Positions 1-53,371 of a DNA stretch of 53,371 bases are shown here, piece after piece (positions within the stretch are counted from its first letter, which is position 1; the number at the start of each line of letters is the position of its first letter). Origin of the DNA: Bacteroidota bacterium (GTDB lineage: Bacteria; Bacteroidota; JABWAT01); NCBI GenBank assembly GCA_017303995.1, contig JAFLBE010000030.1, positions 1-53,371 on the forward strand, written 5' to 3'. The notes under the pieces are model-generated. The model made no database searches. It saw only the letters and a list, made by a program, of their open reading frames with translations, and was not told the origin of the DNA. A program made the position numbers and the translations under genes.

Positions 1-24
1 GTCCGGTTTTGTATTCTTGTCCAT
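1..24 (-). CDS. Possible 5' end of a divergent minus-strand gene (partial)
   Basis: On the minus strand an ATG lies at 24-22 and eight codons (MDKNTKPD) remain open to the window edge. An AGGAG Shine-Dalgarno sequence (plus-strand complement at 32-36) sits seven bases upstream, which is the only positive evidence. The upstream DNA also folds as a strong hairpin structure that fits the plus strand better, so this start may be fortuitous. Eight residues are too few to name a product. Confidence 0.3.
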
Positions 25-114
25 GACGGGGCTCCTAAATTTTTGTGAGAGAAAATTTAAAGGTAACAGAATTTGAATTTTGTTGCCTTCGGTGCCCCGT
101 CTCTTTTTTATTTT
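25..114 (+). ncRNA. Candidate structured RNA, three-way junction with intrinsic-terminator tail
   Basis: Three helices account for most of 25-101. P1 pairs 25-35 with 91-101 (GACGGGGCTCC with GGTGCCCCGTC, ten pairs and one U-U mismatch). P2 pairs 36-43 with 52-59 (TAAATTTT with AAAATTTA, perfect). P3 pairs 62-71 with 78-87 (ten pairs, two of them G-U). Junctions are 0, 2 and 3 nt. A T-rich tract (102-114) follows P1, as in an intrinsic terminator. The two G-U pairs would be A-C mismatches on the other strand, so the plus strand folds better. It is either a small RNA of about 85 nt or a leader element of the permease operon starting at 206. I recognise no known riboswitch or ribozyme core in it. 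Confidence 0.45.
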
Positions 115-124
115 AAACATAATA

Positions 125-140
125 CCCCGCGAAGGCGGGG
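125..140. repeat. Short GC hairpin, CCCCGC / GCGGGG
   Basis: A perfect 6-bp stem, CCCCGC at 125-130 and GCGGGG at 135-140, closes a GAAG loop in otherwise AT-rich leader DNA. Neither side is followed by a convincing T-run, so I do not call it a terminator. Its loop side CGAAGGC (130-136) is exactly complementary to GCCTTCG at 85-91, which could let it compete with helix P3/P1 of the upstream structured element. Confidence 0.5.
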
Positions 141-205
141 AACCAGTGTTTGATTTTACCGGCACATTCATCTTTCCTTCAGCTTCAAAAACAAACGAAA
201 TTTAA

Positions 206-1423
206 ATGCTCAAATTTGAACGGATCATTGCCCGCCGATTTTTTCAGTCAAGGAAGAATAAATCTTTCGTTGGGTTCATTACTGCCTTTGCAATCGGTGG
301 TGTGGCAATTGGTTCGGCAGCTTTGATCATCACCCTTGCCATTGTTAACGGGTTTTCTGCTGAAATCCAGAATAAACTGGTCGCTTTTAGCAGTCACGTT
401 ACCATTTCTGCTTTCTCGGGAAATTCGTTCGCGTTCCCTGATTCCAACCTTAACATTCTCGATTCCCTCAAATTTATAAAAAAACAATCACCTTCCTTTT
501 CCCGGGAAGCCATTGCCCGATCAGGAAAATCGATTGAAGGTGTTCTGGTAAACGGCATCATTCCCGGAAAAGAAACCGTTCAGATTAAAAAGTACATAAT
601 TGCAGGCCATTATCTTCAGAAGAACGATTCAGTCAAACATCCCATTGTTGTCGGGAAGAAAATGGCACAGCTTCTGAGTCTGGAACTGGGTTCAAAGCTG
701 ACTTTATTCGGGATTTCAGGAATGCCGACTCCGGGAAACATGCCAAATGTGATTCAGGGTCGGATTGTGGGAATTTACGATACCGGCATGCAGGGCTTTG
801 ATGATTTGTTTATTTATCTGCCCATGGCCTCTGTTCAGGAATTGTTTCAGAAACCCGGTGAAATTACTGATATTACCCTCGAAACTGACAACCTTTACAA
901 TGCTGATTTATATTCTGATTCGCTTCAGAATCTTATCAGGTGGCCGTATTACTCCCGTTCCATTTTCCAAACTCAATCCAATCTCTTTAACTGGATTACC
1001 CTTCAGCAGCAAATGATCCCGATCGTAATTCTGGTTCTGATTCTGATAGCCATTGTAAATATTGTGGGCACGATTCTGATGATGATCGTGGATAAAACTG
1101 CAGAAATCGGAATTCTCAGGTCAATGGGAACTGACCGGAAACAAATCACCCGGATTTTCGTCTTTCAGGGGATGTTCATCACAGGAATCGGACTTGCAAT
1201 CGGTAATGTAATCGGTATAGGATTTTGCATCCTTCAAAGTCAGTTTCATCTCATTCCGTTGCCCGCTGAAGCCTATTTTATGAACACGGTGCCCATTTTA
1301 CTTTCAGTAACCGATATTGTTCTTGTCAATTTGATGACTGTGATTCTGGCTCTGTTTGCCTCCTGGATTCCTTCGGTTGTTGCGGCAAGACTCAACATTG
1401 CCGATTCAGTGAGGTTCAGATGA
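206..1423 (+). CDS. LolC/LolE-family lipoprotein-releasing ABC transporter permease
   Basis: This 405-residue inner-membrane protein belongs to the FtsX-like/MacB-type permease family that extracts lipoproteins from the inner membrane for transfer towards the outer membrane. The N-terminus carries an amphipathic segment followed by a first membrane helix (about residues 22-48, with the VNGF signature), then a large periplasmic domain (about 50-260) and three C-terminal helices (about 270-295, 320-345, 365-390). The signature ILRSMGTDRKQI precedes the last helices, as in LolC/E. The start has no Shine-Dalgarno sequence. Its stop overlaps the next gene by four bases (ATGA), and that gene is a second permease of the same family, so the two probably form a heterodimer. 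The ATPase LolD is not in the window. Confidence 0.88.
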   Translation: MLKFERIIARRFFQSRKNKSFVGFITAFAIGGVAIGSAALIITLAIVNGFSAEIQNKLVAFSSHVTISAFSGNSFAFPDSNLNILDSLKFIKKQSPSFSREAIARSGKSIEGVLVNGIIPGKETVQIKKYIIAGHYLQKNDSVKHPIVVGKKMAQLLSLELGSKLTLFGISGMPTPGNMPNVIQGRIVGIYDTGMQGFDDLFIYLPMASVQELFQKPGEITDITLETDNLYNADLYSDSLQNLIRWPYYSRSIFQTQSNLFNWITLQQQMIPIVILVLILIAIVNIVGTILMMIVDKTAEIGILRSMGTDRKQITRIFVFQGMFITGIGLAIGNVIGIGFCILQSQFHLIPLPAEAYFMNTVPILLSVTDIVLVNLMTVILALFASWIPSVVAARLNIADSVRFR

Positions 1424-2655
1424 AATCATTTGAATGGCTGATCTCAAACCGGTATGTTTTTTCAAAAAAACGGATCAGTCTGATTGGGATTATTTCCAAA
1501 ATTTCGATAATTGGCGTGACCGTTGGTGTTGCAGCTTTGATCGTCGTTCTTTCGGTTTTTAACGGATTTTCTTCTTTGGTTGAAGGCTTACTGAAAGGTG
1601 TTGACCCCGACATCAGAATTGAAGCCATCGACAAAAAATCACTTCCGGAAGACGATTCACTGCTTTTTTCCATTCTTAAATCCATCCCTGAGATTTCACT
1701 GGTTTCCCGTTTTACCGAAGGAAAAGCTCTCCTGACTTATGACAACAAAAATCAGGTTGCGTGGCTGCATGGTGTTGAAGATTCTTTATTTGGGCAGATG
1801 ACCAAACTTGATCAGCATATTGTGATGGGAAGTTCTGCTTTAACTGCCAAAGAAGGCAATAAAGGGATATTGCTCGGGATTGCTCTCAGTGATAAATTGG
1901 GTGCGATTGAAGGAGCCTCGATTGCCATTATTTCACCAATCGGACTGGATAAAGTTTTTACACAGATGCAAACCCCAAGAACCCGCCGTTTTGAAGTGAC
2001 CGGAATTTTTTCGGTTCAGCGGGTTTATGATATCGGATTTTCTTATGCAAGTTATGCTGCTGTTCAGGATTTATTTCAAATGAACGGAAAAATGACCGGG
2101 GTTGAAATCCGCCTGAAACCCGGTGCCGATGCCGCTGAGGTAAAAGAAATGCTCCAGGAAAAACTGGGAAATGCCTATTGGGTTCAAACCTGGTACGATC
2201 TGCGCAGAGAAATGTACTCCATCATGAAACTTGAAAAATGGGGTGCATACATTATTCTGGCTCTGATTATTATCATTGCTGCCTTCAATATTGTGGGCAC
2301 GCTGATGATGACGGTTCTTGAAAAACGCCGGGATATTGGTGTATTAATGGCAATGGGAACCTCCAGAAAGCAGATTTACCGGATTTTTCTCAAACAGGGT
2401 TTAATTGTTGGATTTTCAGGAGTTATAATCGGTTCCATTCTGGGTTACGGAATTGTTTTTCTTCAGATGAAAACCGGATTTTACCAGATTCCGAACGCTG
2501 AAAGTTTTATTGTGGATGCCTTCCCGGTTGCCGTTGAATGGGTTGATTTCTTCGCCACAACGGCCATGGCACTAGTTCTGACTTCTCTTTCTGCCATTTA
2601 TCCCGCAAGAATGGCTGCTGCACTCGACCCGGTTGATGCTATACGATATGAGTGA
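1420..2655 (+). CDS. LolC/LolE-family permease, second copy
   Basis: This 411-residue paralogue of the preceding protein has the same architecture: one N-terminal membrane helix with SVFNGFSS, a periplasmic domain of about 210 residues and three C-terminal helices. The conserved GVLMAMGTSRKQIYRIF stretch lies before the second-last helix. Translation is probably coupled to the upstream gene through the ATGA overlap at 1420-1423. Two diverged permeases in tandem resemble the LolC plus LolE arrangement of gammaproteobacteria rather than the single LolF type, but I cannot say which copy corresponds to which. Hairpins follow at 2711-2747 and 2777-2818. Confidence 0.88.
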   Translation: MKSFEWLISNRYVFSKKRISLIGIISKISIIGVTVGVAALIVVLSVFNGFSSLVEGLLKGVDPDIRIEAIDKKSLPEDDSLLFSILKSIPEISLVSRFTEGKALLTYDNKNQVAWLHGVEDSLFGQMTKLDQHIVMGSSALTAKEGNKGILLGIALSDKLGAIEGASIAIISPIGLDKVFTQMQTPRTRRFEVTGIFSVQRVYDIGFSYASYAAVQDLFQMNGKMTGVEIRLKPGADAAEVKEMLQEKLGNAYWVQTWYDLRREMYSIMKLEKWGAYIILALIIIIAAFNIVGTLMMTVLEKRRDIGVLMAMGTSRKQIYRIFLKQGLIVGFSGVIIGSILGYGIVFLQMKTGFYQIPNAESFIVDAFPVAVEWVDFFATTAMALVLTSLSAIYPARMAAALDPVDAIRYE

Positions 2656-2657
2656 GG

Positions 2658-2692
2658 TTACGGGTCACAGATCACGTATTACGGGTTACAGG
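2658..2692. repeat. Degenerate heptamer tandem array (5 units)
   Basis: Directly after the permease stop codon the DNA reads as five consecutive 7-bp units: TTACGGG, TCACAGA, TCACGTA, TTACGGG, TTACAGG. The first and fourth units are identical and all fit roughly TYACRKR. It belongs with the other 7-bp arrays at 5364-5434, 9376-9403, 12771-12812 and 12921-12948, all intergenic. Confidence 0.6.
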
Positions 2693-2710
2693 AAAAGATA
2701 AAAGGCATAA

Positions 2711-2747
2711 AAACCCGGACACTGAGGTTCTCGAAGTGACCGGGTTT
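2711..2747. terminator. Long hairpin downstream of the permease pair; also a CTGAG/TCGAAG repeat copy
   Basis: AAACCCGG (2711-2718) pairs with CCGGGTTT (2740-2747). Inside it CACT (2720-2723) pairs with AGTG (2735-2738) and GAG with CTC, giving about 15 bp. The plus strand has only TTT after the stem, while the minus strand has five T, so it would terminate minus-strand transcription better. The inner part CACTGAG...TCGAAGTG is the same motif as the palindromes at 2777-2818 and 47657-47679. Confidence 0.5.
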
Positions 2748-2776
2748 GAGCTATAAGAAAAATAGAAATTATTGTC

Positions 2777-2818
2777 ACCCTGAGTAATTTTTTCAAAGAA
2801 AAAATTGTATCGAAGGGT
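2777..2818. repeat. Palindromic repeat, CCCTGAG...TCGAAGGG type
   Basis: ACCCT (2777-2781) pairs with AGGGT (2814-2818), and AATTTTTTC (2786-2794) pairs with GAAAAAATT (2798-2806) around an AAA loop. The shared outer words CCCTGAG and TCGAAGGG identify it as a longer-stemmed member of the repeat also found at 2720-2738 and 47659-47678. The remaining DNA up to 2929 is AT-rich and shows nothing else I recognise. Confidence 0.55.
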
Positions 2819-2929
2819 CTCATTCTTTAACCCCAAATCCCTATCCAATAAAAAAATCCCGTGCCCGGAAATTTTGAAATCAATCCTGGTGTTTTGATCT
2901 TCATATAAATTTTCACCAACTATCTTCAA

Positions 2930-4156
2930 ATGAAAAAATTCGACATTCCGGAAATTTACCGATCCCAAATCATCACCAAAGTCAAGGAATTTCAGAACCA
3001 GGCTGACCCCAGACGCCGGAATTTCAGCCCGACGGTATTGGATTTTGGTCCGGTTGAGTTTATCATTCCCCGACATTTCGGTTTTTGTTACGGTGTTCAG
3101 AACGCCATTGAAATTGCCTACAAAACCATCGATGAAAATCCGGGAAAACGGGTTTTCTTCCTTTCCGAAATGATTCATAATCCGACCGTAAATTCAGATT
3201 TGGTTGAGCGTGGGGTAAAATTCATTTTTGAACCCTCGGGCAAACAGCTGATATTATGGGATGATCTCACCACCGATGATATCGTGGTTGTTCCGGCTTT
3301 TGGAACCACAATCGAAATTCAGCACGAACTTTTACAGCGTGGCATCGACCCGTACACGTACGATACAACCTGTCCTTTCGTAGAAAAAGTCTGGAAAAAG
3401 GGAATCGAACTGGGTGAAAAAGGATATTCCAACGTTATCCACGGAAAAGTAAATCACGAAGAAACCCGGGCAACTTTTTCACACGTTTCACAAAGCGGAC
3501 CCGCAGTTGTTATTCTTGATGTTGCTGAAGCCAATTTTCTTGCCGATGTTATCCGCGGGAAAAAATCACGGCTTGAATTTGTTGACAAGTTCGGACATAA
3601 ATCAACGCCCGGATTCAATCCTGAAAAAGATCTTCAGCGTTTTGGGGTAATTAACCAAACTACCATGCTGGCAACTGAAACCAAAGAAATCATGGAGATT
3701 TTGAAGGTTGCCGTAATCGAGCATTTTGGATCTGCCGATATCAAAAATCATTATGCCGATACATCTGATACGTTGTGCTACGCAACCAACGAAAATCAAT
3801 CGGCCACTCTTTCTGCACTAAATGTTCATGCAGATCTGGCATTTGTCGTCGGTGGATATAATTCATCAAACACGTCGCATCTGGTTGAACTCTGCGAAGA
3901 AAAACTAACCACTTTTTTCATCAAGGATGCTTCTGAAATAAAATCGGTTGAAGAAATTCATCATTACGACTGGCGGAAAAAAACACATCCGGTTTCCAAA
4001 AACTGGATGCCGCAAAAATCCGGAAAGATCAGTTTTATCATGAATTCGGGTGCAAGTTGTCCCGATTCTACTTTGGATGGCGTGATTTTGCGATTGCTGG
4101 AGTTTTTTGAGAATCCGGCTGAGGTCGAAACGGTTTTGAAGAATTTGCAGGGTTGA
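2930..4156 (+). CDS. ispH: 4-hydroxy-3-methylbut-2-enyl diphosphate reductase (long form)
   Basis: IspH catalyses the last step of the methylerythritol phosphate pathway, reducing HMBPP to IPP and DMAPP with a [4Fe-4S] cluster. The three cluster cysteines are visible: Cys53 in GFCYGV, Cys148 in TTCPFVEKVW and Cys377 in SGASCPD. The protein has 408 residues against about 310 for the E. coli enzyme; the extra length is an N-terminal stretch of about 40 residues and internal insertions. Such long IspH proteins are, as I recall, usual in Bacteroidota and some relatives. The gene starts without a Shine-Dalgarno sequence and is followed four bases later by the sugar dehydrogenase gene. Confidence 0.93.
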   Translation: MKKFDIPEIYRSQIITKVKEFQNQADPRRRNFSPTVLDFGPVEFIIPRHFGFCYGVQNAIEIAYKTIDENPGKRVFFLSEMIHNPTVNSDLVERGVKFIFEPSGKQLILWDDLTTDDIVVVPAFGTTIEIQHELLQRGIDPYTYDTTCPFVEKVWKKGIELGEKGYSNVIHGKVNHEETRATFSHVSQSGPAVVILDVAEANFLADVIRGKKSRLEFVDKFGHKSTPGFNPEKDLQRFGVINQTTMLATETKEIMEILKVAVIEHFGSADIKNHYADTSDTLCYATNENQSATLSALNVHADLAFVVGGYNSSNTSHLVELCEEKLTTFFIKDASEIKSVEEIHHYDWRKKTHPVSKNWMPQKSGKISFIMNSGASCPDSTLDGVILRLLEFFENPAEVETVLKNLQG

Positions 4157-4160
4157 TGTT

Positions 4161-5315
4161 ATGGAGGTTAAACTGATTTCGCTTTTACTTTCCTTTGGGT
4201 TATTACTTAATCTTGGATGTGAGTCTGGTTCACCTTCGAAATCTGAAAAAGCAATATCAGAACCTGACCTATCCAACGAAGTAACCAAAAATGTAACCCT
4301 TCCTCCCGGATTTAAGATGGAGGTTTTTGCCACTGATCTGGAAGGTGCCCGTTCGATGGCTCAAAGTCCATCAGGGATCATTTATGTAGGCACACGGATT
4401 AAAAATGGCAATGTTTATGCCGTCGCCGATACCAATAAAGATAGTCGGGCAGACAAAAAATGGGTGATTGCTTCCGGTTTATTCATGCCGAATGGCGTTA
4501 TGTTTCACAACGGAAGTTTATACGTCGGGGAAGTGAACAGAATTATCCGGTTTGATAATATTGAAGCGAATCTTGACAATCCGCCAAAACCTGTTGTAGT
4601 GAACGACAGTTTTTCATCTGACACCTGGCATGGCTGGAAAGTGATTCGGTTAGGTCCGGATGGAAAAATTTACATTCCGGTTGGCATGCCGTGCAACGTT
4701 TGTGAACAGAAAGATGAACGATTCGGCAGCATGATGAGGCTGAATCTGGATGGTTCAGGGCTTGAAATCTTTTCAAAAGGATTAAGAAACTCGGTCGGAT
4801 TTGACTGGCACCCGGTAACCAATGAACTCTGGTTTACAGATAACGGCCGTGACAACATGGGCGATGACATTCCGCCTTGCGAATTAAATTATGCTCCAAC
4901 CGCAGGAATGAACTTTGGTTTTCCGTACTTCCACGGAAACGGAATTCCCGATCCTGAATTTGGAAAAGGGAAAAAAGCGTCAGATTACACACCGCCGGCA
5001 AGAGATTTGGGTGCACACGTTGCTCCGCTTGGCATGAGATTTTATGACGGAACTCAATTTCCTGCTGAGTATCAGAACCAGATTTTTATCGCAGAGCACG
5101 GATCGTGGAATCGGAGTACAAAAAGTGGTTACCGGGTTTCCCTCGTAAAACTTGACGGAAATAAAACGATTTCCTATCAACCCTTTGCCGATAACTGGCA
5201 GGTGAATGAAGAAGTGTTTGGCCGGCCGGTTGATGTTGAAGTCCTTCCTGACGGAAGTATGCTCGTTTCTGATGACTTTTCTGACTGTCTTTACCGTATT
5301 TCATATCAGAAGTGA
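4161..5315 (+). CDS. PQQ-dependent sugar (sorbosone/aldose) dehydrogenase-like lipoprotein
   Basis: The 384-residue product has a lipoprotein signal with lipobox LNLGC, so Cys20 would be acylated. The rest resembles the soluble glucose/L-sorbosone dehydrogenase beta-propeller family: PSGIIYVGTR near the start of the propeller, then GLRNSVGFDWHP and ELWFTDNGRDNMGDDIPP, which are family hallmarks, and AEHGSWNRS towards the C-terminus. Family members oxidise aldoses in the periplasm using PQQ; the true substrate here is unknown, and no PQQ synthesis gene is in the window. A CNVC pair (within MPCNVCEQ) could form a disulfide. It lies four bases after ispH, probably cotranscribed by position only. 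Confidence 0.8.
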   Translation: MEVKLISLLLSFGLLLNLGCESGSPSKSEKAISEPDLSNEVTKNVTLPPGFKMEVFATDLEGARSMAQSPSGIIYVGTRIKNGNVYAVADTNKDSRADKKWVIASGLFMPNGVMFHNGSLYVGEVNRIIRFDNIEANLDNPPKPVVVNDSFSSDTWHGWKVIRLGPDGKIYIPVGMPCNVCEQKDERFGSMMRLNLDGSGLEIFSKGLRNSVGFDWHPVTNELWFTDNGRDNMGDDIPPCELNYAPTAGMNFGFPYFHGNGIPDPEFGKGKKASDYTPPARDLGAHVAPLGMRFYDGTQFPAEYQNQIFIAEHGSWNRSTKSGYRVSLVKLDGNKTISYQPFADNWQVNEEVFGRPVDVEVLPDGSMLVSDDFSDCLYRISYQK

Positions 5316-5322
5316 GTTAACT

Positions 5323-5354
5323 CGGGTGATCCCGAACGCTTTCGGGATCACCCG
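5323..5354. repeat. Perfect 14-bp palindrome with CGCT loop (CCCGAA/TTCGGG family)
   Basis: CGGGTGATCCCGAA at 5323-5336 and its exact reverse complement at 5341-5354 enclose the loop CGCT. It follows the dehydrogenase stop codon by seven bases and could limit read-through, but no T-run follows. Its core CCCGAA-CGCT-TTCGGG recurs at 11025-11040 and, as the reverse complement with one changed loop base, at 12988-13003. Confidence 0.65.
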
Positions 5355-5363
5355 GGATCAATG

Positions 5364-5434
5364 CTTTTACCCTTAATCTTACGCCTTATTCCTTACACCT
5401 TTTCCGTCCCATGTCACCTGTCCCTTGTCCCTGA
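5364..5434. repeat. Degenerate heptamer tandem array (about 10 units)
   Basis: The stretch reads as 7-bp units, first of the CTTAYNC kind (CTTACGC 5378-5384, CTTATTC 5385-5391, CTTACAC 5392-5398) and then, after one extra base at 5406, of the TCCCNTG kind (TCCCATG 5407-5413, TCACCTG 5414-5420, TCCCTTG 5421-5427). Read on the minus strand the second half is a GGGACA-type array like that at 9376-9403. It fills most of the gap between the dehydrogenase and recG. Confidence 0.6.
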
Positions 5435-5498
5435 ATTTTGAATCTGCCCTTTCTTTTTCATATCTTAACTGTATATAAAAACAGTAAAAGCAGGTTTT

Positions 5499-7610
5499 TT
5501 GTTGGAACTTACCTACACCTCTGACATTCAGTTCATTTCCGGAGTCGGTCCCGAACGGGCAAAATCACTCCGCGCAATCGGAATTGACACAGTCAAACAC
5601 CTGCTGAATTACTATCCCCGAAAATATCTTGACCGCACACGGATTCTTAAAATCGGCAATCTTCGTTATGCTGAAGGCATTGTAACCGTTATCGGAACCG
5701 TCAAAAAGGCCGATGTTATCAAAAATCGTGGCCGCGGTGGTCAGCGTCTTCAGGTTTTTCTTGAAGATGGCACAGGAACCATGGAACTTACTTTTTTCCA
5801 GGGAATTCCGTACCTCAAAACCAGTTTCCGGGTTGGTGAAGCTTTTGCTGTTTCAGGTAAACTCGAGCAATTCGGACCCCGGTTCTCGATGATTCACCCT
5901 GAATACGATCACATTCAGCAGGAAGATGATGAACTGAAACTGATCAACACGGGAGGGATTATTCCCCTTTATCCGACGACTGATCTTCTCAGAAAAACCG
6001 GATTTGATTCCCGTGGATTCCGCCGGGTCATGAAAAAAGTTTTTGAACGGCTCGATCTCAATTCCATCCCCGATACACTTTCCCTTTCCGTTCGTGAACA
6101 ATTTAAAGTTTCCGATTTTTCGCTTTCCCTGAAAGCCATTCACCATCCCGGTTCCAACGACGAATTACTTTCAGGATTGAACCGCCTCAAAATTGAAGAA
6201 ATCCTCTATTTCAATCTGCAGATGGGACTTAGAAAACTCCGGATTCAGGAAAATGAAAAGGGATTTACTTTTACCGCTGAAGATCAGTTGGTGAAAAAGT
6301 TTTATCAGTCGTTGCCGTTTCAGTTAACACAGGGACAGATTTCCGTTTTGCGAGATATCCGGTCAGATTTAAAACGGTCACACCCAATGAACCGCCTGAT
6401 TCAGGGTGATGTAGGATCAGGAAAAACCGTCGTTGCAATGATGGCGATGCTGATGGCGGTGGATAACGGATTTCAGACTGCTTTTATGGCGCCGACCGAA
6501 ATATTGGCTGAACAGCATTACCGAACGATGCTCACCTACTTTCAGCCATTGGGTTTGGACGTGGTTTTACTAACCGGAAGTTTAAAAACAGCGAGCAAGA
6601 ATTCCGGTTTGGGAATGATTCAGTCGGGAATGACCCGTATTGTAATCGGAACGCATGCTTTGATTGAAGATCAGGTAATTTTCCAGAATCTGGGTCTTAT
6701 TGTGGTGGATGAACAGCACCGGTTTGGTGTCATCCAACGGGCAAAACTGAAGCAAAAGGGAATTCTGCCGCACGTGCTGGTGATGTCGGCAACGCCGATT
6801 CCCAGAACTTTATCGATGACCTTGTATGGTGATCTCGAAGTTTCCAAAATCACCGAATTGCCAAAAGGCCGGCAGCCGATTAAAACGGCCATCATTTTTG
6901 ATAAAGACCGGTCACAACTTTTCAGGACGATCCGGGAACAGATCAAACGGGGAAGACAAGCCTACTTTGTTTATCCGCTGATCGAAGAATCTGAAAAACT
7001 GGATCTGAAGGCGGCAACGGATGCACTTGAAGAAATCAGGGCAGAGTTTTCTGATTTTCAGGTTGGCTTGCTTCACGGCCGGCTTTCATCCGAAGAAAAA
7101 GAAGCTACAATGGCTGCTTTCAAAGCTGGTGAAGTGAATATTCTGGTTTCCACAACCGTCATTGAAGTGGGTGTTGATGTTGCCAATGCCTCGGTGATGG
7201 TCATTGAACATGCAGAACGGTTTGGTCTTGCCCAGCTTCATCAGCTTCGTGGACGTGTTGGCCGGGGTTCTGAGCAGAGTTATTGTTTCCTGATTACGTC
7301 CTTCAAACTTTCAAAAGACGGAAAAGAACGCCTTGCCACCATGGAAAGAACGACAGACGGATTTGAAATTGCTGAAAAGGACATGGAAATCCGGGGTGCT
7401 GGTGATTTGTACGGAACACGGCAATCCGGAATGCCCGATCTTCAGCTGCTGGATCTGGTCAAAGATGAACCCCTGGTGATTCAATCCCGGCAAATATCTG
7501 ACTTTATTCTTAAGGACGATCCGCATTTGAGAAAACCTGAAAACCGGCTTTTGCGTGACCGGGTTTTATCTGAACCATCCGATACACTGATTCTCAATGA
7601 AATTGCCTGA
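5499..7610 (+). CDS. recG: ATP-dependent DNA helicase RecG
   Basis: RecG remodels stalled replication forks and branch-migrates Holliday junctions. The 703-residue length is typical. The N-terminal wedge domain contains the OB-fold that grips the junction, with an HhH-like GVGPERAKSL near residue 15. Superfamily 2 motifs follow: GDVGSGKT at 303-310, DEQHRFGV beginning at 404, SATPIPRTL, and late motifs TVIEVGVDV and QLRGRVGRG. No ATG fits the start; two adjacent TTG codons (5499 and 5502) come right after an AGCAGG that can act as ribosome-binding site, and the second TTG has the better spacing. It is followed by recN 54 bases downstream, giving a recombination-repair pair. Confidence 0.95.
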   Translation: MLELTYTSDIQFISGVGPERAKSLRAIGIDTVKHLLNYYPRKYLDRTRILKIGNLRYAEGIVTVIGTVKKADVIKNRGRGGQRLQVFLEDGTGTMELTFFQGIPYLKTSFRVGEAFAVSGKLEQFGPRFSMIHPEYDHIQQEDDELKLINTGGIIPLYPTTDLLRKTGFDSRGFRRVMKKVFERLDLNSIPDTLSLSVREQFKVSDFSLSLKAIHHPGSNDELLSGLNRLKIEEILYFNLQMGLRKLRIQENEKGFTFTAEDQLVKKFYQSLPFQLTQGQISVLRDIRSDLKRSHPMNRLIQGDVGSGKTVVAMMAMLMAVDNGFQTAFMAPTEILAEQHYRTMLTYFQPLGLDVVLLTGSLKTASKNSGLGMIQSGMTRIVIGTHALIEDQVIFQNLGLIVVDEQHRFGVIQRAKLKQKGILPHVLVMSATPIPRTLSMTLYGDLEVSKITELPKGRQPIKTAIIFDKDRSQLFRTIREQIKRGRQAYFVYPLIEESEKLDLKAATDALEEIRAEFSDFQVGLLHGRLSSEEKEATMAAFKAGEVNILVSTTVIEVGVDVANASVMVIEHAERFGLAQLHQLRGRVGRGSEQSYCFLITSFKLSKDGKERLATMERTTDGFEIAEKDMEIRGAGDLYGTRQSGMPDLQLLDLVKDEPLVIQSRQISDFILKDDPHLRKPENRLLRDRVLSEPSDTLILNEIA

Positions 7611-7664
7611 AACAGGCTGATTCCGATTTCTGTTTGATTTTAATCTTTCGTAAATTATAAATCT

Positions 7665-9371
7665 ATGCTGACCAGACTTTACATCCGGAATTTCGCCATC
7701 ATTTCTGAAATGGATCTCCAGTTCACCCGGAATCTCAATATTCTGACAGGTGAAACCGGTGCGGGGAAGTCCATTTTACTCGGTGCCATTTCACTCATCC
7801 TCGGTGACCGTGCTTCAACAGAATCGATCCGTCACGGACAGGAACGGGCACAGGTTGAAGGTTCCTTCAAATTTAAACCAACGCCGGCCCTTCAAAGGGT
7901 TTTTTCAGACAACCAGCTTGAAATTGAAGGTGGTGACCTTACTATCCGCCGTGAAATTACCACAAAAGGACAGAACCGGATTTTCGTCAACGATCAGTCA
8001 GCAACACTTGCAACTTTGAAATCAATTGGCGATTTACTGGTCGATCTTCACGGGCAGCATGACCATCAGTCGTTGCTTTCCACAGAAAGACAACTCAATT
8101 TTCTAGATGATTTCTGCCGCCATCCGGAATTGCTTGAAAAAACGGAAACACTCTGGTCGGAAGCAGAAGCTAAACGTAAAGCTTTGCAATCCCTTGAAAA
8201 ACAAAGAGATACGCTCATTGAAAAAAGGGAATTGTCCGAATTTCAACTGAAGGAAATCAGGGAAATCAAACCTGAATCCGATGAAGATGATCTGCTTGAG
8301 AATGAACTTTCAAAACTTGAAAATGCTGAGTTTTTATTCCAGACTTCCGGTTCAATCGGCTATGCGCTTTTAGGTCAGGATGAAGGAAGTCTCTACCATC
8401 AGTTGAATGACATCCGTAAAAAAATGGATGATCTTCAGAAAATTGATAAAAATCTGGCTGACTATTTCAAGGAATTTGAATCGGCAGTAATCTCTGTAAA
8501 AGAAGCCGGCAGTTTTTTTGAAAATTATTCAGAAAAAGTGGTTGTCGATCCGGCAAGATTATCAGAAGTGAAAGTCCGCCTTGACGGCATCAACCGGTTG
8601 AAGAAAAAGTACGGACCAACCCTTGCAGAAGTTCTGGACAAGGAAAAATCACTCGAACTTGAACTTGGTTCAGAACTCAATGTTGATGGCAACATCATCA
8701 AACTGAAGAAGGAAACAGAATCCCTTCAGCAAGCTTATATCAAATCAGCCCTGGCTTTGTCTTCTTCACGGAAAAAGGGAGCTGAAAAACTTTCAAAAAT
8801 GGTTCTGGAACATTTGTCAGAACTGGGTTTACTAAAGGCGAAATTTGAAGTCAGTTTTTCGGTTAAACAAGATTCTCATTCCTGGGTTTTGGTTGACGGG
8901 AAAACCGTTGAAGCTTCACCTGAAGGGATTGATTTCATTGAGTTTATGATTTCGACAAATGCAGGTGAACCGGTTAAACCCTTGGCGAAAGTTGCTTCAG
9001 GCGGAGAAATTTCTCGCATCATGCTGGCGATCAAGGCGTCAACAGCGGCAGTTGGCGGTGTCGGGGTTCTGATCTTTGACGAAATTGATACCGGGGTCAG
9101 CGGAAAAGTCGCTTTTTCAGTCGGGAAACTGTTAACCAGATTATCAACCGATCATCAGGTTTTTGTGATTACCCATTTACCGCAGGTTGCCTCGGTTCCC
9201 GGTGACCATTTTCTGGTTGCCAAACAGATTCACAACGGATCAACAGAATCAACCGTTATTCACGTTAACGGACAGGATCGTGTTGATGAAATTGCGAAAT
9301 TACTTTCAGGAGATTCTGTTTCCGAAACCTCAAGAATTCAGGCCAGAGAATTACTCGAAACGCCACGGTGA
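7665..9371 (+). CDS. recN: DNA repair protein RecN
   Basis: RecN is an SMC-like ATPase that acts early in double-strand-break repair. The 568 residues are arranged as an N-terminal ATPase half with the Walker A motif GETGAGKS (29-36), a central coiled coil (roughly 155-400, rich in Glu, Lys and Leu) and a C-terminal half with the ABC signature ASGGEISRI (about 444-452) and Walker B FDEIDTGVSG (Asp472-Glu473). ITHLPQVAS near residue 505 is the switch histidine region typical of RecN. There is no Shine-Dalgarno sequence before the ATG. A G-quadruplex motif begins five bases after its stop codon. Confidence 0.95.
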   Translation: MLTRLYIRNFAIISEMDLQFTRNLNILTGETGAGKSILLGAISLILGDRASTESIRHGQERAQVEGSFKFKPTPALQRVFSDNQLEIEGGDLTIRREITTKGQNRIFVNDQSATLATLKSIGDLLVDLHGQHDHQSLLSTERQLNFLDDFCRHPELLEKTETLWSEAEAKRKALQSLEKQRDTLIEKRELSEFQLKEIREIKPESDEDDLLENELSKLENAEFLFQTSGSIGYALLGQDEGSLYHQLNDIRKKMDDLQKIDKNLADYFKEFESAVISVKEAGSFFENYSEKVVVDPARLSEVKVRLDGINRLKKKYGPTLAEVLDKEKSLELELGSELNVDGNIIKLKKETESLQQAYIKSALALSSSRKKGAEKLSKMVLEHLSELGLLKAKFEVSFSVKQDSHSWVLVDGKTVEASPEGIDFIEFMISTNAGEPVKPLAKVASGGEISRIMLAIKASTAAVGGVGVLIFDEIDTGVSGKVAFSVGKLLTRLSTDHQVFVITHLPQVASVPGDHFLVAKQIHNGSTESTVIHVNGQDRVDEIAKLLSGDSVSETSRIQARELLETPR

Positions 9372-9375
9372 GGAT

Positions 9376-9403
9376 GGGGACTGGGGACAGGGGACAAGGG
9401 ACT
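9376..9403 (+). repeat. G-rich heptamer array forming a G-quadruplex motif
   Basis: Four 7-bp units (GGGGACT, GGGGACA, GGGGACA, AGGGACT) give four G-runs at 9376-9379, 9383-9386, 9390-9393 and 9398-9400, separated by ACT, ACA and ACAA. That meets the usual four-run, short-loop definition of an intramolecular quadruplex. It is on the coding strand just after the recN stop, so it would appear in a recN transcript that reads through. Confidence 0.65.
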
Positions 9404-9487
9404 TTTGTAAAACCGACCGCTGGTCGGAAGCATTTCAGATGAATCTTTGTAACACCGACCTCTGGTCGGTAGTATTTTATGTGAATT
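9404..9487. repeat. Two tandem 42-bp units, each with a CCGACC/GGTCGG hairpin
   Basis: Units at 9404-9445 and 9446-9487 match at 34 of 42 positions with no gaps. Each contains a hairpin, CCGACC-(3 nt)-GGTCGG, preceded by TTTGTAA and followed by a diverged ATTT...TGAAT tail. The hairpin bases are fully conserved while the tails differ, which suggests the stem is what is kept. It lies just upstream of cysS, and nothing marks a promoter clearly between 9488 and 9540. Confidence 0.65.
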
Positions 9488-9540
9488 ACATAGTCACCAA
9501 TTTATCGCACATTTTCTAAATCTATTTAAAACAATACTTT

Positions 9541-10986
9541 ATGTCAGAACTTCACGTTTACAACACCCTCACCAGAAAACTGGAGAAATATGAACCGATC
9601 AATCCGAAACAGACAAAAATGTATGTCTGCGGTCCGACGGTTTATGGTGATTCCCATTTGGGACATGCCAAGTCTTATATTTCCTTTGATTTGGTTTTCC
9701 GCTGGTTGAAAGTTGCCGGATTTAATCCGTTTTACGTACAGAACATTACTGATGTCGGGCATTTGGTCGGTGATGCAGAAGAGGGTGAAGACAAAATCCA
9801 GAAACTGTCGAAAGAACTTGCTTCTGAACCCATGGCCATTGCTGAAGGATTTACCAAGTCGTACTTCGACGATATGGACCGGCTGAATATTCTTCGTCCG
9901 CATATTTCTCCCAGAGCTACCGGACACATTCCCGAACAGCTTGAAATGATTGAAACACTCATCAGCAAAGGATTTGCCTACGAATCGAACGGATCCGTCT
10001 ATTTTGATGTGAAAAAATTCTCGTCTTACGGAAAACTTTCCGGACGAAAAACCGATGAACTTCAGGAAGGTGCCCGTGTTGAAATCCATGAAGATAAAAG
10101 AAATCCGCTCGATTTTGCCCTGTGGAAAAAGGCTGAAGCCAATCACCTGATGAGATGGAAATCACCTTTCGGTGTCGGGTTTCCCGGCTGGCATATTGAA
10201 TGTTCTGCCATGTCAATGAAATACCTGGGCGAATCGTTCGACATTCACGGTGGAGGATTAGAAAATCAGTTTCCGCATCACGAATGCGAAATCGCACAGT
10301 CAGAAGCAGCAACCGGCAAACATTTCGTCAAATATTGGCTTCACAATAACATGGTGACAGTCAATGGTGAAAAAATGGGCAAGTCAAAAGGGAATTTTGT
10401 TCTTGTCAAAGATTTATTCAAAACCTACGATCCCATGGTGATCCGGTTTTTAGTTTTAAGTTCTCATTATCGTTCCCCGATTGATTTTTCTGCAGAAGGA
10501 TTGATGTCCGCCCAGAGTGGATTTGAACGCCTGATGAATATGGTTGGACCTGTCCTGAAGTTTGAAGAAGGCCGGGAAGAAAAACCGTTTACCCAGAAGC
10601 TCATTTTGGATTGGTTTGAAGAGTTTTCTGAAGCGATGAATGATGATTTTAATTCACCGCGTGCGCTGGCAGTTGTTTTTAACGCCGTTAAAACTCTGAA
10701 TACAAATCCGGAATTACTGGTGGATGGCGGATTGCGTTCAGAACTCCCTTCTTTTTTTAGAAAAACTGTAGGAGAAGTCCTTGGTTTACTTCCTGAAAAT
10801 GCTTCCGGAAAATCTTTTGAAAAAGAACTTGACTCAGCAATGGGCTTAATTCTTGAACTCAGAACTGGTTTCCGTCAGGAAAAAAACTGGTCCAAATCCG
10901 ACCTGATCCGTGACCGGCTGACTTCCGGCGGAATCGTAATTGAGGACGGAAAAGAAGGTTCCAAATGGAAAATAAAAGGATCATGA
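9541..10986 (+). CDS. cysS: Cysteinyl-tRNA synthetase
   Basis: This 481-residue class Ia aminoacyl-tRNA synthetase charges tRNA-Cys. The zinc-binding first cysteine is in VCGPTVYGD, the HIGH motif is HLGH (39-42), and the other zinc ligands are in GWHIECSAM and HHECEIAQ. The KMSKS loop reads KMGKS (278-282), a variant I recall as common in Bacteroidota CysRS. The C-terminal part from about 350 is the anticodon-binding helical bundle. The length is within the family range. No Shine-Dalgarno sequence precedes the ATG. Confidence 0.96.
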   Translation: MSELHVYNTLTRKLEKYEPINPKQTKMYVCGPTVYGDSHLGHAKSYISFDLVFRWLKVAGFNPFYVQNITDVGHLVGDAEEGEDKIQKLSKELASEPMAIAEGFTKSYFDDMDRLNILRPHISPRATGHIPEQLEMIETLISKGFAYESNGSVYFDVKKFSSYGKLSGRKTDELQEGARVEIHEDKRNPLDFALWKKAEANHLMRWKSPFGVGFPGWHIECSAMSMKYLGESFDIHGGGLENQFPHHECEIAQSEAATGKHFVKYWLHNNMVTVNGEKMGKSKGNFVLVKDLFKTYDPMVIRFLVLSSHYRSPIDFSAEGLMSAQSGFERLMNMVGPVLKFEEGREEKPFTQKLILDWFEEFSEAMNDDFNSPRALAVVFNAVKTLNTNPELLVDGGLRSELPSFFRKTVGEVLGLLPENASGKSFEKELDSAMGLILELRTGFRQEKNWSKSDLIRDRLTSGGIVIEDGKEGSKWKIKGS

Positions 10987-11006
10987 TTTTGTTTTGATTT
11001 GTTGTC

Positions 11007-11050
11007 ATCCCGGACTTAGCCTGCCCCGAACGCTTTCGGGGATCCGGGAT
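11007..11050. repeat. Cruciform-like palindromic repeat (CCCGAA/TTCGGG family)
   Basis: An inner stem CCCCGAA (11024-11030) with TTCGGGG (11035-11041) surrounds the loop CGCT, and an outer stem ATCCCGGA (11007-11014) pairs with TCCGGGAT (11043-11050). The 16-bp core is identical to that at 5331-5346. It fills most of the cysS-esterase gap; the rest, up to 11124, is AT-rich. Confidence 0.6.
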
Positions 11051-11124
11051 CCATGCAATTTTCATTCTACCTACTACTTTCAAAAATACCATACAAAATT
11101 TATTTTAAACCCTCCAAAATCTAC

Positions 11125-12261
11125 ATGTATAAATACTTATTATTATTAATCTTACTTCCACTCCTGTTCTCCTGTGCAGAGCAAAGTCTTACTGTTAAAG
11201 TCATAGTTCCGGCTGGCACACCTGATTCTTCAGAAGTTTACATTACCGGAAATCGTGAACAATTGGGCTTCTGGAATCCGTCAAAAGTAAAAATGGTGAA
11301 AGAATCTGATTCAATTTGGGTTTTTACCGGTTCATTCAAATCGGGGGATACGCTTGAGTTTAAAATTACCCGTGGAAACTGGAATTCCCAAGCTATGGAG
11401 ACTGCCGGAATTATGCCGGGAAATACCAGAATTATTCTGGATTCTGATAAGAAAGTTGTGATTCGTTTTCAAACCTGGTCTGATATCTGGTTTGCTTCCC
11501 ATTCCGGAATTGTAGGTGAGGTTAACTATTATCGTGGCCTGAAAGGGGAAGGTTTAAATTTCCCGAAAGATGTGATTGTCTGGTTACCTTCATCCTATAA
11601 GGAAAATAAAACAAAACGGTACCCTGTTCTTTATATGCATGACGGACAAAATGTTTTTGATCCGGCAACGTCTTTTAACGGAACGGAATGGCGGATTGAT
11701 GAAGTTGCAGATTCCCTTGCAAAAGCTGGAATCATTGAAGAAATTATTGTTGTTGCCCTTTCAAATTCTGCAGACAGAACAGCAGAATATTCTGATACTG
11801 AATTGGGCAAAGCTTATCTGAATTTTGTCACAGATAAAATCAAACCGATGATTGACAGTACTTACCGTACTTTGAAAGGACCCGAAAGCACGGCTGTGAT
11901 GGGTTCTTCAATGGGTGGACTGAGCTCCTTCCTGTTTGTTTGGTGGCGCCCTGATGTATTTGGAATGGCAGGTTGTTTATCAAGTGCATTTTTGATTGAA
12001 GATTACAAAATTATCAAAGAAGTTGATACCTTTGAAGGGGAAAGAAAAAATTTCAGGGTTTATATGGATGATGGAACCGAAGGCCTTGAAAATCAACTCA
12101 GACCAGGCTATGATCAGATGCTAAACTTATTAAAAACAAAGGGATATCAGGATTCAACTGAGGTAATGGGATATATAGATGAAGGTGCTGAACATACCGA
12201 ACGTGCCTGGTCTCGAAGAGTCTGGCGTCCGTTGGAATTTATGTTTGGAGTAAAAAAATAA
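11125..12261 (+). CDS. Lipoprotein esterase with N-terminal starch-binding-like domain
   Basis: I start this gene at 11125 because the ATG there gives a clean lipoprotein signal (lipobox LLFSC, Cys17); an in-frame ATG at 11053 would place 24 poorly conserved residues before it. The 378-residue product has a CBM20-like beta-domain (about 20-115, containing YITGNREQLGFWNP) and then an esterase D-type alpha/beta hydrolase (about 150-378). VLYMHDGQNVFDP is a family hallmark, the nucleophile serine is in MGSSMGGLSS, and the catalytic histidine is probably in GAEHTERAW. It is probably a cell-surface or periplasmic esterase acting on carbohydrate esters; the substrate is unknown. The stop shares one base with the next start. 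Confidence 0.8.
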   Translation: MYKYLLLLILLPLLFSCAEQSLTVKVIVPAGTPDSSEVYITGNREQLGFWNPSKVKMVKESDSIWVFTGSFKSGDTLEFKITRGNWNSQAMETAGIMPGNTRIILDSDKKVVIRFQTWSDIWFASHSGIVGEVNYYRGLKGEGLNFPKDVIVWLPSSYKENKTKRYPVLYMHDGQNVFDPATSFNGTEWRIDEVADSLAKAGIIEEIIVVALSNSADRTAEYSDTELGKAYLNFVTDKIKPMIDSTYRTLKGPESTAVMGSSMGGLSSFLFVWWRPDVFGMAGCLSSAFLIEDYKIIKEVDTFEGERKNFRVYMDDGTEGLENQLRPGYDQMLNLLKTKGYQDSTEVMGYIDEGAEHTERAWSRRVWRPLEFMFGVKK

Positions 12262-12767
12262 TGGAACACAGAGAATACATTCCTACCGGAATCAAAGAAT
12301 TTAAAGGAACTGCACAAGTTACCAAGGGAATGGTTGACCAATTTGGGTTTATCACTGCCGGTGACATGTTTAAGCTCCTCGATTTAACTGCCCACGCCTG
12401 TGCCCGCCGGTATTGCGGGCAAGCCGTCCAAACGATTCAGATTGATCCGCTTGAATTCAGAAAACGGGTAAAGCTCGGTGACCGGTTAACCATGCTTGCA
12501 ACGGTAAATATAACCGGTGAAACTTCAATGGAAATTGGCTTGAAGGTTGTAAATAAACCTGAAGGCGTTGATTTTGAAGAAACAATAGTTACCGGATTTT
12601 TTAGTTTGGTTGCGATTGATGACAGGGGAAAACCCGTTAAAGTTCTTCCGTTGAAACCAAGCAATGACTCTGAAGAACAGCGTCTTGAGCTTGCCCGGCT
12701 AAGAAGGCAGGCAAGAAAAGAATATTCAACCAAAATGACCGAATTGAATCGGCTGATGTCGTATTAA
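12261..12767 (+). CDS. Acyl-CoA thioesterase, hotdog fold
   Basis: The 168-residue protein resembles the YciA/acyl-CoA thioesterase branch of the hotdog superfamily, which hydrolyses acyl-CoA to free acid and CoA in the cytoplasm. The region TAGDMFKLLDLTAHACARRYCG matches the long helix of the hotdog with its usual acidic residue, followed by the strand QIDPLEFRKRVKLGDRL typical of the family. The C-terminal 35 residues are a charged helix. The start ATG overlaps the esterase stop by one base (TAATG), indicating translational coupling. The acyl substrate cannot be told from the sequence. Confidence 0.75.
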   Translation: MEHREYIPTGIKEFKGTAQVTKGMVDQFGFITAGDMFKLLDLTAHACARRYCGQAVQTIQIDPLEFRKRVKLGDRLTMLATVNITGETSMEIGLKVVNKPEGVDFEETIVTGFFSLVAIDDRGKPVKVLPLKPSNDSEEQRLELARLRRQARKEYSTKMTELNRLMSY

Positions 12768-12770
12768 AAC

Positions 12771-12812
12771 AGTTATAAGTGGTAAGTTACAAGTTACAAG
12801 TGAAAAGGGTTA
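12771..12812. repeat. Heptamer tandem array (6 units)
   Basis: Six 7-bp units run without interruption: AGTTATA, AGTGGTA, AGTTACA, AGTTACA, AGTGAAA, AGGGTTA. Part of it (12786-12802) is an exact 17-nt inverted match to 12924-12940. Between the two arrays (12813-12920) the DNA is AT-rich and I see no gene. Confidence 0.6.
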
Positions 12813-12920
12813 AGCTTGTGTTTTTATTTACCCAATTTTTAACTATAATTTTATTGATAACGTAATTAGCCTGGTAACAACTTAATTCCTTTAGCTTATT
12901 ACCAACAACTACTTTTCTCC

Positions 12921-12948
12921 TACCACTTGTAACTTGTAACCCTTATGT
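12921..12948. repeat. Heptamer tandem array in the opposite orientation (4 units)
   Basis: Units TACCACT, TGTAACT, TGTAACC and CTTATGT follow each other. The 17-mer CACTTGTAACTTGTAAC (12924-12940) is the exact reverse complement of 12786-12802, so the two arrays could pair across 121 bases. Confidence 0.55.
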
Positions 12949-12952
12949 GAAT

Positions 12953-13035
12953 CGGGGCTTCGTTTCACCCGACTTGTAACTTATAACCCCGAAAGTGTTC
13001 GGGATCTTCGTTTCACTCGACTTATAACTTATAAC
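12953..13035. repeat. Direct repeat of about 35 bp flanking a palindrome
   Basis: The copies at 12953-12987 and 13000-13035 share the order CGGG..CTTCGTTTCAC, YCGACTT and RTAACTTATAAC, with one indel and a few substitutions. Between and partly within them is the palindrome CCCGAA-AGTG-TTCGGG (12988-13003), a variant of that at 5331-5346. The second copy ends 11 bases before the dnaG start codon. Confidence 0.6.
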
Positions 13036-13046
13036 TGCTCCTCCCC

Positions 13047-14933
13047 ATGAAATTTACCGACCAGTTTATCGCCTCAGTTCAGGATGCCAACGATGTTCTC
13101 GACATCGTTTCTGAACGCGTGCAGATGAAAAAAAAGGGTACCAATTACTGGGGAAACTGTCCGTTCCACAACGAAAAAACACCATCATTTTCCGTCAATC
13201 CGGCCAAACGGATTTTTAAATGTTTCGGATGCGGAAAAGGCGGATCTGTTTTCAACTTCATCATGGAATATGAAAATGTATCCTTCTATGATGCGGTTAA
13301 GATTCTCGCCGAAAAAGCACATATCGAACTTCCCAAAAATGAACGGGAACAATCGGAAAATTTTTCAGCTGAAGATTCACTTTATGAAGTGAACCGGTGG
13401 GCGGCAAAAATCTTTTTTGAAAACCTGAAGCTTGATGATGGCAAACCAACCCGTGACTACCTTGAAAAACGGGGAATTACCAACGAAAGTATTGTGAAGT
13501 TTGGCGTGGGATACGCTCATTCCGGTTGGGATGATCTCAAATCTTCAGCTTACCGTGACCAGGTCAGAACCGAATTACTTGAACAGCTCGGGTTGATCAT
13601 TCGTGGTGAAAATGGAAGCACTTATGACCGGTTCCGTGACCGGGTGATGTTCCCGATTCAGGATCCCGTTGGCCGTGTGATTGGCTTTGGCGGCCGTGTT
13701 ATGACGCCAACGGTGGATTTTGCCAAGTATATGAATTCACCTGAATCCATAATTTACAACAAATCCCGGGTTTTGTACGGACTTTTCCAAGCCAAGGAAG
13801 ACATCAGAAAACGGGATGAAGTCATTCTCGTTGAAGGTTATCTTGATGTCATCTCCCTTCATCAGCACGGAATTAAAAATGTAGTTGCTACCTCGGGAAC
13901 TGCACTAACTCCCGATCAAATCAAACTGGTGAAACGATACACACAAAAGAATTTCATTTTTCTCTACGATGGTGACAACGCTGGCTTAAAAGCCATGGAA
14001 CGGTCAATTGAACTGTTGTTTGATGAAGGACTTTTCCCACAAATTGTCATGTTGCCAGACGGACAGGATCCTGATTCCTATGTTCAGAAACTGGGAAGTG
14101 AAGCATTTCTGGATTACCTCACCCGCTACCGCAAAAGTTTTATTGAATTTATCATCGAGTATTCATCAATAAAAGGTGAAGGTGATAATGTTCAAAACCG
14201 GCAGCAGGTTATTGGCCGATTAATTGAACTTATATCACGATTCCCTGATCCAGTCGGTCGCGAAATCATGGTACAGGAAGTTTCTAGAACCACAAAGGTG
14301 GCTCAGTCAATTGTATCGGATGCTCTTGGGAAAAAGCTAAGAAATAATAGATTTATTGACCAGAAAAGGGAAAATAAGGAAAAAGTAGGATTTGAAGTTG
14401 TTGATATTGCTAATATTACTGAAAAGGTTGAAATCCGAAAGGTAACAATTCCTGAAATTGATATTTTGAAACTGATTTCAAATCATGGCAAACAAATTAC
14501 AGAGTTTATTAGTTATTATGTTTTACCACACTATTTTCAAAATTTACTTGCACAGACAATTTTTAAAAAGGCAATTGAACTTTCAAAGGAAAAAGAATTT
14601 TGGGAATTTTCAGAATTAATTTCATTATTTGAAAAAGCGGAAAATGAAAAAGATCTTTTAGAGCGAATTTCATTTGAAAAATATACAATTTCCCCAAAAT
14701 GGAAAGAGTTGGGTTATGATTATGAAAGTTTTGATACAATTGAAAAGTGGACAAAGGACGCAATTGTCCAAATTACCCTTCAATTCATTAATTCCGAAAT
14801 TCAGGGTATCCAAACTATTTTAAAGTTTGAACAGTCAGAAGAAATTACTACAATTTATGTTAAACGAAACCAAGATTTAATTAAGGAAAAACTTCGAGTT
14901 CTTTCAAACACTTTCTTTTCAGATCAAAACTAA
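13047..14933 (+). CDS. dnaG: DNA primase DnaG
   Basis: DnaG lays RNA primers at the replication fork. The CHC2 zinc ribbon is intact (Cys38, His41, Cys59, Cys62). The catalytic Toprim domain shows EGYLDV with Glu263 and YDGDNAG with Asp308 and Asp310. The length of 628 residues is normal. The last third (from about 14335, residue 430) encodes the variable helicase-binding domain and is strikingly AT-rich: I count 25% G+C at 14461-14640 against 58% at 13621-13680 in the same gene. The reading frame is unbroken across the change. The start has no Shine-Dalgarno sequence, and palindromic and heptamer repeats lie just upstream. Confidence 0.95.
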   Translation: MKFTDQFIASVQDANDVLDIVSERVQMKKKGTNYWGNCPFHNEKTPSFSVNPAKRIFKCFGCGKGGSVFNFIMEYENVSFYDAVKILAEKAHIELPKNEREQSENFSAEDSLYEVNRWAAKIFFENLKLDDGKPTRDYLEKRGITNESIVKFGVGYAHSGWDDLKSSAYRDQVRTELLEQLGLIIRGENGSTYDRFRDRVMFPIQDPVGRVIGFGGRVMTPTVDFAKYMNSPESIIYNKSRVLYGLFQAKEDIRKRDEVILVEGYLDVISLHQHGIKNVVATSGTALTPDQIKLVKRYTQKNFIFLYDGDNAGLKAMERSIELLFDEGLFPQIVMLPDGQDPDSYVQKLGSEAFLDYLTRYRKSFIEFIIEYSSIKGEGDNVQNRQQVIGRLIELISRFPDPVGREIMVQEVSRTTKVAQSIVSDALGKKLRNNRFIDQKRENKEKVGFEVVDIANITEKVEIRKVTIPEIDILKLISNHGKQITEFISYYVLPHYFQNLLAQTIFKKAIELSKEKEFWEFSELISLFEKAENEKDLLERISFEKYTISPKWKELGYDYESFDTIEKWTKDAIVQITLQFINSEIQGIQTILKFEQSEEITTIYVKRNQDLIKEKLRVLSNTFFSDQN

Positions 14934-14939
14934 CCAAAT

Positions 14940-16181
14940 ATGGGCAGCATCCAACCCGATTACCTCATTGCCGGTATTTTTATTCTCACTTACCTGCTTA
15001 TTTCCCTTCAACGCATCCCTTTTCTTCATCTCGACCGCCCCGGCGTAAGTCTTACCGGTGCCGTTTTGATGATCATTTTTGCAGGTTTAACCCTTGACGA
15101 TGCATACAAAATGATCGAATGGAATACCATTACGCTTCTTTTGGGAATGATGATAATGGTAGGATCACTCCGTGATGGCGGATTTTTCAGATTTTTAAGC
15201 CATCGTGCATTGTCCCACTCAGGAAATTCAGGCCGTTTGCTCTGGTTTCTGGTTTTTCTTTCCGGAATTTTAAGCGCTCTTTTTGTGAATGATACCATTT
15301 GCGTTTTGCTCACACCGGTCATCCTAACCATTGCTGATGATGCAGATCTCAACCCAATTCCCATGCTGATTGCCCTGGCGACATCCTCCAATATTGGATC
15401 AGTTATGACGCTGGTCGGAAATCCACAAAATATGCTGGTTGGACATTTTTCCGGGATTCCATTTTTCCATTTTTTCCTTTACCTGGCTCCGGTTGCAATT
15501 CTGGCTCTGATTGCCAACGGATTTCTGGTGAAATGGATTTACAGAGCAAAGTTTCCCCAAAAACAATTTGCCACTTTTACTCATTTTCAGGCACCACGGG
15601 TTGATTGGTTTCAGGTTAACTGGACTTTGTTTGTCTTTGGCGGCGTCCTGATTTTATTTCTGGCAGGAGTGTCACTTGCTTTGGGTGCACTGATCGGAGC
15701 TGTGGCAACTTTAATTCTGGCAAGAAAGAGTCCTCAGCACTTTTTCGTCCACGTCGATTGGTCTTTACTGCTCATGTTTGCCTCTTTGTTTGTTGTCGTT
15801 GGAACTTTAAAGTCGACCCATTGGATTGGTCTTCTGGATACTTTGATTCTGAATCATGACAGTTCTTTATTCATCAAATATCTTCATTTCACAGGAATTA
15901 CCATTCTTGGATCCAACCTGGTTAGTAATGTGCCTTTTGTCATGCTCATCCGGGTTGTTGTTGATGTACTTCCTGATGCAAAAACGTTCTGGCTTTTGCT
16001 TGCAATGGCTTCAACTTTTGCAGGAAACCTCACCTTAATGGGATCTGTTGCAAACCTGATTGTCGCCGAATCGGCAAAGAAAAAAGCCATCCTATCCTTT
16101 ACTGAATTTTTAAAGGTCGGAATTCCAACAACGATCATCAGTACGCTCATCGGAGTTTGCTGGATCTGGCTGGTTACCTGA
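14940..16181 (+). CDS. ArsB/NhaD-type ion transporter
   Basis: This 413-residue integral membrane protein has about ten to eleven hydrophobic helices. Its sequence resembles the ArsB/NhaD/DASS (ion transporter) superfamily: LLGMMIMVGSLRDGGFF, then FVNDTICVLLTPVIL and SSNIGSVMTLVGNPQNMLVG in the first half, with the half-repeat SNLVSNVPFVML and AGNLTLMGSVANLIV in the second. The paired NDT and SNVP hairpins are the known ion-binding re-entrant loops. The substrate could be sodium/proton, arsenite or a dicarboxylate, and I cannot choose. It starts six bases after dnaG and ends one base before mutY. Confidence 0.8.
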   Translation: MGSIQPDYLIAGIFILTYLLISLQRIPFLHLDRPGVSLTGAVLMIIFAGLTLDDAYKMIEWNTITLLLGMMIMVGSLRDGGFFRFLSHRALSHSGNSGRLLWFLVFLSGILSALFVNDTICVLLTPVILTIADDADLNPIPMLIALATSSNIGSVMTLVGNPQNMLVGHFSGIPFFHFFLYLAPVAILALIANGFLVKWIYRAKFPQKQFATFTHFQAPRVDWFQVNWTLFVFGGVLILFLAGVSLALGALIGAVATLILARKSPQHFFVHVDWSLLLMFASLFVVVGTLKSTHWIGLLDTLILNHDSSLFIKYLHFTGITILGSNLVSNVPFVMLIRVVVDVLPDAKTFWLLLAMASTFAGNLTLMGSVANLIVAESAKKKAILSFTEFLKVGIPTTIISTLIGVCWIWLVT

Positions 16182-16182
16182 T

Positions 16183-17247
16183 ATGAAGGAACTGGTAACT
16201 CCTCTTTTAGCCTGGTATAACCTGAACAAACGGGAAATGCCCTGGCGTGATACCCGGGATCCGTACCTGATCTGGATTTCAGAAATTATGCTTCAGCAGA
16301 CCCAGGTTGAAACAGTTCGGCCTTATTTTGACAGATTTATCAAACAATTTCCAGATGTGAGTTCTCTGGCAACTGCAAACCAGCAGCAAGTTTTAAAATC
16401 CTGGGAAGGTCTTGGTTATTACTCCAGGGCACGAAATCTGCAGAAAGCTGCAAAACTGCTGGTTGATGAAATCGCTGGCGAGCTTCCCACAAACTTTACC
16501 GATTTACTTAATATTCCCGGAATTGGGCCTTATACTGCGGCAGCAATTGCAAGTATCGCGTTTAGTGAACCGGTTCCGGTTGTTGATGGTAATGTTTTTC
16601 GGGTTTTTGCCCGGATTAATGAACTTGAAGATGACATCTCGCGTCCACAAACAAGAACCCTCGTTTTTAATTCGCTGAAGGAAATTATTCCCACTGAAAA
16701 TCCTGGTGATTTCAATCAGGCCATAATGGAATTAGGTGCTTTGGTTTGTCGGCCAAAACAGCCAAAATGTGACGAATGCCCAGTTGCGGGTTTTTGTTCT
16801 GGATTCCGGAAGGGAACTTTTTCAGGGTTTCCGGTTAAAAAGAAAATGAAGGAACGCCCGCACAAAGAAATTGCAGTCGGACTTTGTTTCTTCGAAGGAA
16901 AGGTTCTGATTGCAAGGCGTCATGAAAATCAGATGCTGGCTGGTCTTTGGGAATTCCCCGGCGGGAAACTTGAAGTGGGTGAAACATTACCAGAATGTGT
17001 CATCAGAGAATTTAAAGAGGAAGTTGGACTTGATGTCATCGTAACTGATAAAATTGCAGCGGTAAATCATGCCTTCACCCATTTTACTATTACGGTTCAT
17101 GCCTATATTTGTAAACATATTTCAGGTGAAGCACTCCCTTTAAGTGGAAGTGAAGTTAAATGGGTTTTCCCTGAAGAGTTATCTCAGTTTCCATTTCCAA
17201 AAGCGAATCTTGTTATTATCAAGTCATTTTTAGACCATATCAAATGA
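16183..17247 (+). CDS. mutY: A/G-specific adenine glycosylase with intact C-terminal Nudix domain
   Basis: MutY removes adenine mispaired with 8-oxoguanine. The HhH-GPD domain carries the catalytic Glu34 (WISEIMLQQTQ) and Asp135 (VVDGNVFRV), with the helix-hairpin-helix IPGIGPYTA between. The iron-sulfur loop is complete (Cys189, Cys196, Cys199, Cys205; C-X6-C-X2-C-X5-C). The C-terminal domain has WEFPGGKLEVGE and a full Nudix box, GX5EX7REUXEEXGU at residues 261-283, so it keeps the residues of an active MutT-type hydrolase, which most MutY C-terminal domains have lost. The 354-residue length is normal. Its stop overlaps the next gene by four bases (ATGA). Confidence 0.94.
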   Translation: MKELVTPLLAWYNLNKREMPWRDTRDPYLIWISEIMLQQTQVETVRPYFDRFIKQFPDVSSLATANQQQVLKSWEGLGYYSRARNLQKAAKLLVDEIAGELPTNFTDLLNIPGIGPYTAAAIASIAFSEPVPVVDGNVFRVFARINELEDDISRPQTRTLVFNSLKEIIPTENPGDFNQAIMELGALVCRPKQPKCDECPVAGFCSGFRKGTFSGFPVKKKMKERPHKEIAVGLCFFEGKVLIARRHENQMLAGLWEFPGGKLEVGETLPECVIREFKEEVGLDVIVTDKIAAVNHAFTHFTITVHAYICKHISGEALPLSGSEVKWVFPEELSQFPFPKANLVIIKSFLDHIK

Positions 17248-18287
17248 AATTAATTTCCTTTTTCAATTTTCTGATTCTCGTCATTCCCCTGGGTTTGAAA
17301 GCTCAGGTAATGCCTGTTTGGATGGATAATGGAAGGCAGGATATTATTGAGTTTAACCGTGAGGTAGAAGCTTACTTGTCTTCAAAGGAGCCCGGTTGTA
17401 TTACTTACACAGAAAATCCGGTAAATATTGAAAGTAAGTACTTTCATGAAGTTGATGAATGGTTGAAACCGGTTTTTTTTAAGTCCGGACCAAAATTGAT
17501 TTCTTTAAAGCCCGCTGGTAAAAAAGGACAAAATCATGCTTTGGGTGATAGCCTTTATCACGTGCGAAAATATCAGCAGGCCAGAGAAGCTTATCTCACT
17601 TCCATAAAAAGTAATCCTGATAATTGGTTTTCTTACCTTTACCTGGGTGATACCTTTTTTATTTTTGATCAACTGGATACCACACGATACTGGTTTGAGG
17701 CTTCTGTGAGGAAAAATCCAAGATCCTGGAAAGCGTGGAAGTATCTTGGGGATCTCTATTTTGAATCTGGAGATTCTGTTGCTGCAATCGATGCAGCAGT
17801 TCGGTCAATTTTATTAAATCCCTACGGTTTTGAAAGCTGGGGGTTGTTGGGTATTATAGGGAAAAGGTATGGATTCTCAATTTGGAATCCGGCCGATTCG
17901 ACTCCGGTTGTTTTTGATTCTTTGAGCCGGTGTTTAGTTGTTCAGAGAAAATTTGAAAAATCAAAAGATTACCGGGCAATGACCAATTTCATTTTAATGA
18001 AACAGGATTCCTTACAGGAAAACAAAATCTGGGAGGAAGGGTACTCAATTTTTGCATCAACCTGGGAAAAAGAAAGACCCGATTCGCTTGCAGATTTATA
18101 TAAACGTGAACCTTTCCGTGAATATCTCGTCACACTGCAGAAAACCGGGAATTTGAAGCTTCATGTCAGTTGGACTCATTTACTTTCCCGTTATCCAGAA
18201 GCAGGAATGGTTTTACCGGATGAAGATTTTGACACGATGGTTGATTTTGTTAAGAGCCATTTTTTACTCTATGATTCAGAAGAATAG
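17244..18287 (+). CDS. Secreted TPR-containing protein, unknown function
   Basis: I do not recognise this 347-residue protein. It begins with a Sec signal peptide (hydrophobic 2-18, probable cleavage after GLKA, residues 17-20). Residues about 95-205 contain two or three tetratricopeptide-like repeats (YQQAREAYLTSIKSNPDN, WFEASVRKNPRSWKAW, AAVRSILLNPYGFESW), which normally mediate protein contacts. The C-terminal 130 residues show no motif. The start is fixed by an ATGA overlap with mutY, but the function looks unrelated to repair; it more likely belongs with the two secreted proteins that follow. Confidence 0.7.
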   Translation: MKLISFFNFLILVIPLGLKAQVMPVWMDNGRQDIIEFNREVEAYLSSKEPGCITYTENPVNIESKYFHEVDEWLKPVFFKSGPKLISLKPAGKKGQNHALGDSLYHVRKYQQAREAYLTSIKSNPDNWFSYLYLGDTFFIFDQLDTTRYWFEASVRKNPRSWKAWKYLGDLYFESGDSVAAIDAAVRSILLNPYGFESWGLLGIIGKRYGFSIWNPADSTPVVFDSLSRCLVVQRKFEKSKDYRAMTNFILMKQDSLQENKIWEEGYSIFASTWEKERPDSLADLYKREPFREYLVTLQKTGNLKLHVSWTHLLSRYPEAGMVLPDEDFDTMVDFVKSHFLLYDSEE

Positions 18288-18366
18288 CAAATTTGGTTGA
18301 TAACGAGATCAGATTGAATTATTTTTAAAGTTTATTACCATATTGAAAAGCAACAGGAGACCCTCA

Positions 18367-19233
18367 ATGGCCTTTTTTAAAAGTATTCTGTTCACCGCAT
18401 TTTTTGTACTGATATCAACAACCTGTTTTTCTCAGGATTCAAAGAATTCTGAAGAAGAAAACCAGGCGAACAAAATTTTTAACGAAGGGAACTCTTTCCT
18501 CAAGAAAAATCAGTATGCAGAAGCAATTGCCCAATATGAACAAGCAATTTCAATATATGGTAAAGCTGCCAGATATTACTATAACCTTGCCGTTGCTTAT
18601 CGTCGTTTGAATGATTTCGAAAAAGCAATTTCAGCTTTAAAAAAAGCCGTTGAAGCAGATCCTTCCTTTTCACAGTCCTACAACCTCCTCGGAAAATCAT
18701 ACGAGCAAGTTGGCAAAACTGCTGATGCCATTGCAATCTACCAGAAGGGCATTGAAACTGTTCCGGATGAGCAGGACAACTACATCAGCATCGGTCGTGC
18801 TTATATAGCTGCAAAAAAATACAACGATGCAGCTAAAAATTTAAAGAAGGCAATTGAACTTCAACCCAAAGATGTTTTTGCTTATTATTATCTGGGAATT
18901 GCTTACTCCGAAAATTCAAATCAGGAAGAAGCAGTTGCAACCTTTAAAAAGGGAACTGAAGTTGACCCAAAAAATGACGAGGTCTTTCTTCGCCTAGGAA
19001 TGGCTTACAATGAATTGGGGAAATTTGAACTTGCTTTTGATGCAATCCAAAAGTCAGTTGAACTCAAAAAGGGTTCTGCAAACAGAAAAGGTGCCAATTA
19101 TTATGAATTGGGTCGTTCCTTAAAAGGACTTGGGAAATTTACTGAAGCAAAATCAGCATTTAAAAACGCAAAAACTGATGCTTCCTGGTCTAGAAATGCT
19201 GACTATCAGCTAGACCTTCTTAAAAATAAGTAA
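18367..19233 (+). CDS. Periplasmic tetratricopeptide-repeat protein
   Basis: The start at 18367 is chosen because an AGGAG lies seven bases upstream and the resulting protein opens with a signal peptide (MAFFKSILFTAFFVLIS, cleavage near CFSQ). An in-frame TTG at 18343 lacks both. The 288 residues consist of six to seven canonical TPR units from about residue 30 to the end, for example AIAQYEQAISIYGKAARYYY and AIELQPKDVFAYYYLGIAYS. It is probably a periplasmic or envelope scaffold; TPR proteins of this kind occur around T9SS and many other envelope systems, so the partner cannot be named. Confidence 0.8.
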   Translation: MAFFKSILFTAFFVLISTTCFSQDSKNSEEENQANKIFNEGNSFLKKNQYAEAIAQYEQAISIYGKAARYYYNLAVAYRRLNDFEKAISALKKAVEADPSFSQSYNLLGKSYEQVGKTADAIAIYQKGIETVPDEQDNYISIGRAYIAAKKYNDAAKNLKKAIELQPKDVFAYYYLGIAYSENSNQEEAVATFKKGTEVDPKNDEVFLRLGMAYNELGKFELAFDAIQKSVELKKGSANRKGANYYELGRSLKGLGKFTEAKSAFKNAKTDASWSRNADYQLDLLKNK

Positions 19234-19302
19234 ATAGGCTTGTATGGGGTCAGTGAGAAAAAAACTCTTGACTCCTACTTTGGTTTCTATTACCTTTACT
19301 CC

Positions 19303-19710
19303 ATGATGAAAAAACTCTGTCTACTTTTCATTTTTGCTGGCTTTGGTGTTCTTGCTTCCGGGTTTTCACCTGATAGTCTGCTGATAGATTATTTTAAGGT
19401 GAGATCATTGGGTGACAGAATTCTGCTTGAGTGGAAAAGCTCTGGTGAATCTGGGTTGGTTCAATATGATCTTGAAAGAAAAAAAGACAACGAGACCGAT
19501 TACGAAGTTATTAAATCCTTTAACCCACAGGGTGAAGGTACAATTTATCAATTCATTGATCTGGGATTGTACAAATCTCAGGGCTCCACAGTAAACTACC
19601 GACTGAAAATAATGTCCCGGTCAGGGTCAACTTTTCTAGAAGGTAGCGGGATTTATACCACGACCTCGGTGAGGAAGACGTGGGGCTCAATAAAAGCCAT
19701 GTTTAAATGA
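19303..19710 (+). CDS. Small secreted protein with fibronectin III-like domain
   Basis: The ATG at 19303 (a second ATG follows directly) gives a 135-residue protein with signal peptide MMKKLCLLFIFAGFGVLAS. An in-frame TTG at 19240 would add 21 residues in front and is less likely. The mature part, with FKVRSLGDRILLEWKSSGE, YDLERKKDNETDYEVI and YRLKIMSRSGS, follows the strand pattern of the Fn3-like modules common in FCB exported proteins, where a 'LSWTTASE...FEIER' pattern is typical. There is no sorting domain of its own. A strong terminator follows directly, closing the transcription unit. Confidence 0.6.
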   Translation: MMKKLCLLFIFAGFGVLASGFSPDSLLIDYFKVRSLGDRILLEWKSSGESGLVQYDLERKKDNETDYEVIKSFNPQGEGTIYQFIDLGLYKSQGSTVNYRLKIMSRSGSTFLEGSGIYTTTSVRKTWGSIKAMFK

Positions 19711-19740
19711 AAAACCGAAACTTTGTTTCGGTTTTTTTTT
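19711..19740 (+). terminator. Rho-independent terminator
   Basis: AACCGAAAC and GTTTCGGTT pair around a TTT loop and run into a tract of nine T. It begins one base after the stop codon of the small secreted protein and separates the mutY-TPR group from the pyrB operon. From 19741 to 19801 the DNA is AT-rich with no clear promoter. Confidence 0.9.
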
Positions 19741-19801
19741 ATCGTTTATTCTCAACTCATTAAATAGATAACGGTTTTCCTCCTCCTGATTAATTCCTAT
19801 T

Positions 19802-20731
19802 ATGTTTCCATCCAGACATTTTATCGGCATTGAAACCCTATCCCGTGAAGAACTTCTTGAAATATTAAGCCTTGGCGCAAAATATAGATTGCTTCTTGAT
19901 CAGGATGATAAAAATCTGACTGATCTTAAAAATTGCACTGTCGCCAATTTATTTTTCGAGAATTCTACCCGAACCCGCTTTTCATTTGAACTTGCAGAAA
20001 GACGGTTAGGTGCAACAGTTATCAATTTTAATAACGAATCGAGTAGTTCCGCAAAAGGGGAAACTGTTCTTGATACGATCAAAAATCTTGAAGTCATGAA
20101 AATTGACATGGTGGTAATCAGGCATACCCTATCCGGAATTTGCAATATGCTCAGCAGATCGGTTCAGGCTTCAATAATTAATGCCGGCGAGGGAACCCAT
20201 GAACATCCTACACAGGCTTTACTTGATGTTTTAAGTCTTCAGCAGCATTTCAATGAATTCAAAGGACTCTCGGTTGGGATTATTGGCGATATTCTTCATT
20301 CCCGGGTTGCAAGATCTTTGGTTTTTGCACTTCGGCTTCTAGGGGCGAACGTTCATCTGATCGGACCCAAAACCCTTCTCCCAGCTCATTTTGAAAGATT
20401 TGGTGTGACTTTGCACCATCAATTGGATCCTATTCTGCCTGAACTTGATGCCACGGTAAGCCTTCGTATCCAAATGGAACGAATGGAAAGTGGTTACCTT
20501 CCTTCCCTTATCGAATTCCATAAAGCATACGGAATTGATGAACGACGGATCGGAAAAATGAAAAGCCACGCCATCATTATGCATCCCGGACCGGTAAATA
20601 GAGGTGTTGAACTTTCACATTATGCAGTTGATTCAGAGAAAAGCATTATTCTCGATCAGGTAACCAATGGCGTTGCCGTCAGGATGGCAGTTTTGAAAAT
20701 GATATACGAATTCAGGAGCTCATCATTATGA
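19802..20731 (+). CDS. pyrB: Aspartate carbamoyltransferase catalytic subunit
   Basis: PyrB joins carbamoyl phosphate and aspartate, the first committed step of pyrimidine synthesis. The carbamoyl-phosphate loop FFENSTRTRFSFE (STRTR at 55-59), the SSSAKGE loop and HEHPTQALLD are all intact; HPGPVNRGVE near the C-terminus is the usual aspartate-domain signature. The 309 residues match the family. No pyrI regulatory subunit is present. The stop overlaps the start of a dihydroorotase homologue (ATGA, 20728-20731), so the two are translationally coupled, as in organisms whose PyrB works in a complex with a DHOase-like partner. Confidence 0.95.
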   Translation: MFPSRHFIGIETLSREELLEILSLGAKYRLLLDQDDKNLTDLKNCTVANLFFENSTRTRFSFELAERRLGATVINFNNESSSSAKGETVLDTIKNLEVMKIDMVVIRHTLSGICNMLSRSVQASIINAGEGTHEHPTQALLDVLSLQQHFNEFKGLSVGIIGDILHSRVARSLVFALRLLGANVHLIGPKTLLPAHFERFGVTLHHQLDPILPELDATVSLRIQMERMESGYLPSLIEFHKAYGIDERRIGKMKSHAIIMHPGPVNRGVELSHYAVDSEKSIILDQVTNGVAVRMAVLKMIYEFRSSSL

Positions 20732-22035
20732 TCCTGTTTAAGAATTTTGAAATTCACGATCCGTACCCCGGTGGTTTTCAGGGATTTGGCGATGTTCTTG
20801 TACACAGTACGGGCCTTATCTCTGAAATCGGGCCTGATATTCTGGCACCAGGTGCAAAGGTAATTGAAGGTAACCGGCGTCTGCTGGTGCCTGGGTTTTG
20901 TGACACGCATGCAAATTTTGGTGAACCAGGACTGGAATATCGTGAAACTGTTAAAACAGGGTCAGAGGCAGCTTTGGCTGGCGGATTTACAACCGTTTTT
21001 ATTTACCCAAACACTCGCCCGGTAATTGATTCTCTGCAGGTTTTGGAATATCTGAAGGATAAAATTGAAGATAGTCCGATCAGAATTGAAATTGTTGCTG
21101 CCATTTCAAGGAATTGTGAAGGCCAGCTGATTTCACCTGTAAAGTCATTCACAGATGCTGGTGTCCATACTTTTTCTGACGGAAATTTGCCGGTTCAGAA
21201 TTCACTTTTTATGAAAAGAGCTTGTGACTATCTGTCAATGTTCGATGCATTGGTAGTTGTCAATCCGGAAGACAAAAGCATGTCAGGGAGTGGCGTTTTG
21301 CACGACGGATTTCAATCCATCCGATTAGGGCTACCCGGAATTCCTGCTGTTTCAGAATCTATTATGGTTCATCGTGATTGTGAAATTTCACGCGAAACTG
21401 GCTCAAAACTTCATTTTAATAATGTTGTCACCCGGGAGGGAATTGAAGCTCTTGCATTTCATAAGGCAAGAGGAACTGATGTAACAGCCGGAATTGCTCC
21501 ATTTTATTTTATTTTATCGGATGAGGATCTTGATTGGTACAATACCAATTATAAGTTATCCCCTCCGCTGAGGTCTCCTTCAGACCTTGAGGCAGTATTA
21601 TCGACTCTTAAAAATGGGGGTTTTGATATCATCTGTTCGTCACATACACCCCAATCAGAAATTGAAAAAACAACGGATTTTTTATCTGCCCCAATTGGTG
21701 CTATATCACTGGAAACCACTTTTTCACTGGCCTTTACCTACCTTGTAAAAACGAAAATACTTTCATTACAACAATTGCTTGAAATGCTTGTTGTAAATCC
21801 AAGAAGACGGTTTGGCTCTGAAGAAAATCCGTTGAAAAAGGGATTCAAAGCTGATTTTGTAATCATTGATCCGTTTGAAACCCTTTCAGTGATGAAAGAA
21901 ACCATTCATTCCAAATCAAAAAATACACCATTTTTAAATCACAAACTTTCTGCTGTAATCGATATGGTTTTTACCCGGAACCGGTTACATTCTCTCCATG
22001 AAAAAACGAGTTCTGATTACACAGCACATTCCTGA
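20728..22035 (+). CDS. Dihydroorotase homologue lacking the metal ligands (PyrC'-like)
   Basis: The 435-residue protein aligns by eye with class I dihydroorotases, but the zinc site is gone. The HxH motif reads HAN (His61, Asn63 in DTHANFGEPG). FSDDG is FSDGN (149-153), the following metal histidine region reads VVNPED (Asn179), the HIxH motif is HFNN (229-232), PHHL is PFYF, and the catalytic DHAPH is SHTPQ (Ser305). The scaffold words KLSPPLRSPSDLEAVL and the C-terminal NPRRRFG are retained. It is therefore probably catalytically dead and structural, as the Pseudomonas PyrC' partner of PyrB is. It overlaps pyrB at the start and the next gene by 38 bp at the end. An active dihydroorotase must then be encoded elsewhere. 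Confidence 0.85.
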   Translation: MILFKNFEIHDPYPGGFQGFGDVLVHSTGLISEIGPDILAPGAKVIEGNRRLLVPGFCDTHANFGEPGLEYRETVKTGSEAALAGGFTTVFIYPNTRPVIDSLQVLEYLKDKIEDSPIRIEIVAAISRNCEGQLISPVKSFTDAGVHTFSDGNLPVQNSLFMKRACDYLSMFDALVVVNPEDKSMSGSGVLHDGFQSIRLGLPGIPAVSESIMVHRDCEISRETGSKLHFNNVVTREGIEALAFHKARGTDVTAGIAPFYFILSDEDLDWYNTNYKLSPPLRSPSDLEAVLSTLKNGGFDIICSSHTPQSEIEKTTDFLSAPIGAISLETTFSLAFTYLVKTKILSLQQLLEMLVVNPRRRFGSEENPLKKGFKADFVIIDPFETLSVMKETIHSKSKNTPFLNHKLSAVIDMVFTRNRLHSLHEKTSSDYTAHS

Positions 22036-22954
22036 AACAGGAATTCGACTTCTTGAAAAACAGTTTGATCTGGTTTATCATGATGTCAGGCAACCTGTTC
22101 AGACAGAACGTCTTATTTCGTCTTGTCCAGATGCAGATGCTCTTCTGTGTCTTCTTTCTGACAAAATAACCTCTGATTTTATTTCTAGATTACCCGATCT
22201 TAAAGTAATTGCCAATTACGCAGTTGGTGTAAACAATATTGACCTCCATGCAGCAAAAAATCGAAAAATCCTTGTCTGCAACACCCCAGACGTTCTCACT
22301 CACGCAACAGCCGATCTTGCACTTGGTTTACTTCTGGCCGTAACACGACAACTCATCCCGGCAGATCAGTTTTGCAGAAGGGGAGAATTCAAAGGTTGGG
22401 CTTCAGATTTGTTTGCAGGTTTTGGACTTCAGGGAAAACAATGCGGAATAATTGGAATGGGGAAAATTGGTACTGCTTTCGCAGAACGTGTTAAAGTTCT
22501 GGGTATGAAAGTTGTTTATTCGAACCGAAATGTATCAGGCTCTGCGGATTCTGCCTGCACCTTTGTTTCACTAGATGAACTTATTCAGACAAGTGATGTA
22601 GTTTCAATTCACGCTCCACTTACCACAGAGACCCGTGGGATTATGAATCTGGAACGTTTTCTGGCTATGAAACCTGGATCAGTATTCTTAAATACAGGCC
22701 GTGGTGAACTTGTTGATGAGGGTGCACTTGTTCAGGTTTTGAAAACCGGGCACCTATTTGGCGCTGGTCTGGATGTTTTCGAAAGGGAACCAGAAATTCA
22801 TCAGGATTTGCTTTCTCTTAACAATGTGGTTCTTGCACCTCATATTGGTTCAGCAACAATTGAAACCCGCGAAAAAATGGCAATTATGGCAGCACAGGCC
22901 ATTTGTGACGTGTTGAACGGGTTAACTCCCACAAACCTGGTCCTTTTCTCATGA
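21998..22954 (+). CDS. D-2-hydroxyacid dehydrogenase (glyoxylate/hydroxypyruvate reductase type)
   Basis: This 318-residue NAD(P)H-dependent enzyme reduces a 2-keto acid to the D-2-hydroxy acid. The Rossmann motif is GIIGMGKIGTAFAERV, and the catalytic triad is visible as Arg in NTGRGELVDEGAL, Glu in FEREPEIH and His in APHIGSAT. The pattern fits the glyoxylate/hydroxypyruvate reductase branch best. The start codon lies 38 bp inside the dihydroorotase homologue; the alternative downstream starts would remove the first strand (KRVLITQHIP), so I keep it. It overlaps the sensor kinase gene by four bases. A glycerate kinase, which could use its product, is encoded at 46491. Confidence 0.87.
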   Translation: MKKRVLITQHIPETGIRLLEKQFDLVYHDVRQPVQTERLISSCPDADALLCLLSDKITSDFISRLPDLKVIANYAVGVNNIDLHAAKNRKILVCNTPDVLTHATADLALGLLLAVTRQLIPADQFCRRGEFKGWASDLFAGFGLQGKQCGIIGMGKIGTAFAERVKVLGMKVVYSNRNVSGSADSACTFVSLDELIQTSDVVSIHAPLTTETRGIMNLERFLAMKPGSVFLNTGRGELVDEGALVQVLKTGHLFGAGLDVFEREPEIHQDLLSLNNVVLAPHIGSATIETREKMAIMAAQAICDVLNGLTPTNLVLFS

Positions 22955-25900
22955 AATTTAAAAAAGCAGCCATTCCCATTCTATTGTTAACCGGAATGAT
23001 TTTATTTGTTCTTTTCTATTTTTCTGCCCAGACTTCCAGTGGAAAAGATGAGTATTCCTCTGAAAAATTTAAGCAATTCATGACTTATCTGCGCGGAAGT
23101 TTTTCGGCCGAAAGTGATGAATTCGTACTAGCAAAAAACCGGACATTTTCTGATTCGTTACTGACATCCCTGATCAGGGAGAAAAAATGGGAAATGGCCG
23201 GAACATTGATCAACGGATATAAAATAGCTTCTGAAATTGTCATTTTAAATGAATCTGGGGCTCCCGTTGCATGGACTGGTTTAACAAATGATCTTCTTGA
23301 TGCAATTAAAGCTCAACCTAAATCTTCTTATGGTTTGGTAACTGCCTTTAGAACAGTTGACGCCGTTTATCTGGGTTCTGTCAAACCTGTTTCAACCGGG
23401 AAAAAAGATGAAACCAAAATTGTTGTTTTTAAGGTCTTAGGTTATAACAATTTATATTATCCGTCAACTGCAGTTCCTTCCAGTCTTGCTTCTGGTTTTG
23501 CCGGCCGGCTGAACCTCCCATCGGTTCCCCTTGTTTCACTTTCTGCTGATAAGCCAATAGAGAAACATCCTATTCGTGTTTTTGCAGGCACGATTTCGTC
23601 CGATTCGACCTTTTTTAATTTCGATTTGACCCAATTAAATCTGGCTCTCGAAAATAGTGTGAGAACTTATCTTCAAGTTTTAAATTCAGGAATTTACCTG
23701 TGTGAGTTTCTCATCCTTTTTGTCGGGATAATGTTCCTTTTTAGAATTAATACGCCCCGAAACCTTCTTTTTAGTAGTGTTGCAGCAGTTTTTTTCATTT
23801 TTTACCTTTTAAATATCTGGTTCGGGATCAGCAGTGTATTTTTCCCCCCAAATTTCATTGACCAGGCAACCTATATCAGACAGCAAACTTATGGACTTTT
23901 CCAGTCGTTTATTTCCTGGATGGATTTCTCAGTGGTGTTCTGTGGTCTTGGATTGCTGTTTATGTCGTTTGAGTTTCCGGTTAACCGGCAAAGACCTGGG
24001 AAATATAGTCTGGCCGGTTGGTTTGTTCTGGGAAGCATTCTGCTATCCGTCTGCTATATTTTTATTGGAGCAATAATTGATTCCCTTCTTTTGGATGGGT
24101 TTGTAGCAGGACTTCCGCTAGATGTTTCAATTGGAAAACCAGTTTTTTGGTTGCTGATTAGTATTGCCGCCTTTTTAACTGGGGCAAATCTTTTAATCTG
24201 GATACTTTTTAAGGCAAGACATCTGAATTTCTTGAAAAAAACCAGATGGTTTCATTGGCTGGGAATTATTTTAATTGGAATGACTTCCTTTATTGTCGTT
24301 CAGATGGCTTTTAATCCAAATGCCACCTCACAGATATTCCCACTCAGTCTTGGTTTTCTTATTTTTTCAGGAACAGCCTGGTATTCGGTTTACCGTGGAC
24401 TCCGATGGAAACACAGTACCAAATCATTTTATCAGTACGGCCTGATTTTTATTCAAAGTTTTGTTCCTGCTTTTTTCATTTTGTTGTCGCTTAATGAATC
24501 CCGACTTGATGTTCTGCAAAAGAACCATGCTGTTAAACTTACCAATCCAAATGATGGCTGGGTTCAATATCTCGCAAATAATTCGTCAGATCTCATGAAA
24601 AAAAGACTTGCTGACGAAAACTTTTTCAATAAACCTGATGAAAATCAATCTGGTTTCGCTTACTCGGTCTGGCTCCAGTCTTTGCTTAGCAGAGAAAGGC
24701 TAAACGTTCGAATCAGGATTTATGACAGTGAAATCAACCTATTGTCTGAATGGAGTTTTGGTTCCATCATTCCGGTAACTGCTCTGGAGGACAGTTTGTT
24801 TTCAGACTCCCTGCTCAATAAAATTCCAAATAAGGGTGAACTTTCAGTTTTGTTAAAATCTGAAAATGGAACCACTTCCGAAATCAGCCGGTATGCAGAA
24901 ACAATAAAATCAGAACAGGACTCTGTTTTAGGTTTCTTTATTTTTGATCTGGTGAAACCAAAATCCAGATCAGAGATCAGCCGTTTTGGGTTGCTCAATA
25001 ATGAGAACGAAGACATCCAGTCCTTAAAGTTCACTGCAGCGTTGTATCAGTCAGGTCAGATTGCTGAAAGTTCAATTTTACCGATGTTTCCTGCAAAACT
25101 TGATAGCGGATTGCTGCGAAAGCTGGATTGGTACGGTCAGGCTGAATTAGAACGTATTTCTGAGAACAAAAAATACCTTGTCTTTTTTTATCAGAATCCG
25201 AAAGATCCGGGCAAGGTTTGGGCAGTTTCAAGAATGCTGAACACCCCAGTCTGGTACTGGAATCAGTTTTCTCAATATCTGCTCATTCTGATTATTACAT
25301 TGATTCTCACCTATTTATCTCTTCAGATTATCAGTTGGTATAAAAACGGAAAATTGACATTTACCTTTAGAGAACGGGTTTTTACAGGCGTCATTATTGC
25401 TTCTTTAATTCCGTTCTGGCTTTTGATTTTGTTTTTTGAACAGTCGTTCCAGAGTCACGCCGTTAATACATCAAAGCTTCTTCTCGAGAATTATTATCGG
25501 GGGATTTTACCACAGGTTATCAACCAGCTAACCGATAAACAAACTGAACGTGCTGTAAGTGAACAGGATTACCTTGTTTATAAAGATCGGCAGGTTTTAT
25601 TTTCAACCCGGCCTGAATGGTTGAAATTAAATTTAATGCCTGACTGGATACCTGGAACAAACAAAGGATCAAGTACAAACGAGTTGGATGCAATGGTTGA
25701 ATACCGGGAATTCACCTTAAATAATGTTGAATTCATCGTCGGATTTTACCCTGTGCCTGGCAAAGTTTCGGGTTCTTTTGTTCTTGCAATCCCAAATTTA
25801 TTAAGTAAACAGGTTGTTGAAGGAGAAATTGATACTGCCAGAAGTTATCTGGTTAGCGGGTATGTAGTGTTCATTTTATTTCTGATCACCTTCTTTTCGG

Positions 25901-26748
25901 CCTGGGTTAACTGGCTTTTACTTCCGATAAAAACAATTGAACAGGCATTTGCCAAAGTTGGTCGTCAAAAAGACCCGGTTTTCGTTGATATTAAAGGCGT
26001 TCCCGAAATGGAAGAGTTTGCACATTCCTTTAATTCAATGATTGAAGATCTGAATCATTACAAAGAAAGTCTTGCTGTTGCTGAACGCCAACTTGCATGG
26101 CAGGAAATGGCCAAACAGGTTGCCCACGAAATCAAGAATCCATTAAATCCGCTCAAACTGAATACTCAGATGCTGATCAGTCTGTTTCAAAGTAAAAATC
26201 CAAAGTTTGATCAGGTTTTTGAAAAAATGTCAAAAACAATTTTGAATGAGATTGAGACAATTGACCGAATTGCAAAGACTTTTGCAACGTATTCACGAAT
26301 GCCGGAACGAAAACCAGAACCGATAGATTTGTATCTTATTGCTGAAGAAACAGCCGGACTTTTCAGATCAGATGAAGCTGAAATTGAGCTTATTCTGGCT
26401 GGAAAACGTCAAATGGTTCTTGCAGATAAGGATGAGATTTCACGGGTGTTTAATAATCTTATTAAAAATGCCATTCAGGCACGAAGGTTGAAAACCATTC
26501 AAATTGTCATTTCATTTGATTACCAGTCGTACTGGGCACATGTTTCAATTACGGATAATGGGAAAGGAATTCCCGAATCTTTGATAACCAAAGTGACCGA
26601 GCCAAATTTTAGTACGAAGTCTGATGGGATGGGGCTTGGGCTGTCAATTTGCCGTAAGGTCATCCAGGATATGAGGGGGCAACTGACTATAAAAAGCAAG
26701 GAAGGGGAGTGGACAACCGTTGAGATCCAGATTCCTGTTATTTCCTGA
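22951..26748 (+). CDS. Large membrane sensor histidine kinase (NtrY-like)
   Basis: This 1265-residue kinase has an N-terminal membrane helix, a periplasmic region of about 200 residues, a block of six to seven helices (about 240-520), a second extracytoplasmic region (about 525-765), further helices near 770 and 805, another extracytoplasmic stretch, and a last helix near 965-985. The cytoplasmic end has a HAMP domain (about 990-1040), the H-box with His1059 in AHEIKNPLNPLK, then N-box NNLIKNAIQA, G1 DNGKGIP and G2 GMGLGLSICRKV. There is no receiver domain and no response regulator nearby. An ATGA overlap couples it to the dehydrogenase. Its 3' end overlaps the convergent minus-strand gene by 11 bp. 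The signal sensed is unknown. Confidence 0.85.
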   Translation: MKFKKAAIPILLLTGMILFVLFYFSAQTSSGKDEYSSEKFKQFMTYLRGSFSAESDEFVLAKNRTFSDSLLTSLIREKKWEMAGTLINGYKIASEIVILNESGAPVAWTGLTNDLLDAIKAQPKSSYGLVTAFRTVDAVYLGSVKPVSTGKKDETKIVVFKVLGYNNLYYPSTAVPSSLASGFAGRLNLPSVPLVSLSADKPIEKHPIRVFAGTISSDSTFFNFDLTQLNLALENSVRTYLQVLNSGIYLCEFLILFVGIMFLFRINTPRNLLFSSVAAVFFIFYLLNIWFGISSVFFPPNFIDQATYIRQQTYGLFQSFISWMDFSVVFCGLGLLFMSFEFPVNRQRPGKYSLAGWFVLGSILLSVCYIFIGAIIDSLLLDGFVAGLPLDVSIGKPVFWLLISIAAFLTGANLLIWILFKARHLNFLKKTRWFHWLGIILIGMTSFIVVQMAFNPNATSQIFPLSLGFLIFSGTAWYSVYRGLRWKHSTKSFYQYGLIFIQSFVPAFFILLSLNESRLDVLQKNHAVKLTNPNDGWVQYLANNSSDLMKKRLADENFFNKPDENQSGFAYSVWLQSLLSRERLNVRIRIYDSEINLLSEWSFGSIIPVTALEDSLFSDSLLNKIPNKGELSVLLKSENGTTSEISRYAETIKSEQDSVLGFFIFDLVKPKSRSEISRFGLLNNENEDIQSLKFTAALYQSGQIAESSILPMFPAKLDSGLLRKLDWYGQAELERISENKKYLVFFYQNPKDPGKVWAVSRMLNTPVWYWNQFSQYLLILIITLILTYLSLQIISWYKNGKLTFTFRERVFTGVIIASLIPFWLLILFFEQSFQSHAVNTSKLLLENYYRGILPQVINQLTDKQTERAVSEQDYLVYKDRQVLFSTRPEWLKLNLMPDWIPGTNKGSSTNELDAMVEYREFTLNNVEFIVGFYPVPGKVSGSFVLAIPNLLSKQVVEGEIDTARSYLVSGYVVFILFLITFFSAWVNWLLLPIKTIEQAFAKVGRQKDPVFVDIKGVPEMEEFAHSFNSMIEDLNHYKESLAVAERQLAWQEMAKQVAHEIKNPLNPLKLNTQMLISLFQSKNPKFDQVFEKMSKTILNEIETIDRIAKTFATYSRMPERKPEPIDLYLIAEETAGLFRSDEAEIELILAGKRQMVLADKDEISRVFNNLIKNAIQARRLKTIQIVISFDYQSYWAHVSITDNGKGIPESLITKVTEPNFSTKSDGMGLGLSICRKVIQDMRGQLTIKSKEGEWTTVEIQIPVIS

Positions 26749-27790
26749 CCGTTTTTTTCGTCGTTTTCTTTGAAGTAACTGCCTTTTTCACCGGTTTGGA
26801 TTCCGGTTGGCTATCTAAATAATCTTTCTCATTAAAGTCCCTGAAATACCTGAACCGGTATCCTTTCTTTTCAAGTTCTCCAATCCTGACTGTTAATCCC
26901 TCATCTGAAAAAAGAGTTTGAGAAGACAGATAAATCTGATATTTTGATTTTCCCTTATTGGTTGCAAGAACAAAATCGAGGTCTTTTAAAGATTTCAAGA
27001 TATTATCAGAAGTAAGAACCTGTTTATTTCTGAATTTTGGAGATTTTTCCCGGTCAATTTTAATTCCACCATCAGCAAGAAAATAAACTGAAGCTGCTGG
27101 GAAGATAATACCCAATTTATTTCGCCTTTGAAGGATTTCGCTGGTAGAAAGCGACGAATTAACCTCCATTTTGCCAGAACCTGCAGATACATACATACCA
27201 AAGTCAATTGCTGATTTTGAAAGTTCTGTTGCTTTTTCCTGAGCTGGCTTTATTTCATTAACAGGTAACAGAAGAGTTGAAAAAATACGCTTATCTGCGA
27301 TAAGATCTGGAATACTGATTTCTTCTTTGACCGGCAATACGAGTAAATAAATATCTGAAGAAGGCCGTGTGACCTTACTTGATACTTCAAGCCGGTAGGT
27401 AGCCACAACCGATTTTCCGTCAAATGCATGAAGAGAAACCTGTTTCTCCCGGCGATTGTCATATCCTTCAAGTCTTAATTTAGAAATTGAAAGTAATTCT
27501 TCATTCATTTTCAGATGCAAATCTCCGATCGGGAGATCAGCAGGTGTCATGATGAGGTAGACCGGTCTTTTGATCAGCCGACCGGGTTGGTCTGCAGTTT
27601 TAATCCAGTGGTCTTCCACACCATAATCTGAAAGAACCTTTTTCATTTGCAGATGGTAAGATGGAATCCAGGCAGTTGAATCCCATTGATATTCGGGATG
27701 TTCTTTGTCGGGTTCTGAGAGAAAAAATATGGCACCTGAAATTGTCGTCAGGACAGTTAGCACCATAATGAAAATGAAACGGATGGCCAT
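26738..27790 (-). CDS. Membrane-anchored protein, possibly a degenerate polysaccharide deacetylase-like protein
   Basis: This is the only full-length minus-strand gene I accept in the window. The start at 27790 gives 350 residues with a single N-terminal membrane helix (MAIRFIFIMVLTVLTTISG); an in-frame ATG at 27865 would extend it over the divergent yggS start. The middle (about 70-140) resembles the N-terminal domain of divergent polysaccharide deacetylase (DUF610-type) proteins, and FSTLLLPVNEI...AQEKATELSKSAIDFGMYV recalls their barrel. No metal-binding Asp-His-His pattern is visible, so catalysis is doubtful. The tail is a lysine-rich stretch (KPVKKAVTSKKTTKKTVRK). The assignment is a weak inference; the reading frame itself is convincing. 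Confidence 0.55.
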   Translation of the reverse strand: MAIRFIFIMVLTVLTTISGAIFFLSEPDKEHPEYQWDSTAWIPSYHLQMKKVLSDYGVEDHWIKTADQPGRLIKRPVYLIMTPADLPIGDLHLKMNEELLSISKLRLEGYDNRREKQVSLHAFDGKSVVATYRLEVSSKVTRPSSDIYLLVLPVKEEISIPDLIADKRIFSTLLLPVNEIKPAQEKATELSKSAIDFGMYVSAGSGKMEVNSSLSTSEILQRRNKLGIIFPAASVYFLADGGIKIDREKSPKFRNKQVLTSDNILKSLKDLDFVLATNKGKSKYQIYLSSQTLFSDEGLTVRIGELEKKGYRFRYFRDFNEKDYLDSQPESKPVKKAVTSKKTTKKTVRK

Positions 27791-27848
27791 AATTTTGAAT
27801 CTACCGGTGAAAATGATTAACTTCTGCCTGCGCTGGAGACAGATTAAA

Positions 27849-28520
27849 ATGAGTATTATCAGCAATTATCAGGAAGTCAGGCAAAAGATACAACGACTTT
27901 GCGCAGAAATTGGCAAAGATGTTGATGATATTACTCTGGTTGCGGTTTCAAAAACCCGGCCAATCGAAGAAATTGAATTACTTTATCAGGCAGGTGTAAG
28001 GGACTTTGGTGAAAACCGGGTTCAGGAACTTGTCGAAAAAGCGTTGCTTTTGCCTAAAGACATCCGGTGGCATTTGATCGGACACCTGCAAACAAATAAA
28101 GTAAAACAAGTTATTCCTTTTGTATACCTGATTCATTCTGTTGACCGTATGGCCCTGGTAGATGAAGTTGAAAAACAATCGTCAAAACACGGCAAAATAA
28201 CTGATATTTTGCTTCAGATGCGGGTTGCAGAAGAAGATACAAAAATGGGTTGCCCGCCAGAAGAGTTCGGGTTGTTGTATGAATATGCAGCAAGTCATTC
28301 ACATCTCAACATCAGGGGATGTATGACCATGGCAACTTTTACACCTGATAAACTGAAAATTGAAAGAGAATTTCACCAGTTCTTTCATCAAATTCCGGCC
28401 AGGTTAAAAGAAAAGAAAAACCAAATTTGGTCAGTGGGAATGTCAGGTGACTGGGAAACTGCAATTCAGTCTGGTTCGAATTTAGTTCGGATTGGAACAG
28501 CTATTTTTGGTGAACGCTAA
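27849..28520 (+). CDS. yggS: YggS-family pyridoxal phosphate homeostasis protein
   Basis: YggS/PLPBP proteins bind pyridoxal 5'-phosphate and buffer its free level; they have no proven catalytic activity. The PLP lysine is Lys35 in LVAVSKTRP, followed by the family words FGENRVQEL, WHLIGHLQTNK, CMTMATF and SVGMSGDWETAIQSGSNLVRIGTAIFG. I start at 27849 (223 residues, normal length); longer in-frame starts run into the divergent minus-strand gene. It precedes a DivIVA-like gene by 23 bases, an order familiar from the ylm cluster of Gram-positive bacteria. Confidence 0.93.
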   Translation: MSIISNYQEVRQKIQRLCAEIGKDVDDITLVAVSKTRPIEEIELLYQAGVRDFGENRVQELVEKALLLPKDIRWHLIGHLQTNKVKQVIPFVYLIHSVDRMALVDEVEKQSSKHGKITDILLQMRVAEEDTKMGCPPEEFGLLYEYAASHSHLNIRGCMTMATFTPDKLKIEREFHQFFHQIPARLKEKKNQIWSVGMSGDWETAIQSGSNLVRIGTAIFGER

Positions 28521-28543
28521 ACTGCTGAAAATTTAGGGAAATT

Positions 28544-29359
28544 ATGAAACTTTCTGCTTTGGATATTAAAAAACAGGATTTCAAAAAAACAATGAGAGGT
28601 TACGACTTTACTGAGGTCAGAGCCTTTCTTGATATTGTTTCTTCACAATGGGAATCTCTCGTTTCAGAAAACAGAGAACAATCAACCCGTCTTACTGAAC
28701 TTGAAACCCAATTGAAAGATTACCGGCAGGTTGAGAAGGTACTTCACCAAACCATGCTCAATGCAGAAGAAACGAGCCGGCAAACCATTGAAAATGCAAG
28801 ACAGCAGTCTCAAAATATGGTAAAGGAAGCTGAATTAAAGGGAAGTTCCATTATAGAAGCAGCCAGAAGAGATGTTGCAGACCTCAGACAGCAGATACAA
28901 ATTCTGAACAGTCATCGGGGTGATTTGATAATCCGGCTAAAGAGTATGGTTGATTTGCTTGATAAAAATGTAAAAGAATTTGAAACTCAGCATGCTATGC
29001 CAAGATTGCTCGATACTGCTGAAGCGTTTTTGCCAAAACCCGAATTTGACCAAATTCAGGCAACACCCCAGGAAAAACGAGTTTCAGAAGTCCAACCCGA
29101 AAAAACAGAAACCCGTAGTGGTTTATTTGAGCCACTTTCGTCAGCAGATGAAAAACCAGATCCGGTTAGAATCACTTCTTATTCATCTCAGAATCAACCC
29201 GAAAGACAGGGTAGTTTCATTCCTGTAAAACCTGTCATTGAGCCAGTTTCTGAACCTGAGGTTCAGGAAAAGTTACAGGAAGAAACTAAAGTTCAAACTC
29301 CCCAGCAGCCCAAAAAGGAAAAAATAAATCTCGACCATATACTGAACCAGCTTGATTAA
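28544..29359 (+). CDS. DivIVA-domain coiled-coil protein
   Basis: The first 60 residues (MKLSALDIKKQDFKKTMRGY, then DFTEVRAFLDIVSSQWESL) match the DivIVA N-terminal membrane-curvature domain. A coiled coil runs from about 35 to 150 (repeated heptads with Glu, Gln, Leu). The C-terminal 110 residues are Pro/Gln/Glu-rich and probably disordered, ending in a short conserved-looking helix KEKINLDHILNQLD. DivIVA proteins mark negatively curved membrane and organise division or polar growth. An AGGG sequence lies just upstream of the ATG. In a diderm FCB organism this is less usual than in Gram-positives. No other division gene is in the window. Confidence 0.8.
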   Translation: MKLSALDIKKQDFKKTMRGYDFTEVRAFLDIVSSQWESLVSENREQSTRLTELETQLKDYRQVEKVLHQTMLNAEETSRQTIENARQQSQNMVKEAELKGSSIIEAARRDVADLRQQIQILNSHRGDLIIRLKSMVDLLDKNVKEFETQHAMPRLLDTAEAFLPKPEFDQIQATPQEKRVSEVQPEKTETRSGLFEPLSSADEKPDPVRITSYSSQNQPERQGSFIPVKPVIEPVSEPEVQEKLQEETKVQTPQQPKKEKINLDHILNQLD

Positions 29360-29563
29360 TTCAATCAGATTAAATGTTGAATTTTGTTGCAGCACAGGTT
29401 TTAGTGTCGAGTCTGGTTTTAAGGTCAGATCTGAAGAATTTGATGATTTAGTCCTTTCCTCATCACAAAAAGCAATCCTTTTGTTAGTTCCTGTTGATGT
29501 CTGTCACCACATTTGTCTAATAAAATGGACTTTAAAAAGTTTTTCTGCTAATTTAAATGTTCT
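29360..29563. other. Intergenic region without a recognisable feature
   Basis: These 204 bases separate the DivIVA-like gene from the glycan block. I see no palindrome, heptamer array or terminator with a T-run. The 3' half is AT-rich and could hold the promoter of the sugar transferase gene, but I cannot identify a convincing one. A 71-codon open frame across it has no ribosome-binding site or protein-like composition. Confidence 0.5.
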
Positions 29564-30976
29564 ATGAATAGATATTTAATTTCGAATTCTCTGCGGATTC
29601 GCTTTTTTGTTGACATTTTGTTTTTGGTGCTGTCTTTTACTGCAGCCCACTATGTACGTTATGGTCAGTTTCCCACTTTGATTGAACGTGATCCTTATAG
29701 TCTTTTTTTCCTTTTTCTGGTTTTTTTATGGTTTACACTCACCTTTATATTTCCGGTTTACCATGAACAACGTGTTCTTTCCATTTCCAATTCAGTTACA
29801 GAGTTTGTAAAGTATGTGGCCATTTATGTAAGTCTGATTTCCCTTTCGATTGTCATTGCCCGCTGGACTTTTGTTTCCCGGAAAACCCTTATTTTCTTCA
29901 TATTCTTCTTTCTTCTTTCAGGAATAATTTTTAGAGTTATTTATAAACTCTATGTCTATTACGTGCGATCAAAAGGCGATAATATTAAAAATCTATTGAT
30001 TTTAGGAGTGGGTGCTGTTGCTTCAGTAATTGAAAAACGGGTAATAACCCGTCCAGAAATGGGATATAAAATTACAGGTTATCTGAAGGAAGACGGAGAA
30101 GAACCTCTCGTTCGAAAATATCACAAAATTGAAGGAAATGTTTCCGATTTGGAAATGGTTCTGAAGAGCAGATCAATTGATGAAGTAGCCATTGCAATAT
30201 CGGGTCAAAACCGTCAGATGATTCTTGAGGCAATATCAACATGTGACAAAATGGGCGTTAGAAGCTGGATTGTTCCTGATTTTTTTGCAATGACTTCAAA
30301 AGGTGCTGTTCTGGATAGTTTTGATGGAATTCCAATCTTAAAAGTTAGGGCAGAACCACTGCAATCGTTGTTTAACCGATTTATAAAACGAAGCTTTGAT
30401 ATTTCAATTTCAATTTTTACTCTGATAACCATTATGCCATTTTTGATGGCCGGAATCTGGATTTCAAATCTGGTATATTCCCGTGGACCACTCTTTTTCA
30501 GGCAGCCAAGAAATGGAATGAATGGTAATGTCTTTCTTTGTTACAAATTCAGAAGCATGCATATTAATTTAAGTGATAAAAACACTAATGATTTTAAACA
30601 GGCAACTAAAAATGATCCAAGAATTTCAAAAATTGGGGCATTCCTTAGAAAAACCAATCTCGATGAATTTCCGCAGGTGATCAATGTTCTGCTGGGTCAG
30701 ATGAGTATTGTTGGTCCACGTCCTCATCCGATAGAACTCAATAATCAATGGGTTGAAGAAATTTCAAAATATACCGTCAGGCATTTTGTCAAGCCCGGAC
30801 TTACCGGTTGGGCTCAGGTAAATGGCTATCGGGGTGAAACTGAAACCAAGCGAAAAATGGTTAAGAGAATCCAGTACGATATCTGGTATATTGAAAATTG
30901 GACGTTTGGACTCGATTTGAAAATAATTGTCCTGACCGCCTACCGGATGGTCAGAGGTGATAAAACTGCATATTAA
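29564..30976 (+). CDS. Polyprenyl-phosphate sugar-1-phosphate transferase (WbaP/WcaJ family)
   Basis: This 470-residue protein begins a lipid-linked glycan by moving a hexose-1-phosphate onto undecaprenyl phosphate at the inner membrane. There are four N-terminal membrane helices (about 12-30, 45-65, 80-100, 108-128), a CoA-binding-like cytoplasmic domain (about 140-260, ILGVGAVASVIEKR), a re-entrant hydrophobic segment (about 282-305) and the catalytic domain with KRSFDISIS, GPLFFRQPRNG, YKFRSM, KTNLDEFPQ and SIVGPRPHP, all diagnostic. The C-terminal GLTGWAQVNGYRGET is also typical. It is followed by gmd and fcl, so it probably starts an exopolysaccharide or O-antigen chain containing fucose. 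Confidence 0.92.
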   Translation: MNRYLISNSLRIRFFVDILFLVLSFTAAHYVRYGQFPTLIERDPYSLFFLFLVFLWFTLTFIFPVYHEQRVLSISNSVTEFVKYVAIYVSLISLSIVIARWTFVSRKTLIFFIFFFLLSGIIFRVIYKLYVYYVRSKGDNIKNLLILGVGAVASVIEKRVITRPEMGYKITGYLKEDGEEPLVRKYHKIEGNVSDLEMVLKSRSIDEVAIAISGQNRQMILEAISTCDKMGVRSWIVPDFFAMTSKGAVLDSFDGIPILKVRAEPLQSLFNRFIKRSFDISISIFTLITIMPFLMAGIWISNLVYSRGPLFFRQPRNGMNGNVFLCYKFRSMHINLSDKNTNDFKQATKNDPRISKIGAFLRKTNLDEFPQVINVLLGQMSIVGPRPHPIELNNQWVEEISKYTVRHFVKPGLTGWAQVNGYRGETETKRKMVKRIQYDIWYIENWTFGLDLKIIVLTAYRMVRGDKTAY

Positions 30977-30992
30977 TTAATCTGAGAAATTC

Positions 30993-31997
30993 ATGAAAAA
31001 AGCCATCATTACCGGAATTACCGGCCAGGACGGTTCATATCTGGCAGAATTACTGCTATCAAAAGGCTATGAAGTCCATGGAATTATACGTCGTGCATCA
31101 ACCTTTAATACAGGTAGAATTGATCACTTATACAAAGATCCGCACGTGAACAACGTAAAACTGTTCCTGCACTATGGTGATATTGCAGATTCCGCCAACA
31201 TGATAAAATTGGTTCACGATATTGCTCCCGACGAAATTTATCATCTTGCAGCACAGTCACACGTTCGGGTTTCGTTTGATATTCCTGAATATACCGGTGA
31301 TGTTACTGGTATAGGCACTGCCCGGCTTCTTGAAGCAATCAGAATGACAGGCTGCAAGTCGAAATTTTATCAGGCTTCATCTTCAGAAATGTACGGTTTG
31401 GTTCAGGAAGTTCCACAAAAGGAAACGACTCCTTTTTATCCGCGTAGTCCGTATGGTGCTGCAAAAGTTTATGCTTACTGGATGACTGTGAACTATCGTG
31501 AATCGTACAATATGTTTGCAACGAATGGTATTCTGTTCAATCATGAATCACCCCGTCGTGGCGAAACTTTTGTAACCAGAAAAATTACCCGTGCACTTGC
31601 CCATATTCTTGCAGGAATGCAGGATAAACTTTACATGGGAAATCTTGATTCTAAACGGGACTGGGGTTATGCCAAGGAATATGTGGAAGCCATGTATTTA
31701 ATGCTTCAGCATCATACCGCAGATGATTTTGTCATTGCAACCGGTGAAACCCATACTGTTCGTGAGTTTTTAATTGAAGCCTTCAGCTATGTGAACCGTG
31801 ACTATAACGATTTTGTTGAGATTGATCCGGTTTATTTCAGACCAACTGAAGTTGATCTGTTGATTGGGGACGGAGCCAAAGCAGAAAAAGAACTTAACTG
31901 GAAGCCAAAAACTGCATTCAAAGACCTGGTAAAAATTATGGTCGAAGCAGATATTGAAGCTGTTGAATCCCTGCACAAAATTAAAATTAAACGGTAA
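30993..31997 (+). CDS. gmd: GDP-mannose 4,6-dehydratase
   Basis: Gmd converts GDP-D-mannose to GDP-4-keto-6-deoxymannose. This extended short-chain dehydrogenase has the NAD(P) motif GITGQDGSY (8-16), HLAAQSHV, the catalytic SSSEMYG, and Tyr154/Lys158 in [25 protein letters not shown] is a family signature. At 334 residues it is somewhat shorter than the E. coli enzyme but in range. The neighbours supply the pathway: fcl two bases after its stop and mannose-1-phosphate guanylyltransferase at 38588. Confidence 0.95.
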
Positions 31998-31999
31998 CA

Positions 32000-32938
32000 A
32001 TGGAAAAAAACGCAAAAATTTATGTTGCCGGACATCGTGGGCTTGTCGGATCAGCCATCACAAGAAATCTTCAAAGTAATGGGTATACTAACCTTTTACT
32101 CAGAACCCGGCTTGAAGTTGATCTTACAGATTTAAGGCAAGTTCTTCATTTGTTTGAAACGGAACGTCCAGAATATGTTTTTCTGGCTGCTGCAAAGGTT
32201 GGCGGAATTCAGGCAAATAATATTTACCGTGCAGATTTTATTCTTGAAAATCTGAAAATCCAGAACAATGTCATTGAATCTGCCTGGAAAACCGGTGTCA
32301 AAAAGTTAATGTTTCTTGGCAGTTCCTGTATATACCCTAAACTGGCACCCCAGCCACTAAAAGAAGAGTATTTACTTACCGGTGAGCTTGAACAAACTAA
32401 TGAACCTTACGCAATTGCAAAAATTGCAGGTATAAAAACTTGTGAAAGCTTTAACCGGCAATATGGAACCAATTATATTTCGGTTATGCCAACGAATTTA
32501 TATGGACCAAATGATAATTTTGATCTGAATAATTCACATGTTTTACCAGCACTTATCAGAAAGTTTGTAACTGCAAAAGATGCAAATGCGCCATCAGTGA
32601 CTGTTTGGGGAACAGGGTCGCCCCGAAGAGAATTTCTCTATGCCGATGACATGGCCGATGCCTGCGTTTTTTTAATGGAAAGTTACACGGGTGATCAGTT
32701 TGTCAATATTGGAACCGGTGAAGATGTTACCATTAAAGAACTGGCCGAAACTGTTAAAAAGATAACCGGGTACACTGGCGATCTTGTTTTTGATTCATCA
32801 AAACCAGATGGAACACCCCGGAAGTTACTTGATGTTACCAGATTGAAATCAATGGGATGGTCCCCGCAAACCTCTCTTGAAAATGGTATCCGTCTGGCTG
32901 TTGACTGGTATCAGGAAAACAAGTCGAAATTTGAATGA
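32000..32938 (+). CDS. fcl: GDP-L-fucose synthase
   Basis: Fcl (WcaG) epimerises and reduces GDP-4-keto-6-deoxymannose to GDP-L-fucose. Recognisable elements are the nucleotide motif [22 protein letters not shown], the catalytic [13 protein letters not shown], and Tyr137/Lys141 in [28 protein letters not shown] is a hallmark of the family. The 312-residue length is standard. It starts two bases after the gmd stop, and a hairpin terminator follows 5 bp after its own stop, closing the transferase-gmd-fcl unit. Confidence 0.95.
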
Positions 32939-32943
32939 AAAAC

Positions 32944-32980
32944 GGGTACTTTCCTTTAAAACGGGAGGTACCCATTTTTT
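32944..32980 (+). terminator. Rho-independent terminator after fcl
   Basis: GGGTAC (32944-32949) pairs with GTACCC (32968-32973), with further partial pairing inside, followed by ATTTTTT. It lies five bases downstream of the fcl stop codon. The DNA from 32981 to 33093 contains no gene I recognise and leads to the C25 protease ribosome-binding site. Confidence 0.75.
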
Positions 32981-33105
32981 GCCCTGCCTGAACTTCATCA
33001 TCTGCCCCATTGTGATCAGGAATTTTTCGTCAGTACTGAATTGTTTACTCATAATTAAGTTCACCTGCTTAACTTTACAGTTTGTCTGAAATCGGAGTTC
33101 TTCTT

Positions 33106-36100
33106 ATGCGTATTGGCAATTTTCTTCCGGCTCTGTTTTTCTTTCTTGTTTTTCAGTCTGGTGCAATTGCCCAGCAGAAGGTTTCACTTTCTGCCCATGG
33201 TCTATATGAATTAAATCCCTCTGTATTGAATGGTTTTCCAAACCTCGTTTTTTCAACACACATTAATTCACGTCTCCCGGTACTGCAACTCGATAATAAA
33301 TCCTTTTTGATTAATTATCCTGATCGGTCTTCCGATCCTGAATATCCAAATGAACAACTAAATATTTATAGTAAACTTCTGTCTCTTAAAATTGCCCCTT
33401 CTGATTCTGGTTTTTTGACTTACGTTCAGGATTCAACTGAAAATCCTGGTGATTTTTCAGGTTTTCAGGATACCCTGATTGTCAAATCCCGGATAGAAAG
33501 GGATCTTGACTATTATCAGGGTGATAACACCAATTATTACACAAACTGGTCTGAAGTCACTCCCGGCGAAGGTTGGATCTGGACGTATCTCAATAAAGGG
33601 GCTACCTTATCTACAATCCTTCCATCCTGGGTAAACAAATTTACTGGTACACTTGCAGTTAAACTGAGACTCAGAGGGGTAAGCAGAGATAACAATGCAA
33701 ACCCTGATCACCTGATTAATGTAACCTGGAAAGGAACAACACTCGAGCGATCGTTTCTGGGATACAACTACATTTCTCCCGATTTCACTTTTCCCGCCTC
33801 AGCAAGTGCTTCGCGAACATTAGCCGTAAAGTCTGTAGGTTTTACAACCACAACGGTTGACAGGGTTTTGGTTGATTGGATTGAGATAACGGGCAAACAG
33901 GTTGAACCAGTCGACACAATTATGGTTGCGCTGAATATCCCATCTGCTTTACAACAGCCAGGAAAGCTCACTTTAAAAGTTGCAGCAGGCAGAAATTATG
34001 CAATTGCAGATTCTGCTGGAAAAAAAATCCGATTCCCAGTGGTTCTATCTTCCACAGGAACTTCCAAACTAATAGGATTTTCTCTTAACGGATTGTCTGC
34101 CTCAGGTCTATTTCTTGTTGATCTTAATACTTCAGTTCCGCTACCGGTAACCTCACCCGTTTTTTATTCTGGTTTGATACCAGGTGGCGATGAGAATTTA
34201 ATTCTGATCACTCATCCGGATTTTAAAACCTTTGCCGATGATTATGCAGCTTATCGTTCTGACGTTACCGGCAAAAAATCAAAGGTAGTAACGACTGAAG
34301 AAATATTTTATCGCTACAGCGCATTGAATCCGACTCCTCATGCAATAAAAGCCTATTTGCAGGAAGAGTGGAAAAATAATCCGGAATTAAAAAATGTAAT
34401 GCTGATCGGGAATGCCAACTGGGATCACCGTGAAATTACAAATAAGGCGGGAAAGAAAAATTTCGTACCATCTTATGGAAATCCGGTAAGCGATCAATGG
34501 TTGGTTGCTTTTGCCGATACAAATAAATTGTTTTCTTTTCTTGATATTGGCCGGTTGCCAATTAATAAACAGGAAGATGGCTATAACTTCTTAAACAAAG
34601 TTAAGAAATGGGAAAAGCAAAAACTGAACGATCCGCAGGTAAAGAAATTTTCTTTTATAAATGGTGGGTTTGACGCAGCAGAGCAACGCACCTTTTTTAA
34701 TCAAACAATGAGAATTGTAAATGATTTTGTTTATGACCCTACCGTTTTAGGGCGGATTGATACCGTCATTAAGCGAACCGAAGGATATCAGGATGCCGGT
34801 AAAGAAACACCCAAAATTCAGAAAACATTCAAGGACGGAATTTCCTGGCTCAGTTTTATTGGGCATGCCGGAAGCCGGACGTGGGATTTGATGCTAAGTG
34901 ATGTGAGAGAACTCCCTGTCGGAAACGGACTTTACCCCTTCATCACATCGATGACTTGTTTTACCGGTGATTATGCCAACCCTAGTCAGGAAAGTTTCAG
35001 TGAAGATTTTGTACTGAATAAAGACCGGGGAGCCATTGGATTTATTGGTACTTCCGGACTTGGATACATTGATCTGGATGAGCTATTGAGCAGAGGGTTT
35101 TACTCTGCTGCTTTAAAAGGCAGAAATAAACAAATGGGAAAGGCAATTACGGTTGCAAAAAATGAATTGGCGCGAAAGTACAAACAAAATGACCGTGTCA
35201 GATCCATTATCCGCCAGTATAATCTGATTGGCGATCCCACTCTTGAATTCCCGATCAGAAATTTTCCGGATTTACTGGTTTCAACAGAATCAAAAATTGA
35301 AAAAATATCTGATTCTACTTTTACCTTTCATGTTGCAATTGTCAATGGCGGTAAAGTTGTACCAGATACAGTTATTGTAACTCTTTCTGATGAGGATGCT
35401 TCAGGATCAAAGATTAAGTCGATTACCAAATTTCCATTGCAATCTTCCTTCCTCAACGTCTCATTACCAGTGACCGTCTCAGAACCCGGACTTCACACTG
35501 TGACGGCATCGGTTGCCTTTTCTGGTGTAACTGATAGTTTGTTGGAAAACAATCAGATCAGTTTTGAGGTTTTAATTCCTAAAAATGATTTATCGTTGTT
35601 TAATTTGCTGCCAAATCAGATCATTTCCCAGGATTCTTATCTGCTAAGGTTGTTTTATCCAGGTGAAACTGAACTTGCATGGAAAATAAAAAATGATCAA
35701 AATCAGATTGTACTCTCGGGAAGTAAACTGGTTCAGAATCTGGATTCTCTAAGTCTTTCAACTTCATTTCTGACCCCAGGAAGTCATTACACCATTGGGT
35801 TTACACACACAGGTGACACGAATACCATTTCTGTCCCATTTGTGACCGGTGCTGGGAATGCAGGAACCCAGTTTTTTCAACCCAGAGAAGTCATACTTCC
35901 AGATCTGACAAAATTATCGAACAGTTTGGTAACTGTACAAACCGGTACTGAACTAATATCCGCAGGCAGTGCAGGGTTTGATGCAGGGAATTTTGGTTTT
36001 ATTACATCAGGTAGTAAAACTGTTTTCTGTGGATTCCGGGGGGTTCTTGCTGCAAGAATTGACAGTCTTACACTTGAAATCAAGGAATCAAAGGAGTTTG

Positions 36101-37620
36101 ATACTTATCTGAACCTTACAAATGCTGATGCATTGGATACCTGGATCAAGGATAGATTGAACACAAATGATTATTTGGTATTCACCATTAAAGATGAAGG
36201 TTCCAGAAGTTTGTCAACGGGGTTGAAATCAACACTTCGCGGGCTTGGCAGCGTTTACATCGATTCCGTAAAAATCAGGGAAGCCTGGGCATTTGGCATC
36301 AAATTAGGTACACAGTCAGTGAAAATATTTGAAGGTTATTCACGAAGCCGTCTTGATAAGGTTTATGCAGAAAAATCAGTACCATTTCAACCTGGATTGA
36401 TAACAATGAAAATGCCATCCGGAGGGAAAAACCAGCTGAAATCACTCTCTTTTACAGTTACTGGGCAGGATAGTACCTGGCTGAAGTCTTCAACAACCTC
36501 ACCGGCAGAATTAAAAAGCCAGGGAAATCATACAATAACAATTCAGGATGCTGATACGGTCTCAATTTTGTTTAAGAATTCAAAGTTTACAACCGAACCC
36601 ATTTTAATATTCAATTCGGTGGATTATGCCCCAACATTTCCATCGGGATTGTGGGGAACCAAAAAGTCAAAATCACTTTTGGCAGTAGGTGAAGGATTCT
36701 CTGTATCTACTTCAATGTTCCAACCGTTCATTTCTGATTCGGCAAAGTCAAATCTTCATTTATTATTCAGTAAAGACAATGTAACGGTTTTTGAATTCGA
36801 TACGCTGGTTGCAAAATCACACCCGATTCTTCCGGTTGATTTTAAAGTTCCTGCTAACACAATCATTGATACTGGAATTTATAATTTCGTAGTCAAAATT
36901 CAGTCTGGCGATTATTTCAATGATTTTGTTTCGGTTAGTGATACTGTCAAGGTTGTCGTTTCAACAGGTGTTCAAGAGTTTAATCCAAAACTGGTGGTAA
37001 CTTTAAATGACCGTGAACTCAATCCGGCTGAAAAAGAAACAGTAAGAAAAAAAGCAAAATTCAAATTCAAAATCGATCCTGACGGAAATATTCCACTTAA
37101 TGATCCAACCAAAGTGACCATTTCTCTGAACAACGAGCCTCAAAAGGCAGTTGACTCTCTTTATGTAGTATATGAAAATGGAAAGAACATAACGGTAATT
37201 GATCTGGAAACTGAACTTTCTGCCGGAACCATTAAAATGAACATTGCCGTCAAAACGCCTTTTGGTGATTATGTGAACAACCCAAAAGTGTTTGAGTACA
37301 CTCTGATTGTAAATGAGAATGATGGCATTACTCAAATGGCCAATTATCCGAATCCGTTTGAAAGTGAAACCAGAATCTATTATCTACTGACCGGTCTGGA
37401 TGATCCACAAAAGGTTTCTGTTCAAATCTACACGATAAACGGTCTTAAGATTAAAACCATTTCTGGAAGTTCTGCTTTGATTGGTCATAATTTGACCCTG
37501 TGGGATGGCCGTGATGCTGATGGCGATGAGGTGGCTAATGGCCTTTATCTGTATAAATTAATTGTGGATTTTGGTGATAAAACAATTACCCAAACCGGGA
37601 AAATGCTTAAAGTAAAATGA
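33106..37620 (+). CDS. Gingipain-like C25 cysteine protease with T9SS sorting domain (PorU-like)
   Basis: The ATG at 33106, nine bases after a GGAG, gives 1504 residues with signal peptide MRIGNFLPALFFFLVFQSG (cleavage near AIAQ). Residues about 360-730 form a peptidase C25 domain: LILITHPDF, the catalytic His587 in FIGHAGSRTW and Cys618 in SMTCFTGDY, then GFIGTSGLGY and NLIGDPTLEFPI. Beta-rich repeats follow, and the last 90 residues are a type A T9SS sorting domain (NYPNPFESETRIYYLL through NGLYLYKL). The closest role is the T9SS sortase PorU or a related C25 exoenzyme; PorU of Porphyromonas is shorter (about 1160). An ATGA overlap couples it to a TPR lipoprotein gene. Confidence 0.8.
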   Translation: MRIGNFLPALFFFLVFQSGAIAQQKVSLSAHGLYELNPSVLNGFPNLVFSTHINSRLPVLQLDNKSFLINYPDRSSDPEYPNEQLNIYSKLLSLKIAPSDSGFLTYVQDSTENPGDFSGFQDTLIVKSRIERDLDYYQGDNTNYYTNWSEVTPGEGWIWTYLNKGATLSTILPSWVNKFTGTLAVKLRLRGVSRDNNANPDHLINVTWKGTTLERSFLGYNYISPDFTFPASASASRTLAVKSVGFTTTTVDRVLVDWIEITGKQVEPVDTIMVALNIPSALQQPGKLTLKVAAGRNYAIADSAGKKIRFPVVLSSTGTSKLIGFSLNGLSASGLFLVDLNTSVPLPVTSPVFYSGLIPGGDENLILITHPDFKTFADDYAAYRSDVTGKKSKVVTTEEIFYRYSALNPTPHAIKAYLQEEWKNNPELKNVMLIGNANWDHREITNKAGKKNFVPSYGNPVSDQWLVAFADTNKLFSFLDIGRLPINKQEDGYNFLNKVKKWEKQKLNDPQVKKFSFINGGFDAAEQRTFFNQTMRIVNDFVYDPTVLGRIDTVIKRTEGYQDAGKETPKIQKTFKDGISWLSFIGHAGSRTWDLMLSDVRELPVGNGLYPFITSMTCFTGDYANPSQESFSEDFVLNKDRGAIGFIGTSGLGYIDLDELLSRGFYSAALKGRNKQMGKAITVAKNELARKYKQNDRVRSIIRQYNLIGDPTLEFPIRNFPDLLVSTESKIEKISDSTFTFHVAIVNGGKVVPDTVIVTLSDEDASGSKIKSITKFPLQSSFLNVSLPVTVSEPGLHTVTASVAFSGVTDSLLENNQISFEVLIPKNDLSLFNLLPNQIISQDSYLLRLFYPGETELAWKIKNDQNQIVLSGSKLVQNLDSLSLSTSFLTPGSHYTIGFTHTGDTNTISVPFVTGAGNAGTQFFQPREVILPDLTKLSNSLVTVQTGTELISAGSAGFDAGNFGFITSGSKTVFCGFRGVLAARIDSLTLEIKESKEFDTYLNLTNADALDTWIKDRLNTNDYLVFTIKDEGSRSLSTGLKSTLRGLGSVYIDSVKIREAWAFGIKLGTQSVKIFEGYSRSRLDKVYAEKSVPFQPGLITMKMPSGGKNQLKSLSFTVTGQDSTWLKSSTTSPAELKSQGNHTITIQDADTVSILFKNSKFTTEPILIFNSVDYAPTFPSGLWGTKKSKSLLAVGEGFSVSTSMFQPFISDSAKSNLHLLFSKDNVTVFEFDTLVAKSHPILPVDFKVPANTIIDTGIYNFVVKIQSGDYFNDFVSVSDTVKVVVSTGVQEFNPKLVVTLNDRELNPAEKETVRKKAKFKFKIDPDGNIPLNDPTKVTISLNNEPQKAVDSLYVVYENGKNITVIDLETELSAGTIKMNIAVKTPFGDYVNNPKVFEYTLIVNENDGITQMANYPNPFESETRIYYLLTGLDDPQKVSVQIYTINGLKIKTISGSSALIGHNLTLWDGRDADGDEVANGLYLYKLIVDFGDKTITQTGKMLKVK

Positions 37621-38591
37621 CAATCTTTAAAAATTTTCCTGTTTTTATTGTTTTAGTTCTGATTGGGTCTTCCTGTTCATTTTTTAAAGGAAAACCTGAA
37701 GAATCTGCCGGTGAGCGTGAGCAAAAAATCGGGCAAATCAGGGTTCAGCTTCAGTCGGTTGCAGATTCTTTTAATACCGGCGGTTTTGAATTTGTTTGTT
37801 CAAAACTTGAAGAATTGAAACTCCCGGTTTCCCGTTACCTGCCGCTCGAATCTGCCTGGCTTTCAAACACCCGCGGACTTTCCTTCTTTTACCTGGAACG
37901 CAATGACAGTGCACTGGCAGAATTTAATGTAGCAGTTACGCTTGATCCTGTTTATACTGAAGCATGGAATAACCTTGGCCACATTTTCCTTCTGCGTGGT
38001 GATATTGATTCGGCTATCTCGTCTTTTAAACGAAGTCTTTCTCTGAATAAAGATTATGATGCCGCCAGGTTAAATCTAGAAATTGCAGAATTGTTTAAGT
38101 CTGGTCAGTTAAAATGGGGTGAACTGGGTTTAATGGCTATTGCCGATTCAACGAAAAACCCCGAAGAAAAAGTCAGAATTTATGCCCAACTGCTTAATCT
38201 GGCACCGTATTACGTCCAGATTTATAATAATTTGGCTGTAGCAGAATATAAAACAGGAAATATCAATTCTGCTTTTCAGCATTTGAGTGCAGCGGTGATA
38301 TTAGATCCCACCTATGCAATGGCTCATCATAATCTTGCGTATATTTACCATGAATATGGATTGTATGATGATGCAATCAGGCATTACCTGATTGCAATCC
38401 GCCATCAATTTAACTTTTTTACGGCTTTGGAAAATTTAGCTTATACCTATCTGGTAAAAGGAGACCTGGGGAATGCACGGCTGGTTATCAACCGTGTTCT
38501 TGATGTTGCTCCAGACCGGACGTATGCAAAAGAGCTGAATATTGAAATTTCGGAAGCTGAAATGAAACCCGAAAAACAGGAATTAAAATGA
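37617..38591 (+). CDS. TPR lipoprotein
   Basis: The 324-residue product has a lipoprotein signal ending in lipobox IGSSC (Cys20). From about residue 75 to 300 it consists of five or six tetratricopeptide repeats, for example NDSALAEFNVAVTLDPVYTE and DDAIRHYLIAIRHQFNFF. It overlaps both neighbours by four bases (ATGA at 37617-37620 and at 38588-38591), lying between the C25 protease and mannose-1-phosphate guanylyltransferase. T9SS systems include TPR lipoproteins such as PorW, which I recall as an outer-membrane component, but this protein is shorter and I do not equate them. It is probably attached to the outer membrane. Confidence 0.8.
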   Translation: MTIFKNFPVFIVLVLIGSSCSFFKGKPEESAGEREQKIGQIRVQLQSVADSFNTGGFEFVCSKLEELKLPVSRYLPLESAWLSNTRGLSFFYLERNDSALAEFNVAVTLDPVYTEAWNNLGHIFLLRGDIDSAISSFKRSLSLNKDYDAARLNLEIAELFKSGQLKWGELGLMAIADSTKNPEEKVRIYAQLLNLAPYYVQIYNNLAVAEYKTGNINSAFQHLSAAVILDPTYAMAHHNLAYIYHEYGLYDDAIRHYLIAIRHQFNFFTALENLAYTYLVKGDLGNARLVINRVLDVAPDRTYAKELNIEISEAEMKPEKQELK

Positions 38592-39664
38592 ATTATGCAG
38601 TAATAATGGCTGGTGGAAGCGGAACCCGCTTTTGGCCGGTTTCCAGATTTAATACACCCAAACAGTTTCTTGCAATCGCTGAAAAGAAAACCATGATTCA
38701 GTCAACGGTTGACCGGTTACTACCCGTTTTTCCGATGGCAAATATTCTGATCATCGGTAATAAAGTACACGAATCACTGCTCAGAGAGCAACTTCCAGAC
38801 CTAAATCCTGACCAGATTATTCTTGAACCATTTGGTCGTAATACCGCAGCAGCAATTGCACTTGCAGCTGCCATCCTGAAGAAAAAAGATCCGGAAGCAA
38901 CGATGCTTGTCATTCCATCAGACCAGATTATTAAAAATGAAACCCGATTTCTGGAAATCGTCAGGGAAGGGTTGGCTCTTGCAGTTAACGAAAAACATGC
39001 ACTGGTTACAATTGGTTTAAAACCAGTTAGACCCGAAACCGGTTACGGGTATATTCAGGTTGATGAAGATTTTCATCTTGACAACTTCCCCAATGCCTAC
39101 CAGGTAAAGACTTTTGCAGAAAAACCGAATTATGATACAGCAGTCAGGTTTTGTTCTTCAGGTGACTTTTTATGGAACTCGGGCATGTTTATCTGGAAGG
39201 CCGATACCATTCTTGAAGAACTTCAGCGTCACCTGCCTGATTTGTCTTTTGAACTTGATGCGCTGAACCCCTCCATTGGCACCGATAATTTTTATCCGCA
39301 TCTTGCCGAAGCCTATAACCGCATGCCGAATATTTCAATTGACTATGGTGTGATGGAAAAGGCTGACCTGGTTTTTGTGCTTAAAGCAGATCTGGGTTGG
39401 TCGGATGTTGGTTCCTGGGATGAGGTTTGTAATTTGTCTGATAAAGATGAAAACGGAAATTCGGTTGAAGGAAATGTACTTCTTGCATCAACTTCAAATT
39501 CGCTGGTCAGAGGAAAAGAAAAACTGATTGCATTGGTCGGTGTCGAAGATATTATTGTTATTGAAACTGAAGATTCTATCCTGATTTGTAAAAAGGGACA
39601 AAGTCAACAAGTGAAAAATATAGTCGATCAGTTGAAAATGGGTGACTATGCGGGTTATCTTTAA
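38588..39664 (+). CDS. manC: Mannose-1-phosphate guanylyltransferase
   Basis: This enzyme makes GDP-mannose from mannose-1-phosphate and GTP, the substrate of Gmd. The nucleotidyltransferase signature AGGSGTRFWPVSR (8-20), PKQFLAI, EPFGRNTAAAIALAA, FAEKPNYDTA and WNSGMFIW are all present. The 358-residue length corresponds to the monofunctional type, without the isomerase domain of fused ManC/AlgA proteins. It overlaps the TPR lipoprotein gene by four bases, so it is translationally tied to the C25 protease operon rather than to gmd-fcl. Confidence 0.94.
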   Translation: MNYAVIMAGGSGTRFWPVSRFNTPKQFLAIAEKKTMIQSTVDRLLPVFPMANILIIGNKVHESLLREQLPDLNPDQIILEPFGRNTAAAIALAAAILKKKDPEATMLVIPSDQIIKNETRFLEIVREGLALAVNEKHALVTIGLKPVRPETGYGYIQVDEDFHLDNFPNAYQVKTFAEKPNYDTAVRFCSSGDFLWNSGMFIWKADTILEELQRHLPDLSFELDALNPSIGTDNFYPHLAEAYNRMPNISIDYGVMEKADLVFVLKADLGWSDVGSWDEVCNLSDKDENGNSVEGNVLLASTSNSLVRGKEKLIALVGVEDIIVIETEDSILICKKGQSQQVKNIVDQLKMGDYAGYL

Positions 39665-39693
39665 AGTTTGTAAGTAAAACCAGCCCAATTTAA

Positions 39694-40146
39694 ATGACGT
39701 CACAACCCTGTTTTTCAAAGTATTCCTTTCTTGCTATACTTCTGGCTGTGGTCGTATTTGAAGGATGTACCAGCACTGCAAGATTTACCTCTGAACGCGA
39801 GCCGGGAAAAGTTGTTTTCAGAGGGAAGAAATCTGCAACGATTGAATCGACCGGTGAACAAGCCAATGGTGTTGCCAGTTTTTATGGCCCAAAATTTCAT
39901 GGCCGCCAAACTGCAAGTGGTGAAATCTTTGACATGTATCAGTTTACGGCCGCCCACCGTCAGTTTCCCTTTGGAACCCGTTTAAAGGTCACAAATCTGG
40001 ATAATGGCAAATCTGTAATTGTACGGGTAAACGACCGGGGACCTTTTGTAAAAAGCAGGGTTTTGGATCTGAGTTATGCTGCCGCCAAAGATATTGATAT
40101 GGTTACATCGGGTGTTGCAAAAGTAAAAATTGAAACCTACCGGTGA
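39694..40146 (+). CDS. RlpA-like lipoprotein, double-psi beta-barrel
   Basis: The 150-residue protein has a lipoprotein signal ending in VFEGC (Cys25) and a double-psi beta-barrel domain (about 55-148). The RlpA signature is clear: GVASFYGPKFHGRQTASGE, then FPFGTRLKVTNLDNGK and VRVNDRGPFVKSRVLDLSY. RlpA of Pseudomonas is a lytic transglycosylase acting on denuded peptidoglycan strands at the septum; this version lacks a SPOR domain. It starts 29 bases after manC and ends 25 bases before the next gene. Confidence 0.9.
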   Translation: MTSQPCFSKYSFLAILLAVVVFEGCTSTARFTSEREPGKVVFRGKKSATIESTGEQANGVASFYGPKFHGRQTASGEIFDMYQFTAAHRQFPFGTRLKVTNLDNGKSVIVRVNDRGPFVKSRVLDLSYAAAKDIDMVTSGVAKVKIETYR

Positions 40147-40171
40147 AAACCAGAAAACCCGGATTGTTATT

Positions 40172-40969
40172 GTGCTGAAACGTCAAATTACTCTTATTAC
40201 TGATTTTGGAACCCGTGATTATTACGTCCCAACGTTGATTGGGCAGATTAAATCGGTTAATCCGCTTGTAGAAATTCATCACCTTACTCATTCTATTGCC
40301 CGGCAAAATATTGTTGAGGCTGCTTTCACTTTACGCAATTCCTACCCGTATTTTCCTGAAGAAACAATTCATATCATCATTGTAGATCCCGAAGTCGGCT
40401 CTGACCGTGACGCGGTTGCAGTGAAACATGACGGTCATTTTTTTGTTGCACCCGATAACGGAATTCTTACTCTTGCCTTGCAGACCACCCGTCCTGAGAA
40501 AATTATTTCAGTTCGGAATTCCCGTTACTCCAGCCGGAATATCAGTCCTGTTTTTCATGGCCGTGATGTTTTTGTTCCGGTTGCCGCCTGGCTAAGTAAA
40601 GGGGTTTCTATTGATCTGCTTGGTGCTGAAAAGGATGAATTAACTGATCTGAGATGGGGACTTCCGTCCTGGGATAAACAAAAAATTATTGGTCAGGTTA
40701 TCCATATCGACCATTTCGGGAATCTGATTACTAACATAAGTGAAAGATTTCTTGAACATTGGGCGGGTGATTCGGCTTACCATATCGGACTTGCAGGATG
40801 GGATCCGCTCCCGTTATCAACCATTTACAGTGATGTCGAACCGGGTGATCCGGTAGCTTTGATTGGTTCTGGTGGTTTACTTGAACTTGCAGTCTATCAG
40901 GCTGACGCAGCTCAACTTTTTGATGTGAAAATTGGTTCACAAATCATGGTTGAAAAGGAAAAAAAATGA
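40172..40969 (+). CDS. SAM hydroxide adenosyltransferase/hydrolase family protein (DUF62)
   Basis: Members of this family split S-adenosylmethionine to adenosine and methionine using water. Signature stretches are ITLITDFGTRDYYV at the N-terminus, IIIVDPEVGSDRDAV, VAPDNGILTL, and HIDHFGNLITNI in the C-terminal barrel. I start at the GTG at 40172 because the family normally begins a few residues before ITLITDFG; an in-frame TTG at 40130 would place 14 odd residues in front and overlap rlpA. The 265-residue length fits. Its stop overlaps the next start (ATGA). Confidence 0.85.
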   Translation: MLKRQITLITDFGTRDYYVPTLIGQIKSVNPLVEIHHLTHSIARQNIVEAAFTLRNSYPYFPEETIHIIIVDPEVGSDRDAVAVKHDGHFFVAPDNGILTLALQTTRPEKIISVRNSRYSSRNISPVFHGRDVFVPVAAWLSKGVSIDLLGAEKDELTDLRWGLPSWDKQKIIGQVIHIDHFGNLITNISERFLEHWAGDSAYHIGLAGWDPLPLSTIYSDVEPGDPVALIGSGGLLELAVYQADAAQLFDVKIGSQIMVEKEKK

Positions 40970-41262
40970 TTATCAGAATCGTGAAAATGAAATTTCACCC
41001 TGATTACTGTGAACAATTTATTCAAGTATTTCATAAAACACGTCCGGTCATTCTCACTTTTGACGGATGTTTAGAAGTTAAACTGCTTCAGTCTGAAACT
41101 GAACCAACTATTTTCTCTACTTTTTCACGGTGGGATTCAGTTACGCATTTGGATCATTACCGGTTTTCAGAGTTTTTTAAATTAACCTGGTCAACCATCA
41201 AACCCTGGATGGTTGAAAAAGCTGATGCGGTTTCCTATAATGAAATCAGCGAAAATGATTGA
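40966..41262 (+). CDS. Antibiotic biosynthesis monooxygenase (ABM)-fold protein
   Basis: This 98-residue protein has the ferredoxin-like ABM pattern: IIRIVKMKFHPDYCEQFIQVFHKTRPVI for strand 1 and helix 1, a Gly-Cys turn (FDGCLEVKLLQ), and a final helix region SRWDSVTHLDHYRFSEFF. Members include heme-degrading and quinone-forming enzymes and many of unknown role. No heme-ligand pattern is evident. It overlaps the SAM hydrolase gene by four bases and the methyltransferase gene by eight. Confidence 0.75.
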   Translation: MIIRIVKMKFHPDYCEQFIQVFHKTRPVILTFDGCLEVKLLQSETEPTIFSTFSRWDSVTHLDHYRFSEFFKLTWSTIKPWMVEKADAVSYNEISEND

Positions 41263-41998
41263 ATCAACCCTTATTTCTGCCGGACAGATCAAAGTTTTCT
41301 ACCAGAATTCTACCATTTATTCTTACCCGAATCCGGTTTCAATTCAAAAACTAACAATGGCTCAGAAATCAGGTGCCTGGAAGTTAACCGCATGGGGTTA
41401 TGAACGGCTTTGGCGAAAACAATCGGTTTCCATTCTTTCTCTTGGCAAATTTCATCTTGAAAATGAACTTGAGCAGTTGAATGCTGCTGTTTTATTAACC
41501 GAAAGTTCAAATCCGGTTATTTGTGATCTGACCTGCTCAACCGGTTTATATGGCCGGTTTTTATTGGATAAATTTCCCGAATCAACAGTTTATTTTCTGG
41601 ATTATAGTATTGAAATGTTACAGGAAGTTCTTCACCACAGGCCAGATCACACACGTACTGTTTTGGTGCAGGCTTTTTGTGAAGATCCGGTTTTTGAAGA
41701 TTCAGTTCTTGATGCAGTCGTTTGTGGTGGATCCTGGAATGAAATTACCCAAATTGAGAAAACCCTTTTCCGGATGTATTCTGCCTTGAAACCGGGAGGC
41801 GTCATGTTTTGGATGGGTATTCTTCCTGCTGCGACCTCAGTTGGTAGGTTTTTTCAGAAACTTGCTGGGTCCAAAGGTGGTTTGCATTTTGATGAATCTG
41901 AAAAAATTGAAGCTGCTTTCGGTCTGGCCGGATTTAAATCCATCCAAATTAAATCCGTTCAACCTATTTTTACGCTGACTGCCCGGAAACCTGAATGA
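41255..41998 (+). CDS. Class I SAM-dependent methyltransferase
   Basis: The 247-residue protein carries the SAM-binding motif I variant ICDLTCSTGLYGRFL (about residues 89-103), motif II with VYFLDYSIEML, and a post-motif region VVCGGSWNEITQIEKTLFRMY, followed by LKPGGVMFWMGI. This order matches class I (UbiE-like) methyltransferases. The substrate is unknown. I choose the ATG at 41255; an in-frame ATG at 41240 would add five residues. The start lies within the end of the ABM gene and its end overlaps the HAD gene by four bases, so all four genes from 40172 to 42681 look coupled. Confidence 0.8.
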   Translation: MIESTLISAGQIKVFYQNSTIYSYPNPVSIQKLTMAQKSGAWKLTAWGYERLWRKQSVSILSLGKFHLENELEQLNAAVLLTESSNPVICDLTCSTGLYGRFLLDKFPESTVYFLDYSIEMLQEVLHHRPDHTRTVLVQAFCEDPVFEDSVLDAVVCGGSWNEITQIEKTLFRMYSALKPGGVMFWMGILPAATSVGRFFQKLAGSKGGLHFDESEKIEAAFGLAGFKSIQIKSVQPIFTLTARKPE

Positions 41999-42681
41999 TT
42001 CCTTACCGCCTGGTACTTTTTGATATTGATGGAACTTTGATTTCACTTCCTGGAAAAGCTGCAGAGGTTGTTCAGGAAGCGATTTACTCGGTTTTAGGTT
42101 CATCATTTCACCTTCCGTACCAGTCATTTTCTGGGAGAACTGACTGGGAGATTTTTCGGGATACAGTGAGCCATTATGGTGAAAACCCAGAAAACCATCC
42201 GGGTTGGAGTTCATTTTGCGATGTTTATTCCAATTTATTTATGCAGTCTGTCAATTCAGATCATCTGATTGTTCACCCGGGTGGATTTGAATTGCTTGAA
42301 TCTCTGGAAGACGATGGCAATTTTATGGTTGGGCTTTTAACGGGAAACATACGGGAAATGGCAACCTTTAAATTAAGTCTTGCCGGCCTTGCCGACTTTT
42401 TTGAATTTGGCGCTTTTGGTGATGATCACTGGATTCGGGAAAATCTGGGTCCGCTTGCAAAAAAACGGGCAGAAATGATTTCGGGAGAAACCTTTACCGG
42501 ATCAGAAATCTGGGTTGTGGGTGATTCACCCAGAGATGTTCAAACTGCAAAGTTTATTGAAGCAAATTGTATCGGCGTGACCAATGGAAAGCATTCTGCT
42601 GAAGAACTCAGACACGCAGGAAGCCCTTTTGTTGTAAGACATTTAAATGAAGTTGCACCGGTTCTGTTAAATTCTCGATAA
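41995..42681 (+). CDS. HAD-superfamily phosphatase (phosphoglycolate phosphatase-like)
   Basis: This 228-residue haloacid dehalogenase-superfamily hydrolase has the nucleophile motif LFDIDGTLI with Asp10 and Asp12, motif II LLTGNIREM, and motif IV VVGDSPRDVQTA, all intact. A helical cap lies at about residues 15-85. The sequence resembles phosphoglycolate phosphatase, but the substrate is not certain. Its start overlaps the methyltransferase stop (ATGA). Confidence 0.85.
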   Translation: MIPYRLVLFDIDGTLISLPGKAAEVVQEAIYSVLGSSFHLPYQSFSGRTDWEIFRDTVSHYGENPENHPGWSSFCDVYSNLFMQSVNSDHLIVHPGGFELLESLEDDGNFMVGLLTGNIREMATFKLSLAGLADFFEFGAFGDDHWIRENLGPLAKKRAEMISGETFTGSEIWVVGDSPRDVQTAKFIEANCIGVTNGKHSAEELRHAGSPFVVRHLNEVAPVLLNSR

Positions 42682-42727
42682 AATCATCTTGTTTGCTTAT
42701 TTTGGTAACTTACTCATAGAAATACCT

Positions 42728-43960
42728 ATGCTTTCAAGAACCGTCCTGTTTTTTCTTGTTTTCGCTGCTTTTTTTCAGGCTTCCGGTCAGAAAATTGAAA
42801 TAGTTGTTTCCGGATGGGCAACAACCAGTGAAGAACATGATGAACTTGCCGGGAAAATCAGGAGTTTTAATTTAAGTCAGAAAAAAATTGAGGTCATTTA
42901 TGACCCAATTACCATGACTGATTATTACCATCAGAATCTCCTCGGTCGCATGAAATCTGGAACTCCGCCAGATGTTTTCTACGTACGTGATGCTGATCTG
43001 AGTGATTACCTGCGAATTAATGCATTGAAACCCCTGCAATCCCTTCTTGGTAAGGCCGGATTAAAAACACAATCCCTTTATAAGCCTGCAACTGATGCAT
43101 TCCGCCGTGATAAAGATATTTATGCGATTCCAAAAGATTTTAATATTATTGGTATTAACGTAAACGAAAAATACAGGAAATTGGCCGGGCTATCTGCATC
43201 GGGTCCAAAAACCTTTGACGAACTATCTGATTGGTTTAAAAAATTGAATAGTACTGTCGGTTCCTTGAAAAAGGATGCACGGGCCATGGTTATTTCTGGT
43301 CATGATTTTGAAATTCTTCCGTTTATCGCACAGGCATCGGTTCCGGGTTGGGAATCTTCCCCTTTAAGCAAAGATTTCTTGTTTCCAGCTTATAATTTTT
43401 ATTCAGTTCAAAACAGGAATCAGGTTATTCTTCTGGATTTCAATGTTTTAAGCTCAAATCTGGTTTTCACAGACCAGAAAGTGGCAAGTGTTATTCAGGG
43501 AATCTGGTTTTTCCCTTATTATGATAAAAATTTCCCCGAACTTGACTACCGTGTTTACCCGCTTCCGGCCATTGACAAGAAAACAAAACCAAGAACTGTG
43601 ATGACAACTGTCGGGTGGGGTATTTCATCAACCTGTAAGGATACGAAGTCCGCAATGGTGGTTCTTGCCTATCTCGTTAATACATTTAACTACGAAGAGT
43701 GGCTGGTGAAAGGTGTTGCATTTCCTTCAACAACAAAAGCTTTATCTCAAATTTTACAAGGCAAAAACAGCCGTCATGGTGCGAAAGAATTGTTAAAAGC
43801 AGCAGGAAATGAAACAGGGCTAAACCGTTGGCGGAAAGAAGATATTGATTTAATTTCACATGAATTTAAATCGATGATGGTTTCACTGAAAAACCCTGAC
43901 GAAATTGTAAACACGATTCTGATACAGTCAAATCAACTCAGGAAAGAAAATCTGAAATGA
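42728..43960 (+). CDS. Periplasmic solute-binding protein, family 1
   Basis: The start at 42728 gives 410 residues with signal peptide MLSRTVLFFLVFAAFF (cleavage near ASGQ); an in-frame TTG at 42689 would spoil it. The mature sequence fits the sugar-type family 1 extracellular solute-binding fold: IEIVVSGWATTSEEHDELAG, PPDVFYVRDADLSDYL, YAIPKDFNIIGINVNEKY, and the C-terminal GWGISSTCKDTKSAMVVLAY and VKGVAFPSTTKAL. No ABC permease or ATPase is adjacent. It overlaps a membrane histidine kinase gene by four bases (ATGA at 43957-43960), which suggests it presents a ligand to that kinase. Confidence 0.85.
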   Translation: MLSRTVLFFLVFAAFFQASGQKIEIVVSGWATTSEEHDELAGKIRSFNLSQKKIEVIYDPITMTDYYHQNLLGRMKSGTPPDVFYVRDADLSDYLRINALKPLQSLLGKAGLKTQSLYKPATDAFRRDKDIYAIPKDFNIIGINVNEKYRKLAGLSASGPKTFDELSDWFKKLNSTVGSLKKDARAMVISGHDFEILPFIAQASVPGWESSPLSKDFLFPAYNFYSVQNRNQVILLDFNVLSSNLVFTDQKVASVIQGIWFFPYYDKNFPELDYRVYPLPAIDKKTKPRTVMTTVGWGISSTCKDTKSAMVVLAYLVNTFNYEEWLVKGVAFPSTTKALSQILQGKNSRHGAKELLKAAGNETGLNRWRKEDIDLISHEFKSMMVSLKNPDEIVNTILIQSNQLRKENLK

Positions 43961-45861
43961 TGAGATTTAATCTGGCTACCAAATTTTTATCAGCCTTTCT
44001 GGTCATCCTCACTCTGGTAATGGTGCTGAGTACCTGGCTAACCATTACCCGGGAAAACGAAAGACTTCAAAAAGATCTGATTGATCATTCAAAAACGATC
44101 AGTGAGCTGGCATCAACGATCTTATATGATGAATTACTGCAAAATTCTCCCATTCCGCTCCCCGACCGGATTCAGGCTCTGATTGATCAGATGGACTATT
44201 CTGTAAATGTAACCTTTTACGGGCTTTCAGGAAATCAGATTTATACTCACAATGATTCTCTGCGCATTAATATAAATTTTACCGATACAATCCACAAAGG
44301 AATGCTGGATTATAAACTTTGGTTGGAAAAAAGGTCAATTGCCTTTAACTCTCAAACCAAAAATTATGTTTTTGTTACAGTTCCGATTATTACCCGTGGA
44401 GTAAAACTTTCGGCAGATACCAAGTATGCATTTAATGGGTTAATTGTTATTACTTTTTCGAAAACTTATGTTACCGAACAGCTGGAAAGGGTGTCAAAAG
44501 CTATCATTCTTCTTTCATTGCTGGTTGCGGCTGGTGGTGGATTTTTAGCCTGGATTGTATCCTGGTTTTTTGGTAAACTTATCAGACGACTTTCAACTGC
44601 GTCTGAAGAATTTCAAAAAGGAAATTACAATTTCCGCATTGATAAACATTCAAATGATGAACTTGGCGATCTCGCTCATTCTTTTAATGAAATGGCTGCG
44701 GGAATTTCTGGTGCCTTTTATCAGCTTGAAGAAAAAACAAAAAGTCTCGAAAAGGTTACCAGTCAGGTTCTTCAAAGTGAAGCCAGAATTCGCTCCTTAC
44801 TCGAAAATGCAAGTGATAGTATTCTGCATCTCGACCGAAACGGACTTATCATTTTTTCAAATAATCGATTTTCAGGACTTATCGGAAACCGGCAATTGAC
44901 AAATGAAACCAATTTTATTGATCTGGTCGCCGACGAAGACAAGCCAGTCGTTAAAAATCATTTTGATAAACTTAAAACAGGTTCGGCAGATGCTTCCGCA
45001 ATTAGCTTTTCGATCAACACTGGTGAAAACGAAATGGCCTCAGTTGAAATGACTGCAAACGCATTTTCTGATCATCAGGGCGAAGTTATTCAGGTTTTTT
45101 TGCGGGATATCACCGAACGTAAACACCTTCAGGAACAACTTGTTCAGGCCAGAAGGATGGAAAGTATTGGCCGGCTTGCCGGTGGTGTTGCACATGACTT
45201 TAATAATTTACTTGCCATTATCATCCCCAATACTGAACTCATTCAGATGCGAACTTCTGATGATAAAGTGAACCAGTATGCTGATCAGGTTTTAAGTGCT
45301 TCACGCCGGGCAGCGGATGTTGTAAAACAACTTTTAAATTTCAGCCGTCAGAAAAATGCAGTTTTTAAAGAACAATCTTTCCATGAGCTTTTACGAAATA
45401 TTTTAAGAATGCTCAAAGAATTGGTGCCTGATAAAGTATCTTTGGTAACTGATTTTCAGGCGCAGACAGATGGTATGCTCATGGATGAAGGTCAAATTCA
45501 GCAAATGATCATTAATCTAGCTATTCATGCCCGTGATTCAATGCCATCGGGTGGTATAATTCGTTTTGAAACAAGGAATGTTAAAATCCATCGCAATAAT
45601 CAGTTGGTTGAAATGATTGTTCTGAAAGTTTCTGATACCGGTATCGGGATTCCTCAGGAACATCTTCCCAAAATATTTGAGCCATTTTTCAACACAAAAA
45701 AAGTTGGAGAAGGGACCGGTCTTGGTCTTGCAGGTGTATATAGTGTTGTTCTTCAGCATCAGGGCATTATAGATGTTGAATCGGTTGAGGGGAAGGGGAC
45801 TACTTTTGTAATTTTATTTCAGGCAATCCGGATCGGGAAAACTGATCAGAACATAATTTAA
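43957..45861 (+). CDS. Membrane sensor histidine kinase with HAMP and PAS domains
   Basis: The 634-residue kinase has an N-terminal membrane helix (about 9-29), a periplasmic sensor region (about 30-175), a second helix (about 180-205) leading into HAMP (205-260), a short coiled coil, a PAS domain (about 275-395, ILHLDRNGLIIFSNNRFSGLIG), then the H-box with His413 in GGVAHDFNNLLAI, and an ATPase domain with NLAIHARDSMPSGG, SDTGIGIPQEHL and GEGTGLGLAGVYSVV. There is no receiver domain and no response regulator gene in the window. It is translationally coupled to the upstream binding protein and followed by uridine kinase 12 bases on. Confidence 0.9.
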   Translation: MMRFNLATKFLSAFLVILTLVMVLSTWLTITRENERLQKDLIDHSKTISELASTILYDELLQNSPIPLPDRIQALIDQMDYSVNVTFYGLSGNQIYTHNDSLRININFTDTIHKGMLDYKLWLEKRSIAFNSQTKNYVFVTVPIITRGVKLSADTKYAFNGLIVITFSKTYVTEQLERVSKAIILLSLLVAAGGGFLAWIVSWFFGKLIRRLSTASEEFQKGNYNFRIDKHSNDELGDLAHSFNEMAAGISGAFYQLEEKTKSLEKVTSQVLQSEARIRSLLENASDSILHLDRNGLIIFSNNRFSGLIGNRQLTNETNFIDLVADEDKPVVKNHFDKLKTGSADASAISFSINTGENEMASVEMTANAFSDHQGEVIQVFLRDITERKHLQEQLVQARRMESIGRLAGGVAHDFNNLLAIIIPNTELIQMRTSDDKVNQYADQVLSASRRAADVVKQLLNFSRQKNAVFKEQSFHELLRNILRMLKELVPDKVSLVTDFQAQTDGMLMDEGQIQQMIINLAIHARDSMPSGGIIRFETRNVKIHRNNQLVEMIVLKVSDTGIGIPQEHLPKIFEPFFNTKKVGEGTGLGLAGVYSVVLQHQGIIDVESVEGKGTTFVILFQAIRIGKTDQNII

Positions 45862-45873
45862 TCAGGACCTCTT

Positions 45874-46491
45874 ATGAAACCCATTATCGTCGGAATTGCT
45901 GGCGGAACTGCATCAGGAAAATCAACGATTACCAAAAAAATCGCAGAATTGCTTGGTCCTGAAAAGCTGATCGTGATCAATCACGATTCCTACTATCGTG
46001 ATATTTCTTTTTATGGCGACACACCGATTACTGAAATCAATTTTGATCATCCCGATGCTTTGGAAACTGCATTGATGATTGATCATGTGCGTCACCTGAA
46101 AAAATTTCAGGAAGTTCAGATGCCCGTTTATGATTTCTCAACCCATCGCCGGCTGAAGGAAACCCGTCATGTAGAGCCCCGTGATGTCATTATTGTTGAC
46201 GGGATTCTGATTTTCACAGAAAAAAAACTTCGTGATCTCTGCAATATAAAGATCTTCGTCGATACTGATGATGATGAACGGTTACTTCGCCGCTTGAAAC
46301 GTGATATTTCTGAACGGGGACGTTCAATTGACAGTGTTTTTGCTCAGTACATTACTTTTGTAAAACCGATGCATCTTGAATTTGTGGAACCCTCGAAAAG
46401 GTGGGCCGATATCATCGTTCCCCGTGGTGGCGAAAATGTGGTTGCCCTTGAAATGATTGTTTCGAGAATTCAGAAACTGATTGATAATTGA
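45874..46491 (+). CDS. udk: Uridine kinase
   Basis: Udk phosphorylates uridine and cytidine in pyrimidine salvage. Walker A is GGTASGKS (10-17), followed by NHDSYYRD, the base-binding region NFDHPDALE, YDFSTHRR, VDGILIF and the lid RLLRRLKRDISERGRSIDSV. The 205-residue length is standard. An AGGA sequence sits seven bases before the ATG. The stop overlaps the glycerate kinase start by one base. Confidence 0.95.
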   Translation: MKPIIVGIAGGTASGKSTITKKIAELLGPEKLIVINHDSYYRDISFYGDTPITEINFDHPDALETALMIDHVRHLKKFQEVQMPVYDFSTHRRLKETRHVEPRDVIIVDGILIFTEKKLRDLCNIKIFVDTDDDERLLRRLKRDISERGRSIDSVFAQYITFVKPMHLEFVEPSKRWADIIVPRGGENVVALEMIVSRIQKLIDN

Positions 46492-47579
46492 TGCTGCTTT
46501 CGCCGGAAAAAAATATTTTCATTTCTCCGACTGCTTTCAAGGAAAGCCTTTCTGCACGTGGTCTGTCCGAATTTATTCAATCGTATTTGTTTAACCGTGG
46601 TTTCCGGAATCTCAGTTACTTTCCCGGATCCGATGGCGGAAATAGTTTTCTCGAAGCTCTTTCAGCCGGGTATGAGGGTAAATTTGTAAAAATCCAGATT
46701 CCGCTTATTGCTGCCAGAACAACTGTTGATGAGAATATTTTCCTTTTTAATGATGAAAAAACAGCAGCAATCGAAACCGCTTCGGTGATCGGACTCGAGA
46801 GAGTTCCTCTGGCAAAACGCCACCCCCTGCAACTTAATTCAAAACCCCTTGGAATTGCCATCCGAAAAATTCAATCCCTTTTTCCTTCCGTTTCCAAAGT
46901 CTGGATTGGACTTGGTGGTACGGCAACCATTGATTTGGGTGCAGGTTTACTAGAAGGGCTTGGGTTTCAGTTTTTGGATGAATCAGGTAAACAAATCAGT
47001 GCAATTCCTTCCAATTTTGATCAGATTTCATCAGTTGTTCCATCCTCAGAACCCGTTCCCGAACTCCATTTTTACTATGATGTGAAAGTACCTATACGGT
47101 CAGAGTCGGGTTCATTCATCAGGGTTTACGGACCCCAAAAAGGCCTGGAACCAAAAGAGGTAACCGTTCTTGAAAAATCTTCAGCCAGACTGATCAATTT
47201 ATTTGGCTTAAATTCACTTCTGACGGGGGCCGGTGGTGCTCTTGCTCTCTTTCCGGAAAAAGTTCTGAAAACAAAATTTCTTCCGGGGACGAAAGAAATC
47301 TCAGCTTTGCATTCTTTTAAAACGCAATTCGAAAAAGCGGATATCATCATTACCGGTGAAGGCCGTTTGGATTCACAATCTTTTCAGGGAAAGTGGGTAA
47401 CTGCATTTCTTGATTCAGAAAAACCAGTTCTTTGTCTCTGTGGTCAGGTTGAATCTGGTCTAAAACTTCCTCAAAACTGGATAGTTGCCAGTATTTCTGA
47501 ACTCGAATCAGATCCTGAAAAATCGAAACAGCAGGTAAAATCTCACCTCAGAACCTTACTTGACCGGTATATTGTTTGA
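46491..47579 (+). CDS. Glycerate kinase
   Basis: This 362-residue protein matches the GarK/GlxK family, which phosphorylates glycerate, usually to 2-phosphoglycerate. The N-terminus IFISPTAFKESLSARGLSEF corresponds to the family's conserved PDSFKGSLSA region, and WIGLGGTATIDLGAGLLEGLGF and DIIITGEGRLDSQSFQGK are diagnostic. I start at the ATG at 46491; a TTG three bases earlier is in frame. The stop of udk overlaps the start by one base. A hydroxyacid dehydrogenase that could supply glycerate is encoded at 21998. Confidence 0.92.
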   Translation: MLLSPEKNIFISPTAFKESLSARGLSEFIQSYLFNRGFRNLSYFPGSDGGNSFLEALSAGYEGKFVKIQIPLIAARTTVDENIFLFNDEKTAAIETASVIGLERVPLAKRHPLQLNSKPLGIAIRKIQSLFPSVSKVWIGLGGTATIDLGAGLLEGLGFQFLDESGKQISAIPSNFDQISSVVPSSEPVPELHFYYDVKVPIRSESGSFIRVYGPQKGLEPKEVTVLEKSSARLINLFGLNSLLTGAGGALALFPEKVLKTKFLPGTKEISALHSFKTQFEKADIIITGEGRLDSQSFQGKWVTAFLDSEKPVLCLCGQVESGLKLPQNWIVASISELESDPEKSKQQVKSHLRTLLDRYIV

Positions 47580-47603
47580 GCTTTTTTGAATTTTCTTTAT
47601 TAT

Positions 47604-47639
47604 GCCCCTTGATCCACAGAATCGGGAAAGGGCTTTATT
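47604..47639 (+). terminator. Probable terminator after glycerate kinase
   Basis: GCCC (47604-47607) pairs with GGGC (47630-47633), and TT with AA inside a mismatch, followed by TTTATT. The stem is short and the loop long, so this is a modest candidate. Confidence 0.4.
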
Positions 47640-47656
47640 CTAAACATCTTCCTTTG

Positions 47657-47679
47657 GTCCCTGAGCGGAGTCGAAGGGC
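47657..47679. repeat. Palindromic repeat, CCCTGAG...TCGAAGGG type
   Basis: CCCTGAG (47659-47665) and TCGAAGGG (47671-47678) enclose CGGAG, giving a small hairpin with CCCT paired to AGGG. It is the third copy in the window of the motif at 2720-2738 and 2777-2818. Confidence 0.6.
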
Positions 47680-47700
47680 TAACTTCTGTATTTTCCCCAT

Positions 47701-48429
47701 ATGAAAAAAGTAATCTCTATCGACTTCTGGAACACCCTGATCGACACTTCAAACAGTGATGAGCGTAAACGGTTGCGCACAGAACGTTGTCTGGAAGTTT
47801 TAAAACCTTACCAACCCAATCTCACGCAAGACGATATAAATTCATCAGTTAAAAAGGGAATTGAAGTTTTTAATGTGATCTGGAAAAATGAGCATCGGAC
47901 TTTGCAAACTATTGACGTGGTAAAAAACCTGACATCAGAATTGAAACTTGGGATTGCACCAGCAGATGAAGATCAACTTGTTCACATTTTTGAAGTGGGT
48001 ATTTTGGATGCATCACCAAACCCTGCTCCGCAAGTTGCAGAAAACCTGAGAATTCTCTCTGCATCCTACCAGCTCGGAATTATTTCTGACACCCATTTTT
48101 CACCGGGAAGGATAATCAGGCAATTGCTCGACAAATATAACCTACTCGGATATTTTTCGTTTTTCGCCTTTTCAGACGAAACCGGAGTCTCAAAACCCCA
48201 TCCTGAAATGTATCACCACATTCTTCGGTGTGCGGGTGCAAATCCATTTGAAATGGTACATATTGGTGATATGAACCGAACGGACATTGCCGGTGCAAAG
48301 GCGCTAGGAATTCATTCCATATTATACACCGGCGTTAACGCTGAAGATTTTCAGAATTCAATTGCCGACCGTACAGCTTCCTCCTGGGATGAAATTCCCG
48401 AACTCATTCTTGAACTTGCTAACATATGA
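47701..48429 (+). CDS. HAD-superfamily hydrolase with atypical motif I
   Basis: This 242-residue protein shows HAD motifs II (IISDTHFSPG), III (Lys in SKPHPEMY) and IV (HIGDMNRTDIAG). Motif I reads DFWNTLID (Asp8): the nucleophile Asp is present but the second Asp, two residues on and normally the general acid/base of phosphatases, is a Trp. HAD proteins with DxW at this place are known, so it is probably a genuine subfamily, but a plain phosphatase role is uncertain. The cap region is about residues 17-85. It overlaps the next gene by four bases. Confidence 0.8.
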   Translation: MKKVISIDFWNTLIDTSNSDERKRLRTERCLEVLKPYQPNLTQDDINSSVKKGIEVFNVIWKNEHRTLQTIDVVKNLTSELKLGIAPADEDQLVHIFEVGILDASPNPAPQVAENLRILSASYQLGIISDTHFSPGRIIRQLLDKYNLLGYFSFFAFSDETGVSKPHPEMYHHILRCAGANPFEMVHIGDMNRTDIAGAKALGIHSILYTGVNAEDFQNSIADRTASSWDEIPELILELANI

Positions 48430-48812
48430 CTCAATTTCTGGATGTAAGAGGGGAATGGGCGCAGTTTCGTGATCTTGATTATGAATCCTGGCTCGAATTT
48501 TTGCCTTTCCCTGATGGTGAACCGCCAGATTATACTTTTCTTGATGATTTTCACCAACTTTACTTTGATGATTCTGTTGAAGGAAGTGTTCCTTTTATTA
48601 ACGGTGAAGCGGTCGGACTTCTCGTTTTCCGAAAATCTGATCCGACTGAAATTCTTTTCCTCGATTCTTTTCTTCCAATCGATGGCCCCGCCATTCTTGG
48701 TCTGATGCTCACCCGACACCTTACAGACTTTAATTTATCTGCCGGAAGTTTATCGTTCCGTCTCTGGAATCATCAAGAGATGGTCATCACATTTCTATCT
48801 GGACTGAAATAG
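48426..48812 (+). CDS. Small acidic protein of unknown function
   Basis: I do not recognise this 128-residue protein. It is acidic and rich in Phe, Leu and Asp, with no signal peptide or membrane segment, so it is probably cytoplasmic. FINGEAVGLLVFRKSD followed by ILFLDSFLPIDGPAIL resembles alternating strands and a helix, which could suit a GNAT-like fold, but no acetyl-CoA motif is visible. An ATGA overlap (48426-48429) couples it to the HAD protein. A hairpin and a T-run follow at its stop. Confidence 0.65.
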   Translation: MTQFLDVRGEWAQFRDLDYESWLEFLPFPDGEPPDYTFLDDFHQLYFDDSVEGSVPFINGEAVGLLVFRKSDPTEILFLDSFLPIDGPAILGLMLTRHLTDFNLSAGSLSFRLWNHQEMVITFLSGLK

Positions 48813-48839
48813 TAGAAGCGCTTGCATTCCTACTTTTTT
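48811..48839 (+). terminator. Weak intrinsic terminator
   Basis: AGTAG (48811-48815) pairs with CTACT (48830-48834), and T follows to 48839. The stem is only five bp with an internal AAGCGCTT palindrome in the loop. It overlaps the stop codon of the preceding gene. Confidence 0.45.
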
Positions 48840-48958
48840 CTCCGTAATCTTGTTTTACAACAACTCTCGGGTCTGTCAATTTCGTATATTTAAACAGCTT
48901 CACTCTGTTTTCAGAAATTTCAACAGCCCTGAACCAAGCAATCAGTGGAGGACATTTT

Positions 48959-51838
48959 ATGTTAAAACGACTATCGGTAAGTCTGCTTGCCATTTCTGCT
49001 CTGTTTACTTCTGTCCTGGCTCAGGATTCAGTAACAGTGACCTTTCGTTATAAACCATCCGGCGCAATTTTTCGGGCATTTGTTCCCGGCGAATTCAACA
49101 ATTGGGGACCAAATGCTGCGGGTGTAATCGCAACAACTGCACCTTCACTCATGGCTCTTGATAATGGTGTCTATTACAAATCCGTCCGGCTAAAGGTTGG
49201 TGGCGGAACCGGTACTTTTGGTGGTAAAACCGGCTATATGTATAAAATTCATGAGCATGTGAACTCTTCAGGTACAACCTGGAACTGGTTGGCTGATCCG
49301 CTAAACCCAATTAAAGTTGGCGGGGATGGCAATTCACTTATCATTGTGAAATCACCAATGGTTTTTCAGATTCAGCCGGCTAATTCTGCCGCAATTGATA
49401 ATGCCCAGCCCGGAATCACTGCATCTGTAGCATCAAAAAACGCTGATCCTATAGACGAAAATGCTTCAGAAATCTTTTTGAACGACGTTTCAATCGGTAA
49501 ATTTGGTTCCTTCTATGATAAAACCAAACAATTGCTTCATGTTCCTTCTATTTCAAGTTTGGGTGCTACCCTGAGTTCAGGTGCAAATGAAATCAAAATC
49601 AAAGCTGTTACCACCTCTGGTGCTGTGACATCTGATTCAACCACATTTTCTTTTCTTGGTTCAACTGTGGTTATCAAACAACGCACTCCGGCCGGAATTA
49701 TAGAAGGGATTAATTACGATCCTGCAGATCCTACCAAAGTTACCCTTTGTCTTTTCGCCCCGAGAAAGAAAACCGTTCACGTGATCGGTGATTTTAATAA
49801 CTGGCTTCTCGACAATAATTACCTGATGAAATTGGATTCTGTCAATGTTGATTCTATGAGATGGTGGATTACTTTAACCGGTCTTGAATCGGGTAAAGAA
49901 TATGGATTCCAATATTTGGTAGACGGTTCAATCCGGATTGCAGATCCATACACTGAAAAGGTTCTTTCATCAGATGATCAATGGATTTCGGCAACAACTT
50001 ATCCAAATCTGAAACCTTACCCTGGTGATAAAACCACTTTTGCTGTTTCAGTTTTTCAAACCAATCAGCAGCCGTACAACTGGCAGGTAACCAATTTTCA
50101 ACGGCCGAAAAATACAGATCTGGTTATCTATGAGTTATTGCTACGTGATTTTGTGGCCCGTCACGACTATCAGACGCTTAGTGATACACTTGCTTATCTT
50201 AAACGCCTGGGTATCAATGCCATTCAATTGATGCCGGTTCAGGAATTTGAAGGAAATGAAAGTTGGGGTTACAACTCAGCCTTTTATTTCGCCCCCGATA
50301 AGTACTATGGACCCAAAAACGACTTGAAAAAATTTATTGATGAGTGCCATAAACGGGGTATTGCAGTTATTCTTGATGTAGTTTATAATCATAGTTTTGG
50401 ACAATCCCCCTTTGTTCGCCTCTATTCCACCGGAGACTACGGCCCACCTACTTCACAAAATTATTGGTTTAATACTGTGGCCAAACACCCATATAATGTG
50501 GGATATGACATGAATCATGAAAGTGTGCACACCAAATATCTTCTGGATCGTGCCAATAAGCATTGGCTTACAGAATACAAATTTGATGGTTACCGGTATG
50601 ACCTTTCAAAAGGATTCACTCAGTTTAATTCTGGCGATAATGTTGGATTGTGGGGAAATTATGACCAAAGCCGGGTTAATATCCTGTCAAGAATGTATAA
50701 CAAAGTCAGAGAATTTGACGCTTCTTCATACATGATTCTTGAGCACCTGGGTGGCAACGCCGAAGAAAAAGTGCTTGCAGACATCGGTTTTATGTTGTGG
50801 GGAAATATGAATGATAAGTATGAAGAAGCAATCATGGGCTTCCATGATTCTGATAAATCGAATCTTTCCTGGGGTTACCACGGAACCCGTTCATGGACCG
50901 TTCCTCACGTAGTAGCCTACATGGAAAGTCATGATGAAGAACGAATTATGTACAAACCACTTCGTTGGGGTAATGTTTCAGGTGCATATAACGTCAAGGA
51001 TACTACGACAGCGCTGAAGCGTGCCGGACTTTCTGCGGCCTTCTTCTTGACTATTCCTGGGCCAAAAATGATTTGGCAATTCGGTGAAGTCGGATACAAT
51101 TATTCAATTTTCGCCAGTAATCAGGGGGTGGTTCCTGAACCGTACCCAAATGACCAATATAAATTGGATAAAAAACCAATCCGTTGGGATTTTTATAAAG
51201 ACCCCCGGCGCAGAGAATTATTCAATATTTATTCAGAATTGAACCGCCTGAAAGTTGAAGAACCAGCCTTCGAAACCAACAATGTAAGTATGAGTGTGGT
51301 CGGAGCCATGAAACGCATCAACCTTTATCATGCTGATATGGATGTGGTGGTTATAGGAAATTTTGGTGTTACAGCAGCCATGATCGATCCGAATTTTTCA
51401 AAGACCGGCAGGTGGTATGATTTTTTTGGTGTTGATTCAATAGAAGTGGCCAGTCAAACAGCCAACATCAATCTTGAGCCAGGTGAATTCAGGATTTACA
51501 CGACTAAACGCTTGTGGGTTCCGGGAACCGGTACTTCTGTTTCTGATGACCTGGTTAAAGCAGGCGGTTTCCTTCTGAATCAGAACTACCCCAATCCGTT
51601 TAACCCTACAACAACCATTTCATTCTCGCTTGCAAACCTGCAAAATGTGAAGATTGTGGTTTATGATATGCTTGGCCGTGAAGTTAAAACGTTGTATAAT
51701 GCGCCTGCAATTGGTGAAAATTTCATTACCTGGGATGGAACCAATCAAAACGGTCAGCAAGTTTCTACCGGAATGTACCTGTACAAACTTGAAGCCGGAA
51801 GCAAAACCATCACTAAAAAGATGCTTCTGATGAAGTAA
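48959..51838 (+). CDS. Secreted GH13 alpha-amylase-family enzyme with T9SS sorting domain
   Basis: The 959-residue protein begins at an ATG seven bases after GGAGG. A signal peptide (cleavage near VLAQ) is followed by a glycogen-binding/CBM48-like module (about 25-115, FVPGEFNNWGPN), an E-set region, a second such module (about 260-340, VHVIGDFNNWLLD), and a GH13 barrel (about 380-790). The catalytic residues are visible: Asp548 in GYRYDLSKG, Glu595 in MILEHLGG and Asp659 in ESHDEER, with VVYNHSFG before. The C-terminal 85 residues are a type A T9SS signal (NYPNPFNPTTTISFSL, then GMYLYKLEAGSKTITKKM). It probably degrades starch- or glycogen-like glucans at the cell surface or outside. Confidence 0.9.
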   Translation: MLKRLSVSLLAISALFTSVLAQDSVTVTFRYKPSGAIFRAFVPGEFNNWGPNAAGVIATTAPSLMALDNGVYYKSVRLKVGGGTGTFGGKTGYMYKIHEHVNSSGTTWNWLADPLNPIKVGGDGNSLIIVKSPMVFQIQPANSAAIDNAQPGITASVASKNADPIDENASEIFLNDVSIGKFGSFYDKTKQLLHVPSISSLGATLSSGANEIKIKAVTTSGAVTSDSTTFSFLGSTVVIKQRTPAGIIEGINYDPADPTKVTLCLFAPRKKTVHVIGDFNNWLLDNNYLMKLDSVNVDSMRWWITLTGLESGKEYGFQYLVDGSIRIADPYTEKVLSSDDQWISATTYPNLKPYPGDKTTFAVSVFQTNQQPYNWQVTNFQRPKNTDLVIYELLLRDFVARHDYQTLSDTLAYLKRLGINAIQLMPVQEFEGNESWGYNSAFYFAPDKYYGPKNDLKKFIDECHKRGIAVILDVVYNHSFGQSPFVRLYSTGDYGPPTSQNYWFNTVAKHPYNVGYDMNHESVHTKYLLDRANKHWLTEYKFDGYRYDLSKGFTQFNSGDNVGLWGNYDQSRVNILSRMYNKVREFDASSYMILEHLGGNAEEKVLADIGFMLWGNMNDKYEEAIMGFHDSDKSNLSWGYHGTRSWTVPHVVAYMESHDEERIMYKPLRWGNVSGAYNVKDTTTALKRAGLSAAFFLTIPGPKMIWQFGEVGYNYSIFASNQGVVPEPYPNDQYKLDKKPIRWDFYKDPRRRELFNIYSELNRLKVEEPAFETNNVSMSVVGAMKRINLYHADMDVVVIGNFGVTAAMIDPNFSKTGRWYDFFGVDSIEVASQTANINLEPGEFRIYTTKRLWVPGTGTSVSDDLVKAGGFLLNQNYPNPFNPTTTISFSLANLQNVKIVVYDMLGREVKTLYNAPAIGENFITWDGTNQNGQQVSTGMYLYKLEAGSKTITKKMLLMK

Positions 51839-51860
51839 AATCATCTTCGTTTTTCTTTAG

Positions 51861-51900
51861 AAGCCCTGATGTCTCCGGATGTCAGGGCTTTTTTATTTTA
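51861..51900 (+). terminator. Rho-independent terminator
   Basis: AAGCCCTGA (51861-51869) and TCAGGGCTT (51882-51890) form a perfect 9-bp stem, and the downstream strand runs into a T-rich tract. It ends the amylase transcription unit. From 51901 to 51982 the DNA is AT-rich with no other feature I can name. Confidence 0.9.
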
Positions 51901-51993
51901 AGTAGGTCTCAGAGAAAAAGAAAAATATTTTTTTTCTTTTAAAAACTTTCTTAAGTTGATGACAAAAGGTTTGGAAAAAATCAGGAGGCATCG

Positions 51994-53371
51994 ATGAAAA
52001 GTATTGCTACCGCAATTTTATATTTCGCATTTTTGCCGGTTTTTGCACAGGATGGTCAGTTAGATGATCTTTTTGGTACAAACGGAATTGTCACTACTGC
52101 TATCGGTTCTGGAAATGATGCCGGGAGGTCAGTTAAAATTCAGTCAGATGGGAAAATACTTCTTACCGGGTTCAGCCATACCGGGTCAAATTTGGATTTC
52201 GCCCTGGCCCGTTATTTATCTGACGGAACGCTTGATGTTGAGTTTGGAACGGATGGAAAAGTGACAACTGATTTTGCAGAAGGTGGTGATTATGCTTATG
52301 CGTCGCAGATTCAACCTGATGGGAAAATTGTAGTTGTTGGTGAAAGTCAGAACGGATCTGACTGGTTATTCGCCGTTGCAAGATACCTCCCAAATGGTGA
52401 ATTAGATCCTGATTTTGGAACTGCCGGAAAGGTCACGACTCTTGTTGGTGATGGCGCAGAGGCAGTAGCTTGGTCGGTTGTCCTTCAGTCCGACGGTAAA
52501 ATTTTGGTCGCCGGAAGGGCGAGTAATGGATCGAATACAGATTTTGCTCTCGTAAGGTATAAAAGTGACGGAAGTCTCGATCTGGGTTTTGGAACTTCCG
52601 GAATTGTAATTACCCCTCTTGGGACCGGAAATGATGAAGGTTGGCCAGTTGCAGTTCAGTCAGATGGAAAAATTCTGTTTGCTGGTTCAATCGATAATGA
52701 AAGTGGACAGGATTTTGCTGTTGTCCGATTTGAGACTGATGGAACCCTTGATACAAATTTTGGTTCAGACGGAATAGTTGTTTTTCCGATTGGGGATGGC
52801 TGGGACATTTGTCGTGGGTTAACTCTTCAACCAGATGGTAATATACTGCTCGCAGGCTTGAGTCAACAACCCCTTGACTATAAACTGGCTTTAGTTCGCC
52901 TTGATTCAAATGGCAACTTTGATACAGGTTTTGGTACGAACGGTATTTCACTCCTGGGAGTTGGAACTGTTTATGATAGCGGTTACTTCGTGGAAGTTCA
53001 AAGCGACGGAAAAATTATTGTAGCTGGTTATGGCAATAATGGCATTGATTGGGATTTCATCATTGCCAGGTTTACTGAGCTGGGTGAACCGGATGTTGAT
53101 TTTGATGAAGACGGGACAAAAATGATCCCGATTGGCCCGGCAGATGATCTTGGGTTCTCCTTCGCAATACAGGATAATGGAAATATTGTTATGGGTGGAT
53201 ACGCAAATAATGGAACTGACAACGATTTTGCCCTGGTCCGCCTTTTAGGTTCATCAGGACCCTTGCCCGTTGAACTTTCTGCGTTTACAATTTCGGCCGG
53301 TGGTGGAAATGTGATTCTGAACTGGCAAACCCAATCAGAAAAGAATAATGCAGGTTGGGAAATCGAGATGA
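51994..53371 (+). CDS. Secreted Delta-60 repeat beta-propeller protein (partial)
   Basis: The gene starts at an ATG five bases after AGGAGG and runs off the window edge after 459 codons, so the 3' end is missing. A signal peptide (MKSIATAILYFAFLPVFAQ) is followed by seven repeats whose FGT.GKVTT-type landmarks begin at 52075, 52246, 52417, 52591, 52762, 52933 and 53104, spaced 171 bp (one gap 174), that is 57 residues each. QSDGKIL, RYLSDGTLD and FGTDGKV are the consensus words of the Delta-60 repeat (DUF5122). After the repeats comes LPVELSAFTISAGG, an Fn3-like linker of T9SS cargo, so a sorting domain is expected beyond the edge. The function is unknown, probably surface exposed. Confidence 0.85.
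   Translation, partial: MKSIATAILYFAFLPVFAQDGQLDDLFGTNGIVTTAIGSGNDAGRSVKIQSDGKILLTGFSHTGSNLDFALARYLSDGTLDVEFGTDGKVTTDFAEGGDYAYASQIQPDGKIVVVGESQNGSDWLFAVARYLPNGELDPDFGTAGKVTTLVGDGAEAVAWSVVLQSDGKILVAGRASNGSNTDFALVRYKSDGSLDLGFGTSGIVITPLGTGNDEGWPVAVQSDGKILFAGSIDNESGQDFAVVRFETDGTLDTNFGSDGIVVFPIGDGWDICRGLTLQPDGNILLAGLSQQPLDYKLALVRLDSNGNFDTGFGTNGISLLGVGTVYDSGYFVEVQSDGKIIVAGYGNNGIDWDFIIARFTELGEPDVDFDEDGTKMIPIGPADDLGFSFAIQDNGNIVMGGYANNGTDNDFALVRLLGSSGPLPVELSAFTISAGGGNVILNWQTQSEKNNAGWEIEM

What the first reader, a model, noticed from the sequence alone, without database searches (positions are those of the whole stretch)
25..114. Three-way-junction RNA candidate in the leader of the LolC/E-type operon
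P1 (25-35 with 91-101), P2 (36-43 with 52-59) and P3 (62-71 with 78-87) pair almost all of a 77-nt segment with junctions of 0, 2 and 3 nt, followed by a T-rich tract at 102-114. Two G-U pairs in P3 would become A-C mismatches on the other strand, and the T-tract is on the plus side, so the plus strand is favoured. It matches no riboswitch or ribozyme core I know. It could be a small RNA with its own terminator or a leader switching lipoprotein-export genes.
Basis: partly seen in the sequence, partly recalled or inferred. Interest (0 to 1): 0.7.

Follow-up and report, generated by a model that had tools for sequence, protein, structure and literature searches.

The report
Transposase leader hairpin, IS1111-type element
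The folded segment is not a switch for the neighbouring lipoprotein-export genes; it is the left end of a jumping gene (an RNA-guided IS110/IS1111-type element), where a hairpin preserved by matched mutations across distant relatives hides the start signal of the element's own transposase gene, probably to keep jumping rare.

Summary
The window starts inside an insertion sequence lying between lysS and lolC. On the minus strand an IS110-family transposase begins at ATG 24-22; the finding is its 5' leader. The element is IS1111-like: subterminal inverted repeats, and a long 3' non-coding region whose guide sequences match its own flanks, so the guide RNA is at the other end. In 68 non-redundant relatives, a helix whose 3' arm abuts the transposase ATG (often holding the Shine-Dalgarno or the AUG) scores 22.0 against 15.2 in shuffles. 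It shows both-sided compensatory changes (0/500 shuffles in two subgroups), and the start region is less accessible than in 65 control genes (p=2e-5). The interior three-way junction is not conserved. Best reading: a leader hairpin repressing transposase translation, like the experimentally studied ISPpu9 leader (PMC8450116). Two weaker signals, antisense-strand G-U bias and promoter-like motifs in the first codons, fit an Asr9-like antisense RNA on the plus strand, so "small RNA with its own terminator" stays possible. New variant of a known kind.

The parts
1..24 (-). First 8 codons of the IS110-family transposase (MDKNTKPD...), ATG at 24-22; gene runs off the contig and continues on C57 (L006:104-1162)
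   Evidence: ORF and identical 127-base overlap; PF01548, PF02371, NF033542
32..36 (-). Shine-Dalgarno-like AGGAG, 7 nt before the ATG; GGAG lies in the P1 3' arm
   Evidence: sequence; fold
25..101 (-). Transposase mRNA leader structure: P1 25-35/91-101, P2 36-43/52-59, P3 about 60-71/78-89 (two A-C mismatches on this strand)
   Evidence: folds; family-wide anchored helix; covariation in relatives
102..114 (+). T-rich tract after P1 on the plus strand (A-rich spacer on the transposase strand); possible antisense terminator tail
   Evidence: sequence; A-rich spacer recurs in 19 of 46 relatives
112..121 (-). Left subterminal inverted repeat TATGTTTAAA (9/10 with the right-end TATGTTAAAA); also resembles a Bacteroidota -7 box TAnnTTTG
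   Evidence: comparison of left and right ends
122..128 (-). Left terminal extension GGGGTAT; the exact IS edge is ambiguous within the G run (125-128)
   Evidence: divergence of copies after this point
125..140 (.). REP-like palindrome CCCCGCGAAGGCGGGG that the element interrupted (left target)
   Evidence: sequence; matched by the guide in the copy's own 3' non-coding region
12..19 (+). Candidate antisense -7 box TATTCTTG (5 of 6 to TAnnTTTG), 5 nt before the ATG complement; weak alone
   Evidence: p 0.29 for this gene alone; family-level signal suggestive

Best explanation
Window 1 to about 128 is the left end of an IS1111-type (IS110 family) insertion sequence placed between lysS and lolC. 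Read on the minus strand, 101-25 is the 5' leader of its transposase mRNA. The outer helix P1 pairs the start of the leader with the Shine-Dalgarno region and the bases right up to the AUG, burying the ribosome-binding site so that little transposase is made. Shown here: the gene, the element's anatomy, the helix, its conservation through compensatory change in relatives, and a predicted loss of accessibility at the start site. Inferred: that the leader is transcribed with the gene (for example from a promoter formed when the two ends join in the circular intermediate, as reported for ISEc11) and that the helix lowers translation in the cell.
For: Transposase start at 24 on the minus strand with AGGAG in the P1 arm. 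Helix anchored at the transposase ATG in 68 non-redundant relatives: mean score 22.0 vs 15.2 shuffled, 42 individually p<=0.05. Compensatory changes: A3 28 cells changed on both sides, 0/500 shuffles, score 0.210 vs at most 0.071 when slid; A2 6 of 13 pairs changed on both sides, 0/500. Start region -12..-5 unpaired 0.32 vs 0.48 in 65 control genes, p 2e-5. SD or AUG in the 3' arm in 31 of 46. Same layout by eye in plasmid elements of Marinobacter, Cupriavidus and Enterobacter. Experimental precedent in ISPpu9, where weakening the 5'-UTR structure raised translation 26-fold (PMC8450116).
Against: The helix is more stable on the antisense strand in 52 of 68 leaders, and A-C mismatches on the mRNA strand outnumber G-U 39 to 11, which a purely sense-strand function does not predict. 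About a third of the relatives show no individually strong helix. No expression data.
Confidence: 0.75

Rival explanations
1. The structure is selected mainly as a plus-strand antisense RNA (Asr9-like), started from a promoter in the first codons of the transposase and ended at the P1/T-tract, regulating the transposase by pairing with its leader. It can coexist with the best explanation.
For: Antisense strand folds better in 52 of 68; G-U on the antisense strand 39 vs 11; A-rich spacer giving a U-tract in 19 of 46; promoter-like boxes in the first 25 codons above a synonymous null, z 8.8; Asr9 precedent with its promoter reaching into the first eight tnp codons (PMC8450116).
Against: Permuted motifs also score high; the true two-box motif ranks 6 of 120. 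Strand bias rests on few independent clusters, 8 vs 2 with 18 ties. The Proteobacterial examples have no U-tract. No RNA data. Large enclosed loop is unusual for a terminator, and the short-loop scan finds none on the plus strand.
Confidence: 0.35
2. The hairpin protects only against outside transcription: genuine transposase transcripts start inside the leader and lack the P1 5' arm, whereas read-through transcripts from neighbouring genes carry the whole hairpin and are not translated (IS10/IS50-like logic, from general knowledge).
For: P1 5' arm lies close to the left end; the leader is short; known in other IS families (general knowledge; IS200 described in PMC3196728).
Against: The promoter-like box in the left repeat lies upstream of the 5' arm (about 12 nt in this element), so a junction transcript should include the whole helix.
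Confidence: 0.2
3. It is the guide RNA (bridge RNA/seekRNA) of the element.
For: IS110-group elements carry the guide RNA upstream of the transposase (PMC11187229, PMC11208160).
Against: Guide parts that match this element's own left and right flanks lie in the 236-nt region after the transposase and face each other in a predicted internal loop; the left leader has no such loops.
Confidence: 0.03
4. Leader or riboswitch of the LolC/E operon, as first proposed.
For: It lies about 90 bp upstream of lolC on the plus strand.
Against: Inside an IS; three relatives have lysS directly before lolC, no match to this left end and no relative of the transposase. No Rfam match in the window.
Confidence: 0.02
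5. A DNA feature: a cruciform or recombinase-binding palindrome at the left end.
For: Inverted repeats lie near the end of the element.
Against: The helix is anchored to the transposase start codon, not to the element end, and its sequence differs between relatives; A-C/G-U asymmetry between strands is not expected for DNA.
Confidence: 0.05

Closest known systems
ISPpu9 of Pseudomonas putida KT2440: RBS-burying tnp 5'-UTR plus Asr9 antisense RNA (PMC8450116)
   Same: IS110-family element in REP sequences; tnp 5'-UTR predicted to bury the ribosome-binding site; antisense promoter at the first tnp codons (shown there, only suggested here); a second RNA downstream of tnp
   Different: 244-nt leader and ~180-nt Asr9 there against a 104-nt left end here; translation effect measured there, not here; described as lacking clear inverted repeats; conservation beyond P. 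putida not analysed there; sequence homology not tested here
IS1111 group of the IS110 family (seekRNA / bridge RNA elements; PMC11187229, PMC11208160)
   Same: DEDD transposase, subterminal inverted repeats, long 3' non-coding region with target-matching guides in the described order
   Different: The passages of these papers that I read describe guide RNA and ends, not a leader helix over the transposase start
IS200 tnpA leader stem-loop (as described in PMC3196728)
   Same: Stem-loop over the transposase ribosome-binding site
   Different: Unrelated transposase family; different leader
ISCaa14 (IS110 family) of Amoebophilus asiaticus (PMC3196728)
   Same: IS110-family element of a Bacteroidota-related host with a stable hairpin predicted in the first 50 bp, suggested to limit expression
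   Different: One line, data not shown, no conservation or covariation

Membership tests
IS1111 group of the IS110 family | DEDD transposase with IS110-type domains | tested here: met
   PF01548 1.7e-14, PF02371 1e-21, NF033542 9.4e-63
IS1111 group of the IS110 family | Subterminal inverted repeats, usually 11-13 bp (7-17 bp) | tested here: met
   9 of 10 bases, TATGTTTAAA/TATGTTAAAA; at the short end of the range
IS1111 group of the IS110 family | Longer non-coding region downstream of the transposase | tested here: met
   about 236 nt after the gene, about 104 nt before it
IS1111 group of the IS110 family | Terminal extensions of 7 bp left and 3 bp right | tested here: inconclusive
   compatible, but the edge is ambiguous within a G run
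IS1111 group of the IS110 family | Guide RNA with top-strand complement before bottom-strand match | tested here: met
   TGTCATCCC (9/9 complement of right flank) precedes copy-specific stretch matching own left flank 8/9 and 6/9, 3/9 when swapped
IS1111 group of the IS110 family | Circular intermediate and target-specific insertion | not testable with these tools
   two copies both in REP-like palindromes, no experiment
ISPpu9-type transposase control | tnp 5'-UTR structure that buries the ribosome-binding site | tested here: met
   predicted fold, conservation and accessibility; prediction only
ISPpu9-type transposase control | Antisense RNA from a promoter reaching into the first tnp codons | tested here: inconclusive
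   motif signal z 8.8 but rank 6 of 120 among permuted motifs; no RNA data
ISPpu9-type transposase control | Antisense RNA raises tnp translation; downstream RNA counters it | not testable with these tools
   needs fusions and Northern blots
Known RNA families (Rfam 15), riboswitches included | Covariance-model match | tested here: not met
   none in the window; only chance-level matches elsewhere in element copies

The most novel reading that the evidence does not exclude
IS1111-type elements generally carry a compact two-sided control unit at their left end: a leader helix that hides SD/AUG and, on the other strand, an antisense RNA whose promoter is written into the first codons of the transposase and whose 3' end is formed by the same helix.
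Probability: 0.3. Interest if true: 0.6.

Novelty: new variant of a known kind. Interest (0 to 1): 0.45.

Why it matters
IS110/IS1111 recombinases are RNA-guided and of current interest as genome-writing tools, yet I found a detailed account of how transposase expression is held down for only one element (ISPpu9). A leader helix preserved by compensatory change in elements of Bacteroidota, Ignavibacteria, Calditrichota and others, with the same layout seen by eye in some Proteobacterial plasmid elements, suggests a general brake on these transposases. It is directly testable: break and restore P1.

Tried and rejected
lolC leader or riboswitch: rejected (IS insertion; Rfam negative). Guide RNA in the left end: rejected (guides are at the right end). 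Three-way junction as the conserved unit: rejected. Close relatives by single-protein pattern scans of genomes and viral contigs: none; an alignment query gave 80 loci. Short-loop terminator scan: nothing on the plus strand, as expected for a large enclosed loop. Antisense promoter: strong against a synonymous null but weakened by permuted motifs, so kept only as a rival. A first leader extraction used the wrong strand for some loci and was redone.

Full report
Observation. The three helices and the T-tract are present at the stated coordinates. The plus strand of 25-114 folds at -37.6 kcal/mol, z -6.81, with none of 200 shuffles as good. The minus strand also folds, at -26.5, z -5.04. No tRNA or Rfam family matches in the window.

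Context. The window is contig C52 of the genome, and its first 127 bases are repeated: identical at the start of contig C57 (reverse strand) and 97% identical in C111. On the minus strand of the window an ATG at 24-22 opens MDKNTKPD..., which continues on C57 as a transposase of 352 aa with PF01548, PF02371 and NF033542. So the finding lies between the left end of an insertion sequence and its transposase start codon. In three relatives (two of the same genus, one of the same family) lysS lies directly upstream of lolC in the same direction. The flanks of C57 and of the window align to that one interval in the closest relative, and none of the three has a relative of the transposase at E <= 1e-40. 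The window copy therefore split lysS from lolC, with the transposase facing against them. The join of C52 and C57 is inferred from the overlap and from the guide match below.

What element it is. The two copies share subterminal inverted repeats (TATGTTTAAA left, TATGTTAAAA right, read inward) and a non-coding region of about 236 nt after the transposase. That region holds TGTCATCCC, the reverse complement of the right flank GGGATGACA, followed by a stretch that differs between copies and matches each copy's own left flank: 8/9 and 6/9, against 3/9 when swapped (the register was chosen by eye). In the predicted fold the two guide parts face each other in an internal loop. This order and place are those described for IS1111-type elements (PMC11187229; PMC11208160). 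The guide RNA is thus at the right end and is not the finding.

Conservation. Relatives at about 28-44% identity were collected from the same phylum and from named genomes. In 68 non-redundant leaders the best helix with a 3' arm ending between -14 and +4 of the ATG scores 22.0 on average against 15.2 in shuffled leaders; 42 are individually at p <= 0.05. Two flavours occur. In one the SD is paired, e.g. GGCATCCTTTCTT/AAGAAAGGATGCC (L082). In the other the AUG itself is paired, e.g. GCATAAGTTTG/CAAACTTATGC (L056). On 20 leaders of the second kind, 28 cells are changed on both sides, reached by 0 of 500 shuffles, covariation score 0.210 against at most 0.071 when slid. On 8 leaders of the first kind, 6 of 13 pairs are changed on both sides, again 0 of 500. 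Predicted accessibility at -12..-5 is 0.32 against 0.48 at 65 other ORF starts in the same loci (p 2e-5), while +3..+24 is more open. Several plasmid elements of Proteobacteria show the same layout by eye, e.g. GACCTGCCCGTCCTCAA/TTGAGGAGGGCAGGTC directly before ATG in Marinobacter. The interior is not conserved: 37 of 46 leaders fold as one hairpin and 9 as two. The window element's own P1 belongs to this family of helices (score 25.0, 0/60 shuffles), but its exact base pairs have no close relatives in which to test covariation: the nearest transposase outside this genome is about 41-44% identical.

Strand. Inside the anchored helices A-C mismatches on the mRNA strand (G-U on the other strand) outnumber G-U 39 to 11, with shuffles giving 1.17 to 1 (p 5e-4, not corrected for relatedness; 8 protein clusters against 2, 18 ties). 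The antisense strand folds better in 52 of 68 leaders. The first codons of the transposases read, on the antisense strand, as Bacteroidota-type promoter boxes more than synonymous codons would give (z 8.8), but permuted motifs are also raised and the true one ranks 6 of 120. These signals fit an antisense RNA and are not explained by a leader that acts only in the sense mRNA.

Mechanism and known systems. ISPpu9 of Pseudomonas putida, also an IS110-family element in REP sequences, has a tnp 5'-UTR that buries the ribosome-binding site, an antisense RNA Asr9 whose promoter reaches into the first eight codons, and a second RNA downstream; weakening the structure raised translation 26-fold (PMC8450116). 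Hairpins in the first 50 bp of an IS110 element of Amoebophilus were mentioned without data (PMC3196728). I therefore propose that P1 is a translational brake on the transposase. Shown: structure, conservation, predicted inaccessibility. Inferred: transcription of the leader and effect in the cell. An Asr9-like antisense RNA is a possible second layer. What is added here is covariation evidence that such a helix is a general and compact feature of IS1111-type leaders.

Limits. There are no RNA data. Relatives are unevenly sampled (one protein cluster holds 26 of 68), so shuffle counts are not probabilities. Helix search and thresholds were chosen during the analysis. Homology to ISPpu9 at sequence level was not tested. 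The literature held here is partial, so an earlier description of this leader helix in a subscription journal cannot be excluded.

Noticed in passing
L006 1163-1398 and L005 7345-7585 (right ends of the two copies): The two copies in one genome carry differently programmed target guides (TTCGCGAGG vs AGTTCCAGG), each fitting its own left flank better: natural retargeting within one genome, both into REP-like palindromes.
   Followed up: partly
window 125-140; L005 around 6170 (reverse strand): Both insertions interrupt REP-like palindromes (CCCCGCGAAGGCGGGG; CCCGGACTTGATCCGGG) at the same point, before GGATGACA.
   Followed up: partly
window 112-121 and homologous left ends: The left subterminal repeat TATGTTTA/G of many relatives matches the Bacteroidota -7 promoter consensus TAnnTTTG, so joining of the ends in the circle could create a transposase promoter.
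   Followed up: no
L010 (G000:C54:43021-43452): A distant second IS110-like transposase (28% identity over 146 aa) in the same genome.
   Followed up: no
L138, about 1230-1430 of its reverse complement: In the closest relative without the IS, the lysS-lolC gap holds a tandem-like repeat of about 36 nt (CCCTGTTGTTCTGGACACTGAGTCCCGAGAATCGG...).
   Followed up: no
L027, L026 (Ignavibacteria-like loci): A more distant transposase subgroup shares the SD-burying helix (GGAGATCTCAT, GAGGACTCA before ATG) although the protein is only 28-31% identical.
   Followed up: partly
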